Positions 1 to 34,057 of a stretch of 34,057 nt of DNA are shown in pieces. A program made the translations under genes and the position numbers. Positions within the stretch are counted from its first letter, which is position 1. Each line of letters begins with the position of its first letter. Under the pieces are notes generated by a model, which ran no database searches, was not told the origin of the DNA, and saw only the letters and a list, made by a program, of their open reading frames with translations. The stretch lies in the IMG/VR virus record IMGVR_UViG_3300033571_005476, positions 1 through 34,057 of that record; one strand, written 5' to 3'. The stretch is from a virus.

Positions 1-87
1 AAGAATATTATGAGAAACAAGAAAAGCGTTTTAATGACTTTAAATCACAATTACGGTTGTTTTAGCACGGTCGCTGGCATTGCTGGT
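1..87. repeat. 87-bp direct terminal repeat, left copy
   Basis: Bases 1-87 are identical to bases 33971-34057. A perfect overlap between the two ends is what a circular or circularly permuted molecule gives when it is assembled from short reads, and the odd length would suit a k-mer-sized overlap. The repeat contains the last codons and stop of the methyltransferase gene plus 22 bases of its downstream flank, so the window cuts through a gene neighbourhood and not at a natural end. A true short terminal repeat of the virion is possible but less likely. Confidence 0.95.
3..65 (+). CDS. 3' end of the DNA methyltransferase gene (redundant copy)
   Basis: These 20 codons and a TAG stop are the C-terminus of the methyltransferase at 33325-34035, seen again because the window ends overlap. 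The frame matches the full gene exactly and ends in SQLRLF. It is not a separate gene: when the genome is closed into a circle this fragment and the right-hand copy become one. Confidence 0.9.
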   Translation, partial: EYYEKQEKRFNDFKSQLRLF

Positions 88-145
88 AACGTTTTGCAAC
101 TTGGCGAATATTGGATGTGTACGTATTTTCGCCAAATTGCTGTTA
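87..145. repeat. 59-bp imperfect dyad downstream of the methyltransferase
   Basis: TTGGCGAA (101-108) pairs with TTCGCCAA (128-135). After one mismatch GCAA (96-99) pairs with TTGC (137-140), and the outer TAAC (87-90) mirrors GTTA (142-145). The element is far richer in G and C than the surrounding phage DNA. There is no T-run after it, so it does not look like an intrinsic terminator. Its size and architecture resemble attC-like recombination sites or Bacteroidota extragenic dyads, but the boxes do not fit the canonical integron consensus. It contains no gene; 66-172 is otherwise non-coding. Confidence 0.5.
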
Positions 146-172
146 TATGATGTTTAATTTTAAATAATAAAT

Positions 173-553
173 ATGAGTTTTACAATAGATTTTTTCGAGT
201 TAATGTTTTTATCCGAATCAGTTATTCCTGATAAGACGATAGCACGTTCAATGTGTTTTGACAGTTTTTCAGAAGTTCATTATCATAAAATGAACGAAAG
301 TCAAAGAGAGCAGTTTTTTAAAAAAGTGCAAGGATGTTATGGATTTACATTAGAAAACGAACAATGTAGACATTTTTTCGCAAGATTTAATCCTAAAAAT
401 CAATTTATGGTTACTTGTTTTCATAATGGTAAAGCAAATACGATTCAATGTTATAGTTTTGATGGAGAATATAGAACTTCAAAGCAACGATATGTAAATC
501 GAGATTACATTAAAAAAGTTGTACGTATTTTTGATTCGTGCAATATCATATAA
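173..553 (+). CDS. Hypothetical protein, 126 aa
   Basis: I do not recognise the family. The protein is soluble-looking, rich in Phe, Tyr and Cys, with no signal peptide or membrane segment. It has a GYGFT-like aromatic core and a basic C-terminal half (RTSKQRY, then YIKKVVRIF). It is the last gene of the transcription unit that begins at the promoter 31092-31121 and crosses the circular join, and it is followed by the terminator at 601-637. The start lies in an A/T-only leader, as is usual for this genome. Its codon use is like the rest of the phage and unlike the GC-richer methyltransferase just upstream. Confidence 0.7.
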   Translation: MSFTIDFFELMFLSESVIPDKTIARSMCFDSFSEVHYHKMNESQREQFFKKVQGCYGFTLENEQCRHFFARFNPKNQFMVTCFHNGKANTIQCYSFDGEYRTSKQRYVNRDYIKKVVRIFDSCNII

Positions 554-600
554 CTTACTTATTGTCGCTATCATTCGCATAAATGTTGTATAGTCGAACT

Positions 601-637
601 AAATTAACTATCTTTAAATCAGGTAGTTAATTTTTTT
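601..637 (+). terminator. Intrinsic terminator
   Basis: A 12-bp stem (601-612 with 622-633, one G-T wobble) closes a 9-base loop and runs into seven T residues (631-637). It ends the operon that wraps across the circular join and insulates it from the promoter 25 bases downstream. The same terminator-then-promoter layout occurs at 31035-31121. Confidence 0.85.
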
Positions 638-648
638 CTTTCATTTAT

Positions 649-674
649 TTTAATTAAACGCTTGTATATTTAAA
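649..674. repeat. 26-bp promoter repeat, copy 1
   Basis: Positions 649-674 are identical to 31079-31104. Both begin with the palindrome TTTAATTAAA and run through the -33 box of a promoter. Sequence identity upstream of two otherwise unrelated operons suggests a shared control site, for example an operator or an activator box, and not only shared RNA polymerase contacts. Confidence 0.8.
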
Positions 675-691
675 AAAGAGTTGTATATTTG
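662..691 (+). promoter_or_regulatory. Bacteroidota-type promoter of the early operon
   Basis: TTG at 662-664 and TATATTTG at 684-691, separated by 19 bp, match the Bacteroidota primary-sigma consensus (TTG, 17-23 bp, TAnnTTTG). The 10-mer TTGTATATTT occurs at both boxes (662-671 and 681-690). Transcription should begin about seven bases after 691, giving a roughly 30-base leader before the ATG at 729. It probably serves 729-3787. Confidence 0.85.
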
Positions 692-728
692 TATCACACA
701 AAGAAACAATAACTAAAAAATAAAGATT

Positions 729-935
729 ATGAAAACTTTAAGAAAAGCACACGAAATTACAGCGAAACATTTAAGAAACGCAAAATTTAACGCAAGATTA
801 TTTGTTAATGAAAATATGCCTCACCAACCATTTGAAGTAAGAGTAAAAGGAATTACAAAAGAAGCAGCTATGGAGTTACAAGATATGATGTGTAAGTTAG
901 TTAAATGTGATATTATAAACGTTATAGAATGTTAG
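729..935 (+). CDS. Hypothetical protein, 68 aa, first gene of the early operon
   Basis: A small basic protein of unknown family. The N-terminal half is rich in Lys, Arg and His (RKAHEITAKHLRNAKFNARL); the C-terminal half resembles a small alpha/beta fold (FEVRVKGITKEAAMELQDM). It sits directly behind the strong promoter at 662-691, so it should be among the first proteins made after infection, a position often used for host-takeover proteins. The start context, AAGATTATG, and the first five residues MKTLR recur in the gene at 1362. It overlaps the next gene by seven bases. Confidence 0.75.
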   Translation: MKTLRKAHEITAKHLRNAKFNARLFVNENMPHQPFEVRVKGITKEAAMELQDMMCKLVKCDIINVIEC

Positions 936-1174
936 AAGAAATAGAAAAACAAATGGTAGACACAATGTTTACCATTTTAAATAAATTCATTGATGAAGCA
1001 CCATCAGAGCTACATTTTAATAAAGAAACTACTTATTTATTTATACCTATGTATTTAATATTATTGTCAAGGATAGGAAATTTCAGGGGATATATTGTAA
1101 GTCCTTCTCCATATAGCAATAAGATAATATTATCAGATTTACAGAATTACTACATAATAGAACAAAATATTTAA
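929..1174 (+). CDS. Hypothetical protein, 81 aa
   Basis: I do not recognise this protein. It has an acidic amphipathic N-terminus and a hydrophobic central stretch (LFIPMYLILLSRIG) that could be a buried strand-helix or a short membrane-associated segment. Its start overlaps the end of 729-935 by seven bases, which suggests translational coupling in the early operon. Confidence 0.65.
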   Translation: MLEEIEKQMVDTMFTILNKFIDEAPSELHFNKETTYLFIPMYLILLSRIGNFRGYIVSPSPYSNKIILSDLQNYYIIEQNI

Positions 1175-1176
1175 TT

Positions 1177-1350
1177 ATGACAGAAAAAGAACAAATATTA
1201 GAATTAATAAAGTCAGAAATAAAAAGACACGATGAAAGAAAAGAAAGTTTTTTTATTAAATATTTCACAACAAAAGGAGATAAAAGATTTTTTAGCGGTG
1301 CAAAATTCGCACTTGAAGAATTAGAATGTTTAATTGAAATTAACCTTTAA
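1177..1350 (+). CDS. Hypothetical protein, 57 aa
   Basis: The reading frame starts at ATG 1177, two bases after the upstream stop, and ends with TAA at 1350. The product is charged and probably helical, starting MTEKEQILELIKSEIKRHDE and ending EELECLIEINL. No family recognised. The close fit between its neighbours and its phage-like codon use support it as a real small gene. Confidence 0.6.
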   Translation: MTEKEQILELIKSEIKRHDERKESFFIKYFTTKGDKRFFSGAKFALEELECLIEINL

Positions 1351-1361
1351 AAACTAAGATT

Positions 1362-1523
1362 ATGAAAACTTTAAGAATTAGCAAAACAATTTTTCCAAAA
1401 GATAAACCGAAAGATTTTAACGAATGGGCAATGTACTTTTGGGGGCTTTACGGTAAAGAAATGGAAAGACAAAAAAACATCAAAAACTGGGATAGAAATA
1501 CTTACACAATTAAACAAAAATAA
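1362..1523 (+). CDS. Hypothetical protein, 53 aa
   Basis: ATG at 1362 and TAA at 1521-1523. The product is basic with several Trp residues (EWAMYFWGLYGKEM, then KNWDRNTYTIK). The start region, including the bases before the ATG and the first five codons (MKTLR), repeats that of the gene at 729, so the two may share a translation-initiation element or a duplicated 5' end. The following gene begins one base after the stop. Confidence 0.55.
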   Translation: MKTLRISKTIFPKDKPKDFNEWAMYFWGLYGKEMERQKNIKNWDRNTYTIKQK

Positions 1524-1524
1524 G

Positions 1525-1755
1525 ATGAAAAATAATTTAGATTTAGCAACAAAATTACACTACGAATTGAATTTAGAAAATTTCTATGTGGCTAACATTA
1601 GACAATGGGGAGTTAATCTTCAAGGCTGGTACACTCCAGAATTTGAAAAGTTATTATTTGAAAAAGGTTATCAGGTTTTATGGAATGAGAATTTAAAACA
1701 CTATAGATATGATAGCAATGATGTAGTGATTATTTTAACATATAAAGAAATATGA
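1525..1755 (+). CDS. Hypothetical protein, 76 aa
   Basis: No family recognised. It is a compact, tryptophan- and tyrosine-rich protein with an amphipathic N-terminal helix and an alternating C-terminus (YDSNDVVIILTYKEI) that could be a beta strand. The ATG lies one base after the preceding stop, and its own stop overlaps the next start (ATGA), typical of a co-translated early phage operon. Confidence 0.65.
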   Translation: MKNNLDLATKLHYELNLENFYVANIRQWGVNLQGWYTPEFEKLLFEKGYQVLWNENLKHYRYDSNDVVIILTYKEI

Positions 1756-2192
1756 TAACGGAAAATTGCTTAGTAGGATGTAAGGTTGGTAACCATCATA
1801 AATACTGTAACAATCAGCCAAATATAGAAGTAAAGTATTATTTAAGTGAGGTTGAAAATGAGATGGCTTATGAATTTAAGCCTTTCACTCCACTTACTAA
1901 AAAAGAAGTTATTGAAAATAGATTGAAATTGATAGTTGAAAAGTTTAGCTTGAACGTAAAAAATTACAATAAAAAGAAAGTCATTGAAAAGTATTACTTT
2001 ATGAACTATTTGCACAAGCAACTGCATTTTACATTTGAGCAAATTCGATCTTTAATGGACTTAAAAAATATAGACAATGTTAAGTATGGTTTGAATAGGT
2101 TAACTGAGTTAAAAGAGGACAGAAATTATTTATATCGGACAAATAAATTACGAAAAGAATTAAAATTATTAATAAATTATGAAAACAATTAA
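1752..2192 (+). CDS. Hypothetical protein, 146 aa
   Basis: Unknown family. The N-terminus has a Cys/His-containing stretch (CLVGCKVGNHHKYCNNQP) that could bind a metal. The rest is strongly helical and lysine-rich, with a segment (LHFTFEQIRSLMDLKNIDNV) that could be a helix-turn-helix. A DNA-binding or host-interaction role would fit both parts, but this is inference. It overlaps its neighbours by 4 and 14 bases. Confidence 0.65.
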   Translation: MITENCLVGCKVGNHHKYCNNQPNIEVKYYLSEVENEMAYEFKPFTPLTKKEVIENRLKLIVEKFSLNVKNYNKKKVIEKYYFMNYLHKQLHFTFEQIRSLMDLKNIDNVKYGLNRLTELKEDRNYLYRTNKLRKELKLLINYENN

Positions 2193-2292
2193 AATAGACA
2201 AAACAACTTATTACATCCACTTTGAAAGTTTGGATTATTATTTAGTGAGTAAAAGTAAAACGAGTGCAAAATTTAAAATTGATAAAAAATGA
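2179..2292 (+). CDS. Hypothetical protein, 37 aa
   Basis: A very short frame from ATG 2179 to TGA 2290-2292. It overlaps the upstream gene by 14 bases and the downstream lipoprotein gene by an ATGA. The product has a Tyr-rich core and a basic tail (KSKTSAKFKIDKK). Position and overlaps are the main support; it may serve mainly to couple translation into the next gene. Confidence 0.5.
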   Translation: MKTIKIDKTTYYIHFESLDYYLVSKSKTSAKFKIDKK

Positions 2293-2573
2293 GAAAAATA
2301 TTAGCGACAGGATTTATAATTACTGGAGTAGTTATAAGTTGTAAAAAAGAAGAATTAACACCTACTAAACCAATAGTTGCAGTTTCAAGTTGTAATTGTT
2401 ATGAAGTACATGAAGCTAAAGATACATATATGGGTGATGACGGATTTCCAAAAATAGCATGGAAACAAAAATATGTCACAACACCACAACCTGATTTATG
2501 CACTAAAGAAACTGGAGAATGGGTTTATAGTGGAAACGCAACACAATTTAGATATAAAGTTTATTGTAATTAA
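2289..2573 (+). CDS. Phage lipoprotein, 94 aa
   Basis: The N-terminus is a lipoprotein signal: a basic start (MRK), a hydrophobic stretch (ILATGFIITGVV) and the lipobox VISC with Cys18 as the lipidation site. The residues after the Cys, KKEE, resemble the lysine-plus-acidic lipoprotein export signal that sends Bacteroidota lipoproteins to the cell surface. The mature part has three more cysteines (CNCYE, DLCTKE) and ends in YCN, so disulphides are likely. Early-expressed phage lipoproteins in other systems block superinfection by binding receptors; that role is an inference here. Confidence 0.75.
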   Translation: MRKILATGFIITGVVISCKKEELTPTKPIVAVSSCNCYEVHEAKDTYMGDDGFPKIAWKQKYVTTPQPDLCTKETGEWVYSGNATQFRYKVYCN

Positions 2574-2590
2574 ATTAAATTATATAAGAA

Positions 2591-2914
2591 ATGAACAAAA
2601 AGTTAATAGTTGAAAAACGCAAAATTGAAAGACAGTTAAGACACGATCTTTATATGTCGGATAAACACAACTTTGATGTTAAAGCTTGCGTAGTGGCTGG
2701 TTGTTTACCGATATTTATAGATTACTGCGAGCAATTAAATAAGGTATTTCCAGAACATTATTCTAAAGAAATGATTAAAACTTTAAATCAAAACATTAAT
2801 AGTATATTTTACAAATGTCCTGAGGATGAAAAACAAGCGGTTGCAGATCAAATGAATAACATAACGACATCATTTGAGAATTGGATTGAAAATAATTTTA
2901 AAGAAGTTGAGTAA
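2591..2914 (+). CDS. Hypothetical protein, 107 aa
   Basis: I do not recognise the family. The protein is predicted to be mostly helical, with a basic N-terminus (NKKLIVEKRKIERQLRHDL) and an acidic C-terminus ending in EVE. Its stop shares one base with the start of the DNA methyltransferase gene (TAATG), so the two are probably translated together. Confidence 0.65.
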   Translation: MNKKLIVEKRKIERQLRHDLYMSDKHNFDVKACVVAGCLPIFIDYCEQLNKVFPEHYSKEMIKTLNQNINSIFYKCPEDEKQAVADQMNNITTSFENWIENNFKEVE

Positions 2915-3564
2915 TGCTAACAATTACAAACGAAGACAACATGGAGCTAATGGCTCGTTATCCTGATAACTATTTTGACCTTGCTTTGGTAGACCCTCCT
3001 TATGGAATAGGCGAGGATGGAGCTAAAAATCATTCACGAGGTAAAGCAACAAGACCTACAATGTATACTTCTAAAAACTGGGATAAAGAAACACCTAAAA
3101 AAGAATATTTTAATGAATTAATAAGAGTTTCAAAAAATGTTATTATTTGGGGTGCAAATCATTTTATAGAAGATATACCTAATCAAAATTCATCAAGTTG
3201 GATTGTATGGGATAAACAAAACGGAGATAATGATTTTGCCGATTGTGAACTTGCGTGGACAAATCATAAAACTGCGGTAAGAAAGTTTGAATTTAGATGG
3301 GCAGGAATGTTGCAAGGTAATATGAAAAACAAAGAAATACGAATACATCCAACTCAAAAACCTGTTGCACTTTACAAATGGATTTTAAATAAATACGCAA
3401 AGCAAGGAGATAAAATACTCGATACGCATTTAGGGTCAGGAAGTATAGCAATAGCGTGCCACGATTATGGATTTGACTTGACAGCTTGCGAATTGGATAA
3501 AGAATATTTCGACAAAGCTATGCAACGAATTAATAACCACGTATCACAACAAAAACTTTTTTAA
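2914..3564 (+). CDS. DNA methyltransferase, N6-adenine/N4-cytosine class (copy 1)
   Basis: A SAM-dependent DNA methyltransferase of 216 aa. Motif IV, DPPY at residues 27-30, comes before HPTQKP (145-150) and the SAM-binding motif I region, DTHLGSGS (170-177). This is the order of beta-class enzymes of the N6_N4_Mtase family. DPPY is the catalytic loop that flips and methylates an adenine or cytosine amino group. No restriction endonuclease lies beside it, so it is probably an orphan enzyme that modifies phage DNA against host restriction. It is clearly paralogous to 33325-34035 (shared ELAWT, IHPTQKPV and LDTH.GSGS) but has phage-like codon use and lacks that gene's N-terminal extension. The target sequence cannot be read from the protein. 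Confidence 0.9.
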   Translation: MLTITNEDNMELMARYPDNYFDLALVDPPYGIGEDGAKNHSRGKATRPTMYTSKNWDKETPKKEYFNELIRVSKNVIIWGANHFIEDIPNQNSSSWIVWDKQNGDNDFADCELAWTNHKTAVRKFEFRWAGMLQGNMKNKEIRIHPTQKPVALYKWILNKYAKQGDKILDTHLGSGSIAIACHDYGFDLTACELDKEYFDKAMQRINNHVSQQKLF

Positions 3565-3565
3565 A

Positions 3566-3787
3566 ATGGATAAACAAATAAAATATGAGAACTACGTTAA
3601 AAGAAGCTCTCTAATGACTAATAAACATAGAAAGGTATATTTAGCACGTAAGAACTTTAAAACATTATTTTGCACGTTATATAAAACACGAGATAGAGTT
3701 GTTTTAAAACACAATAAAAAAGAATTATTTGGTTATTCTTTGAGTAATTATGGTAAAAAATACGTAAATAATGAATGTATTAATTAA
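3566..3787 (+). CDS. Hypothetical basic protein, 73 aa
   Basis: A highly basic small protein (RSSLMTNKHRKVYLARKNF, then TRDRVVLKHNKKE), possibly nucleic-acid binding. The family is not recognised. It starts one base after the methyltransferase stop and is the last gene before the terminator at 3875-3901. Confidence 0.6.
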   Translation: MDKQIKYENYVKRSSLMTNKHRKVYLARKNFKTLFCTLYKTRDRVVLKHNKKELFGYSLSNYGKKYVNNECIN

Positions 3788-3874
3788 AAACGTGAATAAT
3801 GAAATAAAATAGATTAGAATTTAAATCAAAACAAATAGACTAACATCTATTCAATCCTTAAAAAATCGTTTTGT

Positions 3875-3901
3875 CCCTCGCTATTTTAGTGGGGGTTTTT
3901 T
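3875..3901 (+). terminator. Intrinsic terminator of the early operon
   Basis: CCCTCGC (3875-3881) pairs with GTGGGGG (3889-3895) through seven pairs including two wobbles, closes a 7-base loop and is followed by six T residues. It separates the early operon from the origin region. The flanking 3788-3874 shows no gene. Confidence 0.85.
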
Positions 3902-3915
3902 ATTAACTTTACTTT

Positions 3916-4113
3916 ATGAAATATTTACTTTTACTTTTACTATTTTCCTGTAAATCCTATTCTGTTCACGAAGCTAATTTAATAGAACAAAATAAAACGA
4001 TGATTAAATACGATGAGCAAAGTAGGAAAAAACAACAGAAAATTAGAGATAGCAGAAAAAAAACACTATTTAGAACCAATCTAAATAAGAAATCAAAAAG
4101 GTATATTTCGTAA
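3916..4113 (+). CDS. Small putative lipoprotein, 65 aa
   Basis: The first 12 residues, MKYLLLLLLFSC, form a minimal lipoprotein signal with the lipobox LFSC. The rest is strongly basic and helical (RKKQQKIRDSRKK). It follows a terminator at once, with no recognisable promoter, and its stop codon lies inside the first iteron-like sequence of the origin. Small basic lipoproteins occur among phage spanins, but this one is far from the lysis genes. The signal peptide is convincing; expression and role are uncertain. Confidence 0.5.
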   Translation: MKYLLLLLLFSCKSYSVHEANLIEQNKTMIKYDEQSRKKQQKIRDSRKKTLFRTNLNKKSKRYIS

Positions 4114-4435
4114 TAAGTTACTATAAAACGTAAAAAGTTTATACTATTTAAAAAAAAGATTTTACGGTCTCAAAGTCAATGGTAGAAAGCTTTTACATAT
4201 AAAACGTAAAAAGTTTAGAAAAAAAAAGGACATTAGTTTTTTTCTGTGTGAAAATATTTTTCTGAAAAAAAAGTAAAACTTTTTACGTTTTGTCTATAAT
4301 ATACTATAAATCAATTAGTTAATACCGTAAAAAGTTGTTTTTAAGATTTTACGGTAAAAAACATAACTGTCTATAAATTAATATTTTAACCCGTAAAAAG
4401 TTACGTAAAAAGTTTAGTTAAAAACGTAATAAGTT
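4109..4435. repeat. Iteron cluster, probable replication origin
   Basis: The 11-mer CGTAAWAAGTT recurs at 4109-4119, 4129-4139, 4205-4215, 4326-4336, 4392-4402, 4404-4414 and 4425-4435, and inverted at 4277-4287. The two copies at 4392 and 4404 are in tandem with a 12-bp period. A 10-bp inverted repeat (TACCGTAAAA 4323-4332, TTTTACGGTA 4347-4356) and a further half-site (TTTTACGG) near 4161 sit among them. The region has no gene and is extremely AT-rich, suited to unwinding. It lies directly upstream of the SF3 helicase gene, so these are probably binding sites for the phage initiator. They could instead be operators controlling the promoter at 4470. Confidence 0.75.
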
Positions 4436-4469
4436 ATTATTTAGAATTAATATAAATAACAAAGTTGTA

Positions 4470-4499
4470 TTGTCAATTAAATAAATTACATTATATTTG
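4470..4499 (+). promoter_or_regulatory. Bacteroidota-type promoter of the replication operon
   Basis: TTG at 4470-4472 and TATATTTG at 4492-4499 are separated by 19 bp, the same geometry as the promoters at 662 and 31092. Transcription should start near 4506, so the RNA begins almost exactly at the first stem of the pseudoknot. The nearest iteron ends 35 bases upstream of the -33 box, close enough for initiator binding to affect transcription. Confidence 0.85.
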
Positions 4500-4510
4500 T
4501 ACTACGGTAA

Positions 4511-4589
4511 GCCTGGAAACTTCCAAAAAGATATTATTTATAGACCCATTTGTTTAAAGTCATTCCAGGCACTTTATTCGAATGGGTCT
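4511..4589 (+). ncRNA. Structured leader with H-type pseudoknot
   Basis: Two long perfect stems interlock. Stem 1 is GCCTGGAA (4511-4518) with TTCCAGGC (4563-4570), 8 bp. Stem 2 is AGACCCATT (4542-4550) with AATGGGTCT (4581-4589), 9 bp, extended inward by a G-T and a G-C pair to 11 bp (4542-4552 with 4579-4589). The arms alternate 1-2-1-2, so they form a pseudoknot and not nested hairpins. Loops of 23, 10 and 8 bases make the fold feasible. It ends 21 bases before the ATG of the helicase gene, so it probably controls that gene's translation as a protein-binding site or riboswitch-like leader. It matches no family I can name. Confidence 0.7.
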
Positions 4590-4610
4590 TGACGTTTAAA
4601 AACATTTTAT

Positions 4611-6053
4611 ATGAATGATAACAATTTAGAACCATTTTACACAGTTAGCCAGGATGGTAGGCTTTCTTTAGACAACTACAATTTTAAAAGATTTTTAGAA
4701 GTAAACAACTTTTTTAAATGTAAACCAAACGATCAAAGTTCATTTAATATTATTAAAAAGAATGATATATTTTTAGAGATAAAAGATGATTTTGAGGTTA
4801 AAGATTTTGTTTTAAATTACGTTGAAAATGAAATTCAAAGTAAACCTGTTTACAATTTGATGACTTCAAAAACTAATATATTTAAACGTGATTTTTTATC
4901 TATGATACAAAGTAAAGAAATTTCATTACTTCGAGATAAAAAAGATATTTGTTATTTATTTTATGAAAATGGAGTTGTTGAAGTTAAAAAAGATAGTCAA
5001 ATATTAAGACCTTATAGCGATTTTGGTTTAAGTATTTGGAAGGATCAAGTTATAAAAAGAAATTATATTGATAGCGACCACCATCAAAGTAAATACAGAG
5101 AGTTTATTTGGAAAATTAGCGGTGAAAATGTAGATCGTTATAATACTTTTCAAACTGTAATAGGTTATTTAATTCATTCTTATAAATCAAAAAGCGATAA
5201 TAAAGCTATTGTTTTAAACGATGAGATGATTTCAGATGAACCAAACGGAAGGAGTGGAAAGGGTTTATTTTGGAACTCAATTAAACAACTTAAAAAAGTT
5301 CAATCTATTGATGGTAAAAAGTTTTCGTTTAGTGATCCTTTTCCTTATCAAGGTATTAAAACAGATTGCCAGGTTTTAGTATTTGATGATGTTAAACCTA
5401 ATTTTGCCTTTATAAACTTGTTTTCTGTAATTACTGAGGGAATAGAAATTACTTATAAAGGAAAAGATACTATTAAATTACCTGTAGAAGATAGTCCAAA
5501 GATTTTAATTACTACTAATTATGTTTTAAAAGGAACAGGAGGTTCGCACGATGCGAGAAAGTTTGAGGTTGAATTAAGTTCGTTTTTTAATGCTAATTAT
5601 ACACCTAAAGATTATTTCGGACATATGTTTTTTGATGATTGGGATGCTGAGGAATATGCTCGTTTTGATTGTTATATGATTGAATGTTTAAAAAAGTATC
5701 TTAAAAATGGTTTAATGTCTTATGAAAGTATATCGTTACCATTTAAGAAACTTGAAGTTGAAATAACAAAAGAATTAATTGAATGTATTAATCAAATTAA
5801 ATCAGATGAATGGATTGAGTCTATATGGTTTTATACATTTTATGAAAATCAATTAATTAATAAATTTGATAGGAATAAATTAACTAAAAATAAGGTTACA
5901 AGTTCAATAAAAAAGTATTGTGATTTTTTTAATTACGAATATGAAACTGTAACTCCTGGTGGTATAAGAAAGTTTAAAATAATCAAAACCAAAGTTGATC
6001 CAAAAACATTGGATATTTGGGATAAAATTCAAGAAGATGCAGGAATTAACTAA
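4611..6053 (+). CDS. Superfamily 3 replicative helicase, D5/primase-helicase type
   Basis: A 480-aa ATPase expected to unwind phage DNA at the origin. Walker A is GRSGKG (213-218), Walker B is VLVFDDV (255-261), and the sensor-like ILITTNY (298-304) is followed by HDARKFE (313-319), which may supply the arginine finger. This is the pattern of the SF3 helicases seen at the C-terminus of phage primase-helicases. The first 190 residues show no zinc finger or AEP catalytic motif that I can recognise, so priming is probably left to the host. A C-terminal winged-helix region (about 420-465) may bind DNA. The iterons upstream are the likely target of this protein or a partner. Translation may be controlled by the pseudoknot leader. 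Confidence 0.85.
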   Translation: MNDNNLEPFYTVSQDGRLSLDNYNFKRFLEVNNFFKCKPNDQSSFNIIKKNDIFLEIKDDFEVKDFVLNYVENEIQSKPVYNLMTSKTNIFKRDFLSMIQSKEISLLRDKKDICYLFYENGVVEVKKDSQILRPYSDFGLSIWKDQVIKRNYIDSDHHQSKYREFIWKISGENVDRYNTFQTVIGYLIHSYKSKSDNKAIVLNDEMISDEPNGRSGKGLFWNSIKQLKKVQSIDGKKFSFSDPFPYQGIKTDCQVLVFDDVKPNFAFINLFSVITEGIEITYKGKDTIKLPVEDSPKILITTNYVLKGTGGSHDARKFEVELSSFFNANYTPKDYFGHMFFDDWDAEEYARFDCYMIECLKKYLKNGLMSYESISLPFKKLEVEITKELIECINQIKSDEWIESIWFYTFYENQLINKFDRNKLTKNKVTSSIKKYCDFFNYEYETVTPGGIRKFKIIKTKVDPKTLDIWDKIQEDAGIN

Positions 6054-6399
6054 ACCAAAAGGAGTAATATTAAATACTCCATTTATTTCGATTAAAAAAG
6101 AATTAGTAAATCAAAATATTACTTTATCAAAAGATGAGATAATAAATTATAATTTACGTTCAGAAATTGATGTTAATGTCGCTTTTCATTATTTAAAGAA
6201 TTTAGCATTTAGAACGGAAGCAACGATATTAAATCAAGAAGCTAAAGGAATAGATACAAAGCTATCAGAAAACACGTTAAAACGATTGTTATTTATTCAA
6301 TATCAATTTACTGAATTAGATATACAAGTTCAGACATTAAAGCGAGATAATCAATTATTAGAGGAAAAATTAAACTATTTTAAAACACAATTTAAATGA
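6037..6399 (+). CDS. Hypothetical coiled-coil protein, 120 aa
   Basis: The start chosen is ATG 6037, which overlaps the helicase gene by 17 bases. An earlier in-frame ATG at 5995 would add a 14-residue extension that looks like read-through of the helicase frame. The N-terminal part is unremarkable. The C-terminus (about residues 85-118) is a clear amphipathic coiled coil (LDIQVQTLKRDNQLLEEKL). Its location between two helicase genes suggests a replication accessory role, possibly a helicase loader or partner. No family recognised. Confidence 0.65.
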   Translation: MQELTKPKGVILNTPFISIKKELVNQNITLSKDEIINYNLRSEIDVNVAFHYLKNLAFRTEATILNQEAKGIDTKLSENTLKRLLFIQYQFTELDIQVQTLKRDNQLLEEKLNYFKTQFK

Positions 6400-7601
6400 A
6401 TTTACGAGATTATCAGTTACATTTATCAATTAAAGCAGTTGAAATATTAAGAAATAAAAAGATAGTTTATTTAAATATGCAACCGAGAACGGGAAAAACA
6501 TTAACTGCTTTAAATACGGCTAAGTTATTCAATGCTAAAAATGTTTTATTTATAACTAAAAAGAAAGCGATTAGCTCAATTCAAAGCGATTATAACGACT
6601 TTAATTTCTTATTTGATATAACTATAATAAATGCAGAATCATTGCATAAGATAGAAGGTAATTTTGATTTAATTATTTCAGATGAACACCACGGAAACGG
6701 AGCTTATCCAAAACCTAGTAACAGAACAAAGTTATTTAAATTAAAATATTCATATTTACCTATGATATTTTTAAGTGGCACGATGTCAACTGAGAGCGGT
6801 TCGCAAATATTTCACCAATTTTGGGTATCTTATTACTCACCGTTTAAAGATTATGGTAATTTTTATAAATGGTCAAAAACATTTGTTAATGTAACTGAAA
6901 AACATTTAGGATATGGAATTGTAAAAGATTATTCAAACGCTAAAATGGATTTAATTAATAATATTATTGATGAATATACAATTAAATATACTCAGGAAAA
7001 TTCAGGTTTTAAATCAAAAGTAAATATCAATGTTTTATATTGTGATAAAATAAATGAAATACTAATTAAAAGACTTAAAAAAGATTTATTAATTGAGGGT
7101 AAAGATGAATTAATATTAGCAGACACTGGAGCAAAGTTGATGCAGAAGTTACACCAATTAGAAAATGGAACGATAAAATTTGAAAGTGGTAATACAAAAG
7201 TTTTAGATTATTCAAAAGCAAAATATATTAAAGATAATTTCAAAGATAAAAAGATTGCTATTTTCTATTATTACATTGCAGAATTTGAATTACTAAAAGA
7301 AATATTTACAAACTATACAACCGATATAGATGAGTTTAATAATTCAGATAAAACATACATAGGGCAACAATATAGCTCTGCAATGGGAATTAATTTAAGT
7401 TCTGCGGATTGTTTAGTATTTTATAATTTTGGTTTTAGTGGTACAAATTTTATTCAATCAATTGATAGATTAACTACTATAAACAGATTAGAAAATAATG
7501 TATATTTTATTTATCCAAAAGGTAGTTTGACTGAAAAAATACATAAAGTGGTTAAGAATAAAAAGAATTTCACAGAAACACAATTTAAAAAAACATTATA
7601 A
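6396..7601 (+). CDS. Superfamily 2 DNA helicase, DEAH-like
   Basis: A 401-aa SF2 ATPase. Motif I is PRTGKT (30-35), motif II is DEHH (96-99), motif III is SGT (127-129). The C-terminal lobe carries GINLSSADCLVFYNFGFSG and a motif VI-like QSIDRLTTINR, close to Snf2/RecG-like phage helicases. The N-terminal YQ (RDYQ) fits a Q-motif. It is shorter than most Snf2 enzymes and is likely to remodel forks or recombination intermediates along with the nuclease gene next door. It starts in an ATGA overlap with the upstream gene, and its stop shares one base with the next start. Confidence 0.85.
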   Translation: MNLRDYQLHLSIKAVEILRNKKIVYLNMQPRTGKTLTALNTAKLFNAKNVLFITKKKAISSIQSDYNDFNFLFDITIINAESLHKIEGNFDLIISDEHHGNGAYPKPSNRTKLFKLKYSYLPMIFLSGTMSTESGSQIFHQFWVSYYSPFKDYGNFYKWSKTFVNVTEKHLGYGIVKDYSNAKMDLINNIIDEYTIKYTQENSGFKSKVNINVLYCDKINEILIKRLKKDLLIEGKDELILADTGAKLMQKLHQLENGTIKFESGNTKVLDYSKAKYIKDNFKDKKIAIFYYYIAEFELLKEIFTNYTTDIDEFNNSDKTYIGQQYSSAMGINLSSADCLVFYNFGFSGTNFIQSIDRLTTINRLENNVYFIYPKGSLTEKIHKVVKNKKNFTETQFKKTL

Positions 7602-7840
7602 TGGCTAGTAAAATACAAACAAAAGTTATTAAAGATTTAGAGAAACAAGGTTATTTCGTGATTAATCTTACACGAACAAACAAAAATGGTATATCGGATT
7701 TATTAGCTTTAAAGGAAGATGAGAAACCTTTATTCATAGAATGTAAAGAAAAAAACGATACGATTAAACCTTTGCAATTATACCGAGGTAAAGAAGTTGT
7801 AAAATATGGATGTGAATTTATGGTTATTAAAGATATTTGA
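7601..7840 (+). CDS. VRR-NUC-like PD-(D/E)XK nuclease, 79 aa
   Basis: A minimal nuclease fold. GISDLLAL (residues 30-37) supplies the conserved Asp, and FIECKEKN (45-52) supplies the E-x-K catalytic pair. A glutamate or glutamine near the N-terminus (QTKVIKDLE) and Q in PLQLYR (57-62) complete the VRR-NUC signature. Stand-alone phage VRR-NUC proteins act as structure-specific or Holliday-junction-like nucleases. Coupling with the SF2 helicase through a shared A at stop/start suggests they act together in branch processing or in making packaging substrates. Confidence 0.8.
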   Translation: MASKIQTKVIKDLEKQGYFVINLTRTNKNGISDLLALKEDEKPLFIECKEKNDTIKPLQLYRGKEVVKYGCEFMVIKDI

Positions 7841-7841
7841 G

Positions 7842-7849
7842 TATATTCG
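7842..7849 (+). promoter_or_regulatory. Possible internal promoter -7 box
   Basis: TATATTCG differs by one base from TAnnTTTG and is followed by a short A/C-rich leader like that of the promoter at 662. It occupies a rare 30-base gap in a tightly overlapping operon. No good TTG is present 19 bp upstream, so the call is weak. Confidence 0.35.
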
Positions 7850-7870
7850 CAACACAAAACTAAACAGATT

Positions 7871-8164
7871 ATGAAAAATATTAAAGAGAAAGTACTAGAA
7901 TGGGCGGAAAATAGAAACCTATTACATAATGAAAACGCTTTAAAACAATATTCAAAGCTACAGGAGGAAAGTAATGAGTTATTATTGTCGATTTTAGATA
8001 AAGACCCGTATCTTCAGCAGGACGCATTAGGTGACTGTTTTGTAGTGTTGATAATATTAGCAAACCAGTTGGGACATGACTTAGATAAATGTCTTGAAAT
8101 GGCTTACGATGAAATAAAAGATAGAACTGGAAAAACAATCGGAGGTAATTTTATAAAAGATTAA
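7871..8164 (+). CDS. MazG-like nucleotide pyrophosphohydrolase, 97 aa
   Basis: An all-alpha NTP pyrophosphatase of the MazG type. EESNE (32-36) is the first metal-binding helix and DALGD (51-55) the second, followed by a hydrophobic helix (CFVVLIILANQLG). Such enzymes hydrolyse (d)NTPs to monophosphates. In phages they may adjust nucleotide pools or lower (p)ppGpp signalling in starved hosts. The length is typical for a single-domain phage MazG. It follows a 30-base gap that may hold its own promoter, and its stop overlaps the next start. Confidence 0.8.
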   Translation: MKNIKEKVLEWAENRNLLHNENALKQYSKLQEESNELLLSILDKDPYLQQDALGDCFVVLIILANQLGHDLDKCLEMAYDEIKDRTGKTIGGNFIKD

Positions 8165-8274
8165 TGGAAAAGGAATTATTAGACTTCTTTATGTGGTTTA
8201 GAACTAACGGAGAAAAATACATTTGTCATCCGATCGAACACATGATTAAAATATATTTAAACGAAAAGAAATGA
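8164..8274 (+). CDS. Hypothetical protein, 36 aa
   Basis: ATG 8164 to TGA 8272-8274, overlapping both neighbours by one and four bases. The product begins MEKELLDFFMWFRTNGEKY and contains a Cys-His pair (YICHPIEH). This looks like a small phage-operon protein; the start/stop overlaps at both ends are good evidence that it is translated. No family recognised. Confidence 0.6.
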   Translation: MEKELLDFFMWFRTNGEKYICHPIEHMIKIYLNEKK

Positions 8275-8507
8275 AAGAACAAATAACATTAGGTGGGTGC
8301 AAATATATTTACATTCAAGAAAATAACGAATTTCAATTATTCTACGATGCAAAAGACACTTCCTGGCGAGAAGATTTAAGGGGTAAATTAGCAACTAAAA
8401 TAATTGATACAGGAAATGATTTAAAGATTATTCAAGAAAAAAAGAATAGATTAGATTATTCTGAAGCAAGTGAAATAAAATTTTTACTTAATAAAATATT
8501 AAAATGA
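8271..8507 (+). CDS. Hypothetical protein, 78 aa
   Basis: A small, mixed alpha/beta protein. The first half is strand-like (EQITLGGCKYIYIQENNEF) and the C-terminus is a helix (YSEASEIKFLLNKILK). No family recognised. ATGA overlaps at both ends place it in a continuous translated chain of small replication-operon genes. Confidence 0.65.
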   Translation: MKEQITLGGCKYIYIQENNEFQLFYDAKDTSWREDLRGKLATKIIDTGNDLKIIQEKKNRLDYSEASEIKFLLNKILK

Positions 8508-8638
8508 ATACAATTGCAAAATGTAATTCAAATGCACTTGAAAATTTTAATCCACGATACAAAAGTTTAGTGATAAAAATTAGGAATTTTAAAATTGAAA
8601 TTGAAAATTATAGACCATTTAAGATTTATAAAAAATGA
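8504..8638 (+). CDS. Hypothetical protein, 44 aa
   Basis: ATG 8504 to TGA 8636-8638, with ATGA overlaps at both ends. The product is basic (RYKSLVIKIRNFKIEIENY). Unknown function. The paired overlaps suggest it is real and coupled to the DUF3310-like gene that follows. Confidence 0.55.
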   Translation: MNTIAKCNSNALENFNPRYKSLVIKIRNFKIEIENYRPFKIYKK

Positions 8639-8991
8639 ATATTATTGCAGAGTCAAAAACAACAACATTAATTATACAAGTATCAGAAATGGATGAACAT
8701 ATTATAAAAGGTCAAGTTTTAGTTGGTGATAAGTTTAATGAAGTAGGTAAAGTAGATTATTGGTCAACATCGACATTTAACATATCAAAGAATCAATCTA
8801 AAGCACCTAAACACTACGACAATACAAATGGATCACTTTATGAGTTTGCAGAACAACAAGGTCTTAATTCTTACGAGTTCGATTTATGTAAACGTATTAT
8901 AAGATGCAGAAAAAAAGGTAACTTTAAAGAAGACTTGGAAAAAACTAAATTTTTAATTGATTTATATCTTAAAGAATACAAAGAATGTTAA
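8635..8991 (+). CDS. DUF3310-like phage protein, 118 aa
   Basis: The C-terminal half matches the pattern I know for DUF3310: a HYD box (60-62), then FDLCKRIIRCRKKGN and EDLEKTKFLIDLYLKEY. Members are common in phage nucleotide-metabolism operons, sometimes called nucleotide-kinase-like, but their activity is not established. The N-terminal 50 residues look like a separate beta-rich domain (TTTLIIQVSEMDEHIIKGQV). It lies near the MazG-like gene, in keeping with a role around DNA precursors. Confidence 0.65.
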   Translation: MNIIAESKTTTLIIQVSEMDEHIIKGQVLVGDKFNEVGKVDYWSTSTFNISKNQSKAPKHYDNTNGSLYEFAEQQGLNSYEFDLCKRIIRCRKKGNFKEDLEKTKFLIDLYLKEYKEC

Positions 8992-9167
8992 TAGATGCAA
9001 TATTAAAACTACCTAACCGTAGAAATATCGTTACGAAATACGGTATTATACAAGACCTCCATCGCACCGCTAACGAATGGTACAAGAGTGAGAAGGATAG
9101 TGTATTTATGCGTGAATTTGTCATTTATATTGTAAATAATTATAGTACTTTTAAAACTAAGAAATGA
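8985..9167 (+). CDS. Hypothetical protein, 60 aa
   Basis: Overlaps the upstream gene by seven bases and the downstream gene by an ATGA. The protein is helical and basic (ILKLPNRRNIVTKYGIIQD, then FVIYIVNNYSTFK). The family is unknown; reality rests on the overlaps and its + strand position in the chain. Confidence 0.55.
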   Translation: MLIDAILKLPNRRNIVTKYGIIQDLHRTANEWYKSEKDSVFMREFVIYIVNNYSTFKTKK

Positions 9168-9532
9168 TAATAGAAGAATTAAGAATTGGAAACTTAGTAT
9201 TATTTGAAAATGAAATTCAAGAAATATCATCTATTCACTCAGATAATACAATAAGGTTAAGAAAAAATAAAAATGAAAAATGTCATGGATGCTATAAAGT
9301 GAATAACTTTAAAATTAAACCAATATTATTAACCCCAGAATTATTATTAAATTTAGGTTATAAATCTGTAGGAATGTTTTTTCAAATTGATACCAATATT
9401 GAATTTTTTATTAATGATAATAAGTTAATTTGTGATTTATATGGTGAAACACTTTACAACATGGATTTCGTTCATCAACTTCAAAACTTGCATTTTTCAC
9501 TTTATCATGAACAATTAAACATAAACAAATGA
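9164..9532 (+). CDS. Conserved Bacteroidota phage protein, 122 aa
   Basis: The N-terminus ELRIGNLV and the C-terminal HQLQNLHFSLYHEQLNI closely follow a pattern I associate with a widespread, uncharacterised protein in Bacteroidota phages and prophages (ELRIGN, then PxxLTxELLLxxGY, then LHxLQNLYFALTGEEL). The middle contains the linking segment ILLTPELLLNLGYKS (104-118 of the gene-family pattern, residues about 52-68 here). Function is unknown. It supports a Bacteroidota host. Confidence 0.7.
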   Translation: MIIEELRIGNLVLFENEIQEISSIHSDNTIRLRKNKNEKCHGCYKVNNFKIKPILLTPELLLNLGYKSVGMFFQIDTNIEFFINDNKLICDLYGETLYNMDFVHQLQNLHFSLYHEQLNINK

Positions 9533-9627
9533 CAGCTGAACTATTTGAATGGATTGAAATTATAGTCTACGAAAATATAAGATGTGAGAAATATTATTAT
9601 CTTTATGAACGGATATGTTACAATTAA
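9529..9627 (+). CDS. Hypothetical protein, 32 aa
   Basis: ATG 9529 to TAA 9625-9627. It overlaps the previous gene by an ATGA and the next start by 13 bases. The product is tiny, aromatic and acidic (ELFEWIEIIVYENI, then KYYYLYERICYN). The support is positional only. Confidence 0.4.
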   Translation: MTAELFEWIEIIVYENIRCEKYYYLYERICYN

Positions 9628-9827
9628 TTAAATTAGAAGAATACTGCAAGGTTAGGAATGTCAAAGCTACATTTGTAGATGGTATTTTAATCGACCCGTT
9701 GCCAGTAGTTAAGTCAAATTATAGGGTGAGAAAAGAACCTTACTTTATTGATTTGGCGGTTAAAAGATATGGATGTTCAACGGTAGTAGATGCAATGTTT
9801 AATAAACAAATGACCTTAATCATATGA
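9615..9827 (+). CDS. Hypothetical protein, 70 aa
   Basis: No family recognised. It has a strand-rich start (LQLIKLEEYCKV) and a helix near the end (YFIDLAVKRYGCSTVVDAMF). The stop overlaps the sigma-factor start by an ATGA, so it is probably coupled to it. Confidence 0.6.
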   Translation: MLQLIKLEEYCKVRNVKATFVDGILIDPLPVVKSNYRVRKEPYFIDLAVKRYGCSTVVDAMFNKQMTLII

Positions 9828-10336
9828 AGCATTTAGAAAAGTTAGCCAAAAACCATAAAAAATGGGTGTCAATTGCTAAATCATTTGGAGCTGGAGAACT
9901 TTCAGAAGATGTTGTTCAAGATATGTATTTAAAAATATATACAAACAAAAACAACAAGGATATATCAGATGCTTACATTTGGCTAACTTTAAGATCTGTT
10001 TACATTGATAAGGTACGAATAGATAACAGAATGACAAAAGTGAACTTAGAAGACGTTAAAGGACTTATTTCGGAGCAAATAGATGAACTTGAATTTCAAT
10101 CGTTCACAAAGATAAATACTAAAATAGAAGCCGTTAAATACAAAACACATTACTCCGACGTTATAATATTGAACAACTATTTTGAGAAAGGTTTATCCAT
10201 GAGAAAAATAGCAGCTAAATACAACATAGCTCCTTCAACTGTTTTTAGAAGTATTAAGAAAACTAAGGAGAAAATTAGATTAGAAATAGGAGAAGATTTT
10301 GAAGACTATTTAAACAAAGAATTTGAATTGATATAA
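9824..10336 (+). CDS. Phage ECF-like sigma factor, 170 aa
   Basis: A sigma-70-family protein of two domains. Region 2 covers about residues 10-75 (EDVVQDMYLKIY at 28-39, then the WLTLRSVYIDKVR helix). Region 4 covers about 107-155 with the helix-turn-helix LSMRKIAAKYNIAPSTVFRS (124-143). Length and layout fit ECF or Tnp-like phage sigma factors. Its place at the end of the replication genes and just before the terminase suggests that it redirects host RNA polymerase to late promoters. It could alternatively be a RinA/ArpU-type late activator, which uses a similar C-terminal helix-turn-helix. Target promoters could not be identified with confidence. Confidence 0.75.
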   Translation: MKHLEKLAKNHKKWVSIAKSFGAGELSEDVVQDMYLKIYTNKNNKDISDAYIWLTLRSVYIDKVRIDNRMTKVNLEDVKGLISEQIDELEFQSFTKINTKIEAVKYKTHYSDVIILNNYFEKGLSMRKIAAKYNIAPSTVFRSIKKTKEKIRLEIGEDFEDYLNKEFELI

Positions 10337-10337
10337 C

Positions 10338-10568
10338 ATGGCAAAGAAAAAATGTAAATTAGTAGTGGCAAATCATTTACCATTAGAATTAAACGAAATT
10401 GAATTTTTAAACGATGCTTTTTTAAGTGAGGAGATTTCTCCATTAGAGCAAATTAGATTAATACAGATATTCAACAGGATATTCAGTAAAAATGAACAGC
10501 CTACAATGTGCGGATCATGCTGGAGAGATTTGGTAAAAGAGCTAAAAAAGGTTTTAGATACTATTTGA
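10338..10568 (+). CDS. Hypothetical CxxC protein, 76 aa
   Basis: A helical small protein with one conserved-looking CGSCWRD near the C-terminus (residues 57-63). Similar short proteins with C-x-x-C before a helix occur upstream of terminases in Bacteroidota phages, with unknown function. It starts one base after the sigma gene stop, so it is co-transcribed. A metal- or thiol-based role is possible but unproven, since only two cysteines are present in the motif. Confidence 0.6.
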   Translation: MAKKKCKLVVANHLPLELNEIEFLNDAFLSEEISPLEQIRLIQIFNRIFSKNEQPTMCGSCWRDLVKELKKVLDTI

Positions 10569-10583
10569 TTAATAATAAAAAAA

Positions 10584-11030
10584 ATGGCAGGAGCAGGCGG
10601 AGCAAGACCAGGAGCAGGAAGAAAAAAAAAGCATATTAAAATAACAGATGTTATAAAAGAACATTGTCATAATTTCATTATTGAACTTATGAAGGATAAA
10701 GAAATTTATAATAGAACAAAAAAAGAAGTTCAAACACTAATAGATTTTGAAGAAGATTGTAAAATAAATGAAGATTTTATTTATATAATAAAAAGTAATG
10801 GACTTTGTAAAATAGGTTATACAACTAATTTAAAGTCAAGATTAAATGATTATAAAATTCATTTTGGTTTAATTGAATTAATATATGTTTATAAAGGTTT
10901 TAATTGTTATGATTTAGAAACAGTAATTCATAATTTAGTAAGTGATAAAAATCATAGAGGTGAATGGTTTGAATTAAATAATGAAGATATAATTAAAATT
11001 ATTAGTTATTGTTCTAAATTAATTAATTAA
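10584..11030 (+). CDS. TerS-like N-terminus fused to GIY-YIG (T5orf172/MUG113) nuclease, 148 aa
   Basis: Residues 5-16 (GGARPGAGRKKK) are the glycine/arginine-rich signature that opens many phage terminase small subunits. Residues 64-130 match the T5orf172/MUG113 branch of GIY-YIG nucleases: FIYIIKSNG, CKIGYT (75-80), Arg86, the catalytic-type Glu112 in DLETVIH, and EWFEL (127-131). This is a hybrid of packaging and homing-type parts. The GC content looks lower than its neighbours (about 20% against about 35% in 60-base samples), which points to recent arrival. It may be a homing endonuclease that captured or replaced part of an old TerS gene, or a nuclease used in packaging. A complete TerS-like gene follows. 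Confidence 0.75.
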   Translation: MAGAGGARPGAGRKKKHIKITDVIKEHCHNFIIELMKDKEIYNRTKKEVQTLIDFEEDCKINEDFIYIIKSNGLCKIGYTTNLKSRLNDYKIHFGLIELIYVYKGFNCYDLETVIHNLVSDKNHRGEWFELNNEDIIKIISYCSKLIN

Positions 11031-11042
11031 TTTTTATTAATT

Positions 11043-11324
11043 ATGGATAATAGAAAAAATAATGGAGGGCATAGCACAGCAGGCAAAGCAGGACGTAAAG
11101 GATTAGCTGATGAAATAAAAGGTTTCACTTTAGCACAACCTCACGTTCAAGATGCTTTTAGAGTTATTGCTGAAATAATGTTAGACGAAACTAAACGTCC
11201 AACTGATAGGATAGCAAGCGCAAAGATATTGATTGAATATGGTTGTGGTAAACCAAAAGAAACAGTTGAAACTAATTTAACTTTAAACGATTTCAATATT
11301 AAAGAACTTGTTAGAATTAAGTAA
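11043..11324 (+). CDS. Terminase small subunit, 93 aa
   Basis: The N-terminus NNGGHSTAGKAGRKG is the glycine-rich signature of Bacteroidota phage small terminases. It is followed by a helix-rich region (PHVQDAFRVIAEIM, then RPTDRIASAKILIEYGCGKP) typical of the DNA-recognition and oligomerisation domains. TerS recognises the packaging site and recruits the large subunit. It overlaps the TerL start by 17 bases. Short for a TerS, but similar sizes are common in this host group. Confidence 0.75.
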   Translation: MDNRKNNGGHSTAGKAGRKGLADEIKGFTLAQPHVQDAFRVIAEIMLDETKRPTDRIASAKILIEYGCGKPKETVETNLTLNDFNIKELVRIK

Positions 11325-12507
11325 GAAATATGAAGGTTTATTTTCTGATTCAAGATACTTTGTTGTAACAGGAGGTCGTGGATCAGGTAAATCATTTTCT
11401 ATAAATAGCTTTTTATTGGCACTTACTTATGAAGTCGGTCACGTTATATTATTCACTCGTTATACATTAACATCCGCTCACGTTTCAATTATTCCTGAGT
11501 TCATAGAAAAGATTGATATTATTAATAGACATCAGGATTTTCATATAACAAAAGATGAAATAATAAATGTAACCACAGGATCAAAGATTTTATTTAAAGG
11601 TATTAAGACTTCAAGCGGTCAACAAACAGCAAATCTTAAATCTTTATCAGGAGTTACAACCTGGGTATTAGATGAAGCGGAGGAGTTAACAGATGAAGAA
11701 ACCTTCGACAAAATAGATTATTCGATTAGGCATAAAGAAAAACAAAATAGGGTTATTTTAGTTTTAAATCCTGCGACAAAAGAACATTTTATTTACCAAA
11801 AGTTTTTCGAGAATAAAGGAGTTGAAGGCGGAACGAATAAAGTTAGCAACGATATAACTTACATTCATACGACTTACTTAGATAATAAAGAAAACCTATC
11901 TGAAAGTTTCTTAAATCAAATAAATGATATTAAAGAACGTAGACCAGAGAAATATAAACACACTATTTTAGGTGGGTGGCTTGACAAAGCAGAGGGAGTT
12001 ATTTATAACAATTGGAGAATAGGAGAATTTAATAATGATAATGGTTCGGTGTTCGGGCAGGATTATGGATTTAGTAATGATCCTACTACATTGGTTGAAA
12101 CTTCAATTGATAAGGGTAAAAAACTTATTTACGTCAAATTACATATTTATCAAACTCAGTTAGTAACAACAGAATTAGCACGTTTAAACAATCATTTTAC
12201 CAAAGGTGGGTTAATAGTTGGTGACAATGCAGAACCTCGTTTAATAGCAGAATTAAAGCATCAAGGGAATAATGTCGTACCTTGTGTAAAACATAAGATT
12301 ACAGAAGGTATTGAGATGTTAAGAGATTATGAATTAATAATAGATGAAAATAGTATTGATTTGATAAAAGAATTTAACAACTATTGTTGGTTAGAGAGAA
12401 AATCACAAACTCCAATTGATAAATACAATCATGCTTTAGATGCGTTAAGATATGCAGTAAGCTATCAATTAAGCAATCCAAATAAAGGTAATTACTCAAT
12501 ATACTAA
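11308..12507 (+). CDS. Terminase large subunit
   Basis: The ATP-driven DNA packaging motor, 399 aa. The ATPase domain has Walker A GGRGSGKS (22-29) and Walker B WVLDEAEE (119-126). The RNase H-like nuclease has three acidic positions in QDYGFSND (Asp252), VGDNAEPR (Asp306) and HALDALRYA (Asp378). This is the PBSX/Terminase_3 type. The start is TTG at 11308: the frame is open only from 11287, no ATG or GTG lies before Walker A, and the Walker motif would be lost with a later start. It overlaps TerS, so translation is probably coupled. Confidence 0.95.
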   Translation: MLELSKKYEGLFSDSRYFVVTGGRGSGKSFSINSFLLALTYEVGHVILFTRYTLTSAHVSIIPEFIEKIDIINRHQDFHITKDEIINVTTGSKILFKGIKTSSGQQTANLKSLSGVTTWVLDEAEELTDEETFDKIDYSIRHKEKQNRVILVLNPATKEHFIYQKFFENKGVEGGTNKVSNDITYIHTTYLDNKENLSESFLNQINDIKERRPEKYKHTILGGWLDKAEGVIYNNWRIGEFNNDNGSVFGQDYGFSNDPTTLVETSIDKGKKLIYVKLHIYQTQLVTTELARLNNHFTKGGLIVGDNAEPRLIAELKHQGNNVVPCVKHKITEGIEMLRDYELIIDENSIDLIKEFNNYCWLERKSQTPIDKYNHALDALRYAVSYQLSNPNKGNYSIY

Positions 12508-12508
12508 T

Positions 12509-13216
12509 ATGAAAATAGAACTTACAATACCAACTTCATTAGATGAAATTCCATTGATGCACTACCAAAAGTTTATGGAGGTTTCAAAGAACTCAAATGA
12601 CGACGAGTTTACGGCACAAAAAATGATACAGATATTTTGTGGAATTGAACTTAAAGAAGTTGTTAAAATAGCTTTCAATGATATGGTTGAATTGGTTAAT
12701 CATTTTAATAAATTGTTTAGCGAAATACCAAAGTTAAAACCTACATTCAAAATAAATGATTTGGAACTTGGTATGATACCAAACTTTGATAAGATAACTT
12801 GGGAGGAATATATCGAGTTAGAAAGTCAATTTAAAGACTTCGATAGTTTTCACAAAGCCATGGCAGTATTGTACCGTCCGGTAATTGAGAAGAATAAAAA
12901 AGATCAATATCTTATCGCACCATTTAACAACGTTGAGGAATTTAGTGACTTAATGAAATACACTCCTTTATCAGTTGCTTTGAGTTCCCATGTTTTTTTT
13001 TGGAATTTAGAAAGGGAGTTGTTGGAAGCTACACTCAACTATTTGGAGACACAGATTCAGAAGATGAGCAAGAGCAACAGAATGATTTTAGCGAAGAAAA
13101 TCAATTTAGCAAACGATGGGGATGGTATCAGAGCATTTATGCAGTCGCAAAAGGAGACGTTACAAAATTTGATGAAGTCCTCAGAACCGAACTATTTACC
13201 ATACTTAACTTTCTAA
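12509..13216 (+). CDS. Putative tail assembly chaperone, zero-frame product, 235 aa
   Basis: The first 164 residues are a helical domain (IELTIPTSLDEIPLMHYQKF at the start, ITWEEYIELESQFKDF about 107-122, then HKAMAVLYRPV about 124-134). I associate this pattern with tail assembly chaperone-like proteins of Bacteroidota phages. A run of nine T residues at 12993-13001 lies at codons 163-165. In the zero frame the protein continues to 13216, but that tail looks out of frame, while the -1 frame gives a conserved-looking domain (13000-13278). Like lambda G and GT, a short and an extended product would be made. Tail chaperones coat the tape measure during assembly. The gene is six genes upstream of the tape measure, which is unusual. 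Confidence 0.65.
   Translation: MKIELTIPTSLDEIPLMHYQKFMEVSKNSNDDEFTAQKMIQIFCGIELKEVVKIAFNDMVELVNHFNKLFSEIPKLKPTFKINDLELGMIPNFDKITWEEYIELESQFKDFDSFHKAMAVLYRPVIEKNKKDQYLIAPFNNVEEFSDLMKYTPLSVALSSHVFFWNLERELLEATLNYLETQIQKMSKSNRMILAKKINLANDGDGIRAFMQSQKETLQNLMKSSEPNYLPYLTF
12994..13000 (+). promoter_or_regulatory. Predicted -1 ribosomal frameshift site, T TTT TTT
   Basis: In the zero frame the codons are GTT TTT TTT TGG. Slipping back one base on T TTT TTT leads into TTG GAA TTT, which joins the frame of 13000-13278. The heptamer fits the X XXY YYZ rule with X and Y both T. The surrounding T9 run means an assembly indel or a mutation is the competing explanation. Confidence 0.65.
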
Positions 13217-13278
13217 CTTTTGAGAAACAAAAGAATAGAATTGAAATAAACCAATTAAAAAAACAAAGATTAAAATGA
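13000..13278 (+). CDS. Frameshift extension of the tail assembly chaperone, 92 aa
   Basis: This frame has no good start of its own: its first possible initiator is a TTG formed by the T-run itself. The protein sequence looks genuinely coding: an acidic linker (DTDSEDEQEQQ), then KRWGWYQSIYAVAKGDVTKF and a basic helical end (FLTFEKQKNRIEINQLKKQ). The joined product would be about 256 aa. The WGW-x-x-xIY-x-xAxGD pattern resembles conserved C-terminal parts of tail proteins in related phages. Its stop at 13278 forms an ATGA overlap with the next gene, which supports this frame as the functional one. Confidence 0.7.
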   Translation: MEFRKGVVGSYTQLFGDTDSEDEQEQQNDFSEENQFSKRWGWYQSIYAVAKGDVTKFDEVLRTELFTILNFLTFEKQKNRIEINQLKKQRLK

Positions 13279-13730
13279 GCGGATTTTACGACATAGTGAC
13301 AAAACTTTACGATAGTGTAAACAATGATAGTTTAGTTAACCAAACGACTAAGGGAGATTTAGCAAGTGTATTAAACAACAAACAAAACTTATTTCCATTA
13401 TGTCACATTATGGTTAACAGCTCAACATTTGATAAGCAAGTTTTAATCTTTAATATATCGGTTATTTGTATGGATTTGGTAGACTTTAGCAAGGACCAAA
13501 CAGTAACTTTATACACAGGTAATAACAACGAGGACGATGTAATGAATACTACATTATCAATACTAAATAGACTTTACGAAAGTATGTATAGAGGTTCTTT
13601 ATTCAGTGACTTATATCAGATTGAAAACGTGGCTAATTGTGAGCCTTTTTATGATAAGTTTGAAGAGAATGTAGCGGGTTGGACCATGACTTTTGATGTT
13701 ATTTGTGAAAATAGTATGGTTATATGTTAG
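13275..13730 (+). CDS. Putative tail terminator or minor tail protein, 151 aa
   Basis: The protein has alternating beta strands and helices and ends in a strand region (AGWTMTFDVICENS) like tail-terminator and tail-completion proteins of siphophages. Those cap the tail tube and join it to the head. The gene sits between the chaperone candidate and an HK97 gp10-like gene, as such proteins often do. Its start overlaps the chaperone extension by an ATGA. Family assignment is by pattern only. Confidence 0.5.
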   Translation: MSGFYDIVTKLYDSVNNDSLVNQTTKGDLASVLNNKQNLFPLCHIMVNSSTFDKQVLIFNISVICMDLVDFSKDQTVTLYTGNNNEDDVMNTTLSILNRLYESMYRGSLFSDLYQIENVANCEPFYDKFEENVAGWTMTFDVICENSMVIC

Positions 13731-14233
13731 AAACTGAAAAGGAATTAAAGAAGTTTCGTGACTACGTAATAAAAGAAAGTAGAACAAACCTTACAAAACT
13801 CAAAAAGAATAGCTCTAAAAAGCTTTATAATAGTTTAAAAGGTGAATATAAGTTAATGAAAAACTCATTTAGCTTATATTTCTCAATGGAGGATTACGGA
13901 CAGTTTCAGGATAAGGGTGTAAACGGTAAGGTAAAGCAATATGGTGCGCCTTATTCATACACTACTAAGATGCCACCACCGAGTAAATTAGATAAGTGGA
14001 TAGTTAGAAAAGGAATAGCACCAAAAGATAAGCAAGGTAAATTTATAAGTCGTAAAAGTTTACAATTCTTAATAGCACGTTCAATATATAGAAATGGTAT
14101 AAAACCAAGTCTATTTTTTACCAAACCATTTGAAGCTGCATTTAAAAGATTGCCTGAGGAATTAGTTACTAAATACGGTTTAGATGCTATTTCGTTATTT
14201 AACCAAACAGTAGAACAACCGAAAAAGAAATGA
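13724..14233 (+). CDS. HK97 gp10-like neck/tail protein, 169 aa
   Basis: The central YGQFQDKGVNG (64-74) followed by a proline-rich PPPSKLDKWIVRKG (86-99) and FFTKPFEAAFKRLPEEL (132-148) matches the HK97 gp10 family of neck or tail-completion proteins. Those have an aromatic Y-x-x-F/G-x-x-x-x-G core and a C-terminal helix pair. Such proteins help join the head to the tail. Overlaps with both neighbours (7 and 4 bases) support co-translation in the morphogenesis operon. Confidence 0.65.
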   Translation: MLETEKELKKFRDYVIKESRTNLTKLKKNSSKKLYNSLKGEYKLMKNSFSLYFSMEDYGQFQDKGVNGKVKQYGAPYSYTTKMPPPSKLDKWIVRKGIAPKDKQGKFISRKSLQFLIARSIYRNGIKPSLFFTKPFEAAFKRLPEELVTKYGLDAISLFNQTVEQPKKK

Positions 14234-15270
14234 GTACATTATTAACGAGAAGTCCTTATATAGTTGACATTACAAATGTAAATTTACAAGGTGGTAAAAT
14301 AGAGATATTTATTTGGAACTTAAATACAAGTGCGCCAACATTACCGCAATATACATTAAGTAAGTTAGTTCCTGCCTCAAATGTTGAAAGCGTTTATTTT
14401 GACATATCAAATTATATTAATGAATATATACAAATAATCAATTACAACATAGTCACTAATTTAGTTATTGATTTAGATTATAAAATGTATTGCAGCGTTA
14501 ACGTCAAGAGATACAAGTTGTTAGGTGGAACATATGTATATACAGATACAATTGGATTTGATTGTTTCAAAGGTTATATAGAGCAAAAAAACGGTATAAA
14601 TTTAGGTTATAGCAATTATTTATTAGATCAAAAATCTTACAACTATTATTATAGCGCTTCAAATGTCATACCTTCGGGAGACATTACTGCTTATATAGTG
14701 TCAGGTTTTAAAGTTGTTTACACTAATTTAAGAACATCAGCAACAATTACTAACACAATTTCTTCAACAGGCTGGAAAAATATTTATCGAGTTCATCCTA
14801 CTTACTTAGCAGATGGAAATAAATTTGAAATTATCGACAATACACTAACTGTAGTTGCGACATATTATTTTAGACCTATTGAAGAATGTAGATATACTCC
14901 AGTAACTTTAGATTTTATTAATAAATACGGAGCGTGGCAACGTGAATTTTTGTTTAAAAACTCAACCGATAGTATAAATGTAGAAAATCAAAGCTACAAA
15001 AACTATAGAGGCAATCCTATTTATTTTAATTCACAAGAAAATTTACTCACTACATTTAATACAAATGGAAATGAAAGTATTAAATGCAATACAGGGTGGG
15101 TTGATGAAGATTTTAAAGACAATCTTAAGCAAGTATTACTTAGTGATAGGATTTTGATTAATGATAGACCTGCAACAATTACAACTAAGCAAATTGAATT
15201 ACAGAAAAATATCAATAATAAGTTGATTAATTATTCATTAGACTTTCAATTTACAAATTCAATAATATGA
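14230..15270 (+). CDS. Tail structural protein, 346 aa
   Basis: A beta-rich protein with no signal peptide. It contains CRYTPVTLDFINKYGAWQRE (about 219-238), which resembles a segment seen in Bacteroidota phage tail proteins, and ends in strands (INYSLDFQFTNSII). Position before the large tail-tip candidate and in the same transcript points to a distal tail or baseplate part. No enzyme motif was seen. Confidence 0.55.
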   Translation: MSTLLTRSPYIVDITNVNLQGGKIEIFIWNLNTSAPTLPQYTLSKLVPASNVESVYFDISNYINEYIQIINYNIVTNLVIDLDYKMYCSVNVKRYKLLGGTYVYTDTIGFDCFKGYIEQKNGINLGYSNYLLDQKSYNYYYSASNVIPSGDITAYIVSGFKVVYTNLRTSATITNTISSTGWKNIYRVHPTYLADGNKFEIIDNTLTVVATYYFRPIEECRYTPVTLDFINKYGAWQREFLFKNSTDSINVENQSYKNYRGNPIYFNSQENLLTTFNTNGNESIKCNTGWVDEDFKDNLKQVLLSDRILINDRPATITTKQIELQKNINNKLINYSLDFQFTNSII

Positions 15271-17324
15271 AGCGACAAGTAGATATATACATTGAAGGAA
15301 CAACGGTAAATGACTATTTAAAGTTAGATTTATTTGAAGATGAGAAAATAAATATTTCAAGTTCAATTCAAAATGTACAGGATATTTCAAAAGTTTACAC
15401 AGATTTTACGCAGAGTTTTACTGTACCTGCTTCTGAAAATAACAATAAAATCTTTGAATATTTTTACCAAAATGACTTAGATAATGCTATAGATCATAAT
15501 TTGAGAAGATTTGCCTACATTGAAATAGGTTTAGTTCCCTTTCGTACTGGCAAAATTCAATTAGAAGGTAGTAGCGTAAAAAATGGAAAAGTACAACATT
15601 ATTCGATTACTTTCTATGGTGATTTAATTAGTCTTAAAGATACTTTTGGAATTAAAAAAATAGGTGATTTAAATTATTCATTTGTAACAGAAATCCAAAC
15701 AGGTACAGATGTTAAGGATAGAATTACAGATACTTTGACTGATTACGATATACGCTATCCATTAATATCGAGCCAAAACATTTGGAGTTACCAAGATGGA
15801 AATAGTACGGATATAACAACTTCAATAGGACGTATAGATTCAAGAGAGTTATTTCCTGCAATAAAAGTAAGTAAGATATTCCAAGCTATAGAAAATGATT
15901 TTGGCTTAACTTTTCAATCTACTTTTTTACAAAGTGAAAGATTTAAAAAATTGTTTTTGTGGTGTAAGAATATTGATGACCCAACATTAAAGCAATATAA
16001 AAAAGACTTAACGTATAACTATATTCAATTTATTGCAGGAACGGGAGGTATAGCTCCAAGACTTATTTATAGTGATCCAAGTTTCGCAAGTGGGGAATTT
16101 AACTTGACAAGTTTAAACAATGGCAAGCCTTTATTGTCTGAGGTTTATTTTTCGTTAAATTATACTACAACTCCTGCTATATTAGGTATTGAAATATACA
16201 GAAATGGTGTATATCATTCGACACAATATGTTAACGCAACGAGTGCTAATTCTGTAAAGATTTATTCTGTTAATGGAAATACATATGATGAAAAGATAAG
16301 CTTTAAAATTTCATCAGATATATTCACAACAATTAAATACAGTATAAGAGTAAACCAAACTTCAACTTATACGGTTACTGTTGGTAATGTAACTTATCAA
16401 TTTTTTAATGATTACGGTGGTACTATAGTAGGACAGAGTAGCACTTTTAATATTAATACTGCATATACAAGTATAGCATCTAATATGCCTGATATAACGA
16501 TAGCAGATTTTTTTAGTGGAATATTAAAACAATTTAACTTAACTTGTTATTCAGTTGGTGTTGATACTTTTCAAATTGAACCTTTGGATCATTGGTATAG
16601 CAAAGGAGCAGTTATTGACGTTACTAAATATGTTGATATAGATACTATTTCAGTTGATCGTTTACCATTGTATAAAAAAGTAGCTTTTAATTATCAAAAA
16701 AGTGAAAGTTTTTTAAATAGACAGTTTGGAAACGCATCAGGAAAAGAGTGGGGAGATATATCAAATGATTACCCTTATGACGGTGGCGATTACAATATTA
16801 GTGTACCGTTTGAAAATCTACAATTTTATAAGTTTAAAAGTGGAATTTATGCTTTTCAAGTTGGTTATGCCTTAACAAATGCTCCTGATTTTAAACCTTA
16901 TGTGCCTAAACCTGTGTTATTATATTATACTTCCGCAGCAAGTGCTAATATAAAGTTTTATAATGGCACAACAGAAAGCACCCTGTCAAATGTAGCTTTG
17001 TTTGGTCAGGATTTGGTTTATAATAATCAAGTTTATTCGCTTAATTTTTCAAGTGACAATTCAACATGGTTTGAAACATTAATCAATAACTCATTATTTG
17101 CAACTTACTACTTCGGTTATTTAGCTAACTTATTTAACACAAAAAATAGATTAACAAAAATAAAGGCTTATTTTCCAATAGGTTTAATCACCTCGTTACG
17201 TTTGAACGATAGACTCATTATACAAGATAAGCGTTATATTATAAATAGTATAAATTCAGATATAACGACTGGAGAAGTTAGTTTAGAATTAATTAATGAT
17301 TTAAGACAAGTTGTAAATTTATGA
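15267..17324 (+). CDS. Large tail-tip/baseplate protein, 685 aa
   Basis: A long beta-rich structural protein. The N-terminal DLFEDEKINISSSIQNVQD followed by DISKVYTDFTQSFTVPASEN and NNKIFEYFYQND is a hallmark of a tail protein common in Bacteroidota phages. The remainder has many short strands and loops, with aromatic repeats such as LSLNFS-like motifs. It may be the tail hub (Tal-like), but no clear peptidase or lysozyme motif is visible. ATGA overlaps at both ends place it inside the tail operon. Confidence 0.6.
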   Translation: MKRQVDIYIEGTTVNDYLKLDLFEDEKINISSSIQNVQDISKVYTDFTQSFTVPASENNNKIFEYFYQNDLDNAIDHNLRRFAYIEIGLVPFRTGKIQLEGSSVKNGKVQHYSITFYGDLISLKDTFGIKKIGDLNYSFVTEIQTGTDVKDRITDTLTDYDIRYPLISSQNIWSYQDGNSTDITTSIGRIDSRELFPAIKVSKIFQAIENDFGLTFQSTFLQSERFKKLFLWCKNIDDPTLKQYKKDLTYNYIQFIAGTGGIAPRLIYSDPSFASGEFNLTSLNNGKPLLSEVYFSLNYTTTPAILGIEIYRNGVYHSTQYVNATSANSVKIYSVNGNTYDEKISFKISSDIFTTIKYSIRVNQTSTYTVTVGNVTYQFFNDYGGTIVGQSSTFNINTAYTSIASNMPDITIADFFSGILKQFNLTCYSVGVDTFQIEPLDHWYSKGAVIDVTKYVDIDTISVDRLPLYKKVAFNYQKSESFLNRQFGNASGKEWGDISNDYPYDGGDYNISVPFENLQFYKFKSGIYAFQVGYALTNAPDFKPYVPKPVLLYYTSAASANIKFYNGTTESTLSNVALFGQDLVYNNQVYSLNFSSDNSTWFETLINNSLFATYYFGYLANLFNTKNRLTKIKAYFPIGLITSLRLNDRLIIQDKRYIINSINSDITTGEVSLELINDLRQVVNL

Positions 17325-17632
17325 TATATTACATAGATGGGTTAATTTTTAACCAAACAAACGTAAACGGTGTAAACATAGTAGGCAGTGCAGGAGTCAC
17401 TCCAGTACCTTCTAATATAACAGAAGATACATTGATTGAAGTAACTATTGCAGATGATCCAAATCCTATCTTTAACTTTAGAGGTGAGGAAACTGAATAT
17501 CTTATAAAGTCTGAGGATGATGGCTACTTATTACGCAGTGAACAAGGCGAGGTTTTCGCTCCATACCTTGAATTTAATTGGACCAACACATTTGGCGAAT
17601 CGTTAACAGAATCATTTTTAATTAATATATGA
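17321..17632 (+). CDS. Putative minor tail protein, 103 aa
   Basis: A beta-rich, acidic protein (EDTLIEVTIADDPNP, then LRSEQGEVFAPYLEFNW). It overlaps the tail-tip gene by four bases and a small gene by another four. No family recognised. Its position suggests a minor part of the tail tip. Confidence 0.5.
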   Translation: MIYYIDGLIFNQTNVNGVNIVGSAGVTPVPSNITEDTLIEVTIADDPNPIFNFRGEETEYLIKSEDDGYLLRSEQGEVFAPYLEFNWTNTFGESLTESFLINI

Positions 17633-17787
17633 AAAATCTATTACAATTATTATCAATTTCTAACTTTTTTGGCGAGTCTGAAAATATAGATATTGCAAAG
17701 GGTATTAATGAGATACCTAAAACAACAGCGGAAGCATTTAAACAAGGTGTTAGAAAAATAAAATCTAGAAAATATGGCAGAAACTAA
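17629..17787 (+). CDS. Hypothetical protein, 52 aa, before the tape measure
   Basis: ATG 17629 (in an ATGA overlap) to TAA 17785-17787, overlapping the tape-measure start by 14 bases. The product is a small amphipathic protein with a hydrophobic N-terminus (MKNLLQLLSISNFFGESE) and a basic C-terminus (GVRKIKSRKYGRN). A second chaperone-like role is conceivable from its position alone. It could also be a membrane-active or leader peptide. Confidence 0.5.
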   Translation: MKNLLQLLSISNFFGESENIDIAKGINEIPKTTAEAFKQGVRKIKSRKYGRN

Positions 17788-19636
17788 GACAGTTAATTTA
17801 AATGTAGAAACAAATTTAGGTAGTTTAAAGAGCCAATTAAAAACAGCTCAAAAAGAAGTTGAGGCCTTATCCGAAAAGTTTGGGGTAACGTCTAAAGAAG
17901 CAACAAACGCAGCGAGAAAAGCTGCAGAATTAAAAGATGCAATTGGAGATGCAAAAGCTTTAACAGATGCATTCAATCCAGACGCTAAATTTAACGCTTT
18001 ATCTAGTTCATTAGGTGGTGTTGTTAGTGGCTTTTCAGCTTATCAGGGCGCTTTAGGGTTAGTTGGTGTTGAGTCTAAGGATTTAGAAGAACAACTTTTA
18101 AAAATTCAAAGCGCAATGGCCTTATCTCAAGGTTTACAAGGATTGGGAGAAGCTAGAGATTCATTTAAGCAATTAGGCGCAGTTGTTAAAAATGTATTTA
18201 CAGGTATAAAAGGGGCAATTGGGGCGACAGGAATTGGGTTACTAGTCATAGGTGTTGGTGCGCTTGTAAGTAATTGGAAAGAACTTACAAAATGGGTTGA
18301 AAAGTCTTTTCCTGCATTCTCAAAAATAGGTGATTTCTTTAGTAACTTTAAGCAGGTTGCGAGTGGAACTATTAATTCAGTAATTGCAGGTTTTAAAGTT
18401 GTTGCACAAGTTTTAGGAGATATTTTTAGAGGTGATTTTTCAAAGGCTTTAAAGGATGCTAAAAATGTTGGTAGTCAAATGTCTGAGGCTTATAATAAAG
18501 GTTTCGAAGAAAAAGACAGAGAGCTAAAAACTGAACGATATATTAAGCAAAAAACTTTTGAACTAGCATTAGAAAAAGCAAAAGGTAAGGACATTTTAGA
18601 TGAACAATTAAAATTACAACGTAAACAATTAAGCTTATTAGATAAAGGTAGTGAAGATTATAACGCAAAACTTATAGAGATTGAAGAAACCAAAACTTCT
18701 ATTCGTGAACGTGAACAAGCTAAACAAGATAAAATTGAGGAAGAAGCTAAAAAAAGACGTGAAAAGTTAGCAGAAGATAAAAAAGCCGCTGATAAAAAAG
18801 CGCAGGAAGATGCTGAAAAACATAAAAAAGAATTAATTGACAATGCTAATGATTTAAATGATGCTTTAATAGCAAGCGATAAGGCAAGAAAGGATCAAGC
18901 TAAAAAAGATCAACAAGATATTTTTGATAATAAAAAAGGATTTCTTCAAGCTAGTATAATAATAAATGAAAATGACATATTATCAAAAAGAAAATTATTA
19001 GAAGTTGAAAAAGATATATTACTGCAAAATGAAGAGTTAACTCAGGGTGAAATTGCAGCTATAAATGCTAAATATAGAAAAGATAGAGAGCAATTAGATA
19101 AAGATGAACTAGCAAAGAAAAAAGTTTTAGAAGGTCAAAAAATAGATGCGGTTCAAAATACACTTTCTACGATTGGAAATTTAGCAGAATTATTCGCAGG
19201 TAAATCTAGAAAACAACAAGAAACAGCATTTAAAATCCAAAAGGCCGTTAATATAGCAAATGCAACTATAGATACTTACAAAGCTGCTACAGGTGCTTAT
19301 TCTTCTTTGTCGGCTATTCCTGTAGTTGGGCCTGCATTAGGTATTGCTGCAGCAGGTTTGGCTTTAAGTGCAGGTTTGTTAAATGTTAAAAAAATATCAT
19401 CTACAAAATTCGATAGCGGTGGTGCTACAGGTGGTGGTGGTGGTGGCGCTACAAGTGGTGGTGGTGGTGCAACTACTGGCAACGTTATAACTCCAAACTT
19501 TAACATAGTAGGCGCAAATGGAACAAATCAATTAGAACAATTAAAACAAGCACCAATACAAGCCTATGTTGTAAGTGGTGAAATGTCAACTCAACAATCA
19601 TTAGATAGAAACAGATTAAGAAACGCAACGTTATAA
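17774..19636 (+). CDS. Tail tape measure protein, 620 aa
   Basis: The longest-range helical protein in the tail cluster. It begins with heptad-rich helices (TNLGSLKSQLKTAQKEVEAL), contains hydrophobic, membrane-like segments (about 143-165, GAIGATGIGLLVIGVGALV; and around 510-540, SAIPVVGPALGIAAAGLAL), and has a long charged coiled coil (about 255-460, rich in Lys, Glu and Ala). A Gly-rich linker follows near 545-570. This is the composition of a tape measure, which sets tail length and enters the cell envelope with the DNA. By the usual 0.15 nm per residue a tail of roughly 90 nm is expected. Confidence 0.9.
   Translation: MAETKTVNLNVETNLGSLKSQLKTAQKEVEALSEKFGVTSKEATNAARKAAELKDAIGDAKALTDAFNPDAKFNALSSSLGGVVSGFSAYQGALGLVGVESKDLEEQLLKIQSAMALSQGLQGLGEARDSFKQLGAVVKNVFTGIKGAIGATGIGLLVIGVGALVSNWKELTKWVEKSFPAFSKIGDFFSNFKQVASGTINSVIAGFKVVAQVLGDIFRGDFSKALKDAKNVGSQMSEAYNKGFEEKDRELKTERYIKQKTFELALEKAKGKDILDEQLKLQRKQLSLLDKGSEDYNAKLIEIEETKTSIREREQAKQDKIEEEAKKRREKLAEDKKAADKKAQEDAEKHKKELIDNANDLNDALIASDKARKDQAKKDQQDIFDNKKGFLQASIIINENDILSKRKLLEVEKDILLQNEELTQGEIAAINAKYRKDREQLDKDELAKKKVLEGQKIDAVQNTLSTIGNLAELFAGKSRKQQETAFKIQKAVNIANATIDTYKAATGAYSSLSAIPVVGPALGIAAAGLALSAGLLNVKKISSTKFDSGGATGGGGGGATSGGGGATTGNVITPNFNIVGANGTNQLEQLKQAPIQAYVVSGEMSTQQSLDRNRLRNATL
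19417..19470. repeat. Low-complexity GGT repeat in the tape measure
   Basis: A run of GGT/GGC codons interspersed with GCT ACA encodes GGATGGGGGGATSGGGGA. It is a flexible glycine linker between the coiled-coil body and the C-terminus of the tape measure. Slippage in such repeats could vary tape length between isolates. Confidence 0.7.
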
Positions 19637-19640
19637 GAAC

Positions 19641-20231
19641 ATGAAAAAAGAACTACAAACAATCGAGTTAACAATTAAAGATGAACTAAAAGAAGGGGTT
19701 TTTGCTATTAGTTTTGTCGACGCTCCGGCCATAGAAGAACCTTTTTTAATGCTTAATGCTTTAGAAGTACAACTAAAAGTAATTGATGAGGAAAAAAGGG
19801 AGGTTATAGGCTTAGCTTTGGTCCCAAATAAGAAGATTTTAAGACGTAAAAACGACGTAGAATTTAATATTGAGTTTTCAGAACAAACAATAGAAAAAGT
19901 TCAAGAGCTTTATATGAAGAATTTACGTGCAAATAACGTAACTATTGACCATGAAAAGCCAGTTAATGGAGTTAGTCTTATTGAAAGTTGGATTGTAGAA
20001 GATCCTAAAAACGACAAATCAAATATATATGGCTTAAATGCCGTTAAGGGTGCATGGGTTGTAAAGATGAAAATCTACAATGATGAAGTTTACGAAGGTG
20101 TAAAGTTGGGTAAATTTAACGGATTTTCAATCGAAGGTATGTTTGATGGTTTGGACCAACTTAAAATGAGTGAACAAACAGAAGAAGAAAAACTAATTGA
20201 AGAAATTAAAAGTTTGTTAGATAAATTATGA
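19641..20231 (+). CDS. Prohead serine protease, XkdF/Peptidase_S78_2 type, 196 aa
   Basis: ISFVDAPAIEEPF (23-35), VIGLALVPNKKILR (55-68), the histidine region TIDHEKPVNG (101-110), ESWIVEDP (115-122), KGAWVVKMKIYNDEVYEGVK (136-155) and GFSIEG (161-166) follow the XkdF-like Peptidase_S78_2 pattern. His104 and Ser163 are the likely catalytic residues. The enzyme should cleave scaffold or capsid N-terminal parts during head maturation. It begins the head-gene block after the tape measure, which is itself unusual: the protease normally lies next to the portal and capsid. Confidence 0.8.
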   Translation: MKKELQTIELTIKDELKEGVFAISFVDAPAIEEPFLMLNALEVQLKVIDEEKREVIGLALVPNKKILRRKNDVEFNIEFSEQTIEKVQELYMKNLRANNVTIDHEKPVNGVSLIESWIVEDPKNDKSNIYGLNAVKGAWVVKMKIYNDEVYEGVKLGKFNGFSIEGMFDGLDQLKMSEQTEEEKLIEEIKSLLDKL

Positions 20232-20467
20232 TTGATTTAAATTATAATAGGCGGTTTAAAGAAGCTAATAGTATAGATCATAACGACTATATCTATTATG
20301 ATAACGGTACTCAAATTTTACAACGTATATCATATACTGATTTTAAAACAAATACTTACAATACTATTTTAAATGGCGGTGTAAATAATATAGATGAAGA
20401 TGTGCCACAATTAATAGGTGGTTTTCATGGAATATCAAAAAATTCAAATACATTAAATAATGAATAA
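20228..20467 (+). CDS. Hypothetical protein, 79 aa
   Basis: A small, Tyr- and Asn-rich protein (YIYYDNGTQILQRISYTDF) with no recognised family. It overlaps the protease gene by four bases and the following fibre-like gene by eight. It may be a minor virion protein, from position. Confidence 0.45.
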   Translation: MIDLNYNRRFKEANSIDHNDYIYYDNGTQILQRISYTDFKTNTYNTILNGGVNNIDEDVPQLIGGFHGISKNSNTLNNE

Positions 20468-21491
20468 CGAAACAAGGAGAATATTAATAAAAAAGGGTAC
20501 AGGAATAGCAACCGTTCCAAGTAGTTCGGATCATTCAGACGGAACCTGGTTATCTACTGATATTTATATAGGCGAGTTCTATATGAATACTACAAATGGA
20601 AAAATTTACACACGTACAGCAAGTGGAATAGAGGAGATTATTTACGATGTTGCAGACTTTGAAGTTTTAGCAAATAAAGCGACAAATTTCACTACAATAA
20701 ACAACACTAAATATCCAACTACGCAAGCAGTAGAAAACCAAATTGATGCTAAACTATTAGCGGAAAATTATTGGATAGTTGGAAGTTCAGAAATACAAAG
20801 AGGTTATAGAGCGCAAAATAACTCAACAACTATTATAGCAGAAAATATAGCGACAGGAACTTTACAAGGAACTTCTACTGCGGTGGCAATTTCAAATACT
20901 TCTATTCAAACTAAAAAAACACGTTTAAAAATTGGAGTTTCAACTCCTGCTGCAAATGGTATTTGTGGATATCGTTCGACAAGTGCTTTTAATCTTATAA
21001 ATGTAGGTTGGAGGATGACTGTAGGTTTTGGAGTTTCGGACACTGCTTATAACTCAGGAGCAAGACAATTTTACGGAATGACTGCAAATACTGCTTCATT
21101 AGGTTTATCCTCAACCGTAACCGTTGAAAGTTTGGTAAACATAGTCGGTATTGGTTCAGATGCTGCAGATACTAACTTACAAATATTTCATAACGATGGT
21201 ACAGGCACGGCAACAAAAATAGATTTAGGAGTTAATTTTCCTGCAAATCGTACAAGTGGAGCAGCTGCTACTGATTTCTTTGTTATGGATTTGTATAATC
21301 CTTTTAATTCATCTACAGTTTACTATAAAGTAGTTTCATTAGAAAATAATTTTACAGCCACAGGTTCGATAACAACAAATTTACCAAGTGACACTACTGC
21401 TATAACTATTCAAGGATGCCGTACAAGTGGTGCAACGTCAAACGCTTGTAGTTTTGATATGTCACAATTAACATTAAATTGCTTATCATGA
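20460..21491 (+). CDS. Putative head or tail fibre protein, 343 aa
   Basis: The N-terminus (TDIYIGEFYMNTTNGKIYTR, 32-51) and KYPTTQAVENQIDAKLL (about 83-99) are like the virion-anchoring parts of Bacteroidota phage fibre proteins. The rest is a Ser/Thr/Gly-rich beta domain without enzyme motifs, ending in SCSFDMSQLTL-like strands, probably receptor-binding. Lying between the protease and the scaffold candidate, it could be a capsid fibre and not a tail fibre. Confidence 0.5.
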   Translation: MNNETRRILIKKGTGIATVPSSSDHSDGTWLSTDIYIGEFYMNTTNGKIYTRTASGIEEIIYDVADFEVLANKATNFTTINNTKYPTTQAVENQIDAKLLAENYWIVGSSEIQRGYRAQNNSTTIIAENIATGTLQGTSTAVAISNTSIQTKKTRLKIGVSTPAANGICGYRSTSAFNLINVGWRMTVGFGVSDTAYNSGARQFYGMTANTASLGLSSTVTVESLVNIVGIGSDAADTNLQIFHNDGTGTATKIDLGVNFPANRTSGAAATDFFVMDLYNPFNSSTVYYKVVSLENNFTATGSITTNLPSDTTAITIQGCRTSGATSNACSFDMSQLTLNCLS

Positions 21492-21637
21492 TAGAAGTAA
21501 TACAAGACATAAGAGGTTCCTATACCTATGTAGAAAGTACTTATTTAAATGTTATTAAAGTAGGTAACGAGGTTTTAAATGCTGATGTAAGTAGTGAAAT
21601 AACTATACAAGAGAATATAATAAATGATTACATTTAA
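21488..21637 (+). CDS. Hypothetical protein, 49 aa
   Basis: ATG 21488 (ATGA overlap with the fibre gene) to TAA 21635-21637. The product is short, acidic and beta-rich (SYTYVESTYLNVIKVGNEVL). No family recognised. It ends before a 62-base non-coding gap that shows no clear promoter or terminator. Confidence 0.5.
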   Translation: MIEVIQDIRGSYTYVESTYLNVIKVGNEVLNADVSSEITIQENIINDYI

Positions 21638-21699
21638 TTGTAAATAAGCAAGTTAAGTAAATAAATAGAAACAAATATAAATTTAATCGTTAAAATGGT

Positions 21700-22269
21700 A
21701 TGAACAAAGAAGTAAAAAAAGCAATTAAAACATTAAAAACATTTTTGGGAATGGAGACAAAATTAGAGGATATGCCTTTAGCAGATGGAATGACAACTAT
21801 ACAAGCTGATATGTTTGAAGTTGGAGAAGCGGTTTTTATCGTCGTTGATGAAGCGGAGCCAGTACCTTTGCCAGTAGGAGAATACGAGTTAGCAGATGGT
21901 AGAATGTTAGTTGTGGAAGTTGAAGGAGTTATCGCTGCAATCAATGAAGTTGAAGAAGAAACAGAAGAAGTAGAGCCAACAGAAGTTCCTGTAGAAGCTG
22001 AAAAAGTAGCGCCACAACAAACTACTGCAAAAAAGATTATTAAATCAACAACTGAGGAGCAACATTTTTCTAAATTAGAAGCTAAAATTGAAGAATTAGA
22101 AGCTAAAATTTTAGAACTTTCAAAAGTTGATGAAGTTATCGAAGTAGTTAAAGAGGTTGTAGAATTGGAAGAAATTAAACCAATCAAACATAATCCTGAA
22201 AACAAATCAGTAAATAACAAACCTTTAACTCCGTTAGAGAAATTTAGAGCTAGTAAATTAAACAATTAA
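21700..22269 (+). CDS. Candidate capsid scaffolding protein, 189 aa
   Basis: The N-terminal half is a small beta domain (ADMFEVGEAVFIVVDEAEPV, then VGEYELADGRMLVVEVEG). The second half is a Glu/Val-rich linker and a strong coiled coil (LEAKIEELEAKILELSKVDE), ending with a basic tail. The gene is immediately upstream of the major capsid gene, where scaffolds lie, and scaffold proteins are typically acidic and helical. A protease gene is present to remove it. The N-terminal domain is not a scaffold feature I know, so another head role is possible. Confidence 0.6.
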   Translation: MNKEVKKAIKTLKTFLGMETKLEDMPLADGMTTIQADMFEVGEAVFIVVDEAEPVPLPVGEYELADGRMLVVEVEGVIAAINEVEEETEEVEPTEVPVEAEKVAPQQTTAKKIIKSTTEEQHFSKLEAKIEELEAKILELSKVDEVIEVVKEVVELEEIKPIKHNPENKSVNNKPLTPLEKFRASKLNN

Positions 22270-22280
22270 ATAAATAAAAC

Positions 22281-23303
22281 ATGGCAATTAGTTACAATTC
22301 AGTAGATTACAGAGGAAAGGCGGCTGAACCAATCATTGAAGAATTATTATTTGAGAATGCGACTATCGCAAAATCATTAGTAACATTAGAAGAAGATGTT
22401 AAAGCGGAAACAATATTCACAGAGGCAACGGCATCAGCAACTTTACAAGCTTACACGTCAGGAGTTCCAACATCAGCAGGTTCATTAACTGCGTTTGATA
22501 AGTCTTTAACACCTACAAAAGTACAATTCTATCAAGAGTTTGATCCTAATAACTTGCGTTTTTCTCGTTTCAAAAGAGATATTAAACCAGGTGCATGGGA
22601 AATTATGTCAAGTGAATTTGAACAACTTGTTATTGGTGGATTATACGCTAAACAAATTTCAAACGCTTTGGAAAGTGAATTTTGGAATGGAGCGACAGCA
22701 GCTACAAAAACAGCGGTTGCAGCTTTAACAGCAGGAACAGCAAACACTTCGGTAGGTGCAGCAGAAAAAACAAAAGTAGCAGCTTTAACTTCAAGTCAAA
22801 TTGATGGTATCGTTGTTAAAATGATTTATAATGATAGTAACCCTTCAGCAACTGCAGGAGTAGGAACTAGAATTAAAGTAGCGGGAACTACATTATCATC
22901 TTCTAACGTAAAAGCTGAATTTGACAAAGTGTATGCAGCTATTCCAGCGGTTGCTTTGAACGGTACTGAAATCCCAGTTATCTACGCACCTAAGGCGGTT
23001 AAACAAATGATCGTTACTGCAAATAACGTTACAACAGATTACACTAAACCATTTGACGTAGACGCTACTTATGAAAACATTTTCTTCAATGGTTTAAAAG
23101 TTGAATTTGTACCAACACCAGACAACGTTCTAATTTGCGCTTTAAAATCTCATTTGATTTGGGCAACAGATTTAGCATCAGATGTTAACGTTATGCAAAT
23201 GGATAAAATCGCTTTAAATAGAGAAGATATGTTCTTAAAAAATAACATGACATTAGCTGCACACGTTGTTAATCAAAAATTCAACGTTCTTTATGTAGGA
23301 TAG
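22281..23303 (+). CDS. Major capsid protein, HK97-fold, 340 aa
   Basis: The size, the position between scaffold candidate and tail tube, and the sequence fit an HK97-like shell protein. Visible parts are an N-terminal acidic region, an E-loop region (QFYQEFDPNNLRFSRFKRDI), the spine-helix area and an A-domain (IPVIYAPKAVKQMIV, then FNGLKVEFVPTPDNVLICA). The C-terminus ends in strands (HVVNQKFNVLYVG). The codon choice is richer in G and C than neighbouring genes, as in strongly expressed genes. It is followed at once by a terminator, giving a short and abundant message. Confidence 0.85.
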   Translation: MAISYNSVDYRGKAAEPIIEELLFENATIAKSLVTLEEDVKAETIFTEATASATLQAYTSGVPTSAGSLTAFDKSLTPTKVQFYQEFDPNNLRFSRFKRDIKPGAWEIMSSEFEQLVIGGLYAKQISNALESEFWNGATAATKTAVAALTAGTANTSVGAAEKTKVAALTSSQIDGIVVKMIYNDSNPSATAGVGTRIKVAGTTLSSSNVKAEFDKVYAAIPAVALNGTEIPVIYAPKAVKQMIVTANNVTTDYTKPFDVDATYENIFFNGLKVEFVPTPDNVLICALKSHLIWATDLASDVNVMQMDKIALNREDMFLKNNMTLAAHVVNQKFNVLYVG

Positions 23304-23326
23304 GAATTAAATTAAATTAATAATCT

Positions 23327-23360
23327 AAGGGGGTGGTGAGAAATACGCTACCCCTTTTTT
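23327..23360 (+). terminator. Intrinsic terminator after the capsid gene
   Basis: Arms 23327-23338 and 23346-23356 pair with one bulged G, enclosing AGAAATA, with T residues through 23360. It ends transcription after the capsid gene, at least partly. Confidence 0.85.
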
Positions 23361-23381
23361 CATAAAAAAAATATAGACAGG

Positions 23382-23930
23382 ATGGCATGTACAATAGCAG
23401 CAGGAAGAATAGAACAATGTAAAGACTCGGTAAGTGGGTTAAAAGCAATATACTTTATCAATTACCAAATTGAAAAAAGTCACGTAACTTATGATGTTAC
23501 AAATACAGATTTAATCACGGCGGTTACGAATGTAGATAGTTTGTATAAATACGAGTTAAAATCTACAGAAAATACTTTTGAACAAACAATAAATAGTGAT
23601 AGAAATAACGGAACTACTTATTTCACACAAACTTTGAATGTTAAGTTGAAAAAACAAGACATTGCAACGTCAAAAAATGTGAAATTATTAGCTTATGGAC
23701 GTCCTCACATAGTAGTTCAAACTAATTCAGGTCAATTTTTCTTAATGGGTTTAAATCATGGAGCAGACGTTACAGCAGGAGCGCTTTCAAGTGGGGGGGC
23801 AATGGCTGATTTTAACGGTTATTCTTTGACATTTGAAGCTATGGAGGAATGTTACGCAAACTTCCTAAACGCAGCGACTGAAAGTGCAATGGTTGCTTTG
23901 TTTACATCAGCTACTTTAGTAGTAGGATAG
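23382..23930 (+). CDS. Major tail tube protein, 182 aa
   Basis: Beta-rich and of the right length for a siphophage tail tube. The start AAGRIEQCKDSVSGLKAIYF and the later FFLMGLNHGADVTAG and MADFNGYSLTFEAMEECYAN match a pattern I know from Bacteroidota phage tail tube proteins (GR-x-EPCKDSVGGLKAIYFI and GLDHGADLTAG). It lies between two terminators (23327-23360 and 23949-23980). No promoter was recognised in the 21-base leader after the first, so expression must rely on read-through or an unidentified late promoter. Confidence 0.75.
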   Translation: MACTIAAGRIEQCKDSVSGLKAIYFINYQIEKSHVTYDVTNTDLITAVTNVDSLYKYELKSTENTFEQTINSDRNNGTTYFTQTLNVKLKKQDIATSKNVKLLAYGRPHIVVQTNSGQFFLMGLNHGADVTAGALSSGGAMADFNGYSLTFEAMEECYANFLNAATESAMVALFTSATLVVG

Positions 23931-23948
23931 TAATAAATAATTAATATT

Positions 23949-23980
23949 AAGGCTCTGCAGAAATGTAGAGCTTTTTTTTT
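23949..23980 (+). terminator. Intrinsic terminator after the tail tube gene
   Basis: GCTCTGC (23952-23958) pairs with GTAGAGC (23965-23971), extended outward by A/T pairs; the loop is AGAAAT and nine T residues follow (23972-23980). It isolates the tail tube gene from the portal region. Confidence 0.9.
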
Positions 23981-24014
23981 GAATACAAATTTTGAAATAA
24001 TACGTTAAATTGAT

Positions 24015-24434
24015 ATGATTATATTGACAACTGAAACAACGGAGCAAACGTTTAATTTTATTCCAAGAAATAAGGATATAGATTTTGACGTTTTCCCTGT
24101 TAGAGATGAGCAAAGTAATGAAATTGTAAATGTTATTGTGAATAATTCAGCAGGAACGAGCTACAACAAGCTATCAATAACAGATGAACAAACTAATATA
24201 ACTACTGAACTAAATATAATTAGTAGCTATGCAGGCGAATACTATCATACAATAACGAGTGAATTTAATTTAATTGAAGGACATTTTTATATGATACGAG
24301 TTTACAGAGATAGTACAACGCAAACACGTTTTTTAGGTAAAGTTTTTTGCACTGATCAAAGTTTACCTTATACAATTACAGACGGAGTTTATAATCAAAC
24401 AACAAGTGAAAACGATTTTATAATATATGAGTAA
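24015..24434 (+). CDS. Putative virion protein, 139 aa
   Basis: A beta-sandwich-like sequence (TEQTFNFIPRNKDIDFDVF at the start, then YYHTITSEFNLIEGHFYMIRVY) of the kind seen in small head or neck accessory proteins. It begins 34 bases after the terminator, preceded by TACGTTAA, a sequence also present before 26685, so a late promoter may lie here. Its end overlaps the portal gene by eight bases. Confidence 0.5.
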   Translation: MIILTTETTEQTFNFIPRNKDIDFDVFPVRDEQSNEIVNVIVNNSAGTSYNKLSITDEQTNITTELNIISSYAGEYYHTITSEFNLIEGHFYMIRVYRDSTTQTRFLGKVFCTDQSLPYTITDGVYNQTTSENDFIIYE

Positions 24435-26148
24435 TATAAAGCAAACGCAAGTTATTGAGTTAAGTCAATATACTACGCCCGTAATTACAGAACAACGTAA
24501 TGAGGGTTGGGTTGATTTTGGAAAAAAGAATGATTACTATCAATTTCTTATAGATAGATTTCAAAATTCAGCTACAAATAACGCAGTAATAAATAACATT
24601 TGTAAATTGATCTACGGACGTGGAATTACAGCCTTAGATGCAAATAAAAAACCAACAGATTACGCTAACTTTTTAAGTTTAGTTTCAAGTGATGATATTA
24701 AAAGAATAATTAGCGACACTAAAATGTTAGGTCAAAGTGCTATTCAAGTTCATTACAACAAAAAAAGAGAGGTTGTTAAATTTATGCACTTGCCTGTTAA
24801 TTTAATTCGTTCAGAAAAGTGCAATGAAGATGGTGAAATATTAGGTTACTACTACTCAGACAATTGGCAAAAAACAAGAGAGTATAAGCCTATTAGATAC
24901 GATGCTTTTGGTACTTCCAATAGTGAGGTTGAAATTCTTATGATACAGCCCTATTCAGCAGGAATGAAATACTATTCTTATGTTGACTATCAAGGTGCTT
25001 TAGATTATTGTATGTTGGAGGAAAAAGTAAGCGAATACCTTATAAATGAGGTTAGTAACTCCTTTGCACCTACGAGTATAATCAACTTTAATAATGGGCA
25101 AACAAGTAGTTCAGAACAAAAAAGACAAATTAGCGAGGACGTAATTAATAAGTTAACAGGTTCAACAGGTAAGAAAGTAATAATTTCATTTAACGATAAT
25201 CCCGAAGCGAAAACAACTATTGACACTATACAACTTCAAAAGGCAGCGGACCAATATCAGTATTTATCAGAAGAAAGTAGAAATAAAATTTTAGTAGGTC
25301 ACAATGTAACTTCACCGTTACTTTTTGGTATAGCAACTTCAACAGGTTTTAGTTCGAATGCAGATGAATTAAAAAATAGCGCAATTCTATTTGACAACAT
25401 GGTTATACGTCCTTTTCAAGAGTTAATAATTGAAGCCTTTGATAAAATTTTAGCGGTTAACGGAATTTCTTTAAAATTATACTTTAAAAAATTAAATATT
25501 TTAGATGCAGACGGAGAAATTACAAACCAACAACCTGTAGTTGAAGAAACAAAATTGAGTTCAGATGTATTCGACTTTGAAAGTTTAGGAGAAGAAATAA
25601 ACGACGATTGGCTTTTAGTTGATAGTCGCAAAGTTGATTATGATTTGGAAGATGAATTAGATTTAGAAATTGAAAATTTAACTCCTAAAAAATCATTTTT
25701 AGCTAAGTTAGTAAGTACAGGAACGGCAAGGGGTAACGCAAAAAGTGAACAAGACGGTAAAATATTTAAAACACGTTATCGTTATGCAGGTAAAAACCAA
25801 GATAGTACAAGAGATTTTTGCAATAAAATGACCTCACAAAATAAGGTATATCGTAAAGAGGACATAATTGCAATGGGTTCGCAAGTTGTGAATAAAGGTT
25901 GGGGGCCTGAAGGTGCTGATACCTATTCGATTTGGTTATATAAAGGCGGTGGGTCTTGTGGCCATTACTGGGTTCGTGAAACTTATTTGAAAAAATCAGA
26001 CGTAAATTCTCCATTAGCTAAAAAATATACTGCTTCTGAAAGTCGTAAAATGGGAGAAATTGCACCCGTAAATGATTCAAGAGTTTATCAAAAACCTATA
26101 GATATGCCTTATAACGGATTTTTACCAACAAATAAACGCTTTAAATAA
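24427..26148 (+). CDS. Portal protein fused to a minor-head-like C-terminal domain, 573 aa
   Basis: Residues 1-380 have features of HK97/SPP1-like portals: PVNLIRSEK, VDYQGALDYCMLEEKVSEYL, GHNVTSPLLFGI and the long helix ILFDNMVIRPFQELIIEAF. An acidic linker (about 380-420) leads to a second domain, FKTRYRYAG (447-455), DSTRDFCNKM (459-468), YRKEDI (475-480) and CGHYWVRETY (511-520). That part resembles the C-terminus of Mu gpF/SPP1 gp7-like minor head proteins, with Cys465, Cys511 and His513 as possible metal ligands. The fusion would put the minor head protein at the portal. The portal normally follows terminase; here it comes after the capsid and tail tube genes. Confidence 0.75.
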   Translation: MSNIKQTQVIELSQYTTPVITEQRNEGWVDFGKKNDYYQFLIDRFQNSATNNAVINNICKLIYGRGITALDANKKPTDYANFLSLVSSDDIKRIISDTKMLGQSAIQVHYNKKREVVKFMHLPVNLIRSEKCNEDGEILGYYYSDNWQKTREYKPIRYDAFGTSNSEVEILMIQPYSAGMKYYSYVDYQGALDYCMLEEKVSEYLINEVSNSFAPTSIINFNNGQTSSSEQKRQISEDVINKLTGSTGKKVIISFNDNPEAKTTIDTIQLQKAADQYQYLSEESRNKILVGHNVTSPLLFGIATSTGFSSNADELKNSAILFDNMVIRPFQELIIEAFDKILAVNGISLKLYFKKLNILDADGEITNQQPVVEETKLSSDVFDFESLGEEINDDWLLVDSRKVDYDLEDELDLEIENLTPKKSFLAKLVSTGTARGNAKSEQDGKIFKTRYRYAGKNQDSTRDFCNKMTSQNKVYRKEDIIAMGSQVVNKGWGPEGADTYSIWLYKGGGSCGHYWVRETYLKKSDVNSPLAKKYTASESRKMGEIAPVNDSRVYQKPIDMPYNGFLPTNKRFK

Positions 26149-26651
26149 TGGCAAAAGTATTATTAATATCAAACAAAGACCTTGTTAAATTCACCGCTTT
26201 AAATGGTAATATTGATCCTGATAAGGTGATGCACTTCATACAAATTTCTCAGGATATTTATTTGCAACAATATTTAGGTAGTAAACTATTGACAAAGTTA
26301 CTTACAGATACGGCAAACGGAACGTTAACAACGGATTACAGTAACTTAATTGATATTTACTTAAAACCTATGCTAATTCACTTTACAGCGGTTGAAATGT
26401 ACCCTTTCATAGCTTATTCAATATCAAATAAAGGAGTGTATAAACACAGTGCAGAAAATAGCGAGGTTGTTAGTAAGAATGAGGTTGACTACTTAGTTGA
26501 AAAGGAACGAGTAATTGCAGAAAATTACGCTCAAAGGTTTTTAAATTACATGAAATATAACCATCCTTTATTTCCTGAGTACTACGATGTTTATAACGAA
26601 GATATAGCGCCAAAATTTAAGACTGACTTAACAAGCTGGTACCTCGATTAA
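26148..26651 (+). CDS. Head-tail connector, DUF6712-like, 167 aa
   Basis: A helical protein with VMHFIQISQDIYLQQYLGSKLL (27-48) and a C-terminal helix pair (YAQRFLNYMKYNHPLFPEYY) like the connector proteins of Bacteroidota phages, which resemble HK97 gp6. It starts on the last base of the portal gene and probably forms the ring below the portal. A 33-base gap without a clear signal follows. Confidence 0.6.
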   Translation: MAKVLLISNKDLVKFTALNGNIDPDKVMHFIQISQDIYLQQYLGSKLLTKLLTDTANGTLTTDYSNLIDIYLKPMLIHFTAVEMYPFIAYSISNKGVYKHSAENSEVVSKNEVDYLVEKERVIAENYAQRFLNYMKYNHPLFPEYYDVYNEDIAPKFKTDLTSWYLD

Positions 26652-26684
26652 ATACAATAATTAAATAAATACGTTAATAAAATA

Positions 26685-27134
26685 ATGGCTTTAGAAAAAA
26701 AGATATCAGAACTTACTCCAAGATTAGGCGCTATTAAAGCAACTGATTTAATGGTTATATCGGAACAATTAGAGAGCGGCTATGAAACTAAAAGTGTAAC
26801 AGGATTACAAATTAAACCTTATAAAACTTATTTAGCTAATATAAGTCAAACGAGTTCAAGTGCGCCAACTGTTAACTATAGTTATTCCGAGTTAACTTCA
26901 ACAATTACATGGGCGTATATAAGCACAGGATTATATGAAGCTACTTTAAGCACTAATGAACTAACAACAAACAAAACATTTTTACAAATATCTTTAGGTG
27001 GTGGAACTGTTGGGTTTTATACAGTTTTTAGAACAACAACTTCAAAATTTAGGGTTAGTACTTATAATAGTTCAGGAGTAGTTGCAGATGGATTACTAAA
27101 TGATAGTTCAATTGAAATAAAAATAATTAAATAA
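26685..27134 (+). CDS. Fibre-like protein, short paralogue, 149 aa
   Basis: The first 45 residues (MALEKKISELTPRLGAIKAT, then KSVTGLQI) align with the start of the next gene (KKISELTPKGSALANTDLL, then KSVTGAQV), so both share an anchor domain. The rest is a compact beta-sandwich with GGGTVGFYTVF. It may be a second fibre, a truncated paralogue, or a head-tail decoration. The stop overlaps the next ATG. The leader contains TACGTTAA 15 bases before the ATG. Confidence 0.6.
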   Translation: MALEKKISELTPRLGAIKATDLMVISEQLESGYETKSVTGLQIKPYKTYLANISQTSSSAPTVNYSYSELTSTITWAYISTGLYEATLSTNELTTNKTFLQISLGGGTVGFYTVFRTTTSKFRVSTYNSSGVVADGLLNDSSIEIKIIK

Positions 27135-28735
27135 TGGCTATAGTTAAAAAAATATCGGAGTTAACTCCCAAAGGTTCAGCGCTTGCTAATACCGATTTAT
27201 TAATAGTTGGTGTTGACAATGGTACTGATTACGATTTAAAAAGCGTTACAGGTGCGCAAGTATTAGGTAATGTAGTTAGTCAAACGATTACGGATGGGGT
27301 TACTACAAAAGCACCTTCTGAAAATGTTGTTTTTGACGCTTTGGCTTTGAAAGCTAATAATACAGATTTAAATGGGTATGTTAAAACAACAACAAACCAA
27401 ACAATAGCAGGTGAAAAAACATTTACTTCAAATACTGTTCATGATTTAGCTTTAAAAATTAAACATGGTACAGGTTCTTCATCTATTGGTTATACAGGTA
27501 TAGGAGCGAACGTTAATCAATTAATTGTAGGAGTAACTGGAGCAACGCAAACTTTAACATTTCCAAATATAGCTAATTACATTTATACTTTTCCAAGTGC
27601 AACAGGAACATTAGCATTAACAAGTGATTTGACAAATCAAGTGCCTTATACAGGAGCAACACAAAATGTTGATTTAGGTGAATTTGAGTTAAAAGCAGGT
27701 CAATTAAGTTTAGATATTACTCCAACAGGCACTGCTGCAGTAGGTACTACACGCTGGAACGATGCTTTAGGAAGTTCAGAAACTACATTAAAAGGGGGGT
27801 CAGTTGTTATTAAAAACGGTGTTGACTTAGTAGCAAGAGTAGTAAACAAAGTTACTCCAAACACTACATTGACAAAGGCTAATTACCAAGTTGTTAAAGT
27901 TAGCGGAGCGCAAGGTCAAAGATTAGCGGTTAACTTAGCACAAGCGAATAATGACAATAATTCTGCTGATACCTTAGGAATAGTTTGTGAAACTATTTTA
28001 ACAAACCAAGAAGGATTTATCATTACAGTAGGTCAATTAGAAAATGTTAACACAACTGGAAGTTTACAAGGTGAAACTTGGGTAGATGGTGACGTATTGT
28101 ACTTAAGTCCGACAACAGCAGGAAAAATAACTAATATTAAGCCAACAGGAGCAACGGGTCATATAGTTATATTAGGTTATGTTGAGTATGCTCATGCGGT
28201 TAACGGTAAGATTTATGTTAAGATCATGAACGGTTGGGAGTTAGACGAACTTCACAATGTTTCAATTTCAAATCCATTAGATAAACAACTATTATCTTAC
28301 GAAAATTCAACTTCTTTATGGAAAAATAAAAGCGTTACAACTGCAGATATTGCAGATTCAACAAATAAACGCTATGTAACGGATGCCAATTTAACAGTAA
28401 TAGGCAACACAAGCGGAACGAATACTGGTGACCAAGACCTTTCAAGTTACCAACCTTATACAACCGCAACAACTGGAAGTGTTATTTCATTTGTAGTTCC
28501 GCAAGTCTATAATTCTGTAGCAAGTCCTTCATCTTCAAATATTACCGATAGTTTGACTAATGCTAAAATTGGAATAGTTCAGAAAATATACCACAATCAT
28601 ACGGTTGCACCTACTTTCCCTGCTGGATGGGTTAAAATGGGAACGGCTACTTATACGACATCTACATTAAATGTAATATTTGCGGAATGGGTAAGCTCTA
28701 CAAGAGTTGAATATTGGATAACTAAACCTTCATAA
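27134..28735 (+). CDS. Tail fibre protein, 533 aa
   Basis: It shares the N-terminal KKISELTP anchor with the preceding gene. It then shows fibre hallmarks: TTNQTIAGEKTFTSN (about 87-101), repeated GTL/TGA-type loops, IGNTSGTNTGDQDLSSY (about 427-443) and a C-terminal beta domain. This Gly/Thr/Asn-rich composition suits a trimeric fibre. No chaperone domain or enzyme motif was seen at the C-terminus. It probably supplies host recognition with the next gene. Confidence 0.75.
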   Translation: MAIVKKISELTPKGSALANTDLLIVGVDNGTDYDLKSVTGAQVLGNVVSQTITDGVTTKAPSENVVFDALALKANNTDLNGYVKTTTNQTIAGEKTFTSNTVHDLALKIKHGTGSSSIGYTGIGANVNQLIVGVTGATQTLTFPNIANYIYTFPSATGTLALTSDLTNQVPYTGATQNVDLGEFELKAGQLSLDITPTGTAAVGTTRWNDALGSSETTLKGGSVVIKNGVDLVARVVNKVTPNTTLTKANYQVVKVSGAQGQRLAVNLAQANNDNNSADTLGIVCETILTNQEGFIITVGQLENVNTTGSLQGETWVDGDVLYLSPTTAGKITNIKPTGATGHIVILGYVEYAHAVNGKIYVKIMNGWELDELHNVSISNPLDKQLLSYENSTSLWKNKSVTTADIADSTNKRYVTDANLTVIGNTSGTNTGDQDLSSYQPYTTATTGSVISFVVPQVYNSVASPSSSNITDSLTNAKIGIVQKIYHNHTVAPTFPAGWVKMGTATYTTSTLNVIFAEWVSSTRVEYWITKPS

Positions 28736-28736
28736 A

Positions 28737-29534
28737 ATGAGTAGATATTATAGAAGTTTTTTAGTGGAAAGTGGCTCAAGTTACACATCACGTACAACAT
28801 CTTTTGCAAGTGCAACAGGAATTACTGATACAACTATTTTAAATGCTTTAAACACATTTGATTTAGGGTTAATTAGTAATGGACTTGACACTAAAATGAA
28901 AGCATTATATCCTTTTGTGGGGGGTACTGCAACTACTCATAAGTATAATTTTATGGATGCAAGAGATTTAGATGTTGCGTATAGATTACAATTCAATGGA
29001 GGCTGGACGCATTCTTCAACAGGAGCATTGCCAAATGGAACAAATACTTATGCAGATACTTATTTAATCCCTAACATTTTAACTCAAAATTCAAATCATA
29101 TATCTTACTATTCAAGAACAAGTGCTGCAAGTACGGGTCATGATTTCGGAGCTTTAGGTGTATCATTGAATGAAAGATTTGAAATGTTAATTAGATACAT
29201 CGACAACAATGCTTATACCACTCTAATGTCAACGCTTCAAGTGGGGGTGCCTGTAACTGATGGCATGGCGTTTTGGATTTCTTCAAGGAATAATAGTACA
29301 CAAGTAGCTCATTTTAGGAATAATTTAAAAATAGCGACAACTTCTCAAAATAGTGTATCGCCAAGTGATTTCACAATGCCTTGTTATATAGGAGCAAGCA
29401 ATCGTCCGACACCTTCTTATAGTGCTAAAGAATGCGCTATGTGTACCGTTGGAAATGGCTTATCAGACACAGACGCATCAAATCTATACACATTAGTTCA
29501 AGCATTTCAAACAGCATTAAGCAGACAAGTATGA
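28737..29534 (+). CDS. Putative receptor-binding or fibre-associated protein, 265 aa
   Basis: A soluble beta-rich protein starting one base after the fibre gene stop. The C-terminus (NGLSDTDASNLYTLVQAFQTAL, residues about 239-260) is a motif I associate with concanavalin-like binding modules of Bacteroidota phage tail proteins. The middle has strands like FEMLIRYIDNN and MAFWISSRNNSTQVAHF, as in such lectin-like folds. A role in sugar or capsule recognition is inferred. It overlaps the following small gene by four bases. Confidence 0.6.
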   Translation: MSRYYRSFLVESGSSYTSRTTSFASATGITDTTILNALNTFDLGLISNGLDTKMKALYPFVGGTATTHKYNFMDARDLDVAYRLQFNGGWTHSSTGALPNGTNTYADTYLIPNILTQNSNHISYYSRTSAASTGHDFGALGVSLNERFEMLIRYIDNNAYTTLMSTLQVGVPVTDGMAFWISSRNNSTQVAHFRNNLKIATTSQNSVSPSDFTMPCYIGASNRPTPSYSAKECAMCTVGNGLSDTDASNLYTLVQAFQTALSRQV

Positions 29535-29761
29535 TAGCAATTATAACAGAAATTCAAAAAAATATTTTAGTCGGAAAACAATTCGAAACGGATAGTTATT
29601 TCAATCCTATTCAAGACTTAAATAAAAACTGGGTAATATCAGAAATTGAGTATTACCATTGTTTAGGCTTGTGGTATTTAGATGAGTTAAATAGTGAATT
29701 ACAATTCATTAAAGACTTGGTTTTAAGTGAATATTACCCAAAAATAAATGAAATAATCTAA
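29531..29761 (+). CDS. Hypothetical protein, 76 aa
   Basis: The start is taken as ATG 29531 in an ATGA overlap. The frame is open further upstream to 29432, but that extension copies the upstream gene's frame shadow. The product (IITEIQKNILVGKQFETDSY, then ELQFIKDLVLSEYYPKINEI) resembles small conserved proteins placed between fibre and lysis genes in Bacteroidota phages. Function unknown. The stop shares one base with the next start. Confidence 0.65.
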   Translation: MIAIITEIQKNILVGKQFETDSYFNPIQDLNKNWVISEIEYYHCLGLWYLDELNSELQFIKDLVLSEYYPKINEII

Positions 29762-30372
29762 TGAATAACATAAAATCAATTCTAACCGAATTAAGAAAAA
29801 TGAAAAGTATAGCTCTAATCCTTCTATTTGTGGGGTTAGTGCTTTATTCTTATCAACCTTTAATAACTAAGGTAGTTGAAAAGAAAATTGAAAAAGACCC
29901 CGTAAAAGAAGACATAAATAACAATGTTTTAATTCAGCAAATGTTAAATGATTTGATGATTAAATATAAAGCTGATCGAGCTTATATTTTTCAATTTTCA
30001 AATAATGTAATGTACTACGATGGAACTCACAGAAATCATACATCGATGTCATTTGAAGTATGCACAAATGGTGTGAGTTATGAATCTAAAAACTTGCAAA
30101 AATTACCCGTTAGTTTATTTCCAGTATTTTTACAGGAGATTATGCTCGATAAATGTAGATATACTGATATAGATAGTTTACAGGAAACATCAACACGAAT
30201 TTCATTGAAGAAACAAGGTATTAAAAGTGTGGTTATTGCTCCATATTTTAAAGAAGGTCATTTTGTTGCGTACATAGGTTTAGATTATGTTAAGCAAAAC
30301 AATTTTTTAGATTTTAATTATTACGACTTTAAATCAAAAACTAATGAAATAGGTAATATACTTTGTCAATAA
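29761..30372 (+). CDS. Membrane-anchored GAF-like protein, 203 aa
   Basis: Residues 16-33 (SIALILLFVGLVLYSYQP) are one membrane segment after a short basic N-terminus; a linker of Lys and Glu follows. From about 60 on, the sequence looks like a GAF sensor domain: MIKYKADRAYIFQFSNNVMY (65-84), then TSMSFEVCTNGVSYESKNL, and strands near 155-175 (KSVVIAPYFKEGHFVAYIGL). The anchor orientation is unknown. It is the first gene of the lysis group, before the holin and endolysin, and could time lysis or act as an anti-holin or spanin-like element. No known phage lysis protein of this form comes to mind. Confidence 0.6.
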   Translation: MNNIKSILTELRKMKSIALILLFVGLVLYSYQPLITKVVEKKIEKDPVKEDINNNVLIQQMLNDLMIKYKADRAYIFQFSNNVMYYDGTHRNHTSMSFEVCTNGVSYESKNLQKLPVSLFPVFLQEIMLDKCRYTDIDSLQETSTRISLKKQGIKSVVIAPYFKEGHFVAYIGLDYVKQNNFLDFNYYDFKSKTNEIGNILCQ

Positions 30373-30395
30373 TTACTATATTTAAATAAAAAAAT

Positions 30396-30584
30396 ATGAG
30401 AGAATTAAAAAAAAGATGGAATAGCGAAACTCCGCATTTCTTTAAGAAGATAATAAATTTCGGAATAATAGCTGGAATAGTTGGAAGCGGTTTAATAACA
30501 TTACCCGCTACAGTTACAATAGGCACTATATTAGTAACAGTAGGCGCAACGGCAACTGCAATAGCTAAATTAACCAAGATATGA
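30396..30584 (+). CDS. Holin, 62 aa
   Basis: A small protein with a charged N-terminus (RELKKRWNSETPHFFKK) and two hydrophobic helices (about 20-37, INFGIIAGIVGSGLITL; about 40-58, TVTIGTILVTVGATATAIAK). Two helices joined by a short turn fit a class II holin. Such proteins open the inner membrane so that the endolysin reaches the peptidoglycan. It lies right before the endolysin and overlaps it by four bases. Confidence 0.7.
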   Translation: MRELKKRWNSETPHFFKKIINFGIIAGIVGSGLITLPATVTIGTILVTVGATATAIAKLTKI

Positions 30585-30988
30585 TTAGCAAACATATAAG
30601 CCTTAAAGAAGCTACATTTAGTGCAACTGCTATCAGAAATGGTATAGATAACCAACCAACTGCAGAACATTTAATCTGTATGAAATTGGTAGCTGAAAAA
30701 TGCTTTGAGCCTTTAAGAAATTGGTACGGTAAACCTATTAAAATCAATTCATTTTATAGAGGTTTAAAGCTAAATAAAGCGGTCAAAGGTAGTTTATCCT
30801 CACAACATTGTAAAGGTGAAGCTATCGACATTGATGCTGGATCAATTGAAGAAAATAAGAAGCTATTTGATTGGTGCAAAGCTAATTTAGAATTTGATCA
30901 GTTAATCAATGAGTATAATTTTTCATGGGTTCATATATCTTACACAGAAAAAAAACCAAATAGAAAGCAAATATTAATTATTAAATGA
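30581..30988 (+). CDS. Endolysin, peptidase M15 family, 135 aa
   Basis: A zinc peptidase that cuts peptidoglycan peptide bridges. SSQHCKGEAIDID (73-85) gives His76 and Asp83, and WVHIS (116-120) gives His118 as the third ligand; NSFYRG (56-61) is the conserved strand before them. This is the M15A/VanY-like D-Ala-D-Ala or L-Ala-D-Glu endopeptidase fold. It has no signal peptide, so it depends on the holin for export. It ends the late operon before the terminator at 31035. Confidence 0.9.
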   Translation: MISKHISLKEATFSATAIRNGIDNQPTAEHLICMKLVAEKCFEPLRNWYGKPIKINSFYRGLKLNKAVKGSLSSQHCKGEAIDIDAGSIEENKKLFDWCKANLEFDQLINEYNFSWVHISYTEKKPNRKQILIIK

Positions 30989-31034
30989 TTATATTTACTT
31001 ATTCATAAATAATTTAGTTTTAGTTAACAGTTGG

Positions 31035-31068
31035 AAATGAGGTACTTAAAAACTATCTCATTTTTTTT
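31035..31068 (+). terminator. Intrinsic terminator of the late operon
   Basis: AAATGAGGTA (31035-31044) pairs with TATCTCATTT (31054-31063, one wobble), the loop is CTTAAAAAC, and eight T residues (31061-31068) follow. It closes the long morphogenesis and lysis transcript and separates it from the promoter at 31092. Confidence 0.85.
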
Positions 31069-31078
31069 ATTAAAATAA

Positions 31079-31104
31079 TTTAATTAAACGCTTGTATATT
31101 TAAA
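31079..31104. repeat. 26-bp promoter repeat, copy 2
   Basis: Identical to 649-674, beginning with the palindrome TTTAATTAAA and covering the -33 box. The sequences on both sides differ, so identity is confined to the promoter's upstream half. Confidence 0.8.
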
Positions 31105-31121
31105 TAAATGTAGTATATTTG
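31092..31121 (+). promoter_or_regulatory. Bacteroidota-type promoter of the recombination operon
   Basis: TTG at 31092-31094 and TATATTTG at 31114-31121, 19 bp apart. The -7 box ends in a TTG (31119-31121) that could be misread as a start codon; the real start is ATG 31146. The promoter should serve 31146-34035 and, across the join, 173-553. Confidence 0.85.
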
Positions 31122-31145
31122 TCGAAACTAAAACAATTAGAAATT

Positions 31146-31340
31146 ATGAAAGTAAAAGAAAAAGCTGAGTATTTAATCGAATCATTTAAGATGGATAATA
31201 CTACAGAAGGAGAAAGTAGAGCAATTAGATGTGCTTTAATTGCAATTGATGAGATTCAAGAGTTTATTATTAAATATGATAATCATGTACCTGATTTTAA
31301 ATATTGGGAATCAGTTAGAAAAGAAATTGAAAAATTATGA
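31146..31340 (+). CDS. Conserved hypothetical protein, 64 aa
   Basis: The start is ATG 31146, about 20 bases after the expected transcription start. The TTG at 31119 lies in the promoter and cannot be used. The product (EKAEYLIESFKMD, then AIRCALIAIDEIQEF and YWESVRKEIEKL) has the helical pattern of a small protein that I often see in Bacteroidota phages and prophages, without known function. It is the first gene of its operon and ends in an ATGA overlap. Confidence 0.7.
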   Translation: MKVKEKAEYLIESFKMDNTTEGESRAIRCALIAIDEIQEFIIKYDNHVPDFKYWESVRKEIEKL

Positions 31341-31540
31341 CAGTAGAAATTGAATACCACGATTTAAAATTAAGATGCCAAATAGAATACGTTTACCCAA
31401 CTTTTGAAGAAAGTGAACAAGGAATAGATTTTAACTTTGACATTCAAAGCATTAAGTTAGAAGATAGTGAAATTGATATATATTCATTATTTCACGACAA
31501 ACAAGATTACATTAAATTATTAATATCAGACAAATTATGA
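31337..31540 (+). CDS. Hypothetical protein, 67 aa
   Basis: An acidic, strand-rich small protein (TVEIEYHDLKLRCQIEYVY, then FNFDIQSIKLEDSEIDIY). The family is unknown. ATGA overlaps on both sides, including one with the ERF gene, make translation likely. Confidence 0.65.
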   Translation: MTVEIEYHDLKLRCQIEYVYPTFEESEQGIDFNFDIQSIKLEDSEIDIYSLFHDKQDYIKLLISDKL

Positions 31541-32049
31541 AAATTTACGCAAAAATACACGAGGCAAAAAAAGAAATTGGAGTTGTAAAAAAGAACGCTA
31601 AAAACCCCCATTTTAAAAATACTTACGCTGATTTAAACGCTTTAATTGATGCAGTTGAACCGATACTATTGGAAAAAGGTTTAATCTTATTACAGCCAAT
31701 AAAAGATGGTAAAGTTTACACGCAAATCATTGACATTGATAATGGTGAAATGATTGAAAGTAATATAGAGTTAAGTCCTAATTTAACAAGTCAGGCTATC
31801 GGAAGCCAAATAACTTACTATCGTCGTTACCAAATTTCGTCAATTTTACTTTTAATGGCGGACGATGACGATGGTCATAAAGCAAGCACACCACAACCAA
31901 TAGTAAAAGAAGTATTAGTATTTGGATCATCTAACTTTATCAGATGCGTGACTGCACTACAAGAAGGCAAAGGTACATTAGAACAAATCAAAGCAAAATA
32001 CCAAGTTAGTGAAGAAGTAGAAAAATTATTAATCGAAAAAAGCAAATAA
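31537..32049 (+). CDS. erf: ERF-family single-strand annealing protein, 170 aa
   Basis: KKNAKNPHFKNTYADLNALI (residues 17-36), then GLILLQP, IDNGEMIES, and SQAIGSQITYYRRYQISSIL follow the ERF recombinase pattern, with a final DDDDGHKA at 108-115. ERF proteins anneal complementary single strands and circularise phage DNA after entry; they also allow gene exchange. The C-terminus (GSSNFIRCVTALQEGKGTLE) is a separate helical tail. It forms a recombination module with the SSB-like protein at 32717. The nuclease expected to pair with it may be the VRR-NUC-like protein at 7601. Confidence 0.85.
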   Translation: MKIYAKIHEAKKEIGVVKKNAKNPHFKNTYADLNALIDAVEPILLEKGLILLQPIKDGKVYTQIIDIDNGEMIESNIELSPNLTSQAIGSQITYYRRYQISSILLLMADDDDGHKASTPQPIVKEVLVFGSSNFIRCVTALQEGKGTLEQIKAKYQVSEEVEKLLIEKSK

Positions 32050-32051
32050 TC

Positions 32052-32552
32052 ATGGAAAATTTAAACGACATCAACAGAGAAGAACAAATGCACTGGGAAA
32101 ATACACCAATTGAAAACCCTTATCATTTATCCGTAATTACAGAAGCTACGGTTATAACTTTACAAGATCACTTCGACATGATGATACAAGCGGTTAGAAA
32201 TGGAGAGTTAGACGCTTTAAGTCTTTACACTATTTCTAAGGAGGTTAAAGACATAGCCGATAAAGTGAATAAAGATGTACAAGAGTTAGCTATTGAAGAA
32301 GCTGAAAATAGAACTGAAAAAACTTTTAAATACGGTAACAAAATGGTTACTAAAGTTGAAGGTAGACGAATGATAGACTATTCAGACATTGAAGAATGGA
32401 AAATAGCTAAGGATAACTTGAAAGAAATTGAGGAAAAGTATAAGCAAGTCGCACTTTCAAAAGTTAGTAGCTTAGACGAAAGTACAGGAGAAGTATTGCA
32501 ACGTCCTATCATAACATTTAGCAAGTCATCTATTATGATTAAAAATGTTTAA
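32052..32552 (+). CDS. Hypothetical recombination-operon protein, 166 aa
   Basis: A helical acidic protein with a segment GRRMIDYSDIEEWKIAKDNL (about 111-130) that recalls proteins next to ERF or RecT genes in other phages, of the host-nuclease-inhibitor/Gp157-like sort. The family is not certain. Its position, two bases after the ERF stop and before the SSB-like gene, suggests a partner in annealing or in blocking host nucleases. Confidence 0.6.
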   Translation: MENLNDINREEQMHWENTPIENPYHLSVITEATVITLQDHFDMMIQAVRNGELDALSLYTISKEVKDIADKVNKDVQELAIEEAENRTEKTFKYGNKMVTKVEGRRMIDYSDIEEWKIAKDNLKEIEEKYKQVALSKVSSLDESTGEVLQRPIITFSKSSIMIKNV

Positions 32553-32727
32553 GGTTTTAATTTTACCATGTATCGGAATTGTGTTAATTTTGCAATTTCG
32601 ATCTTTTAAAGAAAGTAAGAATTATCGTATAAATGAGCGTAATGAATCATTTTATATTGATACAAATGGAAAAATAGAAGAGTATATAAATAGTAACAAT
32701 TTAAAAACAAATAGATATGAACATTGA
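32545..32727 (+). CDS. Hypothetical protein with N-terminal hydrophobic segment, 60 aa
   Basis: Residues 2-17 (FKVLILPCIGIVLILQ) could be a membrane anchor or signal-anchor; the rest is polar and basic. The overlap with its neighbours (8 and 11 bases) supports translation. An early membrane peptide might interfere with host functions or with superinfection, but nothing here shows that. Confidence 0.5.
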   Translation: MFKVLILPCIGIVLILQFRSFKESKNYRINERNESFYIDTNGKIEEYINSNNLKTNRYEH

Positions 32728-33055
32728 AATTAAAGGTAAGATTGTAGGAATAAACGAGACAATCGTAGTAAGTGAATCATTTTCAAAAAGAGAATTTAAA
32801 GTTATAACAACTGATCAATATCCTAACACTTATAAAGTTCAAGTTACTAAAGATAAATGCAGTCTATTAGATAAGTTTAAAATTGGTGACGAAGTAAATG
32901 TACACTGTAATTTAAACGGTAGAGATTGGACAAATCCAACTACTCAAATAGTAAGCAACTTTATTTCTTTAGATTGTTGGAGAATTGAGCAAGTTACAAA
33001 CGAGGTGAAAGTTGAAAACACGATTTTAGAAGAATCAAAAGATTTACCATTTTAA
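32717..33055 (+). CDS. SSB-like DUF3127 protein, 112 aa
   Basis: An OB-fold-like protein: IEIKGKIVGINETIVVSESF at the start, then FKVITTDQYPNTYKVQV, FKIGDEVNVHCNLNGRDW (54-71) and DCWRIEQV. The acidic tail ends in DLPF, the tip that bacterial SSB proteins use to bind partners. This matches DUF3127, common in Bacteroidota. It should coat single-stranded DNA in support of the ERF protein and replication. Confidence 0.8.
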   Translation: MNIEIKGKIVGINETIVVSESFSKREFKVITTDQYPNTYKVQVTKDKCSLLDKFKIGDEVNVHCNLNGRDWTNPTTQIVSNFISLDCWRIEQVTNEVKVENTILEESKDLPF

Positions 33056-33271
33056 ATGAAAGTATTAGTTAATCAACATGAATGCGACAAGGTTAGAGAT
33101 AGCTTTGTCGCACTCGAATTAAAGCAACGAAAAGTAGTAGGTAATAGAATTTATTCACCTATTAGAGCGAAGGTCTTAGAAAGCACTACAAGAGCTACTT
33201 ATAACAAGTTTATAATATATAAACAACCGATAAGCGAGAAAGTTTTAAACGTATTTAAATGTTTCGTATAA
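33056..33271 (+). CDS. Hypothetical protein, 71 aa
   Basis: A basic small protein (ELKQRKVVGNRIYSPIRAKV, then TYNKFIIYKQPISEKVLNVF) starting on the base after the SSB-like gene's stop. No family recognised. Its stop lies in TCGTATAACG, where base composition switches to the GC-rich flank of the methyltransferase cassette, so this gene marks the last phage-like DNA before the insertion. Confidence 0.6.
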   Translation: MKVLVNQHECDKVRDSFVALELKQRKVVGNRIYSPIRAKVLESTTRATYNKFIIYKQPISEKVLNVFKCFV

Positions 33272-33277
33272 CGTATG

Positions 33278-33387
33278 GTGCTTTGCGAAGGCGGGGCATT
33301 TAACCACTAAATTTAATTATAAAGATGAATGATATTTTTAATACAAATGTTCCTTTGAAAACGGTAACCCCCGCTTTTGCAAAGCAC
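33278..33387 (+). repeat. Long inverted repeat enclosing the methyltransferase start
   Basis: Positions 33278-33296 and 33369-33387 are complementary over 19 bases, with two G-T wobbles, and leave a 72-base loop that contains the ATG at 33325. In the RNA it would form a hairpin around the start site. GGTAAC (33363-33368) and GTTACC (33390-33395) form another, smaller dyad. The sequence is GC-rich, unlike the phage background. Confidence 0.7.
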
Positions 33388-34035
33388 GTGTTACCAGCAG
33401 TGCCTTCTTCGGAGGTTTATTTAGAAGATTGTGTAACGGCTTTAAAACGCTATGCAGATAACCATTTTGACTTGGCAATAGTTGACCCGCCTTATATGGA
33501 TGGCGACAATAAAGCCCTAAACACACTTGGAACTAACAGGACAAAATACAACATTGAAACATTTAATATTGCACCGAAGCAAGATTACTTTGATGAGTTG
33601 TTTAGGGTTTCTAAAAATCAAGTCGTTTGGGGTGGAAACTATTTTACGGATTTTTTGCCAGTTTCAAGATGTTGGCTTATGTGGGATAAAATACAAGATT
33701 TGGAACAGTTTTCTGATTTTGAACTTGCTTGGACTTCTTTTGATAAAGTGGCAAAAAAATATACTAAAGTTTCAAAAGGCGGATTTTTAACAAATGGAAC
33801 TATTGACCAAAAAATACACCCTACACAAAAGCCAGTAGGATTGTATAGTTGGATTATGAAAAAATACGCAAAGGAAGGCGACTTGATTTTAGATACACAT
33901 ATTGGAAGTGGAAGCAGTAGAATAGCAGCAAGTTTAGGCGGGTTCAACTTTGTAGGATTTGAAATATCAGAAGAATATTATGAGAAACAAGAAAAGCGTT
34001 TTAATGACTTTAAATCACAATTACGGTTGTTTTAG
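33325..34035 (+). CDS. DNA methyltransferase, N6-adenine/N4-cytosine class (copy 2)
   Basis: A 236-aa beta-class methyltransferase: DPPY (54-57), HPTQKP (165-170) and DTHIGSGS (190-197). It is a paralogue of 2914-3564. About 30 extra residues at the N-terminus (VPLKTVTPAFAKHVLPAVPS) are encoded by the right arm of the inverted repeat and are not part of the enzyme fold. GC content is higher than in neighbouring genes, and dyads flank it on both sides, so it looks like a recently gained cassette. No cognate nuclease is adjacent. The gene crosses the join of the circle, and its last codons recur at 3-65. It may protect the phage from host restriction. Confidence 0.9.
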   Translation: MNDIFNTNVPLKTVTPAFAKHVLPAVPSSEVYLEDCVTALKRYADNHFDLAIVDPPYMDGDNKALNTLGTNRTKYNIETFNIAPKQDYFDELFRVSKNQVVWGGNYFTDFLPVSRCWLMWDKIQDLEQFSDFELAWTSFDKVAKKYTKVSKGGFLTNGTIDQKIHPTQKPVGLYSWIMKKYAKEGDLILDTHIGSGSSRIAASLGGFNFVGFEISEEYYEKQEKRFNDFKSQLRLF

Positions 34036-34057
34036 CACGGTCGCTGGCATTGCTGGT
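33971..34057. repeat. 87-bp direct terminal repeat, right copy
   Basis: Identical to bases 1-87. Removing one copy closes the sequence into a 33,970-bp circle in which the methyltransferase frame and its downstream dyad continue without a break. Confidence 0.95.

Follow-up and report, generated by a model that had tools for sequence, protein, structure and literature searches.

Two stems that defy chance, at positions 4511 to 4589 of the 34,057-base virus record analysed here (the window), belong, as judged by comparison with related sequences, to an RNA family of Bacteroidota phages that has no counterpart in Rfam. We consider it about 40% probable that this family forms the 5' leader of early messages, in which a 5' hairpin (P0) and a long hairpin (P2/P3) would kiss and act in cis at translation initiation, a subfamily being switched through a further segment, S1c. 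Comparison among members establishes, at the sequence level, the fold, its placement relative to promoter box and start codon, and its independence from the gene that follows. The terminase encoded by the window is 54% identical to the terminase of Nonlabens phage P12024L. The features of the window copy, all on the plus strand, are as follows.

4470-4472 and 4492-4499, plus strand: promoter-like TTG - N19 - TATATTTG, which fits the Bacteroidetes promoter form
4506-4511 with 4520-4524, plus strand: P0, the 5' hairpin, with U4508 bulged (pairs G4506-C4524, G4507-C4523, A4509-U4522, A4510-U4521 and G4511-C4520)
4512-4519, plus strand: loop of P0, CCUGGAAA
4511-4518, plus strand: S1a, the 5' strand of stem 1 and 5' kissing partner, located in the P0 loop
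4511-4518 (GCCTGGAA) with 4563-4570 (TTCCAGGC), plus strand: stem 1, the kissing helix S1, 8 Watson-Crick pairs
4525-4541, plus strand: single-stranded linker between P0 and the long hairpin
4542-4552 (AGACCCATTTG) with 4579-4589 (CGAATGGGTCT), plus strand: stem 2 or P2, the lower stem of the long hairpin, 11 pairs including one G-U
4553-4554 and 4577-4578, plus strand: 2x2 U/U internal loop between P2 and P3
4555-4560 with 4571-4576, plus strand: P3, the upper stem on top of P2
4561-4570, plus strand: 10-nt apical loop, CA followed by S1b
4563-4570, plus strand: S1b, the 3' kissing partner, the last 8 nt of the apical loop
4590-4610, plus strand: A/T-rich spacer to the start codon, ACGTTTAAAAACATTTTAT, without S1c in the window copy
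4611-6053, plus strand: first gene after the leader, encoding a 480-amino-acid protein related to phage primase-helicases (VirE/DUF5906 type)

A sequence-only reading of this DNA had described the two stems as a large H-type pseudoknot ending 21 nt before the ATG at 4611. Inspection of the sequence confirmed both stems, their interlocking and the 21-nt distance, and stems S1 and P2, two interlocked stems in one loop, do form an H-type arrangement. That description is nevertheless incomplete, as it omits the second hairpin, P0, and the upper stem, P3. Because P2 continues through the 2x2 U/U loop into P3, stem 2 forms the lower part of a single long hairpin whose apical loop has 10 nt, and because S1b lies in this loop and S1a in the loop of P0, the structure is a pair of kissing hairpins rather than a simple H-type pseudoknot. 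P0 of the window reads GG(U)AAG / CUUCC, and G4511 can pair either within P0 or with C4570. The spacing of S1b within the apical loop (2 nt on its 5' side, none on its 3' side) is the commonest arrangement, found in 27 of the 65 members examined. The outermost pair of P3 is U-A, A-U or C-G depending on the member and its top pair U-A or U-G; in one member (L503) P3 reads AAGGT/ACCTT.

The claim that such stems are unlikely by chance held up, since 200 first-order Markov shuffles of the window yielded no comparable pseudoknot. Interlocked helices of this size occur once in the window, at 4511 on the plus strand, with none on the minus strand, and GCCTGGAA is present only once in the whole window. 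Folded without the pseudoknot, the leader has a z-score of -3.4. A single match of the covariance model in the window corresponds to the leader copy; the runner-up (E 0.016) is its own antisense, such antisense matches arising because the long hairpin is palindromic.

Compensatory changes in both stems, which the sequence-only reading had proposed as a check, were found in related phage contigs. Nine close relatives were obtained by scanning IMG/VR with the helicase protein and leader patterns, followed by filtering; the alignment A2 contains the window and eight of them, L165 being omitted because of a MAFFT misalignment. All 29 pairs of P0, S1, P2 and P3 are kept in every A2 sequence (n = 9), with changes on both sides at 5 pairs, and no shuffle out of 500 attained the covariation score. 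Pairing was lost when the partners were shifted by 1-3 columns. In the window, P2 pair 4543/4588 is changed from A-U to G-C, a compensatory double change. Stem 1 is 7, 8 or 9 bp long among the close relatives, losses and gains being matched on both strands. The sequence of P0 is invariant in these relatives and thus proves nothing there, but divergent members found by the covariance models R1 and R2 have other complementary flanks around S1a (GAAG/CUUC, GGAU/AUCC, GUUG/CAAC, GUAA/UUAC). A P0 of at least 5 bp is present in 37 of 67 non-redundant members, versus 16.4 expected by flank swapping. Support for P0 is clear, though weaker than for the kissing helix.

The non-redundant family set comprises 67 members, some of them closely akin and counted here with no tree weighting, and S1a takes 52 different sequences among them; across the family, the kissing helix measures 7-10 bp. 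Models R1 and R2 do not include the kissing helix, so that kissing complementarity is an independent test of the members they find. By longest exact complement between the 5' segment and the apical region, 27 of 32 R1/R2-found members have an S1 of at least 7 nt. Among the five short cases, the script chose the wrong hairpin in L015 and L500 and L592 pairs via G-U, giving 30/32 by eye. In the swapped control at least 7 nt was reached by 45/992 pairs, many of them between near-identical lineages. A further set was chosen solely by promoter box and linker (TATATTTG-N20-45-AAAGAAATTATT); here a complement of at least 7 nt was found in 36 of 90 unique stretches among the matches listed, versus 2.1% when swapped. 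Finally, a descriptor combining the box, an S1 of at least 7 pairs and a surrounding hairpin of at least 14 pairs, with the distance from box to S1a limited to 7-19 nt, found 58 sites in 103 helicase loci (0 in shuffled copies) and 39 in 118 pattern loci (3 in shuffled copies), counts that include some near-duplicates, since several loci share a contig or belong to close relatives. Five model matches (L600, L601, L603, L604 and L615) were judged on inspection to be coding sequence or chance and were removed.

The sequence-only reading knew of no named RNA family with this layout, and none was found: the window and 17 family loci gave no score at the gathering cut-off of Rfam 15, and at E values up to 10 the leader gave chance-level matches far under cut-off (for example, mir-203, 24.4 bits vs 65). 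No account of the present leader was found in the open-access literature, and one may exist elsewhere. A blastn search with the leader as query detected no relative among phages and plasmids, since what the family conserves is structure rather than sequence; the cultured Flavobacterium phage 11b, in which the element lies at ~33,621-33,735 immediately before PHG11b_62, was reachable through the model alone. The R1 model matched none of 61 Bacteroidota genomes, and the box-linker pattern matched 7 of 395 chromosomes, a set in which the presence of Flavobacterium is not established; none of the seven has an S1, so these matches show no chromosomal or prophage copies. In GTDB genome contigs the pattern had 23 scattered matches, all rejected as lacking the structure, and weak model matches in phages 6H, Leef_1, FCL-2 and phi13:1 were rejected as resembling simple terminators or coding sequence. 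Nonlabens phages P12024L and P12024S gave no model match and P12024L no convincing descriptor match.

Transcription of the window copy probably starts at ~4502-4505, as judged from the promoter box, and the placement of the leader at a 5' end depends on the same box. In the 67 non-redundant members, the kissing segment is preceded at a distance of 7-18 nt (mostly 8-12) by TAnnTTTG or TAnnATTG; the descriptor itself requires a box, and a TAnnTTTG-type box is also present in members found by the models, which were chosen without it. The distance from hairpin end to ATG is mostly 10-24 nt across the family. The most sequence-conserved part of the RNA is the linker, AAAGATATTATT at 4527-4538 in the window, with the consensus AAAGANRTTATT. 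In 41 members selected without the linker pattern, some of them found by covariance models with the linker built in, the mean best match to AAAGAAATTATT was 9.95/12 versus 7.29 in shuffled segments. The best-kept positions are G4 (36/40), A5 (39/40), T8 (38/40) and T9 (39/40). The conserved linker AAAGANRTTATT is the strongest candidate for a binding site, whether the ribosome, the polymerase or some factor of the phage binds there.

The gap upstream of the promoter in the window is filled at 4112-4435 by direct repeats around ACGTAAAAAGTT(T), which also occur as the reverse complement and as CCGTAAAAAGTT, and similar TTTTTACGTTTT motifs are found upstream of the leader in L011. The ACGTAAAAAGTT repeats resemble origin iterons or an operator. 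Several relatives also contain a small lipoprotein-like ORF (MKYLL..SC..SVHE..) upstream of the leader (window 3916-4113; L004 145-345; L011 4142-4339; L175 701-889, minus strand), the window copy of which has no PHROG match.

The protein encoded directly after the leader in the window matches phrog_28855 (E 6e-85) and is 39.9% identical to a protein of MW202828 annotated 'vire al domain', with no Pfam match at E 0.001. A primase-helicase is also the first gene in L010, L015, L104 and a few others, and in several relatives of the window's phage the leader lies upstream of the helicase with other genes intervening. Pfam domains on 46 different first genes include NUMOD4 (11), HNH_3 (10), the BT4734-like primase N-terminus (6) and DUF6291 (3), as well as primase C-terminal domains, DUF5906, VapE-like, methylases, Prim-Pol, ParB, GIY-YIG, Lin1244_N and others; the leader precedes primase-helicases and prim-pol proteins, and also small ORFs. 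The common theme of the first genes is early or replication function, not one protein. The proposal of a cis-acting RNA controlling translation of the replicative helicase therefore survives as a structured, probably cis-acting leader and loses its specificity for the helicase, which so many unrelated first-gene families do not support. The suggested metabolite ligand fared no better: nothing points to one, and a metabolite riboswitch was dropped because the gene contexts are too varied.

NUMOD4/HNH genes stand directly after the leader unusually often (L009, L408, L537, L545, L547, L548, L551, L635, L677 and others), and such endonuclease genes perhaps travel together with promoter and leader. 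Near the ends of the window are two N6_N4_Mtase DNA methylase genes (2914-3564 and 33325-34035), the far-end one close to an ERF-type recombinase gene (31537-32049; neighbourhood 31537-32552). Replication and recombination genes are split between the record ends, as if the genome were circularly permuted.

Cultured Flavobacterium phages hattifnatt9-1 and snusmum6-1 contain two leader copies each (MN812207, at 9358 and 14334; MN812234, at 9708 and 14684; L760 and L761). The first copy precedes the helicase gene (gp034 at 9441 and gp033 at 9791, respectively) and has P0 GTTAC/GTAAC and S1 GCTTCGAC. The second copy lies ahead of gp044 and gp043 and differs between these sister phages by a double change in S1 that preserves pairing, GTGAGACG/CGTCTCAC in hattifnatt9-1 versus GTGGAACG/CGTTCCAC in snusmum6-1. 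Two different kissing sequences per genome would prevent cross-pairing.

Some members have a further copy of S1a that overlaps the start codon or stands immediately before it. This copy, S1c, reads for example ACGGTCAATATGG (L659), ACAACCATG (L522), CCTACCAAAATGG (L679) and GATACAGTATGG (L635). An S1b:S1c helix that has 7 bp or more and whose end lies -1 to 4 nt from the ATG, which gives S1b two exclusive partners, one of them at the start codon, is found in 13/67 members versus 0.06 expected by swapping; 7 members reach at least 8 bp versus 0 in 4,360 swaps. S1c accompanies a variety of kissing sequences and stands at the start of unrelated genes. Carriers are L659, L676, L679, L635, L547, L522, L537, L624, L629, L009, L012, L545, L699, L633 and L658. 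In all 15 cases computed, S1a:S1b is at least as stable as S1c:S1b, by energies that ignore P0 strain and tertiary effects. The arrangement predicts a translational switch in the S1c subfamily. S1c is absent from the window copy and its close lineage, which makes the action of the window copy itself less certain, and with about four-fifths of the members lacking S1c, switching at the start codon cannot be what the family as a whole has in common.

We infer that the kissing leader acts in cis, when translation of the first gene is initiated. P0, through S1a, would keep the apical loop with S1b busy, so that the ribosome would have access to both the start region and the linker. Where S1c is present, loss or blocking of S1a would free S1b to pair with S1c, and translation would be shut; since S1a:S1b was in no computed case the weaker of the two pairings, such a message would be ON by default. 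In the window, the structure may instead be a fixed 5' platform, for ribosome standby and/or 5'-end protection, rather than a two-state switch, and the linker could alternatively serve a protein or RNA polymerase instead of the ribosome. Extended further, the design would represent a widespread class of viral RNA switches, in Bacteroidota phages, in which one loop is shared by a 5'-terminal decoy and the start codon, with the 5' hairpin meaning ON and a lost or bound 5' end meaning OFF, a generalization that we put forward tentatively. If it were true, a separate loop sequence for each leader, even within one phage, would keep the switches from cross-talk.

Several other functions were weighed against this cis-acting translational leader. 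Shielding of phage messages from 5'-end-dependent decay would account for a gene-independent structure that lies within a few nucleotides of the presumed transcription start in nearly all members and whose sequence is free to change while pairing holds; a plain 5' hairpin would suffice for this, however, and with the loop-loop design and S1c left unexplained we regard protection as an unlikely explanation. The two hairpins, ~80 nt in all, at the very start of early operons whatever gene follows, in two copies in some genomes (L408, L551, hattifnatt9-1 and snusmum6-1), also recall an RNA antiterminator like put of phage HK022, in which the folded 5' end would bind the elongating RNA polymerase and pass terminators, S1c being a side feature. 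Yet put is described as two stem-loops arranged in a V, with a short triple helix and no loop-loop helix (PMC9378689), an RNA bound by polymerase would be expected to keep more stem sequence than here, where the linker alone is conserved, and copies of the apical-loop partner beside start codons would be unaccounted for, all of which makes a put-like action rather improbable.

A transcription attenuator, with P2/P3 as an intrinsic terminator tuned by kissing, possibly via a phage or host factor, is suggested by the A-run, GC stem and T-run of many members, the common hairpin end GGG plus T-run, and a T-run of at least 4 after the last GC run in 41/65 members. We judge it decidedly unlikely: the T-run is shorter than 3 in 20/65 members, kissing and hairpin are compatible rather than mutually exclusive, and the would-be T-tract of the window, GGGUCUUGACG, contains an A-U to G-C change with compensation (in the window copy only), so that pairing rather than the T-run is kept there. 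An autogenous operator of the T4 gene 32 kind, serving a replication protein that the phage itself encodes, would fit those leaders that, as in the window, precede a primase-helicase; given first genes of many unrelated families and stems that keep no protein-readable sequence, it appears very improbable, although a common phage protein binding the linker could still be envisaged. Equally hard to credit is an element acting as DNA or in trans (an origin, a single-strand fold or an sRNA) instead of a leader. The origin- or operator-like repeats just upstream would suit it, but the position is locked between promoter and start codon across unrelated genes, and a second exact target of S1b was sought in the window and none was found, so that the idea of such a target was dropped.

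The closest known systems each share part of the design. The gene 32 leader of T4, T2 and RB69 also combines a phage replication gene, a leader pseudoknot and an A/U-rich stretch to the start codon (PMC3014915). Its pseudoknot is H-type, 67 nt upstream of the start codon of one gene, and is bound by that gene's own product, gp32 (PMC3014915), whereas the present leaders are 5'-end kissing hairpins with many unrelated first genes, showing no restriction to one gene, and with no assigned ligand. In tisB of E. coli, as here, a 5'-terminal fold has an apical loop that pairs with nearby sequence beside a single-stranded stretch, and this pseudoknot acts in translation initiation as a ribosome standby (PMC7708055). 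The layout of a standby site is also seen in the family, which combines a kissing structure at the presumed 5' end with a conserved A/U-rich linker. tisB is a single toxin mRNA with a 5-bp pseudoknot stem and a standby ~100 nt from a sequestered RBS (PMC7708055); unlike it, the family has a kissing helix of 7-10 bp, a hairpin mostly 10-24 nt from the ATG and, in part, S1c.

HK022 contains two put RNAs (putL and putR) of ~70 nt, each made of two stem-loops; one of these RNAs closely follows an early promoter (PMC9378689). The leaders resemble them in having two hairpins and ~70-80 nt, in standing at or near the start of early operons, in gene-independence and in occurring in more than one copy per phage; they differ in that put keeps the base identities that contact RNA polymerase, whereas the stems here seem to vary freely, and in that no loop-loop helix is described in put. 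HMP_4078, a candidate structured RNA of 109 bp, is found in Bacteroidetes near D5_N helicase and integrase domains (PMC8040213). It shares with the leaders the host group, a phage replication neighbourhood, a similar size and richness in hairpins, and differs in being palindromic, on both strands and with no pseudoknot described; this comparison is by description only, and kinship is possible.

Taken together, the kissing-hairpin leader shared by the DNA-replication messages of many viruses of Flavobacterium-type bacteria, and the S1c copy at the gene start in some of them, suggest a built-in RNA switch of a kind not described before. The translation start signals of Bacteroidota depart from standard Shine-Dalgarno rules, and to our knowledge little is known about the timing of gene expression in their phages. 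With its strong covariation and its occurrence in cultured Flavobacterium phages, the leader family offers a handle on both translation start and phage timing. The arrangement of S1a, S1b and S1c makes a clear prediction, and the conserved linker AAAGANRTTATT may serve as bait for the factor that reads it.
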